The position numbers were made by a program, and so were the translations under genes. Source: Pyrinomonadaceae bacterium (GTDB lineage Bacteria > Acidobacteriota > Blastocatellia > Pyrinomonadales > Pyrinomonadaceae). From it: a stretch of 44,469 nucleotides of DNA. Below, piece after piece: positions 1-44,469 of the stretch (positions are counted from its first letter, which is position 1; the number at the start of each line of letters is the position of its first letter). Under the pieces are notes generated by a model that was given only the letters and a program-made list of their open reading frames with translations, was not told where the DNA came from and did no database searches. Location of the stretch: contig JABDKD010000087.1 in the NCBI GenBank assembly GCA_013003215.1, positions 1-44,469 of the forward strand. The letters are read 5' to 3'.

Positions 1-1
1 G

Positions 2-679
2 GGTATACGTCTCGGAATCAGGGACAAAAGCCAGTTGCGTGCGCAAATCAGGGCGTTATTGATTGCCGGTCAAGGTAAGACTACCGGAATAGTCCTTCCA
101 TTGGTTACCGATATTTCCGAGATCCTCTACGCGAAGGAAGTGATCGAAGAGGTGACCGAAGAGCTTGCGGCAGAGGGTATCGAATCGGGCAGTCCTGCGT
201 TTGGAGTAATGATCGAGGTACCTTCAACCATCTTTCAGATCGATGAGATATTTGAGATCGTTGACTTCGTAAATGTTGGAACCAATGATCTTATTCAATA
301 TCTTCTGGCTGCTGACCGGGATAACGACCTGGTTGCCGGGTTGTTTCGAAGCCTGCATCCTGCGGTATCCAAATCGTTGAGCATTGTGTTTGATTCCGCT
401 GAACGTCATGGAAAAGAAGCCGTTGTATGCGGCGAAATGGCCGGTTCTGTCTTTTATATTCCCTTACTCGTTGGGCTGGGCGCCAGGTATCTGAGTGTAA
501 ATCCGGGCTCGATGGACATTATTTGCGACACGATTTCGAATATTACCGCAAGCGAGGCTGAAGAGCTCTCACAGGCCTGCTTGGAGGCGAAAACACCGGA
601 AGAGGCCGAAAAGATACTAAAATCGGGACATGCCAAGGTTTGGCCGCATGTGACGAGATTGGCGAGATTCGCGGCCTGA
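2..679 (+). CDS. ptsI: PTS enzyme I (phosphoenolpyruvate-protein phosphotransferase), C-terminal part
   Basis: The reading frame is open from the window edge, so the gene starts upstream; the TTG at 35 is an internal Leu codon. The visible 225 residues are the PEP-binding TIM-barrel end of enzyme I. Seen: VMIEVPS, VNVGTNDLIQYLLAADR, LHPAV and VVCGEMAGS. In the family, the Asn-Asp of the GTNDL stretch and the Cys of CGEMAG belong to the PEP site. Enzyme I transfers phosphate from PEP to HPr in the cytoplasm, for sugar uptake or, in organisms with an incomplete PTS, for regulation. The His-phosphorylation domain lies outside the window. No T-rich hairpin is visible after the stop. Identification is firm; which PTS it serves cannot be seen. 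Confidence 0.93.
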   Translation, partial: GIRLGIRDKSQLRAQIRALLIAGQGKTTGIVLPLVTDISEILYAKEVIEEVTEELAAEGIESGSPAFGVMIEVPSTIFQIDEIFEIVDFVNVGTNDLIQYLLAADRDNDLVAGLFRSLHPAVSKSLSIVFDSAERHGKEAVVCGEMAGSVFYIPLLVGLGARYLSVNPGSMDIICDTISNITASEAEELSQACLEAKTPEEAEKILKSGHAKVWPHVTRLARFAA

Positions 680-800
680 TACGGGATTTTCTCTCGATCC
701 GCCAAAATAAAAAACCCCCATAAATTGAAATCAACGTCCTTTTTGCACTTTCATACAGAAGAGTGGATTCTGCGAATTTCTTTCAGCGGACAGAACACTA

Positions 801-809
801 TGCTAGAAT
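801..809 (+). promoter_or_regulatory. Possible extended -10 promoter for the export gene
   Basis: TGC-TAGAAT matches an extended -10 (TGn + TAnnnT), placed so that transcription would begin near 816, about 28 bases before the ATG at 844. The -35 region at the right distance is poor. If real, the upstream in-frame GTG at 763 cannot be the start. Low-certainty call based on pattern only. Confidence 0.3.
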
Positions 810-843
810 CAACAGGTTTTTACATCGTTGGCATATATATCGG

Positions 844-1917
844 ATGAACAAGAAGTTACTCATTTTTGGGCAAATCTTGGCAGTGCTTTTGTGCGCGGCA
901 GGTATTTTTGCGCAGGCTCCGCAAAACGAGGAAAAGGAAAAGCTGAATTTTGGTTTTACGCGGAATCCGCCGATTAAGAAGAAGCCTCGCGAAAGGGTTG
1001 TTAAGACCGGAGAAAAGGACGCCAGCTCCAAGAGTGTTAAGGCTGAGCTGGAGTCAAATGCTAAAAAGAAAGATTTGGGCACAGCGAAAACTGTCAACGG
1101 CAGCGAGACTGAAAAGAAAGGACCGGTGTTTGAAAGCGTTGCGAGAAAGACACGAGAGATTGCAAAGGAGGAAAGCCGGAAAACACTCAAGCCCACGGAA
1201 ATTTACAAAGTCGGAATAGACGATGTTCTTTTCGTTGGGATTGAAGAGTCCCGCTCAAGCTATTTCACAGTACTAAAAGACGGTTCAATAGATTATCCGC
1301 TTGCCGGCGGTCCGGTCCCGGTTGAAGGACTGACTGTTGATGAAATAGAAGAGGTCCTGCGCGAGAAGATAACGGTTTTTGACCGCCCCGAGGTATCGGT
1401 GGAGGTGCGTGAGTATGTGAGTCACGCAATTGATGTACTCGGTTTAGTAGCGCAGGAAGGGAAGCAATTTCTGCAACGCGAGGCGATGCCCCTTTATGTG
1501 ATTCGTGCGCAAGTTCTCCCGAAAAGCGAGGCGGACCAAGTCGTTATAAAACGCGGAGACGATGAGAAGATCACGATAAATATGGGAACCCGGGAATTTG
1601 ATGAGACGTTGGTTTATTCCGGTGACGTAGTTGAGTTTGGATCGTCCAAAGCCGCCGCCGGAAAGGATGGATTTATTTACATTGGCGGATCTGTGAAGAA
1701 TACAGGGCGCTTAGGTTTCCACAAGGGAATGACGTTGACGCAGGCGATCATGGCGGCCGGTGGAACCCAGAATGCGAAGGTGAAGAAAGCCGTCATCAGA
1801 AGGAAAAACGAAAAGGGGTTCCTTAAATCCAAAACACACAAGATACCGGACATCAGAAAGGGGAAAAAAATTGATCCCGAATTGCGAGCCGGTGACATTA
1901 TTGAGGTTGGCAGCTAG
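844..1917 (+). CDS. Polysaccharide export protein (Poly_export/SLBB, Wza-like)
   Basis: A 357-residue secreted or outer-membrane-associated protein. The start at ATG 844 is chosen because it opens directly on a signal peptide (MNKKLLIFGQ..., ending near FAQ); the in-frame GTG at 763 would bury it behind 27 unrelated residues. A Lys/Glu-rich linker (about 25-115) precedes a Poly_export-type domain (about 118-190: YKVGIDDVLFVGI, GSIDYPL, GLTVDEIEEVL). Two SLBB-like segments follow, the last (about 270-357) with GGSVKNTGRLGF, LTQAIMAAGG and the typical ending LRAGDIIEV. Family members form or cap the periplasmic/outer-membrane channel for exopolysaccharide. No lipobox Cys is visible, unlike Wza. 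No other capsule genes are adjacent, so the exported polymer is unknown. Confidence 0.82.
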   Translation: MNKKLLIFGQILAVLLCAAGIFAQAPQNEEKEKLNFGFTRNPPIKKKPRERVVKTGEKDASSKSVKAELESNAKKKDLGTAKTVNGSETEKKGPVFESVARKTREIAKEESRKTLKPTEIYKVGIDDVLFVGIEESRSSYFTVLKDGSIDYPLAGGPVPVEGLTVDEIEEVLREKITVFDRPEVSVEVREYVSHAIDVLGLVAQEGKQFLQREAMPLYVIRAQVLPKSEADQVVIKRGDDEKITINMGTREFDETLVYSGDVVEFGSSKAAAGKDGFIYIGGSVKNTGRLGFHKGMTLTQAIMAAGGTQNAKVKKAVIRRKNEKGFLKSKTHKIPDIRKGKKIDPELRAGDIIEVGS

Positions 1918-1994
1918 CCGTTGCTGGTTTTAGCGCCTGTTGGATTTGTAAGATTTAGTTTTCGTTTGTTCAACAAGTTTGTTAACATTGTGTT

Positions 1995-2375
1995 TGCCTT
2001 CGCAACCAGGTGAGTTTGGTAATCGCTTTTCCAATAGGAGAAGAGGAAAGTCCGAACTTCGCAGAGCAGCGGGCCGGTTAACGGCCGGGCGTCCGTTTAT
2101 TCGGATGACGACAAGTGCAACAGAAAGCAAACCAGCCCGTAAGGGTGATGGGTGAAACGGTGAGGTAAGAGCTCACAGGCATTCCTGGTAACAGGATTGA
2201 CCGGGTAAACTCCCCGCGAAGCAAGACCAAATAGGGAAACGTTTATGGGCTGCTCGTCCAGTTTCCGGGTAGGTCGCACGAGCCGTTTGGCAACAAACGG
2301 CCTAGATGAATGATTACCGTCCGGCAGTAGCCGGATACAGAATTCGGCTTATGAGCTTGCCGGGTTTGCAAGGCA
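1995..2375 (+). ncRNA. rnpB: RNase P RNA (bacterial class A)
   Basis: Hallmark conserved segments occur in the right order: GAGGAAAGTCCGAAC (about 2041-2056), CAGAAAGCAAACC near 2120, GGTAAGAGCTCAC near 2163, GGTAAACTCC then GCAAGACCAAATAGGG (about 2204-2236), CGGGTAGGTCGCACGAG near 2267, CCTAGATGAATGATTACCGTC near 2302, and ACAGAATTCGGCTTAT near 2338. The ends are set by a likely P1 helix pairing TGCCTTcGCAA (from 1995) with TTGCAAGGCA (ending 2375), giving 381 nt, normal for a class A RNA. It is the catalytic RNA that matures tRNA 5' ends together with RnpA. Minus-strand open frames across it are chance shadows. Boundaries may be off by a few bases. Confidence 0.95.
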
Positions 2376-2405
2376 TTTTAATGGTAAGGAGCCAACGTAA
2401 CCAGT

Positions 2406-2672
2406 ATGACTAATCGAAAAGGTGTATTTATCGGGGCATATGTCCCCAACGAGCTAAAAGAGTCGCTGAAGCGCCGTGCCGCGTCGGAACATAGAACTTT
2501 GTCACAAGAGATTACACGAATCCTTGTTGAAGCAGTTCATGGACAAGGGCTCCCCTCAGGTAGCGTTGATCGCAGGAATCCGACCACCACACCACGACGT
2601 CGGACTACCGATCCTCTGCCAAGAAGACGGTCGGAGGACCTCCCGTTTATCGCGCCGGAGTCAAAAAGCTAG
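2406..2672 (+). CDS. Small ribbon-helix-helix (Arc/CopG-like) protein
   Basis: 88 residues. Residues 5-43 fit a ribbon-helix-helix fold: a short strand (GVFIGAYVP), then two helices (ELKESLKRRAASEH, TLSQEITRILVEAV). RHH proteins dimerise and bind DNA through the strand. The C-terminal half (about 50-85) is rich in Arg, Pro and Thr and looks disordered, with clusters such as PRRRTTDP. The start is supported by AAGGAG at 2386-2391, although its 14-base spacing is long. It lies only 31 bases after rnpB. No toxin gene follows, so it does not look like a toxin-antitoxin pair; a stand-alone regulator is the best guess. Confidence 0.6.
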   Translation: MTNRKGVFIGAYVPNELKESLKRRAASEHRTLSQEITRILVEAVHGQGLPSGSVDRRNPTTTPRRRTTDPLPRRRSEDLPFIAPESKS

Positions 2673-2694
2673 TTTGATAAGAATATTGAAGTGA

Positions 2695-2724
2695 AGGCGA
2701 TGCCGCTTTCTTGCGGCGTCGCCT
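2695..2724 (+). terminator. Strong hairpin after the RHH gene
   Basis: AGGCGATGCCGC pairs with GCGGCGTCGCCT (one G-T wobble) across a TTTCTT loop, a 12-bp stem. It lies between the RHH stop and the TPR gene start at 2763. No clean T-run follows, so it may act as an mRNA 3' stabiliser or weak terminator. Confidence 0.5.
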
Positions 2725-2762
2725 ATCGCTTTCGTGCTTCGCGTTTGATAATATTTCCGCGG

Positions 2763-3494
2763 ATGCAAACTAAATTTCTAATTCTTTTGATAATCGCCGT
2801 CATACTGAGTTTTGTCGGCGGTTTTATGCTTGCCAATGGTCTCAACCGGGCCAATATTAACGAACTTAACAAAAAGAATGCGGAGCTTGCCGCCAAAGCT
2901 TCAAAGTCGAAGGATGATGGTTCCGGCGACCTCACCGCGACCGAGATTGAGGCTGAACTAAAAACCGCGGCATCCAGGCCTAAAGATTTCAATTTTCAAA
3001 AAAGACTCGCGTTTGAGTTGTATGGTTATGCCGTTCGCAACAAGGACATGGCACGTCTCACGGATGTCAAGACCCTTCTCGACAGGGCGTACAGCGGAAA
3101 TCCCGAGGATTATGAGGTAATCGTTGCGTATGCGAACCTGCACTTTTTGATCGGCAAGGAAAACGGCAAGCCGGAAAGCTTCGCAACATCCCGGGAGTTT
3201 TTTGAAAAAGCTTTGAAAAAGCGACCGAAAGATCTCAGGATGATGACGGACTTTGCGGCGACGCTTCTCGAATCGCCGACGCCGGATGCGAAGAAGGCGG
3301 TCGAGCTGCTTGAAGATGCCTATGAAATAGACAGCAATAGCGAGCTCGTCGTCAATGCATTAATCAAGGCGCATATCGCGGCCGGAAACGTAAAAAAGGC
3401 GAGTGAACTTGTACCGGAGTTGAAGAAGATCAATCCACAGAATCCGTTGGTAGAAGATATCGATAGAATGCTCAATTCGGAGGCGTCAAAGTGA
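2763..3494 (+). CDS. Membrane-anchored TPR-like protein
   Basis: 243 residues from ATG 2763; an in-frame GTG at 2691 is rejected because it lies inside the preceding hairpin. One N-terminal membrane anchor (FLILLIIAVILSFVGGFML, about 4-22) is followed by a short polar coiled segment, then repeated helix pairs typical of tetratricopeptide repeats: TSREFFEKALKKRPKD, KKAVELLEDAYEIDSN, VKKASELVPELKKINP. The layout resembles c-type-cytochrome-biogenesis (CcmH/NrfG) or generic scaffold TPR proteins, but no heme-lyase genes are near. The stop overlaps the next start by 4 bases, so the two are probably translationally coupled and may act together at the membrane. Confidence 0.65.
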   Translation: MQTKFLILLIIAVILSFVGGFMLANGLNRANINELNKKNAELAAKASKSKDDGSGDLTATEIEAELKTAASRPKDFNFQKRLAFELYGYAVRNKDMARLTDVKTLLDRAYSGNPEDYEVIVAYANLHFLIGKENGKPESFATSREFFEKALKKRPKDLRMMTDFAATLLESPTPDAKKAVELLEDAYEIDSNSELVVNALIKAHIAAGNVKKASELVPELKKINPQNPLVEDIDRMLNSEASK

Positions 3495-3790
3495 AGTGGC
3501 TCGTCGTTCTACTAATTCTCGCGGCGGTGATCGCCTACGTTATCTATCGATACCGCAAGCATCTGCAAACTGCTTGGTTTATGTACCGGACCTTTCGCCA
3601 GATGCGAAAAAGAACGCAGGCGGCACGTCAGAAACAGGTGCCGGAACGCGATACTTCTCAGGCCACTGAATTGACTCCATGTCCTAAATGCGGGAAGTGG
3701 ACGGCAAAGGAAGACGGGGTGAAGTTAAAAGGGGACTACTTCTGTTCGTTGACATGTCTCGAGGAAACGATGGCTGAAAAAGCCGGGTGA
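3491..3790 (+). CDS. Small membrane protein with C-terminal zinc-ribbon-like Cys motif
   Basis: 99 residues. An N-terminal transmembrane helix (LVVLLILAAVIAYVIY, about 4-19) is followed by a basic segment, then CPKCG (Cys 62, 65 region) and a second CxxxC-type pair in YFCSLTCLEE. Four Cys in this layout suggest a small metal-binding (zinc) module facing the cytoplasm. The GTG start overlaps the preceding TPR gene stop, so the pair forms an operon. It ends 8 bases before the convergent pilD stop. I do not recognise a named family; the function is unknown. Confidence 0.6.
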   Translation: MKWLVVLLILAAVIAYVIYRYRKHLQTAWFMYRTFRQMRKRTQAARQKQVPERDTSQATELTPCPKCGKWTAKEDGVKLKGDYFCSLTCLEETMAEKAG

Positions 3791-3798
3791 TTGAAGGA

Positions 3799-4689
3799 TC
3801 AGCGCGGAATAAATGTCTCAACATACCAACTTACGAGCTGCTCTCCGAACAGAAGGGCTGCAACCGCACCGATTCCAAGAAATATGCCAAACGGTATTTG
3901 AGCCTGCATGTCCTTGTCTTTGCTTCGCGCAATTACTAAGACGCCTGCAAGAGCTCCTGTAAATGCCGCCAGGAAGATGGTAAGCAGGGTGAGTCTCCAA
4001 CCGAGCAGGGCTCCAACCCCAAACATCATCTTCACATCACCAAGCCCCATTGCTTCGACACCGCGCAAACGTTTCCAAATCTCCCCAACCAGCCAAAGCG
4101 AGCCGCCCCCCACGAGTCCGCCGAGTGCAGCCCCAATCAAAGAAAGAAGCCAGAGCGGCATGTCACCGACCGCGTTTAGCGGATAGGCACCGAGATCCGA
4201 GAACGTGGTTTCGTAGCCCGGAACGAGTGCAAAAATAATCCTGACGATTACTGCGAAGCCTAAGAGCGGAAACGTGATTACATCCGGCAAAATCATGTGT
4301 TCCGCGTCAATGAACACGAGTGAGATCATTACGGCCGTAAAGATCAGCGCGGCAGGCAGGAACCATGTGAACCCGATAGCCCAGGCAACCAATAGAAACA
4401 ACATTGCCGTGAGGAGTTCAACACCAGGGTAACGTACCGAAATCGGTTCTTTACAGTTACGGCATTTGGCTCCTAAAAGAAGCCACGAGATTATTGGGAT
4501 ATTGTCGTAGGGCTTGATCGGCTTTTCACACCCCGGGCACGCCGAGTTCGGAAATATTATCGAATCTTCGCGCGGAACCCTGTGGATCACAACGTTAAGA
4601 AAACTGCCGATTGCCGCCCCGAATAGGAAAATGGCGATATAGCCGAACCAGAAATAAAAAGTATCTGCTTGCATTAGGAAAAATGACAT
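3799..4689 (-). CDS. pilD: Prepilin peptidase / N-methyltransferase (A24A)
   Basis: 296-residue polytopic inner-membrane protein. The N-terminal domain carries the tetra-Cys zinc motif C51-x2-C54...C76-x2-C79 of bifunctional enzymes that cleave prepilins and N-methylate the new N-terminus. The two catalytic aspartates are visible: D128 in FIDAEHMILPD and D218 in GLGDVKM (the GxGD signature). Length is normal for PilD/GspO (about 270-300). Its substrates are presumably PilA and the minor prepilins encoded 4-20 kb away. It is divergent from the M14 peptidase gene, with 193 bases between them. Confidence 0.96.
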   Translation of the reverse strand: MSFFLMQADTFYFWFGYIAIFLFGAAIGSFLNVVIHRVPREDSIIFPNSACPGCEKPIKPYDNIPIISWLLLGAKCRNCKEPISVRYPGVELLTAMLFLLVAWAIGFTWFLPAALIFTAVMISLVFIDAEHMILPDVITFPLLGFAVIVRIIFALVPGYETTFSDLGAYPLNAVGDMPLWLLSLIGAALGGLVGGGSLWLVGEIWKRLRGVEAMGLGDVKMMFGVGALLGWRLTLLTIFLAAFTGALAGVLVIARSKDKDMQAQIPFGIFLGIGAVAALLFGEQLVSWYVETFIPR

Positions 4690-4750
4690 TGTTTGCCTCG
4701 GGCGGGAGTCGTAGGAAGGGCGTGCCCGGCACGCATATATAGATAATAAC

Positions 4751-4774
4751 CCTTTTCATAATTATTTGAAAAGG
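4751..4774. promoter_or_regulatory. 8-bp inverted repeat in the pilD / M14 divergent spacer
   Basis: CCTTTTCA and TGAAAAGG form a perfect 8-bp inverted repeat around an 8-base AT-rich centre. It sits about 60 bases upstream of pilD and about 110 bases upstream of the peptidase gene, in the only intergenic space serving both. The geometry suits a dimeric repressor or activator site; no known consensus is matched. Confidence 0.35.
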
Positions 4775-4882
4775 TTGAGTTGGCACTCCCAATCCGTGGG
4801 CCGTGTACATAACTCTATTGGCGGGAGTAAACGATGTGATATCGTAAACCTCATCCAATCAACATTTAGGTGAGGTCCAATT

Positions 4883-7498
4883 ATGAAACGAGTTATTTCT
4901 GCCTTCTTTTTCGCGTGTATTTGTTTCGGTATTTCTTCTGCTCAAAGTTATGAATGGCTCCCCGGCGGGGCGTACGACGAGTCGATACCAACGCCAAAAG
5001 AGTTTTTTGGTTACGAGATTGGAGACTATCTGACGGATAACCTGCAGATGGTGTCCTATATTCACGAGCTTGAGAAAAAGTCACCTCGAGTAAAGGTATT
5101 TCAGTACGGCGAGACGGTTGAGCGTCGAAAGCTCTGGATTCTTGCGGTCAGCAGTGCAGAGAATATTTCGAGGTTGGAGAATATCCGCAGGACGATCAAG
5201 AGTCTGACCGATCCAAGGCAAACCTCGCCCGCGGAGGCGCGTTCAATTGCTAACAGTGAAGTTCCGATCGCGTGGATGAACTTCGCGAACGATGGAGGTG
5301 AAACAGCGGCGTTTGAGGCAGGTCTGCAGCTCGCCTATCAGCTGACTGCGGGCAGAGATGCGCTGACGCAGAAGATTCTCAAGAACTCGGTGGTCATTAT
5401 CAACCCCGCGTTTAATCCGGATAGTCATCAGGCGTTTGTTGCCTGGATGAAGAATTCCACGATTCGGGGGGGGACCGCCGATCCGTCGGCTAACGAACAC
5501 TATGTGGAATGGTTCGCCAGTTCAGACGGAAACCATTATAAGATCGACATCAACCGCGACGGATTTGCCCTCACCCAAACCGAAAGCCGCGAAGGCTCCC
5601 GCATGCTGCAACACTGGAATCCCCAGGTTTGGATCGATAACCACGGCGAACCTAATGAATACTACATGGCGCCGTTCACAGCACCCGTTAACGAAAACTA
5701 TCCGAAGTCGATCGAGAAATGGGCCGAAGTCATCGGGCGGAACTCGGCCAAGTATTTTGACCGATATGGCTGGACCTACACCAAAGACGAGAACTACGAC
5801 CTGTTTTTCCCCGGATATTGGGACTCATACCCCGCCTTTAACGGTGCCGTTGCGGCTACATACGAAACGAATGGTGGCGGCTACAAAGGGTTTCGCTGGG
5901 AAAAACCCGATGGATCGATCGTCACGTTCAGGGAAGCAATCCACAAGCATTTTATAGCCGATATGGCTACCCTCGAGGCGCTAGTCGACAATCGACAGGG
6001 GATACTTTTGGATTTCTACAGGTTTTTCAAAACCGGGATGGATGAAGTGGCGACCGAGGAATTCAAGAGCTACATCATTCATGAAGATGATGATCCGGAG
6101 CGTGCGATGGACCTGGTCGAGACATTACTTGCGCATGGCATAGAGGTCTACAGGTCAGAATCCGCGGTATCAACTGCCCGTGCGCAAACCTATTTTGACC
6201 GTGTTTCCAAATCCAGGAGATTCGCTGCCGGCAGTTATGTGATACCACTTCGCCAGCCCAAGAAACGCCTCATAAAAACACTGTTTGAACCCGATCCGCA
6301 AATGGAAGCGTCCTTTATGAAGGTTGTAGAAGAACGTAGAAAACGGGATGCGAAACTGGGAACGGACTCGGAAAAAGAAGGACCCGGGTTCTATGACATC
6401 ACCGCCTGGGCTTTGCCACTTCATTACGACGTTGAAACGAGTTTCTCCGAGACCGAGATCCCGGTTTCTCGTATGACAAAGATCGAAGGACGGCGGGAAC
6501 GGTCGGCCGGGACGATTGCAAAAGGTACCTACGGGTATGTGTTTTCAACAAAGCACAATTCTGGTATGAAGCTTGCCGGAAAACTCCTCCAAAGAGGATA
6601 TCGTGTCGCTCTAACACTATCTCCCACAACAGTTAGGGGGCGGAAACTCGACAAAGGGACCTATTTGGTTCGAACTAAACGCAACCCCGAATCCCTGTAC
6701 GACACGATTCGTGATCTAGCCCGGCGATATGGAACTGAGGTCTATCCGTTGAACACAGCCTGGGGCGACGGTGGAATATCGATGGGGTCCAATTACATCA
6801 CGGACCTCAAAAAACCCAGGATAATGGTTGCGACGAAACAGCCCACGCGCGCGGTAACATTTGGCTCGGTTTACAGCGTTCTGGATCAGCGGTTCGACCT
6901 CGATTTTTCGGCTGTCCGCACGAATATGATCAACCGCGTCGATCTCAATCGTTATAACGTCATCGTACTTCCCGATGGCAGCCCGTCCGGGTATGAATCT
7001 GCGTTGGGCAAAAGAGGAATCAGACGCCTGCGGAATTGGATCGAGGAAGGCGGTACGCTGGTGGCATTGAAGGGCGGTGCGGCGTTTACTACGCGCGAAA
7101 ACGTCAATTTCACAGACGTCAAAATTGTTTCCACTCAGAAGGAATCGGAAGCCCCGATCGAACGGATACCGGGTTCTTTGTTTAAGGGAGTCGTCAACAA
7201 TGACCATTATCTTGCGCTCGGGCATAGGGAGGAGATGGCAATTCAGTTTAGGGGCGACTACCACATGTCTCTCTCAAAGAAAGGTGCCAATGTTGTTACC
7301 TACAAGCCCGATGGCCACATAATGGGTCATGTCTGGGATTCAACAGTTGAGAGCATTGGCGGCAAGCTCTTTATGGCAGATGTGCCGGTCGGTCGCGGCC
7401 ATGTAATCCTGTTTGCGGATGACCCGACATTTCGTGCTTATTGGAACGGGCTTGATCGTTTATTTATCGGTTCTATCGTTTTGAGCACGGGTTTCTAG
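4883..7498 (+). CDS. Secreted M14-family zinc carboxypeptidase-like protein
   Basis: 871 residues with a signal peptide (ending near SSAQS, residue 22); AGGTGAGG precedes the ATG. Residues about 43-370 are the M14 domain (FGYEIGDYLTDN, then GETVERRKLWILAVSS). Family landmarks: NPAFNPDS, the NRDGF...TESR region for the substrate-binding Arg, DNHGEPNEYY with the second zinc His, and a catalytic-type Glu in AATYETNGGG. The usual first zinc motif HxxE (often HGNE in long M14 proteins) reads D137-G-G-E140 here. The C-terminal part (about 640-870) includes a GATase1-like Rossmann segment (NVIVLPDG, WIEEGGTLVAL). Length fits the ~850-residue secreted M14 group. Peptidase activity is uncertain because of the changed ligand. 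Confidence 0.85.
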   Translation: MKRVISAFFFACICFGISSAQSYEWLPGGAYDESIPTPKEFFGYEIGDYLTDNLQMVSYIHELEKKSPRVKVFQYGETVERRKLWILAVSSAENISRLENIRRTIKSLTDPRQTSPAEARSIANSEVPIAWMNFANDGGETAAFEAGLQLAYQLTAGRDALTQKILKNSVVIINPAFNPDSHQAFVAWMKNSTIRGGTADPSANEHYVEWFASSDGNHYKIDINRDGFALTQTESREGSRMLQHWNPQVWIDNHGEPNEYYMAPFTAPVNENYPKSIEKWAEVIGRNSAKYFDRYGWTYTKDENYDLFFPGYWDSYPAFNGAVAATYETNGGGYKGFRWEKPDGSIVTFREAIHKHFIADMATLEALVDNRQGILLDFYRFFKTGMDEVATEEFKSYIIHEDDDPERAMDLVETLLAHGIEVYRSESAVSTARAQTYFDRVSKSRRFAAGSYVIPLRQPKKRLIKTLFEPDPQMEASFMKVVEERRKRDAKLGTDSEKEGPGFYDITAWALPLHYDVETSFSETEIPVSRMTKIEGRRERSAGTIAKGTYGYVFSTKHNSGMKLAGKLLQRGYRVALTLSPTTVRGRKLDKGTYLVRTKRNPESLYDTIRDLARRYGTEVYPLNTAWGDGGISMGSNYITDLKKPRIMVATKQPTRAVTFGSVYSVLDQRFDLDFSAVRTNMINRVDLNRYNVIVLPDGSPSGYESALGKRGIRRLRNWIEEGGTLVALKGGAAFTTRENVNFTDVKIVSTQKESEAPIERIPGSLFKGVVNNDHYLALGHREEMAIQFRGDYHMSLSKKGANVVTYKPDGHIMGHVWDSTVESIGGKLFMADVPVGRGHVILFADDPTFRAYWNGLDRLFIGSIVLSTGF

Positions 7499-7667
7499 AT
7501 CCGGGAAAGTATAGGAGTAGAGACGCTGCCTGGCTTTTGCTGGAGCGGCGTCGGCAGTTATGACGAATTTTATTGATTGGTTTGGGGGTATTATCGTAAA
7601 CTAATACTAGCGGTAAATTCTTCAACACCGTCACCCTACCGCGAAATAACCTCACATCAATTCAAAA

Positions 7668-8309
7668 ATGAACGACATTCCGAAGCGTAAAAAACGGTTT
7701 ACCCGTGCGGGCAAACTACGTCCTGTACTCGAAAAACTACCCGGGGCAGCGGTGAATTATGTCTTGATTTCGGTTTTGACTCTAGCTAGCTTCTATCTTT
7801 CGCTTCTATCAACATCGCAGCCGGTCCATAGCTATCAAAGGGCTCCAATCTCAAATGCGATTTCGATTCTTGAGGCAGAGGGGTTTGCTCGCGAAGTTGT
7901 GCTCCTGCGTTATGTTGCGACCTTTCGTACCTCGGATAGCTGGCTGAATTCGTTTGTACCGGATGAGAATGCATACGCCGCAACCAACTTTCCATTCGAA
8001 GTGATCACCCTGTATCCGGATTTCTTCAACAAGGCTACGGATGACCGGGAGCGGGCCGCGATTCTTCTGCACGAGGCACAGCATCTTCTAGGTAAGACTG
8101 AAAAACAGGCATATGAATACGTTTGGAAAAACAGAAAGGCGTTAGGATGGACACAAATGGCTTACGGTACTACCGAATCTTACGTGACGATAGAATTGCA
8201 GACGCGTGAGTTTTGTCCTGACCTTTTTGTCTGTACCCAAAACCTCTGGAACGATTGCACTCAGGCCAAAAAAGGGACGCTACATTTAGCAGACAAATCC
8301 GGAAGCTAA
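7668..8309 (+). CDS. Membrane-anchored protein with HExxH metalloprotease-like motif
   Basis: 213 residues. A basic N-terminus is followed by one hydrophobic helix (about 30-48, NYVLISVLTLASFYLSLL), so the rest probably faces the periplasm. H135-E-A-Q-H139 sits in a hydrophobic helix (AAILLHEAQHLLG) preceded by DDRERA, the classic context of a zinc-peptidase helix; Glu145 or Glu150 could be the third ligand. No wider family is recognised. Four Cys near the end (FCPDLFVCTQNLWNDC) could form disulfides. It sits between the M14 gene and pilA, and a peptidase role in the envelope is inferred from the motif alone. Confidence 0.55.
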   Translation: MNDIPKRKKRFTRAGKLRPVLEKLPGAAVNYVLISVLTLASFYLSLLSTSQPVHSYQRAPISNAISILEAEGFAREVVLLRYVATFRTSDSWLNSFVPDENAYAATNFPFEVITLYPDFFNKATDDRERAAILLHEAQHLLGKTEKQAYEYVWKNRKALGWTQMAYGTTESYVTIELQTREFCPDLFVCTQNLWNDCTQAKKGTLHLADKSGS

Positions 8310-8359
8310 GCTTCTATTCGGCATGTCAAGATTCAAGAAGCCTTGAAATTCGCATTAGT

Positions 8360-8451
8360 TGAGGTGGGACTTTTTCTTACTTTTGTAAGAGAAAGTCTCA
8401 TCTTTCTGCATTCCATCAGCATTGGGAATCAAATCGAGAGATGAGGTGGGA
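8360..8451. promoter_or_regulatory. Duplicated TGAGGTGGGA upstream of pilA (candidate activator sites)
   Basis: The 10-mer TGAGGTGGGA occurs exactly at 8360-8369 and again at 8442-8451, 82 bases apart in the same orientation. Relative to the predicted pilA transcription start (near 8537) they lie at about -177 and -95, the usual distance range for enhancer sites bound by sigma-54 activators such as PilR, whose gene is adjacent. PilR binding is inferred. Confidence 0.45.
8368..8397 (+). terminator. Hairpin between the HExxH gene and pilA
   Basis: GACTTTTTCTTAC and GTAAGAGAAAGTC form a 13-bp stem (one G-T wobble) with a TTTT loop, 58 bases after the upstream stop. The following bases (TCATCTTTC) are only moderately T-rich, so termination is plausible but not certain. 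It would insulate pilA from read-through. Confidence 0.45.
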
Positions 8452-8510
8452 AACTATAAATACAATAGATTCAATATATTAGGAGTGATTTCATAGAATA
8501 CTCGGTCGAA

Positions 8511-8526
8511 TGGTCTACGTCTTGCA
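8511..8526 (+). promoter_or_regulatory. Sigma-54 (RpoN) promoter for pilA
   Basis: TGGTCTACGTCTTGCA matches the -24/-12 consensus TGGCACG-N4-TTGCA at both essential doublets, GG and GC, with exactly ten bases between them; the -12 element TTGCA is perfect. Transcription would begin near 8536-8537, leaving a leader of about 93 bases. pilA genes are classically RpoN/PilSR controlled, and pilS-pilR lies directly downstream on the other strand. Confidence 0.72.
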
Positions 8527-8536
8527 GGGTAATGGG

Positions 8537-8612
8537 CAAGCGTAAATTAGTGTCCGGAAGGTAAGTGCGGCTATTGCCATCCGCGGTTTGCCGGTTACGC
8601 GGATCTAGAAAT
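8537..8612 (+). promoter_or_regulatory. Structured pilA 5' leader
   Basis: The predicted leader contains two hairpins: GGTAA/TTGCC enclosing GTGCGGCTA, and ATCCGCG (8579-8585) pairing with CGCGGAT (8598-8604) around a 12-base loop GTTTGCCGGTTA. The second ends just before the AAGGAG ribosome-binding site near 8615. It could control translation or mRNA stability. I looked for the c-di-GMP (GEMM) riboswitch core and did not find it. Confidence 0.4.
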
Positions 8613-8629
8613 TTAAGGAGTATTTTATT

Positions 8630-9109
8630 ATGAAAGGCACCACACAAAATCAAAAAGGTTTCTCATTAGTTGAGTTATTGGTAGTAGTTATTATTGTCGC
8701 AATCGTAGCAGCGATCGCGATTCCAAGTCTTCTCGCTTCGAGACGCGCTGCTAACGAAGCATCTGCGATCTCTTCATTGAGGACAATTCACAGTGCTCAG
8801 GCTACCTATTTTGGTACAACAGGCGGTAATACGACGTATACCTCATTGGCTGCGCTCGGTACTTCCGGGTTGGTTGATACTGTTCTTGCGGCCGGAGCGA
8901 AAAGCGGTTACAACTTCACAGCGGCAGTTGGAACGCCTACTTCAGTTTATTGCGGAACGGCTGTACCAACCAGTACGGGTATTACCGGAACCGGTGACCG
9001 CTCATTCGCAGTGAGCCAACCGGGCGTGATTTACGGTATTGCGGGCGGCGCGGCCCCGACGTGTTCAAACACTACCGGTGCAATCACTAGCGGATCGCCA
9101 ATTCAATAG
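8630..9109 (+). CDS. pilA: Type IV major pilin
   Basis: 159 residues with a strong AAGGAG site before the ATG. The prepilin leader is 10 residues ending in Gly10, followed by FSLVE (Glu at mature +5) and a hydrophobic helix to about residue 35 (IPSLLASRRAANEASAISSLRTI), the type IVa N-terminal signature. PilD would cut after Gly10 and methylate Phe. The globular part is rich in Gly/Thr/Ser and has two Cys (108 and 145), which could close a C-terminal disulfide loop as in many pilins. The stand-alone location, the sigma-54 promoter and the efficient terminator after it all fit the highly expressed major pilin. Confidence 0.95.
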   Translation: MKGTTQNQKGFSLVELLVVVIIVAIVAAIAIPSLLASRRAANEASAISSLRTIHSAQATYFGTTGGNTTYTSLAALGTSGLVDTVLAAGAKSGYNFTAAVGTPTSVYCGTAVPTSTGITGTGDRSFAVSQPGVIYGIAGGAAPTCSNTTGAITSGSPIQ

Positions 9110-9133
9110 TCAGTTAATTACTGGCTGAATAGT

Positions 9134-9172
9134 GAAAGGCAGGGAGTTTTCGAACTTCCTGCCTTTCTTTTA
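9134..9172 (+). terminator. Intrinsic terminator of pilA
   Basis: GAAAGGCAGGGAGTT and AACTTCCTGCCTTTC form a 15-bp stem (one G-T wobble) capped by a TTCG loop and followed by TTTTA. It lies 25 bases after the pilA stop. On the minus strand no T-run follows, so it serves pilA rather than the convergent pilR. Confidence 0.92.
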
Positions 9173-9204
9173 TGGCTGCTTTCATGGGCTTAGAGAGAAT
9201 CGCT

Positions 9205-10602
9205 TCACTGATTGGGATGCGTAGCTTTAAACTCGCCTTTGGATTTTAAGCCGTGCTTTGACATCAAATGGCGAAAAGCATGAACCGGAATTTGCAGCAG
9301 TTTTGCTGCGTTTGTCTGGTTTCCGTTAAAGCGGCTCAATGCCTCCTGTGCCATCGATTTTTCGAGTTCATTTAGGAATGACGGTAAGTGCAGCCCGTCA
9401 TCGGGAAGGGTATATTCCGTAGCCGGTGACGTTGAAATTTCCGGATCGACCAAACAATCTTGAGTTTCTATAGTGCCGCCATCCTTGGTCAGCACAACAG
9501 CACGTTCAATAACGTGTTCCAACTCCCTTACGTTTCCAACCCAGCTTCTTGTTTTTAATGAAGCGAGCGCGTCGTCAGATATAGTGACATTCTTTTTAGA
9601 TTTCGCACAGAATTTCGCAATGAAATGCTCAACCAGAATCGGGATGTCTTCAGTTCGCTCTCTTAACGGGGGAACCGTCAACGGCATCACGGAGATTCTG
9701 TAATAAAGATCACGCCTAAAGCTTCCATCTTCGATCTTCTCGTTTATATCGGTATTGGTTGCAGCGATGATTCGCGCATTAACCGGAATTTCCGAAGATG
9801 AACCGACAGGCCGAACCATGTTGTCTTGAAGTACACGAAGCACCTTCACCTGCATAGCGAGCGGCATGTCCCCAATTTCATCCAGGAATACGGTTCCATC
9901 TCCCGCTGCTTCAAAAAGGCCTTCACGGTCAGAGATTGCTCCTGTAAAAGAACCCTTAAGAAAACCGAAGAGCTCCGCTTCAAGTAAATGCTCAGGGATA
10001 GCACCGCAATTAATAGGAATAAATGGTTTATCGTTTCGCCCTGAAAGGCTGTGAATCGCTCGCGCCGCCAACTCCTTTCCTGTTCCTGATTCACCGGTAA
10101 CGAGAACTGTGGAATCTTCACCGGAAATGGTGCGGATCATCTCACAAAGCTTCCTAATAGATTCCGATTCGCCGATTATGTTATCAATATGGCCGTCAGA
10201 TTTTTGTGCTCTTCGGAATGCACGGTTCTCATTGATAATCGCTTGTTTTTCAAGCGTTCTCTTCACGATCAACTTGAGTTCATCGTTTTGAAATGGTTTT
10301 TGAATGAAGTCATCCGCGCCGAGTACAAAGGCTTCCCGAGCGACCTCCAATGAGGCAAATGCAGTCATCATAACAACCCGTATATCAGGGGCTGTTTCGC
10401 GCGCCTTTTTGAGCAGCGCGATGCCACCCATATCGGGCATTTTGACGTCGGAAATAATTAAATCGCACACAGAACCGCGAATGTGTTCCAGAGCTTCGAC
10501 TCCATTACTCGCGGTATCCACGATATGACCTTCTTTTTCAAAGACGACCTTCAGAACACTGCAATATCCTTCCTCATCGTCTACGATCAGCAATCTAGCC
10601 AT
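9205..10602 (-). CDS. pilR: Sigma-54-dependent response regulator, PilR type
   Basis: 465 residues in three domains. The receiver (1-120) has DD at 8-9, phosphoacceptor Asp52 (SDVKMPD) and Lys102. The AAA+ domain (about 140-375) has Walker A GESGTGKE (170-177), the sigma-54 loop GSFTGA (217-222; the first Ala is Ser, as in known PilR proteins), Walker B TVFLDEIG and the arginine-finger region FRRDLYYR. A FIS-type helix-turn-helix lies at about 418-447 (FNGNQTNAAKLLQIPVHAFR). It would be phosphorylated by the kinase encoded 32 bases upstream and activate RpoN promoters, most obviously that of pilA next door. Confidence 0.93.
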   Translation of the reverse strand: MARLLIVDDEEGYCSVLKVVFEKEGHIVDTASNGVEALEHIRGSVCDLIISDVKMPDMGGIALLKKARETAPDIRVVMMTAFASLEVAREAFVLGADDFIQKPFQNDELKLIVKRTLEKQAIINENRAFRRAQKSDGHIDNIIGESESIRKLCEMIRTISGEDSTVLVTGESGTGKELAARAIHSLSGRNDKPFIPINCGAIPEHLLEAELFGFLKGSFTGAISDREGLFEAAGDGTVFLDEIGDMPLAMQVKVLRVLQDNMVRPVGSSSEIPVNARIIAATNTDINEKIEDGSFRRDLYYRISVMPLTVPPLRERTEDIPILVEHFIAKFCAKSKKNVTISDDALASLKTRSWVGNVRELEHVIERAVVLTKDGGTIETQDCLVDPEISTSPATEYTLPDDGLHLPSFLNELEKSMAQEALSRFNGNQTNAAKLLQIPVHAFRHLMSKHGLKSKGEFKATHPNQ

Positions 10603-10634
10603 AAAAGTATCCTCTACTCACTTAACCCCGTTTT

Positions 10635-12308
10635 TCAGCGCGGAAACCTTATTGTGACCGCAGTTCCTTCTGAAACTTTACTCTCCACATTAATAATTCC
10701 ACCGTGGTCCCTAACAATCCCGTGCACGATCGAAAGCCCAAGTCCTGCACCCTTACTGCTCCCTGTAAAAGGCTCGTATAGTCTGTCGATCTTTTCAGGT
10801 GTGATTCCGCATCCACTATCCTTAAATACAATCGAAACGCTTTCGTCTGATGACGATTCTGCCAGGGTAATATCTAGTGTGCCCCCTTCCGGCATTGCGT
10901 TTATCGCATTCTGAGCCAGATTCCAAAGGACCTGCTTTATTTGAGTTTCGTTTGCCATTATAGTCGCGGGCTCATCGGGAAGTTCAGCATTGATCTCGAT
11001 CGAATCGCCGAGTTCGCGGCTGTGCTTAAGCAGAAGAAGACAGTCATTGATCGCGGCACGAACATCTGTTGGTTCTAGATGTTGTTTCTCCGCCTTTCCA
11101 CCTGAAAGCTGAGCATAAGTCAGAAAATTCGTTATGATCTCGTTCAGGCGGTCTGACTCGCGTAGGACGACGCCCAGTAGGTTTGCATCAGCGGTTTCCG
11201 GTTTTACGTGCTCTTCCAGAAACTGCATTGCGGAACTCATTGAACCGAGCGGGTTCCGAATTTCATGGGCCAATCCCGCAGCCATCCGCCCGACTGCGGC
11301 CAGGCGATCTGACTGTCGCAAAGATTCTTCCATCGCTCTAATCTTGGAAATGTCCTGAAATGAAATCAGCAATCCGTTAACCATGCCAGATCTGGCCACC
11401 AGTGGCGCCACAATGCATGCCACAGTTGCGTCATGCTCAGGATTCCCACCATTCGATCGAGAACTAATGGCCGATTCAAAATGAGCTGCCGGGAACTTCC
11501 TTTGTTCTGATGCCCTTTGAAGGCAAAGTTCAACCGAATTCCTTATGTCATCGGCAAACAATCGATAAATACTCTCTCCTTTCGCTTCAGCTGACGTATA
11601 TCCCGTCATGACAGCCGCAGCCCTGTTTACAGTTCGAATCTTGCCGGCAATGTCAGTTGTAATAAGGCCAGTAGGAATTGATTCGACTATCCTTTCGTGA
11701 AGAATGTTTAGGTCGTCGAAGCTTTCCTCTGTCTCTTTGAGTTTCCTACTGACAATTCTCCGCTCCGAAAGGTGTCCGGCTAGAAGGCCGACAATGAGGA
11801 TGCCAACCGTATTAAATGCAACAGTTTGCAGGAAACGCGAAGCGGGTATTTCAGCTGAAGACGAATAAAACAGCGAATCTCTGGACAAGAAAGACACAAC
11901 GGAATAGCCCAAGGCACTCAAGATCGAGACCACTATGGTCTCTGATTTTATAAGCGAATAGCCCGCAACGCTTATCAAAACTATATATAGCGTCACATAA
12001 GGAGACATATACCCGCCGGTCTCCGAAACCAGCCACGATATCAAAAGTATGTCAATGATCAGCTGTGCCCTAATCTGCCAAAGATAATCGGAATCGAATC
12101 TAAGGAGAAAGAGATACAGAAGTGTTAGTGCAATAGCAATCAGGAAGAGTATGAACAAACGGATCGGAAACGAGTCGGCCGACAGTTCCAGATAGTTGCT
12201 GGTCCACCACCAACCGGCGAGCATCAGCATGAAGATCAACGCGAGTCGCCCATAAATAAGGCCTCGGGTCTTTGAGATCAGGGAATCGATTTCGGGAGAT
12301 CGTTCCAA
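10635..12308 (-). CDS. pilS: Sensor histidine kinase, PilS type
   Basis: 557 residues. Six hydrophobic segments lie between residues 20 and 180, as in PilS. A PAS domain follows (about 205-325: ESIPTGLITTDIAGKIRTVNRAA, then FQDISKIRAMEESL). The HisKA dimerisation domain has phospho-acceptor His348 in GLAHEIRNPLG. The HATPase domain has an N-box (LWNLAQNAINAMPEGG), G1 (DSGCGITPEK) and G2 (GAGLGLSIVHGIV). It forms an operon with pilR and is the likely pilin-level or envelope sensor for pilA transcription. In PilS the membrane region senses pilin directly; whether this one does is inference. Confidence 0.92.
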   Translation of the reverse strand: MERSPEIDSLISKTRGLIYGRLALIFMLMLAGWWWTSNYLELSADSFPIRLFILFLIAIALTLLYLFLLRFDSDYLWQIRAQLIIDILLISWLVSETGGYMSPYVTLYIVLISVAGYSLIKSETIVVSILSALGYSVVSFLSRDSLFYSSSAEIPASRFLQTVAFNTVGILIVGLLAGHLSERRIVSRKLKETEESFDDLNILHERIVESIPTGLITTDIAGKIRTVNRAAAVMTGYTSAEAKGESIYRLFADDIRNSVELCLQRASEQRKFPAAHFESAISSRSNGGNPEHDATVACIVAPLVARSGMVNGLLISFQDISKIRAMEESLRQSDRLAAVGRMAAGLAHEIRNPLGSMSSAMQFLEEHVKPETADANLLGVVLRESDRLNEIITNFLTYAQLSGGKAEKQHLEPTDVRAAINDCLLLLKHSRELGDSIEINAELPDEPATIMANETQIKQVLWNLAQNAINAMPEGGTLDITLAESSSDESVSIVFKDSGCGITPEKIDRLYEPFTGSSKGAGLGLSIVHGIVRDHGGIINVESKVSEGTAVTIRFPR

Positions 12309-12823
12309 AGTGCTTTTTCCTCCTAGAAAAGAAAAGGGGCAATCTTAAGCAGATTTCAAGTTATTGAGATCTTTCATGAAGAGATCAAGCTACTTTTTAC
12401 ATCCATTTAGCAAACAAACGCAAACTTTTTAAAAATTTTTGATTGCCATTTTAATGGTCGGAATTCGGACAATTCATCGAGTAGAGAAACATTAGGAAGG
12501 TAGATGTTTCAGTTATTTTGAGAACGATTTCGGAACCAGGGCCGGGCAGATCAAGAGATTAGAAGCTTTCTAATCACAGAATCCCTCTATTTCAGGAATC
12601 TCTATTTGGTGTAATGTTTTGTTATGTAAAGCAGAATTCCCATAAGTACAATTTTTCTGAATATGCGTCCGATTAGTCATATAGGAGAAGAAAGAACAAG
12701 AAACATCTACGCCTGATTTTTGCGGATTACGAAGTTCATAGAATGCCCCAATTCCATTGGAATGAGGCATTTGGAATAGGTTCCTTAAAAGATTTTCTAT
12801 GCGAGATTCGTGCAGAAAAAATA
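12309..12823. other. Long AT-rich non-coding spacer between pilS and pilT with inverted repeats
   Basis: About 500 bases lack a convincing gene. It must hold the pilS promoter (minus strand) and upstream control for pilT. Two inverted repeats stand out: GATTAGAA-GCT-TTCTAATC (12557-12575), and a nested one, AATGCC...GGCATT enclosing ATTCCA-T-TGGAAT (12742-12771). A minus-strand frame at 12570-12770 (66 codons) overlaps both and has no recognisable family, so it is not called. Confidence 0.5.
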
Positions 12824-12851
12824 TTGACTTATTAAAAAATAGGCGTATAAA
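12824..12851 (+). promoter_or_regulatory. Sigma-70-type promoter ahead of the pilT-to-minor-pilin run
   Basis: TTGACT (12824-12829), a 16-base spacer and TATAAA (12846-12851) match the -35/-10 consensus well (5 of 6 each). Transcription would start near 12858, giving a leader of about 160 bases to the favoured pilT start at 13021. No other strong promoter is obvious before 27.4 kb on this strand. Confidence 0.5.
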
Positions 12852-13020
12852 TCTAGTTCACAGCCAATTTCTATACCCTAGACTTGACAAGTCACTTTGA
12901 TTTTAATAAGTGGCCCCCGGAGTTGTCAGCGCGTCTATCAGGATGCAGTCGGGAATTGGCAATTTGAAGTTGCTGCAAAAGTGCTCGGTTTTTGGAGTAG
13001 CGAATCTTGTGGGGTTCGGT

Positions 13021-14217
13021 ATGACTTCTGAAAAACAGAGATCAGAAATTTTTGATCTCTTAAGCAAGCTGCTTGAATTAGATGGATCAGATCTCCATCT
13101 TCGCTTTGGTTCTCCCCCCCAGGTGAGAATTCATGGCCAACTCAAGCCCCTCGAGAGTTATCCGGCTTTGACAAAAGAAAGGGCGAAAGCTTTGGCTTAT
13201 TCTGTTTTAACCGAAAAACAGATAAGGCTATTCGAAGAAAAGCTCGAGCTTGATTTTTCTTTGGAACTGGAAGGAAAGTCCCGATTCCGTGTAAACGTAT
13301 TTATGCAGAAAGGGACGGTCGGTACCGCACTCAGAGCAATCCCATACGAAATTAAAGGATTTGACGAACTAGGATTACCACCGGTGGTATCTGAGCTTTG
13401 TCGAAAGCCCAGAGGCCTTGTTTTGGTTACCGGACCCACGGGCTCGGGAAAATCCACCACACTTGCTTCGATGATCGATCAGATCAATAGGACGAGGCAT
13501 GAACACATTCTTACAATTGAAGATCCGATTGAATTTTTGCACAACCACAAACAATGTGTGGTTACGCAAAGAGAATTGGGGCTTGATACATACTCATTTG
13601 GAGATGCGCTGCGTGCATCTTTGCGAGAAGACCCGGACATCGTCCTCATAGGCGAGATGCGTGACGTTGAAACGATAGAGATGGCTCTGAGAGTAGCCGA
13701 GACGGGTCACCTTACGTTTGCAACCCTTCACACGAACACTGCGCCATCGACGATCAACCGTGTGATTGATGTGTTCCCGGCAATACAGCAATCGCAGATT
13801 CGAACACAGTTGTCGCTTGTATTGGAAGGAATCATGTGCCAGGCCCTGCTGCCGAATGCAACCGGTGACGGGCGCGTGATGTCGATGGAGGTCCTTATCC
13901 CGAATTCTGCGGTAAGGAATCTGATCAGAGATGACAAGATTCATCAGATCTACTCGATGATGCAAGCCGGTGCTGATCGCTATGGAATGCAAACTCTCAA
14001 CCAATCTTTGGCGGCATTGTTTAAGAAGCGCCGCATAACACTCGAAACTGCGATGTCGATCTCTCCGAATATTGATGAACTCAAGGACCTTTGTCACAGG
14101 CAGAGCCGCGATTTCAGCGATAGCCTCGGTAGAGTCGGCGGGGGAACACCGGCAGACAGGCGCGCACCTGTGAAGTTTGAAACCGGTGCAGCGTCCTCAG
14201 GAGACGAATCCGGTTAG
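13021..14217 (+). CDS. pilT: Type IV pilus retraction ATPase
   Basis: 398 residues from ATG 13021, chosen because PilT proteins begin a few residues before the conserved LLELDGSDLHLRFGSPP segment; the open frame extends upstream to a GTG at 12910, but those 37 residues resemble nothing. Seen: Walker A GPTGSGKS (138-145), Asp box TIEDPIEF (165-172), Walker B DPDIVLIGEMRD (204-215), His box TGHLTFATLHT (228-238), and the PilT-specific AVRNLIRDDK (297-306; AIRNLIRE in relatives). It is a hexameric cytoplasmic motor that depolymerises pili for twitching. The tail after residue 360 is a longer, Gly/Pro-rich extension. First gene of the pilus run. Confidence 0.95.
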   Translation: MTSEKQRSEIFDLLSKLLELDGSDLHLRFGSPPQVRIHGQLKPLESYPALTKERAKALAYSVLTEKQIRLFEEKLELDFSLELEGKSRFRVNVFMQKGTVGTALRAIPYEIKGFDELGLPPVVSELCRKPRGLVLVTGPTGSGKSTTLASMIDQINRTRHEHILTIEDPIEFLHNHKQCVVTQRELGLDTYSFGDALRASLREDPDIVLIGEMRDVETIEMALRVAETGHLTFATLHTNTAPSTINRVIDVFPAIQQSQIRTQLSLVLEGIMCQALLPNATGDGRVMSMEVLIPNSAVRNLIRDDKIHQIYSMMQAGADRYGMQTLNQSLAALFKKRRITLETAMSISPNIDELKDLCHRQSRDFSDSLGRVGGGTPADRRAPVKFETGAASSGDESG

Positions 14218-14249
14218 AACCGGTTGCTTTGGCATTTTTGCCCCAACAG

Positions 14250-14284
14250 CTAAAGCATCAATCTGAAACAAAAGCGTGCTTTAG
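14250..14284 (+). promoter_or_regulatory. Inverted repeat between pilT and pilMN
   Basis: CTAAAGCA and TGCTTTAG form a perfect 8-bp stem with a 19-base loop, in the 92-base spacer before pilMN. No T-run follows. It may be an mRNA processing or differential-expression element separating pilT from the assembly genes. Confidence 0.35.
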
Positions 14285-14309
14285 TAAGCTTATTCTTTGA
14301 GTAAATTTT

Positions 14310-16235
14310 ATGAGGAATCAGTTTGGAAGAGGTCAAGAAAGTAGGTTTGAGGTCGATTTAGACAACGATACAGTCGTTGAGGTATCGGCTGATTCACCGG
14401 ATCAGATTGCTCTTGTTAGGAGCCGATCCGGCGAAGCGGTATCGGCGTTGCCGGTGTCGAATCCATCTCTCCAGGGTTCGTTCGATATGGAGGTCTCATA
14501 TCTTCCGTCCGATGAACACCTTGTAGCTGCGCTTCAGCTTTTGAGGGAGAATTGCCTGGATCGACCTGAATTTAGCGCGGCCACTAGATTCCTCGGTTCG
14601 GTGTCCGATTATTCTGAAAGGACTAGGGTTCTGGCGCTTGACGGTTCGACACTCGCCCTGAGCGACCTGGATCTCTTCGATTGGCTTGTTAACGCCGAAC
14701 GGGAAATGTATCTCGGTACCGACAACCATCCCGTCTTTGAGATGCCTCTTGAAGAAACCGCTTGTTCGTTCACGCGACTACCGAATGGACAGGTCGCGAT
14801 GACGGAGGCTTCGCGCGAAAGTGTGAATTCGACTAGTGCCGCAATGAAAACGATTTTTGGTGCTGATGTCGTATCACAACACAACCTCGGAATAGAGACG
14901 CGTACACGAAGTGCGGCGAGGTATTACCTCACCGCTGTTCCGAAAGGAGTGGCTACTACAAAAGCCGGGAGGGAGACAGAACTTACTGCGTTCCTTCTAA
15001 TTAGTCGCGCCGGTTTCAGCTATGGGCTTTGGAGCAACGCGACCGGTCTCGTAAGTGAATACGCATTTTTGGCACCCGTCGAAATTGACAGGCCTTCTAC
15101 TAATCAGGCGGCTGCCGGAAAAGGGAAGCCGGATAGCCACCTGCGAGCTTATGTTCGTCATGCTCTTGATCAAGTAGCGCAGCAAATTTTGCCAGAGAGA
15201 CTGGAGGAACTGGAACTGTCCAAGTATGCGGAAGTCGTCTGGGCCTGCGATCGTGAACTGGAGTCTTCTGTAAAGGAAGTGGTTGACGAATACGCGGGTA
15301 CCGCTGGACTTAGCTGTACTCCAATGGGAGTCCCGGTCAATGAGGCAGTAGTTGGTGGACTCTTGTTCGGTTCGTTTACTTTTGGGGATGATACGGTCGT
15401 TGGCGCGGAGACTCTGCCTCAAGTAAATCTGGCAAGGGACCTTTTGGTACTTGCGGACAAGGAAGAGGTTAAACGGCGCAGAATCAATGAGATGCGTCAT
15501 CAGCAACGACGTCGGAAAGCCGTGTTCACTCTTCTTGCGGCCCCAGTTGTTGTATTTGCATTCCTTTTTGGCGTTCTAGCGGACCATCTTACAACACAGA
15601 CGTTGCTCAAGTTCCGCGATCTGCGCGCTGATGCGAAAACAGCAGAATTAAAGCCCGCGCTTCAAAGGCGCACGGCATATGAGGCGAACTTGCGGTGGTA
15701 TCAGGAATTTATCAAGCAGGTTAGTCGACTGAGAAAGCATCAGCCCGTGGGAATCGGAATGCTTCTCAAGCTAAATGAGAGTTATCCGTTCGAATTGGAC
15801 GGGTCATTCTATGTTGAAGAGCTAAAACTCAAACCTGACGCAGGAATTGAGATTACAGGTCTGGCTCGAAATAAGGATGCGGTCACGGCGTTCCTTCGCT
15901 CACTTGAGTTTGCGGGTGGAGCGGAAAGCGGAAGCCGATTGTTCAGCAACCTTACCTACGAGGTCAAAGAGGGTGTAGCTATACCGGCTGACGCCGTTGG
16001 GCAGAATTCAACCGTACCGAAATTGGACAATTCGACCTTAAAAGGTGACGGTCCGGCCCCTGGAATCATCGCTTGGACGATTCGTGGAAACTATCTGCCA
16101 ATGTCCGAGTTTCTTCCGCCTGAAAAGCAAATTGTACCAGCGGGTGCTGTTCCTGCACCCGCTCAGCCAGCTCCTCCGGCAGGGCAACCACAGCAGCCTC
16201 CCGGAGCAGCCGAGACGCCGCTTCCGGCAGGTTAG
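14310..16235 (+). CDS. Fused PilM-PilN-like pilus alignment protein
   Basis: 641 residues. The first 400 have no signal peptide and look like a divergent actin-like PilM domain (for example LLISRAGFSYGLW and YAEVVWACDRELESS), although the ATP motifs are not clear. A basic stretch (RRRINEMRHQQRRRK) leads into one transmembrane helix (about 405-425, AVFTLLAAPVVVFAFLFG), then a PilN-like periplasmic region with a coiled part and a ferredoxin-like fold (FYVEELKLKPDAGIEITGLARN...VTAFLRSLEF). The tail is Pro/Ala/Gln-rich. In most bacteria PilM and PilN are separate proteins bridged by the PilN N-terminal peptide; here the order pilT-(MN)-O-P-Q argues for a fusion. Assignment rests on position and topology more than on sequence motifs. 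Confidence 0.7.
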   Translation: MRNQFGRGQESRFEVDLDNDTVVEVSADSPDQIALVRSRSGEAVSALPVSNPSLQGSFDMEVSYLPSDEHLVAALQLLRENCLDRPEFSAATRFLGSVSDYSERTRVLALDGSTLALSDLDLFDWLVNAEREMYLGTDNHPVFEMPLEETACSFTRLPNGQVAMTEASRESVNSTSAAMKTIFGADVVSQHNLGIETRTRSAARYYLTAVPKGVATTKAGRETELTAFLLISRAGFSYGLWSNATGLVSEYAFLAPVEIDRPSTNQAAAGKGKPDSHLRAYVRHALDQVAQQILPERLEELELSKYAEVVWACDRELESSVKEVVDEYAGTAGLSCTPMGVPVNEAVVGGLLFGSFTFGDDTVVGAETLPQVNLARDLLVLADKEEVKRRRINEMRHQQRRRKAVFTLLAAPVVVFAFLFGVLADHLTTQTLLKFRDLRADAKTAELKPALQRRTAYEANLRWYQEFIKQVSRLRKHQPVGIGMLLKLNESYPFELDGSFYVEELKLKPDAGIEITGLARNKDAVTAFLRSLEFAGGAESGSRLFSNLTYEVKEGVAIPADAVGQNSTVPKLDNSTLKGDGPAPGIIAWTIRGNYLPMSEFLPPEKQIVPAGAVPAPAQPAPPAGQPQQPPGAAETPLPAG

Positions 16236-16289
16236 GTTTGGTTAAGAGAGTTTTTAATAGGCCGGTAACTGAGTAGAGAGACTGTATTT

Positions 16290-16952
16290 ATGCAAGCGAG
16301 ACGAAACAATTCGATAGGGAACACCATCATTCGCGAGTCGATGAGACGCGGGCCCGTGTTGTCATTTGGCCTGATGGCTATCATCTCACTGGCTATCGGT
16401 TGGCTCATATACTCCAACCTGATGAGCGGTTGGAGTGAAACAACCAGGCAATATAGACAGTCGGTGCTCAAAAAAGAGATGGAAAACCGGAAGACGGAAA
16501 GGCTTTTGGCAGGAGAGGATCAATTTAAAGCCAAGTTTACAAAGATTGTTGGGCTTTATCAGGAAGCCAAACCGCTTCTGCCCGAAGAAACTGAAGTCTC
16601 GGATGTCCTTGGTCAGGTGGAAGCAGCAGCTCGAAACAACAGTGTTACGCTGACCGGTCTTCTGGCGGTTGAGGAGTCGGTTGTATCTCCAAGCGCAAAG
16701 CAGCTTTACGAACGAGAAATCCCTGCTGTCGTGACGGGGCCATATCCGCAAGTGATTAAGTTTTTTGCTGATATTTCTCAAATGCCTCGAATTCTCGTCG
16801 TGCGGGATTATTCGGTCGTTTCATTGCGAAATTCGGTTTCTGCGGGATTCACGTTGATCGCGTTTCATGCACCGCCGCCGGCAGAAAAACCGCAGCTTCC
16901 AGGAGAACTTTCAAAAATTGTTAACGAGGTGGAAGGCAATGCTAACGATTAA
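16290..16952 (+). CDS. pilO: PilO-like pilus alignment protein
   Basis: 220 residues. A cytoplasmic N-terminus, one transmembrane helix (about 24-45, VLSFGLMAIISLAIGWLIYS), a Lys/Glu-rich coiled coil (about 50-90), then an alpha/beta periplasmic domain (LPEETEVSDVLGQVEAAARNNSVTLTGL...YPQVIKFFADISQMPRILVVRDYSV) typical of PilO. PilO heterodimerises with PilN in the inner membrane and links to PilP/PilQ. The stop overlaps the next start by 14 bases, so co-translation is likely. Confidence 0.85.
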   Translation: MQARRNNSIGNTIIRESMRRGPVLSFGLMAIISLAIGWLIYSNLMSGWSETTRQYRQSVLKKEMENRKTERLLAGEDQFKAKFTKIVGLYQEAKPLLPEETEVSDVLGQVEAAARNNSVTLTGLLAVEESVVSPSAKQLYEREIPAVVTGPYPQVIKFFADISQMPRILVVRDYSVVSLRNSVSAGFTLIAFHAPPPAEKPQLPGELSKIVNEVEGNAND

Positions 16953-17817
16953 TACGGATCCATCGCCTAAAAAAGGAGTCATGGATAGCTTGTTGATAAA
17001 GCTTGGCTTGCTGTTCTTTGGCGTCATGATTTTGACTGCCGGTGTGTTTTTTATCTGGAGTTTCTTCATATCTTCTTTCGAAAGCAGTGCGTTTGAATCG
17101 GAGGTCCCGGTTGCGTCTGTAGTTGACGATATCGATCCTCAACTGGAAAAGGATCTGGAAAAAGCATTGAAAATGGACGTGCTTCCTGAAGATTTCGCCG
17201 CGAAAGATCCTTTTGTTGACAAGACAGGGGTTAGCGGCGTCAAGGCTTCTCAAGTCACTTCTGTAAGTTCGCAGATTGCGAGGGCGCTCGCATCAAGATC
17301 GAGTGGAGCCGTTGGGACGTCCGCGGGAAGTAACACGAGCCAGAGGGCGTCGTCCCTAACTTCGAACCCTGCTCGGACAAATACTGCCAGGAAAGCTGAA
17401 GAACCAAGAGTAATGAATACAAAAGACAGGCTCTTGGCGTGGATCGAACGAGCAAGATTCGGAACACTCATCGGAGAGCCATTGCCGTCGATTTATTCGA
17501 TTGACGATTTAGTACCGGTCGGTGTGGTTGATGGGGGCGACGGAGAACAAGAGGTAATGTTTTTCTCAGAAGCTGCTGATCGAATTGTCAGCTTTTCCGT
17601 TGGAACCCGATTGCACGATGGGATCATTCTAGAAGTTATTGATGAAGGTGTTGTTTTTGCGTCCGGAAAGGACATGTCGATTAAACGTCTGAAGTCGTGG
17701 GGGCGCGCGATTCAGACACGAAACGCTGGAGCCGTCTCGGTGAATACATCGATAAATGAAACGGTTCCGGGAGTCCCTGTGGGTAGACAGGGCATTGCAG
17801 CAGGAGGAAGTAATTAA
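16939..17817 (+). CDS. PilP-like inner-membrane-anchored pilus protein
   Basis: 292 residues from ATG 16939, which overlaps the end of pilO by 14 bases; an upstream in-frame start at 16867 would lie deep inside pilO. One membrane helix (about 17-40) replaces the lipoprotein signal of classical PilP. A disordered Ser/Ala-rich linker follows, then a small beta domain near the C-terminus (about 195-260: DDLVPVGVVDG, VSFSVGTRLHDGIILEVIDEGVVFASG) consistent with the PilP/GspC HR fold that docks on the secretin. Called by position between pilO and pilQ and by this fold-like segment. Confidence 0.6.
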   Translation: MLTINTDPSPKKGVMDSLLIKLGLLFFGVMILTAGVFFIWSFFISSFESSAFESEVPVASVVDDIDPQLEKDLEKALKMDVLPEDFAAKDPFVDKTGVSGVKASQVTSVSSQIARALASRSSGAVGTSAGSNTSQRASSLTSNPARTNTARKAEEPRVMNTKDRLLAWIERARFGTLIGEPLPSIYSIDDLVPVGVVDGGDGEQEVMFFSEAADRIVSFSVGTRLHDGIILEVIDEGVVFASGKDMSIKRLKSWGRAIQTRNAGAVSVNTSINETVPGVPVGRQGIAAGGSN

Positions 17818-17890
17818 AGCGTTTAATGATTTATTGGAGTTCAGTGAGCCGTTAGGTCACTGGAAAACGCTTCATTACTTAACAGGTCTT

Positions 17891-19726
17891 ATGAGAAAAC
17901 TATTTATTCTGGCGATCATTTGCGTAGTGCCGATTGGCATTCTTGCACAATCCGCGGAGCCTAAATTCGATCTATCGAAGGTTAGCGTAAGCGGTTCCGC
18001 TGCAAAGCCGACTCCCGTGGGAAATGTATCTGTCTCGGTAGTGAGGGACCGTAAAGCGAGGAATGCTCGAATTGTTCAAATTGCCGAGACCCTAAACATG
18101 AAAGATCCGAACGGTGCACCGAGGATGGTGCCCGAGAGCATCGTCGGTGACGCAGCAATTCTCGACTATTTGAAACGAAAAATCGCATTGAATCCGAAGC
18201 TCACTCAAACCAGGAACTTCTGTGATGCCGACTTCGTTGGCCAGTCATTTAGTTTCAGGCAGACGATGCCACTTGTAATGGATGATCTTTTGTACCAGTT
18301 AAATCGACGGTTTAATGTCAATTTTCTGGTGGGCGAAGACATTGCGAATAAGCCGATAAACATAAGGGCAGACGATATCCCTTGGAATTTGCTTCTCAAG
18401 TCCCAGCTGTTCCTGTCAGGCGTCCGCGCGACGTGCGTCGATGACAATACGATCCAGCTGGTAAGCAATAACAAGCTGCCGGATCTTCAGGATACTGCAG
18501 AAGTAAAAACCGAATTTATCAAACTAAAATACCTCCAGCCTTATTCAGGTGGGAACGTTGATATCGCGGGCCGAAGCAATAGACAGGGTGGCGGCCAGGC
18601 CGGCGGCGGCTGTCAGGGTGGTGGCCAAGGTGGCGGGCTCGGCGGTGGCGGCGGTGGAGTTCAGAACTGTGGCAACTTCGAAAAACTCATCATAGAGATT
18701 GAGAAAATCATTGGCATAAGGTCACCTCGAGAGAGCAGCATAGGCGGAAGTTCGGGGGGAGGAATAACGTCGAACTCGACGGACCAGGACACTGAGGCAG
18801 TTAGGTCGAACAGATCCGTCTCGGTTGTTCCGGGAAGAAATATAATTGTTGTCCGAGCTACAGATGAAGAGCTTGATCTGATCAAACAGATCATTTCAAA
18901 GGCGGACCGTGCGCCGTTTCAGGTGGTCATTCGCGGACTAGTTTATACAGCGAATGAAAGCAGACTACGCGACATAGGTGTTCAGACCACGATCGCTGAC
19001 GTTGGAGACAACCGAACGACGGGAAGTTTTGAAGGGATTCCTGTGAGCCCGCTTGGAACGATTTTTGATTTTTCAACCCTGATAGGGACGGTGGATTTCA
19101 ATGTCCAGGCGAGCGCTCTGCAATCTAAGGGTGTGATTTCGATCAAATCGAGGCCCTTTGCAATGGTTGTAGATGGTGACACTGCGGACCTGGATGTCGG
19201 TAGACAAATCCCGGTATTAATCCAGTCGCTAAACGCTCTGGGAAACACACCGGGCAGTTTAGAAATTCTTGAGGCAGGAAACGTGCTTTCCATTACACCG
19301 CAGGTGATTGATGACGACGATGGAAAACCGGTTGGGGTGAATCTTAGCATCCAGCTTGAGTCAAATGATGTCGATACATCCGTTGTGAGTCAGGGTGTTC
19401 CTTCGGTGAATCGCCGTTCAATACAAACACGATTTCTTGTCAATCAGGAAACAACCGTAATTCTCGGCGGATTTACAGTCGATTCGGCAAGCAAAGATGT
19501 TACTAAAACTCCTGGTTTGGGTGACATTCCGATTATTGGGTATCTATTCAAACGCAAGGTTAAGCGAAACGAGCTGAATCGTTTGTATTTCGCTATTTCG
19601 GCATCGATAGTGCCATACGGCGAAGTCGTTAAACCAGATATTTTACCTGGAGTGAAGACGGATATCCCGAAGGTTACGCCTGCGGTTAAGGAAGTTGAAG
19701 ATTCTGTAACGAAGACAGGAAACTAA
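17891..19726 (+). CDS. pilQ: Type IV pilus secretin
   Basis: 611 residues from ATG 17891, which starts a signal peptide (MRKLFILAIICVVPIGILAQS). Residues about 130-195 are an STN/N0-type domain (LLYQLNRRFNVNFLVG...PINIRADDIPWNLLL). An N1-type domain is interrupted by a Gly-rich, Cys-containing insert (about 232-257) and resumes with SVVPGRNIIVVRATDEELDLIKQII. The secretin barrel follows, with VDGDTADLDVGRQIPVL and the C-terminal signature TPGLGDIPIIGYLFKRK. It is the outer-membrane gate for the pilus. There are no AMIN domains, so PilQ is short for the family. Confidence 0.93.
   Translation: MRKLFILAIICVVPIGILAQSAEPKFDLSKVSVSGSAAKPTPVGNVSVSVVRDRKARNARIVQIAETLNMKDPNGAPRMVPESIVGDAAILDYLKRKIALNPKLTQTRNFCDADFVGQSFSFRQTMPLVMDDLLYQLNRRFNVNFLVGEDIANKPINIRADDIPWNLLLKSQLFLSGVRATCVDDNTIQLVSNNKLPDLQDTAEVKTEFIKLKYLQPYSGGNVDIAGRSNRQGGGQAGGGCQGGGQGGGLGGGGGGVQNCGNFEKLIIEIEKIIGIRSPRESSIGGSSGGGITSNSTDQDTEAVRSNRSVSVVPGRNIIVVRATDEELDLIKQIISKADRAPFQVVIRGLVYTANESRLRDIGVQTTIADVGDNRTTGSFEGIPVSPLGTIFDFSTLIGTVDFNVQASALQSKGVISIKSRPFAMVVDGDTADLDVGRQIPVLIQSLNALGNTPGSLEILEAGNVLSITPQVIDDDDGKPVGVNLSIQLESNDVDTSVVSQGVPSVNRRSIQTRFLVNQETTVILGGFTVDSASKDVTKTPGLGDIPIIGYLFKRKVKRNELNRLYFAISASIVPYGEVVKPDILPGVKTDIPKVTPAVKEVEDSVTKTGN
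18586..18660 (+). repeat. Gly-rich low-complexity insert in PilQ
   Basis: A run of GGC/GGT/GGG codons encodes about 26 residues that are mostly Gly with two Gln and a Cys, followed closely by a second Cys (NCGNF). It lies between two N1-domain strands. Base composition differs sharply from its surroundings, and the repetitive GGnGGn codons could vary in length by slippage. Confidence 0.8.
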
Positions 19727-19740
19727 TGGAATGAGCAAGC

Positions 19741-19765
19741 GTCCGCCGAGAAAACCTCGGCGGAC
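19741..19765 (+). promoter_or_regulatory. Perfect 10-bp hairpin between pilQ and the pilB-type gene
   Basis: GTCCGCCGAG and CTCGGCGGAC flank an AAAAC loop, 14 bases after the pilQ stop and 28 before the next start. No T-run follows, so it is not a standard terminator. It may be an RNA processing or stability element that sets different protein ratios within the operon. Confidence 0.6.
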
Positions 19766-19793
19766 ACTTATCTGAAACGGACGGTCGGCCGAA

Positions 19794-21689
19794 ATGCCAA
19801 ACAAGGAGTTAAACTCAAAAGATTCAATGCCTTACGATGAGAGCAATTCAGGTGAAAAGGATCGGATTGTAGATGATCCTACATCTCAGGGGAACGAGCC
19901 CGACATTGGAGCGATTTCGTCGCCCGACGCTTTATCTTTTGGTGATTTTTATGAGGGCTTCAAAGACTACACGGTAAAGGAATTGCCGCAGTATTCACAA
20001 TTCCTGAACAAGGAGTCCTCTGCGAGATATAAAGCCATCATACTGAAAGCCCGGCGAGGTAAATACGATTCGCTCCATTTTTCGGTTGGACTTGTCGAAA
20101 TCGGTAACAGCGATCACCGCAATGGCGTTGTTCATGCACTCAAAGTTAGTCCGTTTCAAGTCTCATTTCAGAGCCTTGAAAAGAAATTCTATGACGAATT
20201 GTTCTCTCAGCTCTACAATCCAGAAGCCCAATCTTTAGTCAGAGAACACGAGCAAAAGAAGAAATCCCAGATGACGAAAAACTGGGGTGAGGGAAAGAGT
20301 ACCCTCAGTCCCGAAGAAGTGCTCACGGTTCAGGCGATCTCAGAAGCGGATTTTGAGGACGAAGCTGAAGAATGGATCGAGCTTACAGATCAGGAAGAAT
20401 ACAAGAGGAACATTAAGCGGAATGAAGCTGAGCTTACAACGCAGGAGTTCATACGTTTGATTCTTATGGAATTCCTGCGCTCCGGTGCGAGCGATCTTCA
20501 TCTCGAGGCGGGACAGCCGACCGGCCGTATCCGATTTCGTTACGACAGCGAGATGTTCACGCGCTGGGATAATATTCCTTTCGTAAAGATAAAGCAGCTC
20601 GCCATGGGAATGGCGGAAACCGCTCGCAAAGATGCTACGCAGATGAAATTCCGGGATATTGACTCGACGATTAAAGTGCGTACATTCCGCGATGGGCAAA
20701 TCGTCGAAGTGGAGCTTCGTTTTGCTTCGCAGCCAACTCTTTATTCTCCTTCAATTGTACTGAGGTCGCAGCTTAAACCGATTCGCGATATTTCCGATGT
20801 AGGTTTTGTCTCCCACCAAATTGCGGACCTAAGGGCCGCATATGAACAAAAGCGTGGAATCCTTGTCGTAACGGGAGCTACCGGATCCGGCAAAACAAAT
20901 ACTCTTGAAGCTGTCTACGCGGCTCTGGAAGAACCCGATACTCACAAGATCATTGAGATAGGCGAGCCGATAGAGATTCGTTCACCAAGAAGAACGCAGA
21001 TAAGCTTGAGGCCGAATACGCCTTTTAGCTGGTGGGACGCATTCTATTCCTGTTTGAGAGCTGATCCGGACATCATCGGAATAGGGGAGCTCAGATCAGC
21101 CGAACACGTTTCCGTAGCGATCAACGCAGCTTTGACCGGTCACCTCGTGCTTTCGACGTTTCACGCCGCAAGTGTTGAAGACACAATGTCGAGGATGTTT
21201 CAGATGGGGATACCGAGGGAAAATCTCGCGACAGGAATAAATATGATCCTCGCACAGGCCCTCGTTAAAAAGCTTTGTGAAAACTGCAAAACAGCCGATC
21301 CGAAGCCGAATTACGAATATAACGTGGAGGTTTATAAGGCTGTCGGATGTCCTGAGTGCTTTAACAAAGGGACAAGGGGACGTACCGCGATGGCCGAGCT
21401 TCTCTATTTCAACGACGAAGTCAAAGAGTGGATTCAAAACAGGCAATATTCTGCGAGGGACATCGTGAGAATGTCACGGGAGGCCCGATATCTCACTCCG
21501 ATGAAGAAGATAGCGCGAGAGAAAGTCGAAGCCGGCATTACTTCAGAAATGGAAGTTGCAGGGGTACTGGGTCTCGTAGAGGGTAAGAGACAGGTCGCAA
21601 ACCGTGAGTTTGCCGACTCGCAGATGGCGATCGCTGCAAATATTGAGGAAAGTATCGAAGAGTTGATTGACGACTCGATGAATCGGTAG
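19794..21689 (+). CDS. PilB/GspE-type pilus assembly ATPase, divergent
   Basis: 631 residues. An acidic, disordered N-terminus (1-45) and an unrecognised domain (about 45-150) replace the usual MshEN-type domain. The N2 domain begins near 215 (FLRSGASDLHLEAGQPTGRIRFR). Walker A is GATGSGKT (361-368). The His box is TGHLVLSTFHAAS and a zinc motif C495-x2-C498-x20-C519-x2-C522 is present, as in PilB/GspE but not PilT. Two motifs deviate: the Asp box reads IGEPIE instead of xEDPxE, and Walker B reads IGIGELRSAEH instead of xxGExRDxET. It occupies the pilB position between pilQ and pilC, so an extension motor is the best reading. Confidence 0.82.
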   Translation: MPNKELNSKDSMPYDESNSGEKDRIVDDPTSQGNEPDIGAISSPDALSFGDFYEGFKDYTVKELPQYSQFLNKESSARYKAIILKARRGKYDSLHFSVGLVEIGNSDHRNGVVHALKVSPFQVSFQSLEKKFYDELFSQLYNPEAQSLVREHEQKKKSQMTKNWGEGKSTLSPEEVLTVQAISEADFEDEAEEWIELTDQEEYKRNIKRNEAELTTQEFIRLILMEFLRSGASDLHLEAGQPTGRIRFRYDSEMFTRWDNIPFVKIKQLAMGMAETARKDATQMKFRDIDSTIKVRTFRDGQIVEVELRFASQPTLYSPSIVLRSQLKPIRDISDVGFVSHQIADLRAAYEQKRGILVVTGATGSGKTNTLEAVYAALEEPDTHKIIEIGEPIEIRSPRRTQISLRPNTPFSWWDAFYSCLRADPDIIGIGELRSAEHVSVAINAALTGHLVLSTFHAASVEDTMSRMFQMGIPRENLATGINMILAQALVKKLCENCKTADPKPNYEYNVEVYKAVGCPECFNKGTRGRTAMAELLYFNDEVKEWIQNRQYSARDIVRMSREARYLTPMKKIAREKVEAGITSEMEVAGVLGLVEGKRQVANREFADSQMAIAANIEESIEELIDDSMNR

Positions 21690-21746
21690 AAGATAAAACG
21701 AATATCGATGGTTTCGGGTGAGTCGGGAATTGCGTAAGGAAGAAAG

Positions 21747-23186
21747 ATGAAAGGAGCCAAACATACAGTTAGCGTAGGTGGTCAAGCTGGCAGGGGCGGG
21801 GATAGCTACAATCCTGCACTCAATCCGGCAGGCGACGGTCGTGTTGCGCCTTTACGGCCAAAAGAAGGTAACGATAATGCGGCATTCGGCCTATCCGATG
21901 AGTTGCTGTCTGAAAACGGGTTCAATTTCGTCGGCGTCGATTCTTTGAATGAAAAGGTCAAGGGATTTGTCCAAACTTCAGATGAGGCGATGGTTCCAAA
22001 GGAATTGGAACGCGCAGGAATTCGGGTTCAGTCGATCAGTCCCAGGACGGGTGGCCGTAAGAATCGAAAAAAACCCAGCCGAGTTGAATTCGCAAGCCTT
22101 GCGGAACAATTTGGTGACTTGATGGAGATTGGTGAAAGTCCAACTCAGATCTGTCGACTCCTGGCATATGCACAAACGAATCAAGTCCTTGCAGATGCTT
22201 TGTTCAACGCGGGTGAATTGATTATCAACGGAAGAAGTCTTTCTGAAGCGTTTGGGGCTCAAGTAGATAGCAATGGGGCACCTCTGTTTCCGGTCACGTT
22301 TATTTGCGCGCTACGGATCGGCGAAGAGGTCGGTACCGCGGCTGACAGTGACTCCGGTGTCGACAAGAGCGCGTTTCTGCTGACGCTGCACAGATTTGCT
22401 GAAGCAGAAAAAAAAGCGGCTGCGATTAGGGCGAGCATTAAATCGGCATTGATGTATCCGTTTGCGGTTATCGTTTTTTGTATTTTGGCGGTGGGCATAG
22501 TCGAATATTTCGTAATGCCCAAGATGGTTGAACTCTACAGCACTTTGTTGACGGGTGACGATACTCAATTACCCTTGATTACACGAATTATGATAGCGGG
22601 TTCCGATTTTCTTACGAGTTGGTGGGGCATCGGCGCAGTGTTGTTGTCGCTTGGCGGCCTAGTGTTCTTCATTAAGTGGGCACGTTCGCCGCAGGGAAGC
22701 GACAAACTGAAAGTTATGGCGCTAAGGCTTCCGGTGTTCGGAGCATTCTTCAGACATTATTTCGCAGCAGAAACTCTTCGAACCCTGGCGATGCTCTCAG
22801 CGGGTATCCCTTCGATGACCGAGCGTTTTCAGGTCGCGGCTGAAACTTCCTCGAATCCGGAATACGCAAAAATGTTGAGGCACGTTCGTCACCGCTTTGT
22901 AACGGAATCTACAGATCTCCATAAGCTCTTTGTACCGTACCCGTTTTTGATGGGTAAGGAATTCGCGGGGGTCTTGATGACGTTTGAAAAGACGGCCGAT
23001 ATGCAGAACACGTTCCATAACTACGCTGAAGTTGTGGAGACACGTGCTCAGAGGGAGCTTGAAGCGGTACTGTTTTGGCTGCAGAATTTTACGATCGTCC
23101 CGGTTGGGATCTTTGTGGGATTCATTGTGGCCGCGTTATACAGTCCGATGTTTGAGATCGCAGGTAGGCTTGGACAAGGGCCGTAA
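21747..23186 (+). CDS. pilC: Type IV pilus inner-membrane platform protein (GspF/PilC)
   Basis: 479 residues. The first ~120 are a Gly/Asn-rich, basic extension without an obvious fold. Two GspF domains follow: the first about 125-235 (FGDLMEIGESPTQICRLL...FPVTFICALRIGEEVG), the second about 335-440 (LPVFGAFFRHYFAAETLRTLAMLSAGIP). Membrane helices lie near 234-256, 290-310 and 447-468, and the ending ALYSPMFEIAG matches the family. PilC anchors the cytoplasmic motors and polymerises pilin. It directly follows the pilB-type gene (57 bases). Confidence 0.92.
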   Translation: MKGAKHTVSVGGQAGRGGDSYNPALNPAGDGRVAPLRPKEGNDNAAFGLSDELLSENGFNFVGVDSLNEKVKGFVQTSDEAMVPKELERAGIRVQSISPRTGGRKNRKKPSRVEFASLAEQFGDLMEIGESPTQICRLLAYAQTNQVLADALFNAGELIINGRSLSEAFGAQVDSNGAPLFPVTFICALRIGEEVGTAADSDSGVDKSAFLLTLHRFAEAEKKAAAIRASIKSALMYPFAVIVFCILAVGIVEYFVMPKMVELYSTLLTGDDTQLPLITRIMIAGSDFLTSWWGIGAVLLSLGGLVFFIKWARSPQGSDKLKVMALRLPVFGAFFRHYFAAETLRTLAMLSAGIPSMTERFQVAAETSSNPEYAKMLRHVRHRFVTESTDLHKLFVPYPFLMGKEFAGVLMTFEKTADMQNTFHNYAEVVETRAQRELEAVLFWLQNFTIVPVGIFVGFIVAALYSPMFEIAGRLGQGP

Positions 23187-23205
23187 GAATTGTGAGGCTG
23201 GCAAT

Positions 23206-23832
23206 ATGTACCTGGTAAGAAGGAAATTAACAGGTGAATCGGGAGTAACTCTTCCTGAACTTTTGATGGTGACCGCGATTATCGCTGTCGTCTCAACTTT
23301 GGCGTTGATGCAGTTGGGCGCGTCCAGAGATCAGCTTAGAAGGCAGACAGTTGCACAAACGTTTAAACAAGCATTCGAACGCGCCAGATTCGATTCCGTG
23401 AAACGCCGGGTGGAAGTTGGGAATAGCGCGCATTTGATCGTTTCAGCGACATCATATTCACTCGTTATTGATGCGAACAATAACGGTGTGACGACAGACG
23501 CAACGGATACAATATTGACGGACTTTTCAGCCCAGAGTATTACGATAACTGGAGATTCAATGACATTTCCGGTCACCGTTACATTCGATAAGCGGGGTGA
23601 GGTGATCGCTAAGGACGCAACAGATACAGTAGTAAATCCGATTTTCCTGGTTTGCAATGGGACCTGTTCTTTTTCGAACGATAGCACAAGTAACGCGAAT
23701 ATTGTGCTAGTGACTCCGACTGGAACAGTCAATCTTTTGAACGGCGGTTCCGGGGTGCCCACTTTCGCACCGCCGGCGATAACTAATGTTTCGACCGGCA
23801 CCGGCATTAGACCAGATGTAACGTTGCCATAG
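23206..23832 (+). CDS. Minor prepilin, GspH/FimT type
   Basis: 208 residues from ATG 23206; the open frame extends back into pilC, but only this start places the prepilin signal correctly. Leader MYLVRRKLTGESG, then VTLPE (Glu +5 of the mature protein) and a hydrophobic helix (LLMVTAIIAVVSTLALMQ). The FimT/GspH family is supported by the following helix (TFKQAFERARFDSVKRR) and beta-rich body (VIVSATSYSLVIDANNNGV, FDKRGEV). Two Cys (VCNGTC) may form a tight disulfide. It is probably part of the minor-pilin complex that primes assembly. Confidence 0.85.
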   Translation: MYLVRRKLTGESGVTLPELLMVTAIIAVVSTLALMQLGASRDQLRRQTVAQTFKQAFERARFDSVKRRVEVGNSAHLIVSATSYSLVIDANNNGVTTDATDTILTDFSAQSITITGDSMTFPVTVTFDKRGEVIAKDATDTVVNPIFLVCNGTCSFSNDSTSNANIVLVTPTGTVNLLNGGSGVPTFAPPAITNVSTGTGIRPDVTLP

Positions 23833-23871
23833 AAAGAAAAATCTCTAGGGCACGCTTTATGTGATAAGTTG

Positions 23872-24357
23872 ATGACTGAACTGCAACAAGAAAAAGTACG
23901 GAAATTTACCGCGAGCAGGGGATTTACCCTTATCGAGGTGATTCTTGCCGGAACACTCCTAATTATTTTGAGCGTTGGTATCCTGATGATCTTTAGCAAT
24001 GTTGTCGAAAGGAACCGCGGTGAGAATCTGCGGATGCAGGCGCTTTCGGTGCTTCAAAAGGACGTTGAGTATTACCGAGGGCTCAAGTTTGTTCCAGTTG
24101 GATCCTCGACAGAGCTAAACGGTGGGTCATATCCGAATGTCCGGACCCGGACGAGTGAAGATGGTCGGGTGTTCGTGATTTCGGTAACAATTGATAACGA
24201 TCCGTACACGGCGGGTATACAGACGGCCGCCCAGATACCCGAGGCAGACTGCAAATTTAAGGAGATCGTCATTTCTGCGGTTCCACAGGTTGCGGAATCG
24301 GGATGGCTTTCGGATCTGAAGGCGAACGTGACGATTCAACGTGTGCGTTCGAATTAA
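23872..24357 (+). CDS. Minor prepilin, PilV/PulG-like
   Basis: 161 residues (ATG 23872; a TTG codon just before it is an alternative). The leader ends KFTASRG, then FTLIE with Glu at +5 and a hydrophobic stretch (VILAGTLLIILSVGILMIF), the classic class III signal. The small globular part includes LSVLQKDVEYYRGLKF, typical of PilV-type proteins where the helix continues into a short domain. It lies 39 bases after the FimT-type gene and 27 before the PilW-type gene. Confidence 0.85.
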   Translation: MTELQQEKVRKFTASRGFTLIEVILAGTLLIILSVGILMIFSNVVERNRGENLRMQALSVLQKDVEYYRGLKFVPVGSSTELNGGSYPNVRTRTSEDGRVFVISVTIDNDPYTAGIQTAAQIPEADCKFKEIVISAVPQVAESGWLSDLKANVTIQRVRSN

Positions 24358-24384
24358 CGGATTACACATTATAAAAGAACAGCA

Positions 24385-25044
24385 ATGGAATGTAGAGGCA
24401 ACACTTCGAGGAAAGTTCAAGGCGAGCGGCATCCGCTGCGTCTTGGTCCCCATAGTTCCGACGCGGGATACTCGTTGATCGAGCTGATTGTTTCTCTGGT
24501 TTTGTCCCTGATAATCCTTGGTGGTGCAGTGACCGTCTTTTCATCTGCACTTGGAAGCCGAACTCGGGAAACGAGTACGGGTGATGCTGTTACTTCAGCA
24601 CAAGCCGCGCTGAACATAGTGTCTCGTGAGGTTGGTAATGCTGGCTATGGTTTGGTCACTAATGGGATAGTCCTGACGGATTCGACGGACAAAAAGCTCC
24701 ATATTCGAACCAATACCAATAATCAGAACGCGCTGACTGACGGACCGGGTGAAGACGTTACGTTTTATTATGACTCGAATTCTCAGTCCGTAGTACGGTA
24801 CGACTCCAACACGGGTCTCGCCTCGGGTGTGATCAACCGGGTTAGTGATGTGGACTTCGTCTATCACAACTATGCGTCCGACGGGACTGTAACAACCGGT
24901 TCGGCAGCTGCGAACACGGGAAAGATAACGATCAAGCTTCAAGTGATACTGGAAGATATTGAAGGGCAGCCAGGCGGGCGTATTGTTTCCGTGAATTCTG
25001 ACGTAACTCTTCGAAACTCACCCTATCAGCTTGGACAGTATTGA
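24385..25044 (+). CDS. Minor prepilin, PilW-like
   Basis: 219 residues. An unusually long leader of 28 residues (ending SSDAG) precedes YSLIE with Glu at +5 and a hydrophobic helix (LIVSLVLSLIILGGAVTVFSS). The segment SAQAALNIVSREVGNAGYGL is the hallmark of PilW/GspJ proteins (a conserved helix with R-E-x-x-N-A-G-Y/F). The body is beta-rich and ends SVNSDVTLRNSPYQLGQY. Fits the third component of the priming complex. Confidence 0.87.
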   Translation: MECRGNTSRKVQGERHPLRLGPHSSDAGYSLIELIVSLVLSLIILGGAVTVFSSALGSRTRETSTGDAVTSAQAALNIVSREVGNAGYGLVTNGIVLTDSTDKKLHIRTNTNNQNALTDGPGEDVTFYYDSNSQSVVRYDSNTGLASGVINRVSDVDFVYHNYASDGTVTTGSAAANTGKITIKLQVILEDIEGQPGGRIVSVNSDVTLRNSPYQLGQY

Positions 25045-25132
25045 GTTTGGCGTCTGAGAGTTTGAATTATTGGTCCTCACGTTAAGATTTGGAAGATCTG
25101 AGTTTCGGGCTCCTCTTCATAGGAGCTGAACA

Positions 25133-26860
25133 ATGGGAAAAAAGATCTGTACGGACCCGGTATCGGGTGGGAGGAGAGCGATGAACAAGCGAAATGAAAT
25201 GCAGCGTAAACGCAGCGATCAGAATGGAGCGGCACTTGTAACCGTTGTCATGATCGCGTCCCTGCTTTCGATAGCGTGTATCGCGCTTTTGTCAGGAGCC
25301 GGTTCCAACTCACAGAATTCGACCGATGTGCTTGCGGAAACCAAAGCCTATTACGCGGCGGAAAGCGGACTCCAGGCCACAATCAAGGTGTTGCGCCATG
25401 ATCCAAGACCCAGCTACAGTGTTGCGGAGGCAGATGCTGACTTATCGACCTGGTTGACATACAACTGCACCACGTCAAATACGGTTTCGGTTGGACCGAA
25501 CCCCTGTAGCCCAATTTCAGGTACTTCGTATCGGATTAGTGTGTCTGACCCGGATAATACTGCGGATTCGCTTACTTTTTCTTCCGTGGGTGGTTTCTTA
25601 AACAGTGGCGTTTCGACCGTTTCATATCCATCCGATTCGGATCCCGATCGTATAACTCTTTCGTTTACGAATATTGCGAGCTGTCTGATCTCATTCACGA
25701 CGGGTACCCATTGTGCACCTAATGAGTCTGATCCGAATGCATTGCTGAGCACACTGAACGTGGAGGTAGTAGGAAATGGTGCGCAGATAACAGATACGGT
25801 TCCTGTAGTAATAAACTATTCGATTACATCGCCGCGACAGGCGACCAGGACTATCCGGGGTGAGATTACTCAGGCTTCCGCGACGGATCCGGTCGTGTTT
25901 ACGTTGGACACAAATACTTATTCTCTTATGGGAACTGAAGTAAAGATTTGTGAGACCTCTACAACAGCGAATCCGTGTCCTACGTTTGTAACTTCGATCG
26001 CTGTTCCCACCTCACCGGGGACGGCAAGCGCTTCTTTGTATATGAATTCGACTCCGGTTGAACCGTATAGATTGGTTGTTAAATCGACCGGCTTTGGCCC
26101 TAATGGGGCAAAGAAAGAGCTCGAAGGAATTGTTCAAAAGAATTTCTTTAACGATTTGGCGGGCCCGGCGGCGATTACGATGCAGGGTACGGGTGATGGT
26201 CTTGTATTTGATCCGGGTAATTCCTCGGTATTTGAAATCAACGGTGAGGACGGTTCGGTGATTATTCCTTCGGTTGGTGTTATCGACCAACAGGGGCTTG
26301 ACACCGTTGAAGACGGAATTCCGAGTAACAACAACAATATCAATCCGGCGCCTGCGATCGTCACAGATCTGCCCGACTGGATGTCCACTCCGCAGTTATT
26401 GGACCAGCTGGTAAGCCAGTTAAGGATCACCGCACAAAACTCGGGAAGGTACTATCTCAATCCGCAACAAAACGTTAGCAATACGGGTGATTTTGCATCG
26501 GGCACGGGAATAACGTTTTGTGAGGGTGACTGTACAGCTGGCGTAGACGGCGGTGGGATCATGGTAGTCACGGGACAGCTGAGAAATGTCGGAGGTTGGA
26601 GTTTCAATGGCTTGATCATTGTCACAGGCACTGAAGGCTGGCTGCGCCAGGGAGGAGGTGACGGTACCATTACCGGAAACGTTGTCATTGCTCCATATGG
26701 ATCTGACCAGCTGGCTTCGAACGTATTCTCGCTGCCTCCAAAGTATGAAGTTACAGGTGGCGGTGTATCGGATGTGTCATACGACGGCGTAGCTCTCGGA
26801 AACGCTTTTGACGGAACCGACGCGATAAGTAATTTTATGCTCGGAGTAGCGGAAAAATAG
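25133..26860 (+). CDS. Very long PilX-like minor pilin / ectodomain protein
   Basis: 575 residues from ATG 25133 (AGGAG 7 bases upstream); ATG 25181, also with a good ribosome site, is an alternative. The N-terminus matches PilX_N: basic leader, QNGAALVTVVMIASLLSIACIALLSG, then AETKAYYAAESGLQATIKVL. There is no Glu+5 pilin signature, as is usual for PilX/GspK relatives. The rest (about 450 residues) is far longer than PilX (about 200) and beta-rich, with four Cys pairs (near residues 119/132, 184/195, 269/279 and 463/467) and a Gly-rich, beta-helix-like end (GGGIMVVTGQLRNVGGWSF). It is a candidate pilus-tip adhesin or spacer; no PilY1 is present in the window. Confidence 0.72.
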   Translation: MGKKICTDPVSGGRRAMNKRNEMQRKRSDQNGAALVTVVMIASLLSIACIALLSGAGSNSQNSTDVLAETKAYYAAESGLQATIKVLRHDPRPSYSVAEADADLSTWLTYNCTTSNTVSVGPNPCSPISGTSYRISVSDPDNTADSLTFSSVGGFLNSGVSTVSYPSDSDPDRITLSFTNIASCLISFTTGTHCAPNESDPNALLSTLNVEVVGNGAQITDTVPVVINYSITSPRQATRTIRGEITQASATDPVVFTLDTNTYSLMGTEVKICETSTTANPCPTFVTSIAVPTSPGTASASLYMNSTPVEPYRLVVKSTGFGPNGAKKELEGIVQKNFFNDLAGPAAITMQGTGDGLVFDPGNSSVFEINGEDGSVIIPSVGVIDQQGLDTVEDGIPSNNNNINPAPAIVTDLPDWMSTPQLLDQLVSQLRITAQNSGRYYLNPQQNVSNTGDFASGTGITFCEGDCTAGVDGGGIMVVTGQLRNVGGWSFNGLIIVTGTEGWLRQGGGDGTITGNVVIAPYGSDQLASNVFSLPPKYEVTGGGVSDVSYDGVALGNAFDGTDAISNFMLGVAEK

Positions 26861-26959
26861 GCTTATTGGGAGTTTATAGCCTCTAAGAGACACGAAAACT
26901 GACGAAGGAAGTTTTTGTATATGAGTACGTTTTGAATTAGGCGCACGGAATACGGATTT

Positions 26960-27328
26960 ATGGTTCTTCATCTATCACAATCTCCAATTCTTAGCTTAAA
27001 CGCGACTGAAGAGGAACGCGCGACGCTTCGATGTGAGAAGTGCGGCATTATTATCGATGCCGTGGCTGAACGCTGTGAATTGTGTGAAGCTGTTGAAAAG
27101 GCGACTCGATCAAGGACTTTGATTTCCCGTATCAAGTCAAAATTCGGTTTCGAACTATCGACGGGTCTTGTTACGCTCACGATCGAGGAACCCGATCTGC
27201 TCTTTTCGGAGAAAGATATTGATCAGCTACTGGATAGAGACAATATGGTACCGCTGGATACGAAAGATGTTCCGAATTGGGAGATTATGTTCTTCTCGAA
27301 GAAGCGTGTTAAGAAACCGATGAAGTAA
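26960..27328 (+). CDS. Small zinc-ribbon-like protein at end of the pilus run
   Basis: 122 residues, no signal or membrane segment. C25-x2-C28 and C39-x2-C42 form a likely zinc ribbon (LRCEKCGIIIDAVAERCELC). The second half is a mixed alpha/beta region (LVTLTIEEPDLLFSEKDIDQLL) with a basic C-terminus. No family recognised. It is the last gene before the terminator at 27347, so it is probably co-transcribed with the minor pilins; a cytoplasmic accessory or regulator is possible but not shown. Confidence 0.6.
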   Translation: MVLHLSQSPILSLNATEEERATLRCEKCGIIIDAVAERCELCEAVEKATRSRTLISRIKSKFGFELSTGLVTLTIEEPDLLFSEKDIDQLLDRDNMVPLDTKDVPNWEIMFFSKKRVKKPMK

Positions 27329-27346
27329 ACTTCAAAGATGAATACT

Positions 27347-27380
27347 AAAAACCCCGGCGCGATGATGTACCGGGTTTTTT
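27347..27380 (+). terminator. Intrinsic terminator ending the pilus gene run
   Basis: AAAAACCCCGG and CCGGGTTTTTT pair across a 12-base loop, giving a GC core flanked by A and T runs; it can work in both directions. It lies 18 bases after the zinc-ribbon gene and before the convergent amidohydrolase gene stop at 27411. Confidence 0.85.
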
Positions 27381-27410
27381 GTTTGTGTATTTATAAGCTG
27401 TTGGATGCGC

Positions 27411-28916
27411 TCAAGGCCTGGCAGCACGAGCCTTTTTGGCATCTCTGACCATGTCTCGTACCTCTTTTGCCAGCGTTGGGCCATGGAAGGGAATTCCATC
27501 CTTTATGGTCCATTCTACGCCGCCCGTCCGCACTACTTTTCCGTCTTTCACGCCGTCGGTGCCGCTGGGATAAAGTAATTTGAAGTCTTCCAGCGGATTC
27601 CCGTTAACTACGATCAGATTAGCCTTGTAACCTTGGCGAATTCGTCCAGTTTCTTGCCCGATACCCATTATCCGGGCGTTGTTTGAAGTCGCATGCCTGA
27701 TTACCTGAAGCGGAGTAAATCCCGCCTCTTGGTGGAGTTCAAGTTCACGGACCATTCCGAAGCCGTAAAGCCTGTAGATGAATCCTGCGTCTTCTCCGGC
27801 TCCAATGATTCCGCCGCGTTTTTCGAATTCACGCAAGGCGCGCATCCAGATCCTGAAATTCTCGCTCCAGTATGCTTCGTCGGTCGAGGTCCAGCCGATG
27901 AAGTAAGAACCATGGTTCTTTGGGTTCGGTTTAAAGAATTCCTCAACAGTCGGATGAAGATAATCTTTGAAATAGGGCTGATTCTGAGCCCTTTGTAGAT
28001 CTCGCGATGCCTCGTAAATAGACAAAGTGGGGTTCCACGCGACGTTGTTCTTGACCATCGCGTCAAAGAGTTTCATCAGGCGTTTCGGTTCCGCCTCCCG
28101 CCAAATGCGGCCAGCATATCGAAAACGATCAACTTCGTCGTTGTAGTTGTAGTCCGCGGGATATGTCTGCCTCTGATTTGCCATCGCGGCTTCCGGAATA
28201 CCGTACCAGTGTTCGATTGTGGTCGTACCGAATTTCACGTCATCCCACGCATTTGTCTCCTCAACTGCGGTATGGTGCGCAACCCGCATTCCCTGGTTTT
28301 TGGCTTCATCCATCATCGCGGCCATGATGTCGCGATCGACTCCGAAAAGCTTTATGCCATCGTACCCCTCTGATTTTAAGTCTCTTACGCGTTGTCGGGC
28401 GGCTTCAGCAGTTTGCGGATTTGGCGATCTGGTAAAGACTCCGTAAGCATAAATCTTTTGGGACGGGATCTCGTTATTCGCGCTCTGTTCACGCCACTTC
28501 AAAGTCTTGGGGCCGGCACCAAGATCCCGAACGGTGGTGATACCGCTTGCGAGCCAAAGCTTCATGCAGTATTCGACCGGCTGCGGTACACCTCCTCTGC
28601 CATCCTGCGTGTGTCCGTGTAGATTTATGAGGCCCGGCATGACGTATTTGCCGGACGCATCGATCACGACATCTCCGCCCTTCGCCTTGATACTTCGCGA
28701 GATGCGTTCGATCCTGTCATCGACCACCGATATATCATACGGGCCGGCGGCGGGTTTGCCATTTCCGTTGATGACCATTGCGGATTTGATCAGAACACGG
28801 GCTGGCCTCTTGCCTGAATCCGTCGGTGAAGCGGGATTTTGAGCATAAAGTGAAGTCGCGGCCAAGAAGACGATAAACGGGAGTACTGCACGCATCGAAT
28901 TTAAGTGATTTCTCAT
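27411..28916 (-). CDS. Secreted metal-dependent amidohydrolase
   Basis: 501 residues with a signal peptide ending near LYAQ (residue 26); Met8 is an alternative start. Amidohydrolase-superfamily metal and catalytic residues are visible: H100 and H102 (INLHGH), K189 (GIKLFG, candidate carboxylated Lys), H214/H215 (VAHHTAVEE), H236 (TTIEHWYG) and D376 (GAGEDAGF). The imidazolonepropionase/prolidase-like subtype with C-terminal beta-sandwich (IRQGYKANLIVVNGNPLEDF) fits. Its start lies 10 bases after the phosphate transporter stop, so the two are probably one operon. The substrate is not evident; exported relatives include dipeptidases and organophosphate-like acid hydrolases. Confidence 0.85.
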   Translation of the reverse strand: MRNHLNSMRAVLPFIVFLAATSLYAQNPASPTDSGKRPARVLIKSAMVINGNGKPAAGPYDISVVDDRIERISRSIKAKGGDVVIDASGKYVMPGLINLHGHTQDGRGGVPQPVEYCMKLWLASGITTVRDLGAGPKTLKWREQSANNEIPSQKIYAYGVFTRSPNPQTAEAARQRVRDLKSEGYDGIKLFGVDRDIMAAMMDEAKNQGMRVAHHTAVEETNAWDDVKFGTTTIEHWYGIPEAAMANQRQTYPADYNYNDEVDRFRYAGRIWREAEPKRLMKLFDAMVKNNVAWNPTLSIYEASRDLQRAQNQPYFKDYLHPTVEEFFKPNPKNHGSYFIGWTSTDEAYWSENFRIWMRALREFEKRGGIIGAGEDAGFIYRLYGFGMVRELELHQEAGFTPLQVIRHATSNNARIMGIGQETGRIRQGYKANLIVVNGNPLEDFKLLYPSGTDGVKDGKVVRTGGVEWTIKDGIPFHGPTLAKEVRDMVRDAKKARAARP

Positions 28917-28926
28917 AGATTACTGA

Positions 28927-31302
28927 TTATTCGACTTCCTTGTCTTCTTCGTGTACTTCCTCAGATGGATCTTCCGAAACCTCTCCAACCGGCGTAGAAA
29001 CGATCTCATCCATTACGGGTGGAATTTCGGGATCGGCTTCGACGATCTGCGGATCATCTGTAGGGCGAGAAAGGACGATATCTTCATATATCTTGACAAG
29101 GCGCAGGGTGAACAAACCAAGGTTTCTAAGCTCACCAAGTAAATTCAAATAGAACTGGCTGTTTCGGGTGCCAATCTCCTGGTTCTTGATTCTCTTGATC
29201 TGGAGTTTCCGGACACGCATCAACTCCTTGCTGAATGGCTTAAACCGCTTCAATTCATCTGAAGGATCCTCTTCTCCAAAACTGCTGAACAGCTTCACAG
29301 TTTCGCTTATCCGCAGCTTTAGTAAATCGTTTATCGCTCTGAGTTCCTCAATCTGTTCAGGCAGAAGCGGCTTGTGGTTATTGTCAACGTGATCCCGGGC
29401 CGGTTTGATGATCCTGTAGACGTGTTCCGCCATTTCGTTAAGATAATCAGCGCTTAGGATATAAAAATGGGCGGCCTCGTCATCTTCAATCTTTTCAAGT
29501 GCTTCGCTCATTAAGTACTTCACACGTTGCGTGCGACGCCGGTGTTCGCTGAACCGCTTATAGATCTTGGTGAGATCGGAAAGCTTCTCTTTCTCAAGCG
29601 CATTCAGTGTATCGTCAACAGTTGTCATCAACTGGGTCGAGATCGAATCCATTCCACGCGAAACTATGCCCAGGACATCACTTGTCGTAAGACTTCCTTC
29701 AGCAATGCCTTTTTCATGTTCCAGTTGTTCCTCAAGCCGCTCTTTGTGATACCGATGAGTTCTGTAAATGATCACAGCAGCTGCCGCGAGGATAATTGCT
29801 ATGGCGACAATCCCGCCGTAATAAAGCAACACGGCAACGATGAACGCCACGGAAAACGCTGATAGTGCGGTGAAAAACCAGCCTCCTACCACAGAGAGCA
29901 CCCCTGAAACCCTGTAAACTGCACTTTCTCTACCCCAAGCACCGTCTGCCAGCGAAGTGCCCATGAAGACCATGAAAGTAACGTATGTCGTAGAAAGAGG
30001 CAGCTTCCAGTTGGTAGCGAGCGCAATGAGAATGCTCGCCACCGTTAGGGTGGTTGCCGCTCTGATCATATCGAAAGAAGGTGCGTCTTTTCCTAGATGC
30101 GCCTGCTTGGCGACAAAAGGTGTCTGGTCAAAACGGCGCAATACTGCATTCCTCAAGTTGTAGGGGAGGAGATTGTTAACAGAAAGCGCAAATGTTGAAA
30201 AACTGCGTACAAGACTTCTTGAGGCCGCATAGGAAGTAAACCTTTCATGGCCATCGTACTGTCGTCCGAGGTCGAGTGAGGTCTTCACAACACTTTTTGC
30301 CTTAGATGAAGTCCAAAGCGTTATAGCCATGATCAATCCGGCGATTACCAGAAACAAGGTAGGAGTCGGCACCTTACCGGCGAGGCCTTCCATTGAAAAC
30401 GCATCTGGAGCCTGGGCACCCCCGGCCGTAAACAGTTCCCAGGAATTAAAGCCTGCAAGCGGAACTCCTATAAAATTGACAAGATCATTTCCGGCAAATG
30501 CCATCGCAAGAGAGAAAGTTCCGATAAGAACAACGAATTTCAGGATGTCCAGCTTTGTAAGCCAAGCCGCGAGCTGAAGGATCACCGTCCATGCTACAAA
30601 GCTCACCGCTAGGATAAGAAAAGCATTTTCCTGGATTGAATCTTTCATTTCCGACGTCATAAAGGATGCTCCTTTTGCACCTTTTATGAGTATGAAATAT
30701 GTGATCGCCGTGATCGCAAAACCGGACCAAATGGCGCCCCAGCGCCGAAAGCTGGTTTTGTAGTCAAAAGAGAACAGGAGACGCGAAAGATATTGAAAAA
30801 TGACGCCCGCGGAGAACGCGACAACGATCGAAAGCAGGATTCCGGAGATGATCGCCAATGCTTTCGCGGAGTTAATATACTCGTTTAGCTCCAGGGCGTT
30901 CGGATCGGAGAGGATCTTGATGAGCGTGAACGCTGTTGCCGCTCCCAGAAGTTCAAAAACGATCGAAACCGTCGTGGATGTTGGCATTCCGTACGAGTTA
31001 AAAGCATCGAGCAAAACTACGTCCGTGATCATGACAGCCAGGAACAAGAGCATTATCTCCGAGAAATAGAAGTGTTCCGGGTGAAAAATACCCTTCCTCG
31101 CAACTTCCATCATGCCGCTGGAAAACGTGCATCCAACCAAGATGCCGAGTGCGGCAACGATCATAATTATCCTGAATGTCGAGGCTTTTGAACCGACTGC
31201 CGAATTCAGGAAATTCACGGCGTCGTTGCTGACACCTACGATGAGGTCAGATATCGCTAGAATGAAAAGAACAATTACGACGCCGAGATAGAATGTTTCC
31301 AT
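28927..31302 (-). CDS. PiT-family inorganic phosphate transporter with PhoU-like C-terminal domain
   Basis: 791 residues, about 12 membrane helices in the first 520. The duplicated PiT signature is seen as GVSNDAVNFLNSAVG (23-37) and AFAGNDLVNFIGVPLAG in the second half; SYGMPTSTTVSIVFELLGA and KLPLSTTYVTFMVFMG are further paired family segments. A C-terminal soluble region (about 530-750) is helical and coiled (EHRRRTQRVKYLMSEALEKIEDDEAAHFYILSADYL), like a PhoU domain, and ends in an acidic tail. It imports phosphate with H+ or Na+. The length and PhoU-like tail match the Bacteroidetes/Acidobacteria-type long PiT proteins. Confidence 0.9.
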   Translation of the reverse strand: METFYLGVVIVLFILAISDLIVGVSNDAVNFLNSAVGSKASTFRIIMIVAALGILVGCTFSSGMMEVARKGIFHPEHFYFSEIMLLFLAVMITDVVLLDAFNSYGMPTSTTVSIVFELLGAATAFTLIKILSDPNALELNEYINSAKALAIISGILLSIVVAFSAGVIFQYLSRLLFSFDYKTSFRRWGAIWSGFAITAITYFILIKGAKGASFMTSEMKDSIQENAFLILAVSFVAWTVILQLAAWLTKLDILKFVVLIGTFSLAMAFAGNDLVNFIGVPLAGFNSWELFTAGGAQAPDAFSMEGLAGKVPTPTLFLVIAGLIMAITLWTSSKAKSVVKTSLDLGRQYDGHERFTSYAASRSLVRSFSTFALSVNNLLPYNLRNAVLRRFDQTPFVAKQAHLGKDAPSFDMIRAATTLTVASILIALATNWKLPLSTTYVTFMVFMGTSLADGAWGRESAVYRVSGVLSVVGGWFFTALSAFSVAFIVAVLLYYGGIVAIAIILAAAAVIIYRTHRYHKERLEEQLEHEKGIAEGSLTTSDVLGIVSRGMDSISTQLMTTVDDTLNALEKEKLSDLTKIYKRFSEHRRRTQRVKYLMSEALEKIEDDEAAHFYILSADYLNEMAEHVYRIIKPARDHVDNNHKPLLPEQIEELRAINDLLKLRISETVKLFSSFGEEDPSDELKRFKPFSKELMRVRKLQIKRIKNQEIGTRNSQFYLNLLGELRNLGLFTLRLVKIYEDIVLSRPTDDPQIVEADPEIPPVMDEIVSTPVGEVSEDPSEEVHEEDKEVE

Positions 31303-31374
31303 GATTAGAGGGTATTTGGTTTCGTGTTAGTTGACTCGAGAAAAACAGGCCGCTGGGCCTTCGCCGATTTGGGC

Positions 31375-31776
31375 CTAGATTGCAGATGCCCCCGCCTCGG
31401 CGACCGTGTGGTCGTCCTCAACTGAGCTCCCTGATACTCCGATCGCGCCGATTATCTCGCCGGCAGAATTCTTTATCGGAAGCCCACCAGGGAAACTGAT
31501 TAGGCCGCCGTTTGAGTGTTCGATATTGAACAACGGGCCGTCAGGTTGAGACAACTCTCCGATACTCCCTGTAGGCATATCGAAATACCGTGCCGTTCGT
31601 GCTTTCTTCATCGCGATATCGATGCTCCCAAGCCAGGCTCCGTCCATTCTTATAAAGAACTTGAGATTTGCTCCTGCGTCAACGACTGCAATATCCATCT
31701 TTGTTCCAATGTCGTCTGCTTTCGCGCGCGCGGCACGCACGACTTCGTGCGCTTGTTCAAGCGTAATATCACTCAT
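31375..31776 (-). CDS. GlcG/HbpS-like (DUF336) protein
   Basis: 133 residues, cytoplasmic or secreted without signal. Family features: the opening [33 protein letters not shown], then [23 protein letters not shown] and [28 protein letters not shown], characteristic of the HbpS/GlcG fold, a small alpha/beta domain that in some members binds heme or cobalamin. The role here is unknown. It lies 72 bases upstream of the phosphate transporter on the same strand and may share transcription with it. Confidence 0.88.
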
Positions 31777-32061
31777 AAATTCTCTCCTGTGCGTGGGTAA
31801 ATAATAAATCGAAAACGAGAAAAGAACAACGTGGTTTTTGCAGTTTAGAACTTCTGAACCGGAGATCGATCACAAACCAATATCGGTCCTCACTCTTTTT
31901 GTCGAACGACCTTGCAAGGACGACATCGAGCTGGATCTTCAGACTAATGAGAAAGAGCAAAAGAGCGGGAAACTTCACGATGAATGCAAGGTTTCAAAAC
32001 TCGAACGTTACAAATACATAATCGCTCCTCACGAGCAATCTTAGAATAGGAGAATCCAACC

Positions 32062-33972
32062 ATGAAAACGCTAAATTCTGCGTTTGCAAAGTTTATAGAC
32101 GCAAGCGCAACATCCGAAGTGCGTAAAATCCGAGTTCTATCAAACCTTTCAGCGGTCTTGCTGGCGGTCCTCGCGTTCCTTACATTCGTTGCGGACGCGA
32201 ACGCCGGCGGCTTCCTTGTGACTAACACAAACGACAGCGGTGCGGGGAGTCTTCGGCAGGCGATCATCGGCGCAAATTCGAACGCGGGGGCTGACATAAT
32301 CGAATTTGATCAGTCTTTCTTTAATGAGCCTAGAACAATAGTACTGACCAGCGGTGAGCTCGATGTGACGTCCGATATTACCATCGAGGGCGGCATGACA
32401 AAGGGCCTTACAATCTCAGGCAATAATGCCAGCCGGATTTTCACCTTTACGACGAATACTTCAACGATTAATAACGTGACGTTGGTCGACGGAAAACCGG
32501 GCGGACTCAATGCCGGCGGAGCCATCCGCCAGCTCTTGGGAACCCTCACGATTAACAACTCGACAATCAGCGGCAACAATGCATTTGACGGCGGCGGAAT
32601 CTACTCGTCCGGCGGGACGATGACTATCAATAACTCGACAATCTCGGGGAATTCCGGACAAAGCGGTTCCGGACTTGAGAACAACGGAAGCTCGAGCAGT
32701 ATTACTCTGAACCACACGGCGGTGGCCTTCAACAGCGCCTCGGGATCCGGCGGAGGCATTCGGAGGGTCCTTGGAACTATCCGCCTGTATAACTCGATCG
32801 TTTCAAACAACACTGCTCCCGTAAACCCAGACTATTCAGGCTCGATGCTCTCAATGGGATACAACATAATCGGGAATTCGACAGGAATAAACGTCACGGG
32901 CAATACGACCGGAAACCAGCTAAATACGGATCCGCTTCTCGTTCCGCTGGCCGATAACAAGGGCGGTACGGCCACGCACGCATTGCAGCATGGGAGTCCC
33001 GCTATCGATTCCGCAGATCCGAATTCCGCTCTAACTGAAGATCAGCGATTCTCGCGAAGGGCAGTCGATGGAGACCGAAACGGAGTTGGCAGGGCCGATG
33101 TTGGGGCGTATGAAAAGCAGTTCACTAAGTTCGATTTCGACGGCGATGGAAAATCTAACCTGGCCGTGTACAGAATTGAGAACAATAATGGCCTCTCGAG
33201 CTTGATCCCAAACTCATTCATAAGTTGGTATATACAAACCAATGACACCGGATATGACCGCATCCCATTTGGTCAGAGCACCGACCGCGCAGTGCCGGCA
33301 GATTACGACGGTGACAGCAAAACCGATACGGCGGTATTCAGAGGCTCAACCGGGATTTGGCATATCCCGGGTTCATATGACGGACTATTCGGCTTCAACT
33401 GGGGACTCGCCACAGATGTCCTGATACCGGAGGATTACGATGGGGATGCCAAGTATGACGTGGCGGTCTATCGTAATGGTGTTTGGTACATCCTTGGGAG
33501 CCAGGCCGGATATGCAGGAGCAAGCGTCCTTGGTACTGCCTCGGACACGCCCGTGCCGGCAGACTACGATGGAGACGGACGGGCCGACATAGCCATTTTC
33601 AACGCGGGTGTCTGGACGATACAGAACAGCGGCAACACTTTGTTGACTGAGTCGTTCGGTCAGGCAGGAGACATCCCGGTTCCCGCGGATTACGACGGTG
33701 ACGGAAAAGCCAACCTAGCGGTCTTTAGGCCTTCTGACCGAAAATGGTATGTCGCGAGGCCGGTAGGTATTCCCGCGCAAAACTTTGACGCAACAGAATT
33801 CGGCCTGGCAACAGACACTCTAGTGCCTGGGGATTACGACGGAGACGGGAAGAGCGATATTGCTGTCGAAAGAGATGGAACTTGGTGGATACTTGGAACA
33901 GAATCCGGTCTTATGACAAAGCAGTTCGGAATCTCATCCGATGACCCGATTCCCAACACATATCTGCAATAG
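32062..33972 (+). CDS. Secreted parallel beta-helix protein with six FG-GAP/VCBS repeats
   Basis: 636 residues; AGGAG precedes the ATG. A long n-region leads to a signal helix (VLLAVLAFLTFVADANA, cleavage near residue 49). Residues about 50-350 form a right-handed beta-helix with repeated INNSTISGN turns, starting with the choice-of-anchor-Q-like opening (FLVTNTNDSGAGSLRQAI) and ending DVGAYEKQ. The C-terminus carries six DxDxDG-containing repeats (DFDGDGKSNLAVYR, DYDGDSKTDTAVFR and so on), a calcium-binding beta-propeller type. It is probably surface-attached or released; carbohydrate or adhesion roles are common for such proteins but unproven here. Confidence 0.85.
   Translation: MKTLNSAFAKFIDASATSEVRKIRVLSNLSAVLLAVLAFLTFVADANAGGFLVTNTNDSGAGSLRQAIIGANSNAGADIIEFDQSFFNEPRTIVLTSGELDVTSDITIEGGMTKGLTISGNNASRIFTFTTNTSTINNVTLVDGKPGGLNAGGAIRQLLGTLTINNSTISGNNAFDGGGIYSSGGTMTINNSTISGNSGQSGSGLENNGSSSSITLNHTAVAFNSASGSGGGIRRVLGTIRLYNSIVSNNTAPVNPDYSGSMLSMGYNIIGNSTGINVTGNTTGNQLNTDPLLVPLADNKGGTATHALQHGSPAIDSADPNSALTEDQRFSRRAVDGDRNGVGRADVGAYEKQFTKFDFDGDGKSNLAVYRIENNNGLSSLIPNSFISWYIQTNDTGYDRIPFGQSTDRAVPADYDGDSKTDTAVFRGSTGIWHIPGSYDGLFGFNWGLATDVLIPEDYDGDAKYDVAVYRNGVWYILGSQAGYAGASVLGTASDTPVPADYDGDGRADIAIFNAGVWTIQNSGNTLLTESFGQAGDIPVPADYDGDGKANLAVFRPSDRKWYVARPVGIPAQNFDATEFGLATDTLVPGDYDGDGKSDIAVERDGTWWILGTESGLMTKQFGISSDDPIPNTYLQ
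33120..33970 (+). repeat. Six FG-GAP/VCBS-type repeats in the beta-helix protein
   Basis: Repeats begin at the Asp-rich loops DFDGDG, DYDGDS, DYDGDA and then three DYDGDG, each followed by an (A/N/D)xAV(Y/F)R-type strand and a Trp-containing strand (WYI, WHI, WTI). Spacing is about 45-50 residues. The same arrangement ends the protein at 39246-42467. Confidence 0.8.
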
Positions 33973-33993
33973 TGCCAGAGAACTTTTTGATAA

Positions 33994-34027
33994 CGGCCTG
34001 GGCTCACAGGAGTCCGGCCATTTTTTG
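33994..34027 (+). terminator. Intrinsic terminator of the beta-helix protein gene
   Basis: CGGCC, a one-base bulge, then GGGCTC pair with GAGTCC and GGCC across an ACAG loop, followed by ATTTTTTG. It lies about 20 bases after the stop. Confidence 0.85.
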
Positions 34028-34070
34028 TATTGGCGATGTTTCCACTGCCGATATCTACTGCCGATCAGCC

Positions 34071-34124
34071 GAATTCGCAAAAACAATTGAATTCACAATA
34101 ACTTACGGGAATTCTATCGAATTC
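34071..34124. repeat. Four GAATTC boxes phased near 10 bp upstream of the Na/Pi cotransporter
   Basis: GAATTC occurs at 34071, 34089, 34109 and 34119, with spacings of 18, 20 and 10 bases, about one or two helical turns apart. It lies 23 bases upstream of the predicted -35 box. A cluster of a 6-bp palindrome at this density is unexpected by chance and suggests a multimeric regulator site. Confidence 0.4.
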
Positions 34125-34146
34125 GTTTGTTACTAATGTCTTAATA

Positions 34147-34175
34147 TTGACTTACAGGTCGAAATCCCGTAAAAG
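34147..34175 (+). promoter_or_regulatory. Possible sigma-70 promoter of the Na/Pi cotransporter gene
   Basis: TTGACT (34147-34152), a 17-base spacer and TAAAAG (34170-34175) give a reasonable promoter with a start near 34182, 30 bases before the ATG. Confidence 0.45.
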
Positions 34176-34211
34176 TTTCGTGACTCAAGAAAATAACTGG
34201 TAATACTAAGG

Positions 34212-36026
34212 ATGCAATACGGAATTGGAGACATTTTGACGCTTCTCGGCTCACTCGGCCTGTTCCTATACGGGATGAAGGTAATGAGCGATGCCCTGAT
34301 GGAAGTCGCCGGGGACAAAATGCGGAGCATTCTTGCGTCGATGACGAAAAACCGTCTGTTTGCAGTATTTACCGGTTTCCTCATTACTGCGGTAATCCAG
34401 TCATCATCGGCGACGACGCTGATGGTTGTCAGCTTTACGAATGCGTCCCTCCTGACTCTAACCGAAGCCATTGGAGTGATTCTGGGTGCGAATATCGGTA
34501 CCACCGTGACCGCGTGGTTGATCGCGATACTCGGATTCAAGGTCAGCATGAGTACGATTGCGTTGCCCCTTGTCGCTGTTGGCTTCCTGTTAACATTCTC
34601 AAAATCAGAGAGTTACAAGAAATGGGGCAAGTTCATTGTTGGCTTTGCGATCCTGTTTATAGGTCTCCAGTTTCTCAAAGATTCAGTTCCTGATATCAAA
34701 GCGAATCCGGGTGTTCTATCGTTTTTGGAAAGCTATACATCGATGGGGTATGGGTCGGTGCTTCTGTTCCTTCTAATCGGGACCATCCTCACGTTAATCG
34801 TTCAATCTTCTAGTGCGACAATGGCGCTTACCCTTGTTATGTGCAATGAGGGCTGGATACCTTTTGATATGGCCGCCGCGATGGTGCTTGGGGAAAATAT
34901 CGGAACAACGATTACGGCAAATCTGGCCTCGGTTGTTGCCAATTTTGAGGCGAAAAGGGCAGCACGCGCTCACTTTATTACCCAGATCATCGGTGTCACG
35001 ATCGTTTTGATCATCTTTTATCCATTCCTAAGATTCGTTGATTATGTCGCAAGCGGCGGAGGAAGTTCGGCATTCGCGACGGCGACCGCGATTCCGATCG
35101 CTTTATCGCTTTTCCACACCATGTTCAATGTGTTCAACATGTTGGTACTGATCTGGTTTATCGCGTTGATAAGGCGGGTTGTGATCTGGCTCGTTCCATC
35201 TGTAGAAGAGGCTGAGCCGGATGTGGCTGTGCCAAAGTATTTGACGGAAGATGCGTTGAAATATCCTCAGACTGCTATCCATGCAGTCTTGATGGAGACC
35301 AGGAGGCTGTTTGCAGGCCCCTGTTTTGAGATCATGGCCCATGCTATGAATCTTCATCGTGAGGATATCCTAGCAAGAGGGAAGCTTAAAAAGGTTGTCG
35401 AAGAATCTCGTAAGGACATGAAGGTGGATATCGACGATCTTTACTACAAAAAGGTCAAGACGATCTACAGCAAGATAATCGAATACGGCACCAAGATTCA
35501 GACGGATTTCGCCCTCGAGCCGGAGAAGATGAAGGGTATTTACCAACTGAAGGTTGCGAACAGATATATCGTAGAAGCAATCAAGAATTCACGCGGGCTC
35601 AACAAAAACGTGACCAGGTACATGAACTCCGATAACGAATTCATCAAGAAAGAATACGACCAGCTACGTGCAAAAATGTCGAAAGTGCTGCGTCGAGTTT
35701 ATCGAACGGCGAGCGCGAAGGATCCAGCAAAACATCTTCCAAAGTTGCTCAAACTCAAGATCAGGAGCAGGGAAAGCGACGTATTGCTCGACGGAACCCT
35801 TGATGAACTGATTAGGAGCGGGAAGATCGACAGTGAGATGGCGACTTCCTTGGCTAATGACAGCGACAACGTTGCGCAGATTTCTCGCAATTTGATCAGG
35901 GTCGCAGAGCTTCTCTATCTTCACAGCGACACACTGCTTCTTGTCGGCGACGCGACCATTGACGAGTTTACAGATATCTACCACTCCGAAATTGACGCGT
36001 TGGACGAACCCGGGCTTACCATTTGA
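34212..36026 (+). CDS. Na+/phosphate cotransporter (NptA/PNaS family) with PhoU-like domain
   Basis: 604 residues. Two inverted repeats each carry the family QSSSAT motif (63-68 and 198-203) followed by the GANIGTT / GENIGTT segment. About eight to ten membrane helices precede residue 335. The C-terminal cytoplasmic part (about 350-595) is helical with PhoU-like three-helix units (LVLDGTLDELI-like, NLIRVAELLYLHSDTLL). Sodium-driven phosphate uptake or efflux is the family role; the PhoU-like tail suggests phosphate-status control. It is the second phosphate transporter in the window and lies about 3 kb from the PiT gene. Confidence 0.9.
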   Translation: MQYGIGDILTLLGSLGLFLYGMKVMSDALMEVAGDKMRSILASMTKNRLFAVFTGFLITAVIQSSSATTLMVVSFTNASLLTLTEAIGVILGANIGTTVTAWLIAILGFKVSMSTIALPLVAVGFLLTFSKSESYKKWGKFIVGFAILFIGLQFLKDSVPDIKANPGVLSFLESYTSMGYGSVLLFLLIGTILTLIVQSSSATMALTLVMCNEGWIPFDMAAAMVLGENIGTTITANLASVVANFEAKRAARAHFITQIIGVTIVLIIFYPFLRFVDYVASGGGSSAFATATAIPIALSLFHTMFNVFNMLVLIWFIALIRRVVIWLVPSVEEAEPDVAVPKYLTEDALKYPQTAIHAVLMETRRLFAGPCFEIMAHAMNLHREDILARGKLKKVVEESRKDMKVDIDDLYYKKVKTIYSKIIEYGTKIQTDFALEPEKMKGIYQLKVANRYIVEAIKNSRGLNKNVTRYMNSDNEFIKKEYDQLRAKMSKVLRRVYRTASAKDPAKHLPKLLKLKIRSRESDVLLDGTLDELIRSGKIDSEMATSLANDSDNVAQISRNLIRVAELLYLHSDTLLLVGDATIDEFTDIYHSEIDALDEPGLTI

Positions 36027-36062
36027 GTCAAAGTTCGGGGTTCGGACGAAAGGGTTGACGCC

Positions 36063-36269
36063 TCAGACTGATCTCACTGACTTTTTGTATGTCTCATCCG
36101 GATCGAGTGTTGTCATCTCGGAGGCGATCTTCTCGGTTTCGTCGCCTAGATTGTTTTCGTAAACTCTGCCCTCCTGGTAAATGATAAATGTGAGTACTCC
36201 TAAATTGTCCCATTTTGCCGGATAGTTAAGTATAGGATTAGCATGAAATGGAAGGTTTTGTGACGGGTC
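36063..36269 (-). pseudogene. Decayed DUF2950 protein fragment (C-terminal end only)
   Basis: On the minus strand an open frame ends at 36063 and has no start codon; an in-frame TAA lies at 36270-36272. The translation contains NYPAKWDNLGVLTFI, YQEGRVYENNLGDETEKI and a PDETYKK-type end, which resembles the DUF2950 C-terminus (pattern YPAxxxxxGVMTFIVxxxGxVYxKDLG...MxxxxPDxxWK). The upstream 200 residues expected for this family are absent. It is best read as a gene remnant. The similarity is from memory of the family, not a search. Confidence 0.55.
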
Positions 36270-36423
36270 TTAGGGTCGAGCGGCCGGTCTTGATCAATTC
36301 ATCTATTCAGGAGCAGTTTTCTATTACCAACTTTGCCGAACCAAGGTTGGAACAAAGAATAGATTTCACAGGATTTTTAGACATGGAATGCTATCGCAAT
36401 TATGGGTTTGTTAGAATTGCTGC

Positions 36424-37113
36424 ATGATGAAAAAGCCATTATTTGTGGTCCTGATCATCTGTGCTTCGACCGTAAAACTCGCTACCGCTCAGGTCGAAAT
36501 ACCGACAGATGACTTTCAGGTTCGGATTGGGACAACTTTAGAGTTTCCTTTGTACAAGGATAAGAATCAGAAGGAATTGATAAACGGTATCGTAATTGCA
36601 AATATACGGGCAACAGATAACGCTTCAAGGCTCGCTGACAGAAGACTCGGTTTTGCGTTCAAGTTTAAAGGACTCAAGAATCTAACGATTCAACCAAGTT
36701 ATTTGTACCGTAACGTAGGCGAGGCCGGGATTACGCTTCACGAACACAGACTTCGACTCGATATTACTCCAAAGATTTCTTTTAAGCATTTTTCGATAGA
36801 AAATCGAAGCCGGCTTGAACAACGGATTCGAACGGAAGGATTGAGGGACGCGACTTTTTACAGAAATCGAACCAAAATCAAGATACCGGTAAATAGAGAG
36901 GGCGAGACTCGATTTTCGCCATATGCTGCAAATGACACCTTTTTTGATCTTAGAAGAACGAGAGTACATAGAAATGATACGGTCGGTGGCATCAGCAGGA
37001 AGTTTACAAAGAACTTCACGGCTGATTTCTTTTATCAATATCGTCGCAACTTTCAGTCTGTTGTCGAGCAAGTTCACAGCGTTGGAGTAAACTTAAAGTT
37101 CAAGGTGAACTAG
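36424..37113 (+). CDS. DUF2490-family outer-membrane-type protein
   Basis: 229 residues with a signal peptide ending near ATAQ (about residue 22). Regular alternating strands suit an outer-membrane beta-barrel, with DUF2490-type features: RIGTTLEFPL, RLGFAFKFKGLKNLTIQPSYLYR, ENRSRLEQRIR, FFYQYRRNFQ and a Phe/Val-rich end (HSVGVNLKFKVN). A TGTTAGAAT extended -10 lies directly before the ATG (36409-36417), so transcription may begin at the start codon (leaderless). The function of the family is unknown. It is convergent with the AbgT-family gene. Confidence 0.75.
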   Translation: MMKKPLFVVLIICASTVKLATAQVEIPTDDFQVRIGTTLEFPLYKDKNQKELINGIVIANIRATDNASRLADRRLGFAFKFKGLKNLTIQPSYLYRNVGEAGITLHEHRLRLDITPKISFKHFSIENRSRLEQRIRTEGLRDATFYRNRTKIKIPVNREGETRFSPYAANDTFFDLRRTRVHRNDTVGGISRKFTKNFTADFFYQYRRNFQSVVEQVHSVGVNLKFKVN

Positions 37114-37163
37114 GACTTGAACTCAAGTGCTTGGAGTATCGAAAAGTTGGCAGCAATTACGAT

Positions 37164-38915
37164 CTACGGATAGCTGTATGGTGCGTCGATGCCTAAGGGA
37201 AGTCCAAACGCCCAGAAAACCAATAGGAATGCTATCCAGGTTATCAGGAATACGACCGAATAAGGCAACATCAGAGAAACGATCGTTCCGATCCCGGTGC
37301 CCTTTACATACCTGGCTGCGTAGACCACAACGAGAGGGAAGTACGGCATCAACGGCGTGATGATATTAGTCGCGGAATCCCCGATTCTGTATCCGGCTTG
37401 GGATACCTCCGGCGAAATGCCGAGCTGCATCAGCATCGGGACAAAAATCGGCGCGAGAAGGGCCCATTTCGCCGACGCTGAACCCACAACGAGATTTACA
37501 AGGCAGGTAAGAAAGATAATCCCGATGATCGTAACCTGTCCGGGCAGCTGCATCTCCCTCAAGAAATTTGCTCCTTTTATCGCCAGCAAGGCCCCGATAT
37601 TGGACTGGGCAAAAGCGGCGATAAAAAGCGACGCGAAGAAAGCAAGCACAATATAATATCCCATCGAACTCATCGATTTGGACATTCCCTTAATAATGTC
37701 GCGGTGACTGCTGACTGTCTTTGCCGCGTATCCATAAGCGATACCCGGGAGTATGAAAAGCAAAAATATTAGAGGGACAATTGATCTCATTAGGGGAGCG
37801 ACAGAAGCTGTCAACTGTGGGGGAACCTGGTCTGCGCTGGTCAAAAACGCGGCACCATGTTTTTCAAATTCTTCCTCTCCAAGTGTGGCTTTAAGAGTGG
37901 TCTCAAATGAAGTCTTCCCAAAAAAATCCCGATCCCGGATCGTTTTTGTCTTCCCGACAACCGCAGTGGGCACATCAGCAGACTTCAGCTTCGCAATGGA
38001 AGCAGACGAGAGCTTATAGGCAACCGGTGATCGCATGGATGACGACTGAGGAAGGGAAACAGCCGCTAGGATGATAAGACCCACTACGAGCGTCGCAAGC
38101 CCGACGATGAGTCCCCGTTTCTCGTTTTTGCCCAATCCCTCCATTTTGGGTATTTCGTCGACATCTCCGTCTATTTCCACATCCTGAAGCCGCGGTTCAA
38201 TAATCCGGTCAGTTACATACCACCCGACTGCAACGATCAAGAGGCAGGAAGCCGACATGAAGAACCAGTTGCTGAGGGGGTTAACCGTTCGGGAGGCGTC
38301 AAGTATCTGAACCGCTGACTGGGTCAAGCCTGACATCAACGGATCGAGTGAAGACGGTATGAAGTTCGCACTAAAGCCGCCGGAAACCCCGGCAAAGGTC
38401 GCGGCAATCCCGGCCAAAGGATGCCTGCCGGCAGCATAGAATATGACCGCACCTAGCGGAATAACCAGTACGTATCCCGCGTCGGCTGCAGTGCTGCTGA
38501 TCACAGCTACGAGGATTAGCATCGGCGTCAGGAGCTTTGCAGACGTAAAGCTGAGCATTCCTTTCAAAGACGCGTTTATAAATCCGGTGTGTTCTGCAAC
38601 ACCTACCCCGAGAAGTGCCACGAGAACCACGCCAAGCGGGTGGAATCCCGTAAATGTCGTAACCATGTTCGAAAGGAATCCGGCGATCGAAGTCCCCGTC
38701 AGCTGATTGTTTATGACGATCGGCTGTCCGTTTCGAGGATCGATCTCAGCGAAAGTCATCGTCGATAGAATCGCCGAAAGGATCCAGACGACTATCAGTA
38801 ATATCAGAAAAAGAACCGCAGGATCAGGGAGTTTGTTGCCCACAGTCTCGATAAAGTTGAGCGCCCTGTCGATAAACGAACGCTTTGCTCCTTGAGCGGT
38901 ATTTTCTTCTGCCAT
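37164..38915 (-). CDS. AbgT-family transporter
   Basis: 583 residues with about twelve hydrophobic segments. AbgT features: GNKLPDPAVLFLILLIVVW near the N-terminus, GFHPLGVVLVALLGVGVAEHTGFI, STAADAGYVLVIPLGAVIFYAAGRHPLAGIAATFAGVSGG and VVGSASAKWALLAPIFVPMLM (the hairpin regions of the trimeric transport core). Members take up p-aminobenzoyl-glutamate or, in some cases, export sulfonamides. A soluble insert of about 100 residues (about 290-365) is present. No folate genes adjoin, so the substrate is unknown. Confidence 0.92.
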   Translation of the reverse strand: MAEENTAQGAKRSFIDRALNFIETVGNKLPDPAVLFLILLIVVWILSAILSTMTFAEIDPRNGQPIVINNQLTGTSIAGFLSNMVTTFTGFHPLGVVLVALLGVGVAEHTGFINASLKGMLSFTSAKLLTPMLILVAVISSTAADAGYVLVIPLGAVIFYAAGRHPLAGIAATFAGVSGGFSANFIPSSLDPLMSGLTQSAVQILDASRTVNPLSNWFFMSASCLLIVAVGWYVTDRIIEPRLQDVEIDGDVDEIPKMEGLGKNEKRGLIVGLATLVVGLIILAAVSLPQSSSMRSPVAYKLSSASIAKLKSADVPTAVVGKTKTIRDRDFFGKTSFETTLKATLGEEEFEKHGAAFLTSADQVPPQLTASVAPLMRSIVPLIFLLFILPGIAYGYAAKTVSSHRDIIKGMSKSMSSMGYYIVLAFFASLFIAAFAQSNIGALLAIKGANFLREMQLPGQVTIIGIIFLTCLVNLVVGSASAKWALLAPIFVPMLMQLGISPEVSQAGYRIGDSATNIITPLMPYFPLVVVYAARYVKGTGIGTIVSLMLPYSVVFLITWIAFLLVFWAFGLPLGIDAPYSYP

Positions 38916-39205
38916 AGGAAATTAGATTTGGGTTTCGTCTATTCTTTGTAATCTTAATGCGGCGAACGCCGATTGTAGCAGATTCTAAAACGAGTCGGCT
39001 TTTGCTGCAATAGCGGCAGTAACTGCCAATGGGAACTGAGCAGGGAAATATTCAAAGTGGCCGGTACGTTCCGGCCTTTTCTTAGGAATATTCTGTTCTT
39101 TAGAAGTCTTGAGACGACGCTCGGATTAAACCCTATGAATTAAGTTCTGATTATGTAGGGAGTTTCGCGAACATTAAAACCGGCTTAGAGATTCAATCGG
39201 GCGGA
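38916..39205. other. Non-coding spacer upstream of the AbgT-family gene
   Basis: About 290 bases without a gene. It should hold the minus-strand promoter for the transporter. It also contains an apparent plus-strand terminator (39059-39082). Nothing else recognisable. Confidence 0.5.
39059..39082 (+). terminator. Plus-strand terminator-like hairpin with no plus-strand gene before it
   Basis: GGCCGG and CCGGCC pair across TACGTT and are followed by TTTTCTTA. Both neighbouring genes are on the minus strand, so no plus-strand gene needs it; a small or antisense RNA is one possibility. Confidence 0.45.
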
Positions 39206-39236
39206 CAAAAATGCGGGCACCTGAGCGGCGCCCGCA
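39206..39236 (-). terminator. Intrinsic terminator of the repeat-protein gene
   Basis: On the minus strand TGCGGGCGCC and GGTGCCCGCA form a 10-bp stem (one G-T) with a GCTCA loop, followed by TTTTTG, directly after the stop at 39246. Confidence 0.88.
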
Positions 39237-39245
39237 ACGAGGTCT

Positions 39246-42200
39246 TCAGTTAATGGTCAAAGATGCAGGAATGGGTACGTCACCACTAAGGCCGAAAAAC
39301 TGTGGCGCAAATGCACCGCTGGAACTCTCCCGGATGTACCAGGTTCCATCCCGATAAACGGCAACATCCGTTTTTCCGTCCCCATCGTAATCACCCGGAA
39401 CCGGAAAGTCCGAACTCGTTCCCCAGTGGAAGAACTTTTGTTCATCATTGGAGCTCTGCCTGATGTACCAAAAGCCTTCCGACGGTCGGTATACCGCGAG
39501 ATCAGTTCTGCCGTCACCGTCGAAATCTCCCGGTATCCGGATATCGCTGCTTAATCCATAAGTCTCCCAGCGAACTCGTTCGTCAAAACTACCTTTAATA
39601 ATCCATTTGCCGACTGAGGCCCGGTAAACCGCAAGATCCCGTATCCCGTCTCCATCAAAATCGCCTCTTACCGGCTCATCTCCGTCAACACCCCATGGGA
39701 GGTATGTGACGTCATTTCCCGGGTTCTCATCGCTGCCCTGGTAGTAGAAAAAGCTTTGCGGTCCGACGGCGCCCTCGCGGTATACCGCCGGATCAGCTTT
39801 TCCGTCTCCGTCCCAGTCACCGGTGATCCTCGGGTCGTCTCCGGTTTGACCAAACGGTTTGATCTCGAGCGTCGAATCCGATGAATTCAGGATGTAGAAT
39901 GCGGCGATGGTTGGGGCGCCGGGTCTCCAGACAGCGACATCGGATAGGCCGTCTCCATCGTAGTCTGACGGAACGAGATAGTCGTTTTCCAAGCCGAGAG
40001 TCTGAACTGTTAAACCATCGTCTGAGCGGTCGATCCACCATTGGCCGTCCAAAGGGCGAAAAATCCCAATATCGGTCCGTCCGTCGTTATCGAAATCGTA
40101 CGGATCCGCGTTCCTGACCCGACGCGTGAATACGGTAACAAGCTCATCTGCGGGACGACCCACAATCAGCCTGTCGTTCACCGCGTCATAGTCGAATGAA
40201 AGTCTTGCTCCGCCTGAGGAACTCGTTCCGATAACGCTATTTTCCTCTGTTACCGGTCCGAAGGTCCCGTTCAATCCATCTCCGAATGTGATCGCCCCAT
40301 TGCGTTGGGCAGGGCCGCCTCCAAGTTCCATATTGGAAGCTTTTTCTTCCGAAAGAGGCGAAATTGCCGCGAACGATTGGCTGAAGACAACGTAGTCACC
40401 GTTTTCAAGCACAGTAATACCACGGTTCCCGACCTGGTCATCTGTACTGGTGCCAAAAAGAAAATCGTCCGTGGATTGGATTGTACCTGTGCAGCCGGCG
40501 TTGGAGTCGCAGAATTTGACTGCCCCTGCATTTACATGGCTATCTGAGTCGTACAATTCTGTTCCGACAACGTATTTCCCGTTTAGCAGTCCCGCACGCC
40601 TTCCAAGGCGTGAGTTGTCATCCGAACCCACGAGCGAGTTTGATTCAGTAACAACTCCTGTGCATCCGGTTACGCCGCTACAGAGAGTTACGGCTCCGGC
40701 ATTTACCCAGGGTCCTCCCCCTGTAAGGGGCGCCGGTCGGTCCCAGTCGGGGCTGCTGACAAGATAATTGCCATTGTCCAACGGCTCTGCAAACAGACTC
40801 CCTACGCGGTCATTTGCCGTCCCGCCTATAAGAGAATTGGTTGCTGAAACCGGACCCGTCGGACAGCCCGTTGTGGCGGTGCAGAATGTTACCGCTCCTA
40901 AGTCGTTGTCGCCCCAGTCTTCAGTACGTATTACGAAGTTTCCATTTGTAAGGACGTCGTTGATCATATTTCCAACACGGTCGGCATTATTTGATCCGTA
41001 AAGGGAATTTGACGTCGTAACGGCGCCGGTGCAGCCTGTGGTCCCGCTACAAAAAGTCACCGCACCACCGTCTGTAGCACCACCGTTCCAGTTTTCGCTG
41101 ATGACCGCGTAGTTTCCATTGGGCAGAGCCAACGCATTTCGCCCAACTTCATCGTCAGGGTTTGTTCCGTGGAGCGAGTTCGATGTCGTTACCGGGCCGA
41201 CACAGCCCGTGGTTCCGCTGCAGAAGGTAGCTGCCCCGGCGTCCACTACCGCACCGTTATGCCAAAAGGCACTGAGGACAACATAATTTCCGTTCGAAAG
41301 GGGTACAATCCCCTTGCCACCAACCGCGTCGCCGAGCGTGGTCCCGTGGAGTGAATTCGCTGCTGTGACAGGCCCAACGCAACTCGCCGCGTCGCTGCAA
41401 AACGTAACTGCTCCCGAGGTCTGGACCCCGTTGATATCCGCGTTTATGGAATCGATCACAAACGCCCCTGTCGATAGTTCAACCATGCCGTTCGAACCGA
41501 TTCGGTCACCAAATATGGTGCCGTGAATAGAATTTGCGGTCGTGATCTCTCCGACGCACCCGCCATTGCTTGCACAAAACCGAACCGCTCCCACAGCGTT
41601 TGCACTTGGCGAACTCCAATTCGCAGCCCGGATAGCGTACCTTCCGCCCGAAAGTCTGACAACTCCACTTACTGCATCCTGAACGTTGGTTCCAACGACG
41701 GAGTTGGTCGAATCGATGAGACCCGCACAACCGGTTAACCCACTGCACCAGGTGGCATGCCCTGCGTCGGTAACGGTACCGGCATCGTAAAGGCCGGATT
41801 CGAGAACGTAATTTCCATTAGAAAGTAAAGTGACCGTGTGGCCTACCTGGTCCCCATCGCGCTCACCAGCGAGAGAATTCGAAGAACTGACACGGCCTGT
41901 ACAGCCCACAGTGCCGCTGCAAAACGTTGCTGCTCCGACATTTATTTTTGCACCGTCGTCCCACAACCTGGAAGCAACCACAATGTTGTCATTCGGCAGT
42001 TTGGTGATCCAAAGTCCGACCTGGTCATCTGTCGTACTTCCGATGAGTGAATTTGACTCCGACACCGTCCCCGTACATCCGGTTATTCCATTACAGAACG
42101 TTACCGCACCGGCATTTGTGTTGGAACCGTCATCCCACTGATAGCTCGCAACAAAAAAGTTTCCATTCGAGAGCACGAGGATTTCTTCACCAACGCGGTC

Positions 42201-42467
42201 GCCACTTGAGCCGCCCTGCAACGTACTAATGAGGCTAAAATCGGCTCCATCATAAAGGTGTACGGCGCCGGCGTCGGGGACCGTGCCGTTAATATCAAAT
42301 TTGGTATCAACGACGACGAAGTTTCCGTTTGGAAGAGTATGAATCGACTCTCCAAACTCGACACTCCCGGATGGCGCGGGAATATCAACCTTTTGTGCGA
42401 TGTTTGTTATCGGTAGAACCAAAGAACACGCCGCTGCTAATACGGCCGATATAACGATAGATCTCAT
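39246..42467 (-). CDS. Giant secreted Cys-paired repeat protein with FG-GAP C-terminus
   Basis: 1073 residues. A signal peptide (MRSIVISAVLAAACSLVLP...) is followed by about twelve ~57-residue repeats (about 33-790). The core pattern is GAVTFCSGTTGCTG, a SNSL-G segment, DDxVG, LxNGNYVV and WDDGA. Ten units carry a Cys pair spaced C-x5-C; the first and last lack it. Six Asp-rich FG-GAP/VCBS repeats (about 790-1073; DFDNDGRTD, DYDGDGLSD, DWDGDGKAD...) complete it. Each unit looks like a beta-propeller or solenoid blade stabilised by a disulfide. No anchor motif is seen, so it may be released or held by another partner. No known function; an adhesin, matrix or binding scaffold is inferred. Confidence 0.82.
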   Translation of the reverse strand: MRSIVISAVLAAACSLVLPITNIAQKVDIPAPSGSVEFGESIHTLPNGNFVVVDTKFDINGTVPDAGAVHLYDGADFSLISTLQGGSSGDRVGEEILVLSNGNFFVASYQWDDGSNTNAGAVTFCNGITGCTGTVSESNSLIGSTTDDQVGLWITKLPNDNIVVASRLWDDGAKINVGAATFCSGTVGCTGRVSSSNSLAGERDGDQVGHTVTLLSNGNYVLESGLYDAGTVTDAGHATWCSGLTGCAGLIDSTNSVVGTNVQDAVSGVVRLSGGRYAIRAANWSSPSANAVGAVRFCASNGGCVGEITTANSIHGTIFGDRIGSNGMVELSTGAFVIDSINADINGVQTSGAVTFCSDAASCVGPVTAANSLHGTTLGDAVGGKGIVPLSNGNYVVLSAFWHNGAVVDAGAATFCSGTTGCVGPVTTSNSLHGTNPDDEVGRNALALPNGNYAVISENWNGGATDGGAVTFCSGTTGCTGAVTTSNSLYGSNNADRVGNMINDVLTNGNFVIRTEDWGDNDLGAVTFCTATTGCPTGPVSATNSLIGGTANDRVGSLFAEPLDNGNYLVSSPDWDRPAPLTGGGPWVNAGAVTLCSGVTGCTGVVTESNSLVGSDDNSRLGRRAGLLNGKYVVGTELYDSDSHVNAGAVKFCDSNAGCTGTIQSTDDFLFGTSTDDQVGNRGITVLENGDYVVFSQSFAAISPLSEEKASNMELGGGPAQRNGAITFGDGLNGTFGPVTEENSVIGTSSSGGARLSFDYDAVNDRLIVGRPADELVTVFTRRVRNADPYDFDNDGRTDIGIFRPLDGQWWIDRSDDGLTVQTLGLENDYLVPSDYDGDGLSDVAVWRPGAPTIAAFYILNSSDSTLEIKPFGQTGDDPRITGDWDGDGKADPAVYREGAVGPQSFFYYQGSDENPGNDVTYLPWGVDGDEPVRGDFDGDGIRDLAVYRASVGKWIIKGSFDERVRWETYGLSSDIRIPGDFDGDGRTDLAVYRPSEGFWYIRQSSNDEQKFFHWGTSSDFPVPGDYDGDGKTDVAVYRDGTWYIRESSSGAFAPQFFGLSGDVPIPASLTIN
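39249..40110 (-). repeat. Six FG-GAP/VCBS-type repeats ending the giant protein
   Basis: Six Asp-rich loops (DFDNDG, DYDGDG, DWDGDG, DFDGDG, DFDGDG, DYDGDG), each followed by a (T/S/A/R)DxAV(Y/W)R-type strand and a Trp strand. The final GLSGDVPIP echoes GISSDDPIP in the beta-helix protein at 32062. Confidence 0.8.
40110..42370 (-). repeat. About twelve tandem ~57-residue repeats, ten with C-x5-C
   Basis: Units at protein level are similar but not identical (TFCSGTTGC, TWCSGLTGC, RFCASNGGC, TFCSDAASC, TLCSGVTGC, KFCDSNAGC and others). DNA-level identity between units is only moderate, so this is an old, diverged array rather than a recent amplification. Two units carry longer inserts (the eighth and tenth). 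Confidence 0.85.
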
Positions 42468-42817
42468 AGTTTTAGTTCCCGGCGGCTACGTCCATGACAA
42501 CCACGACTCCTGTTCAACTTAAAGCAAACAGAAAACGAAATCCCTACGACCGGTCGTGACAATTTTTGATCTTGACCGCCTTAAAATAAAGCTGTACTAG
42601 GAATTTCTAAAGCAAAACTAGTGCCAAAACAGTTCGGACGAACAATTGGGCTCGATTCAAGGGAGTTCAGAGCAATTTAGGAAGGTGGGGGCAGTCGGAA
42701 GTTTACGGAAACTGAAGAAAAATTCCGCGCTACGCGTGAAAAATTGCGATATCAGAATGAAACTGTTGAAAAATATGGTTCCAGTGTCGGCTTCAAGATC
42801 GTTTGCAATAACTGGAT
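42468..42817. other. Non-coding spacer upstream of the giant repeat gene
   Basis: About 350 bases with no supported gene. A plus-strand frame (from about 42680 to 42874) reads without a stop but has no start codon and runs through the terminator below, so it is not called. The giant gene's promoter must be here; no clear boxes are recognised. Confidence 0.5.
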
Positions 42818-42847
42818 AAAAAAAAACGCGGGCCCGGCCCGCGTTTT
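42818..42847 (-). terminator. Strong intrinsic terminator of the VPS10/BNR gene
   Basis: AAAACGCGGGC and GCCCGCGTTTT pair perfectly (11 bp, three-base loop). On the minus strand a run of at least nine T follows (the A-run at 42818-42826). It lies 24 bases after the minus-strand stop at 42872. Confidence 0.95.
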
Positions 42848-42871
42848 AAGGAGAATTGTGATGATGCTGCA

Positions 42872-44469
42872 CTAATTTGCCGGAATGGTTGATCCCGGTG
42901 TCCAGGGTGCACCTGCCTCGATAAGAGCTTTTTGCAGCTCAGGCATTGACCTGGTTTTCAGCGTGTTTATTCGATCAATCGCCTGTTTCAAGCCCTGCAG
43001 GCCGTATGCAAACTGCTCACGGTTCTGTTTTGTTGGACCATAACTGCTGATAAAGCCCGCTCTTTGAATACGAGTCGCCGTCGTTGTTGGCCTTGCTCCC
43101 ATGCGCGCCCGGCTGCTGAGTCCGCTCAGGTCATTGTTGATTGCATTCAACTCATCGCGAACGGCAAAAAAAGACTTCTCAAGAGCTGAAATATCTCCCG
43201 GTGTACGGTCGATCGCAGCTCTGAGCAGCGCCAATTTCATCCCCATGTCCCTTAGGACCGCAACCCCGGCCGTCAAACGCCGCCTGGCTTCGCTTACTTC
43301 CTTCAGATATGCGAGGGTCTCGGTATATGAAGATCCCTTAAGATGTGGCGTGCGAATAGGCTTGAGTTCGAACGAAACCATCTCACCCAGCTGCGTCACC
43401 GTGCTGCCTTCACGCTTAAATAGTGAGGCAGAATACTGCCCCGGAGCAGCAGGAATGCCGCTAGGTACAAAGACCCTGCCACCGCGTCGTTGGATTGCAG
43501 TGACTGCGTTGGTTGACGCATAGCTCATATTCCATGTAACTCGATGGAGACCCTTCGCCGCTTTCGCGGCAACACGGTTTACGATATTGCCTGCATAATC
43601 CCGAATTTCCAGATAAACAGCCGGTCTTGCTTCTTCGATCTCTTGTTCAACCGCTTCCCAGCTTGGGTATTTAGGGTACTTGCCATCCTTTTCAAGCTTT
43701 TTCTCCGCCATCTGACGCTTTGCTTTAAGCGTCATAACGCTGTCCTTCAGATAATAAGTGAAGGTCGCACCATGATCAGGATTCTTCGCGATATAGGCAT
43801 CATCGCCGTCGGTTCTGGTGAACTGGCTGTCCCTCTGGTACCACTTCACGGGACGTCCAGGTGCGAAGAGAAGCACATCCCTCTTAAGCGCATCTGCAGT
43901 GATGCTTCTGAGCGGCGAATAGTCATCCAGAATATAGATGCCACGCCCGAAGGTGCCGACAGCGAGGTCATTCTCCTCACGATGGATCTTTACATCGCGT
44001 GAGGAAATTGTCGGAATACCACCGTTGAGCTCAATCCATTTTCTGCCGCCATCAACTGTGAAAAATACACCAAACTCCGTTCCCAGGAACATTAGATTTC
44101 TGTTTACATGATCCTGAACAATTCGCCAGACAAGGTGTTTTGGAGGGAGGCTGCCGGCCAGTGATTGCCAAGTTCTACCACGGTCGTTCGACTTGATCAG
44201 ATAGGGTTTGAAGTCACCATATTTGTGATTGTCGAGCGCGACATAAACCGTGTCTCTATCAAACAGGTCTGCCCGAATATCGTTTACATAGGCAGTTGCA
44301 GGCACGCCGGAAACGTCCTTGAGATCTATTTTGGTCCAGTTTCTCCCACCATTAGAAGTCACTTGAATCAGTCCGTCGTCAGTGCCGATCCAGAGTACAT
44401 TCTCATCGACAGGACTCTCTGAAAAGTTTGCGATGGTGTGGTAATTGGACATCGCGGAAAGGTCCCATC
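42872..44469 (-). CDS. VPS10/BNR-repeat (sortilin-like) protein, C-terminal part
   Basis: The frame continues through Met at 44452 to the window end (upstream residues read WDLSA), so the N-terminus is outside. About 530 residues are visible. Three BNR-type loops occur: GGRNWTKI, RGRTWQSL and GGRKWIEL, each with a preceding Thr/Ser-x-D/N. VPS10-family signature segments are LWIGTDDGLIQVT and AVGTFGRGIYILDDYSPLR. The C-terminal domain (about 260-526) is helical/beta with LKRRR-type basic stretches and ends in a Pro-rich tail. Full-length relatives are usually about 1000-1100 residues, secreted, often annotated as glycosyl hydrolase or sortilin-like. Role unknown. Confidence 0.88.
   Translation of the reverse strand, partial: WDLSAMSNYHTIANFSESPVDENVLWIGTDDGLIQVTSNGGRNWTKIDLKDVSGVPATAYVNDIRADLFDRDTVYVALDNHKYGDFKPYLIKSNDRGRTWQSLAGSLPPKHLVWRIVQDHVNRNLMFLGTEFGVFFTVDGGRKWIELNGGIPTISSRDVKIHREENDLAVGTFGRGIYILDDYSPLRSITADALKRDVLLFAPGRPVKWYQRDSQFTRTDGDDAYIAKNPDHGATFTYYLKDSVMTLKAKRQMAEKKLEKDGKYPKYPSWEAVEQEIEEARPAVYLEIRDYAGNIVNRVAAKAAKGLHRVTWNMSYASTNAVTAIQRRGGRVFVPSGIPAAPGQYSASLFKREGSTVTQLGEMVSFELKPIRTPHLKGSSYTETLAYLKEVSEARRRLTAGVAVLRDMGMKLALLRAAIDRTPGDISALEKSFFAVRDELNAINNDLSGLSSRARMGARPTTTATRIQRAGFISSYGPTKQNREQFAYGLQGLKQAIDRINTLKTRSMPELQKALIEAGAPWTPGSTIPAN

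Follow-up and report, generated by a model that had tools for sequence, protein, structure and literature searches.

The window analysed herein is a stretch of 44,469 nt from a Pyrinomonadaceae genome of the Acidobacteriota (contig JABDKD010000087.1, assembly GCA_013003215.1), in which a type IV pilin gene faces the genes of an NtrC-type response regulator and a PilS-like sensor kinase. On sequence comparison, the pilA, pilR and pilS genes of the window are paralogs, hence the suffix 2, of the standard pilS-pilR-pilA locus in the same genome. The features of the region are as follows, with G, C and L numbers denoting the genomes, contigs and loci compared.

7668–8309, plus strand: gene for a 213-aa membrane protein with a HEAQH motif, upstream of pilA2 and without a Pfam family; a syntenic marker of the locus
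8360–8369, plus strand: copy 1 of the 10-mer TGAGGTGGGA, overlapping the left edge of site 1; no conserved element
8365–8379, plus strand: candidate activator site 1 of pilA2, TGGGA-CTTTT-TCTTA (TGGGACTTTTTCTTA), with counterparts in G005, G091, G082 and G109
8386–8400, plus strand: candidate activator site 2 of pilA2, TAAGA-GAAAG-TCTCA (TAAGAGAAAGTCTCA), with counterparts in the same four genomes
8442–8451, plus strand: copy 2 of the 10-mer TGAGGTGGGA, without counterpart in relatives
8511–8526, plus strand: sigma-54 −24/−12 box TGGTCTACGTCTTGCA, the best sigma-54 match of the upstream region, with a predicted start near 8537
8630–9109, plus strand: pilA2, a type IV pilin of a second subclass with an N-methylation motif, in one clade with the pilins of G005, G091 and G109 (support 95)
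9205–10602, minus strand: pilR2, an NtrC-type response regulator (receiver, sigma-54 activator and Fis-type HTH domains by Pfam), in a clade of nine PilR2
9262–9285, minus strand: recognition helix of PilR2, V440-H441-A-F-R-H-L-M447, placed by alignment with FleQ and an NtrC-type domain (VRSLRHLL in standard PilR)
10635–12308, minus strand: pilS2, a sensor kinase with a PilS-like membrane domain (Pfam 6TM_PilS, PAS, HisKA and HATPase_c)

All Pfam domains expected of a PilS-PilR pair are found above cut-off in pilS2 and pilR2, and linkage to a type IV pilin is evident from the convergent arrangement of pilA2 and pilR2 in the window, G005 and G091, with pilT-like and prepilin peptidase genes (Pfam) close to the pilA2-pilR2-pilS2 cluster. 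In most family members the usual order is pilS, pilR and pilA on the same strand, and the standard PilR proteins encoded there are approximately 52–59 % identical to the PilR of the window. This standard set is also present in the window's own genome, split between C157 (pilS and the start of pilR) and C209 (the end of pilR and pilA); the window contains a second set. The initial annotation had proposed the pilS-pilR genes beside pilA as the likely regulator, which holds; that they form a second, paralogous set could not be seen from the stretch itself. Second sets are also found in G005 and G091, and partial ones in G003, G082, G107, G109, G110 and G086, with the proviso that the genomes compared are mostly drafts and several loci stop at contig edges. 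Orthologs of pilS2 display 66 % identity in G003 and 53 % in G005, and the sole close relative found in a scan of genome contigs was a G003-like pilS2 record. The nine PilR2 proteins form one clade in a quick tree (support 100), as do the five readable pilA2 proteins (support 95), which have in common the sequence GFSL[VI]ELLVVVII[IV]AI, seen in 0 of 95 other pilins. Relatives of the 213-aa protein (7668–8309) occur in 61 of the 119 family genomes, mostly far from pil genes.

Upstream of pilA2, TGG-N8-TTGC at 8511–8525 displays the GG/GC doublet spacing of a sigma-54 promoter, and the initial annotation was correct in reporting TGGTCTACGTCTTGCA at 8511–8526 with exactly this spacing. The pattern itself is not above chance in the window (8 observed against 5.97 expected), but counterparts are present upstream of pilA2 in relatives: the best sigma-54 match lies at −119 in the window, at −131 in G005 (TGGCACGCGCGTTGCG) and at −139 in G091 (TGGTACGCCTGTTGCG), and in G109 TGGCACGAGGGTTGTA lies 158 bp ahead of the gene. 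Due to this conservation of the box, which in G005 and G091 extends to its position, the predicted sigma-54 promoter ahead of pilA2 is supported, as had been suggested from the window sequence. The genome harbours rpoN once, and within 8300–9250 no Rfam match above threshold was found that would denote an RNA element in the pilA2 leader.

With regard to sigma-54 boxes elsewhere in the family, the −12 part of standard pilA promoters reads TTG[TA][AT] in 57 of 63 cases and TTGC in the other 6 (e.g. L066, L072, L073 and L141), so that the usually near-invariant C of the −12 element is replaced by T or A in most of these, compared with TTGCA in the window. A separate clade of pilins (support 99), encoded directly after pilR in several genera (L077, L085, L091, L092, L093 and L097), has boxes that end TTGC[AT], unlike those of the pilins that lie behind.

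Further upstream are the two predicted dyads, both of 15 bp and of the type TGAGA-N5-TCTCA, which lie about two helix turns apart and end 131 and 110 bp before the box, an arrangement of at least two dyads of approximately 15 bp upstream of the −24 element that is typical of NtrC-type activators. Corresponding pairs occur in G005 (TAAGACTTTATCTCA and TTAGAAAAAGTCTCA), G091 (TGAGACTTTTTCTTA and TGAGAAAAAGTCTCA), G109 (TGAGAAAAAGTGTTA and TGAGAAAAAGTCTCA) and, beside pilR2, G082 (TAAGACTTTTTCTTA and TGAGACTTTCTCTTA), with a dyad-to-dyad spacing of 21 bp in the window and 22 bp in the other four. From the end of site 1 to the sigma-54 box the distance is 131 bp in the window, 131 bp in G005, 122 bp in G091, 85 bp in G109 and 144 bp in G082. 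The argument is thus carried by five promoters with a pair and a readable box; in one of these, G082, the contig stops short of the pilin, and for this reason its pilA2 is presumed. Helical phasing of the distances between site and box was considered. They are clustered, but the best fit is to a period of about 12.5 bp, not 10.5 bp, and the sequences are related, so that no claim of phasing is made.

A second copy in G005 (contig C172) would have its pair 130 bp ahead of a weaker box, AGGAACGCCGATTGCC, should C172 and C277 be joined, a tentative connection via a 78-base overlap with 3 differences. In L069 (1–300) and L191 (4469–4609), what looks like a second pair with a weaker sigma-54-like box lies ahead of a short stretch that has a hairpin and a T-rich tail but no pilin, perhaps what is left of another pilA2 copy.

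Searches across genomes place these pairs almost exclusively at loci of this kind. Strict pairs with a 22-bp spacing occur at only five places in the 119 family genomes (twice in G005, and once each in G082, G091 and G108), all of which adjoin pilR2 or its syntenic 213-aa neighbour gene. Similarly, inverted pairs with up to 2 mismatches occur at four places in 162 genomes of the class, all amongst the pilR2 or neighbour-gene loci, with 0 for the reversed control. Single sites of the window type are not above the reversed control pattern across the family, and among those inspected, a partner site together with a pilin accompanied only that of G109. The pair of G108 is an orphan beside the syntenic neighbour gene, with neither pilR2 nor a pilin; either a remnant or an error in the draft may account for it. 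The draft genome of G107, whose PilR2 has the VH helix, yielded no pair, and none lies beside the upstream 213-aa gene in G107, G110 and G086.

To find the motif of the standard set, 63 standard pilA genes were used, and in the 260 bp that precede the sigma-54 box of each, all 5-mer palindromic dyads with gaps of 2–9 were counted at up to one mismatch, with three shuffled sets as control. TGACA-N5-TGTCA ranks first, being present in 44 of the 63 promoters, whilst no dyad exceeded 8 in the shuffles; in most of these promoters the site ends 129–133 bp before the box. A second, weaker site near TGCCA-N5-TGTTA lies 24 bp further on in 39 of them. By its recurrence in aligned promoters, TGACA-N5-TGTCA is the predicted standard PilR motif of this lineage. 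Its exact form is found at two places in the window's genome, one of which is ahead of the standard pilA. The two types do not mix: the window-type dyad is found at up to one mismatch in 0 of the 63 standard pilA regions, and ahead of pilA2 the best match to TGACA-N5-TGTCA has 3 mismatches, with the window-type dyad in its place. Three pilA genes from another family of the class harbour TGACA-N5-TGGCA at the same position, and therefore the TGACA-type motif, in the form TGACA-N5-TGTCA, is probably the older of the two. The Pseudomonas PilR site has a TGTC core, which is contained within TGACA-N5-TGTCA. For Pseudomonas PilR, the literature describes nearby GTCT elements.

The regulators differ as well. 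The recognition helix of standard PilR reads V-R-S-[LFI]-R-H-L-[LI] in every family member with a readable C-terminus, except L102, where the end is disrupted. That of PilR2 is VHAFRHL in the window and G005, VHSLRHL in G091, VHSFRHL in G107 and VHQFRYL in G109, whilst G082 retains VHS before a disrupted end. In the alignment with FleQ and an NtrC-type domain, the R/H position falls inside the recognition helix. It corresponds to the DNA-contact residue N457 of NtrC; a literature search for a paper giving the NtrC contact residues found none. In G110 and G086 the helix is EPYQLRHL and EPHVVRGL, respectively, and these two genomes have no pilA2 between pilR2 and the neighbour gene. In L123 (G082:C242; reverse complement 295–360), the pilR2 frame is broken inside the recognition helix by sequence similar to a CACAGAG-type repeat, which is either real decay or a draft error.

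Other explanations for the upstream region were weighed against control by PilR2 at the dyads. The initial annotation had assigned the PilR site to the 10-mer TGAGGTGGGA, of which there are indeed two exact copies, at 8360–8369 and 8442–8451, 82 bp apart and at a plausible distance, their reported positions of about −177 and −95 agreeing with a start near 8537. However, among 102 pilin upstream regions the exact 10-mer is confined to the window itself (0 of 101 others), with one-mismatch copies in only two unrelated ones, and it is thus not conserved ahead of pilA in relatives. Copy 2 matches neither TGAGA-N5-TCTCA nor TGACA-N5-TGTCA. Nor does the repeat by itself exceed chance: 7 % of Markov-shuffled versions of the 320-bp gap upstream of pilA2 contain a 10-mer repeated exactly, as do 36 of 552 real stretches of this length on the contig, and genome-wide counts are 5 for TGAGGTGGGA and 2 for its reversed control. 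That the 10-mer is the PilR site is accordingly very hard to credit, whereas the expectation of an activator site at a PilR-like distance is supported by the conserved predicted dyad pair.

A more serious rival is that the inverted pair at 8365–8400 is an intrinsic terminator of the upstream 213-aa gene with no role at pilA2. Folding of the window pair gives a hairpin of 16 bp (−21.0 kcal/mol), 55 bp past the stop codon and with TCTTTCT behind it. A T-rich stretch also follows the pair in several relatives, and the G108 pair lies near the upstream gene without pilA2. Against this, a hairpin with a T tract is not maintained among the relatives: the sites of G082 and G109 are direct repeats that fold poorly (−7.5 and −4.3), and hence such a hairpin does not explain their pairs, whilst in G005 substitutions weaken the hairpin (−9.5) yet leave both dyads intact. 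In addition, a separate terminator directly precedes the pair of G109, another hairpin with a T-rich tail stands before the G005 pair at pilA2, the upstream gene lacks a pair in G107, G110 and G086, and the distance to the sigma-54 box is kept. Termination as the only role is thus unlikely, although the window pair may have a double role, as terminator and activator site. It is similarly improbable that some other regulator, such as the standard PilR or another NtrC-type protein, binds the pair in place of PilR2. With a difference of one base pair in each half-site between the two motifs, cross-binding may occur; nevertheless, every pair lies at a locus that has pilR2 or the syntenic neighbour gene, and genomes with the standard set alone lack them.

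The reading preferred herein, which we consider likely, is that 8365–8526 is the control region of pilA2, where PilR2 would activate via dyads that diverged after duplication, with each PilR acting mainly on its own pilin. PilS2 would phosphorylate PilR2, the product of the convergent neighbour gene, and two PilR2 dimers would bind the dyads at 8365–8379 and 8386–8400. Bound PilR2 would then oligomerise and reach the sigma-54 polymerase at 8511–8526 by looping, with pilA2 transcription beginning near 8537; by analogy to NmpR and other NtrC-like regulators, binding of the paired dyads as dimers should precede activation at this box. The second set would derive from the standard pilS-pilR-pilA locus by duplication, after which TGACA/TGTCA half-sites would have become TGAGA/TCTCA, and VRSLRHLL in the helix would have given way to VH[AS][FL]RHL. 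Both changes together would keep either PilR largely to its own pilin. The two gene sets, both motifs with their placement relative to the promoter, the co-occurrence and the altered helix are seen in the sequences; from these we infer that the dyads are bound by PilR2, that the altered helix is the cause of the altered site and that the circuits are insulated. A split of specificity after duplication would be the simplest account of the altered helix and site, with the causal link between them offered as a hypothesis only, because the helix altered just once, on a single branch. More tentatively, and with slightly less than an even chance of being right, the locus may represent a natural specificity split of a sigma-54 activator within one genome, in which TGACA became TGAGA in each half-site and the helix R became H, giving two insulated PilSR-PilA circuits, and in which the helix decayed in relatives that lack pilA2 next to pilR2 (G110 and G086).

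The difference of approximately one base per half between the two pilin control sites suggests how copies of PilS-PilR may avoid cross-activation. The literature searched contained no PilR binding motifs for Acidobacteriota, and the present alignments provide testable predictions of such motifs for both the standard and the second PilR. Two motifs, two helices and two promoters are combined in a single cell, with roughly one base pair in each half-site and one main residue between them, which offers a small natural example of the way in which NtrC-type regulators may divide their targets after duplication. The second set could permit a different pilin to be made under a different signal.

Amongst known systems, control of pilA by PilS-PilR and sigma-54 in Pseudomonas aeruginosa (PMC6058289) is alike in possessing a PilS-type membrane kinase, an NtrC-type PilR, a sigma-54 box before the pilin and an upstream activator site; the window differs from it in containing a second complete set with its own TGAGA-N5-TCTCA motif, in a genome that also retains the standard set. 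NmpR of Myxococcus xanthus is NtrC-like and has paired GCGCA-N5-TGCGC dyads upstream of a sigma-54 box (PMC11841059), and thus resembles the pilA2 region, where PilR2 is the predicted NtrC-like regulator and two 5-N5-5 dyads likewise lie upstream of the box. The NmpR system differs in its half-site and in its targets, which are pilR and an oxygen regulon, and its sites are mostly 14–15 bp apart, compared with 6–7 bp in the pilA2 pairs (PMC11841059). DVU0539 and DVU0946 of Desulfovibrio vulgaris are, as here, paralogous response regulators with defined site motifs, but they share one motif (PMC3333781), whereas the two PilR proteins of the present genome appear to have split theirs.
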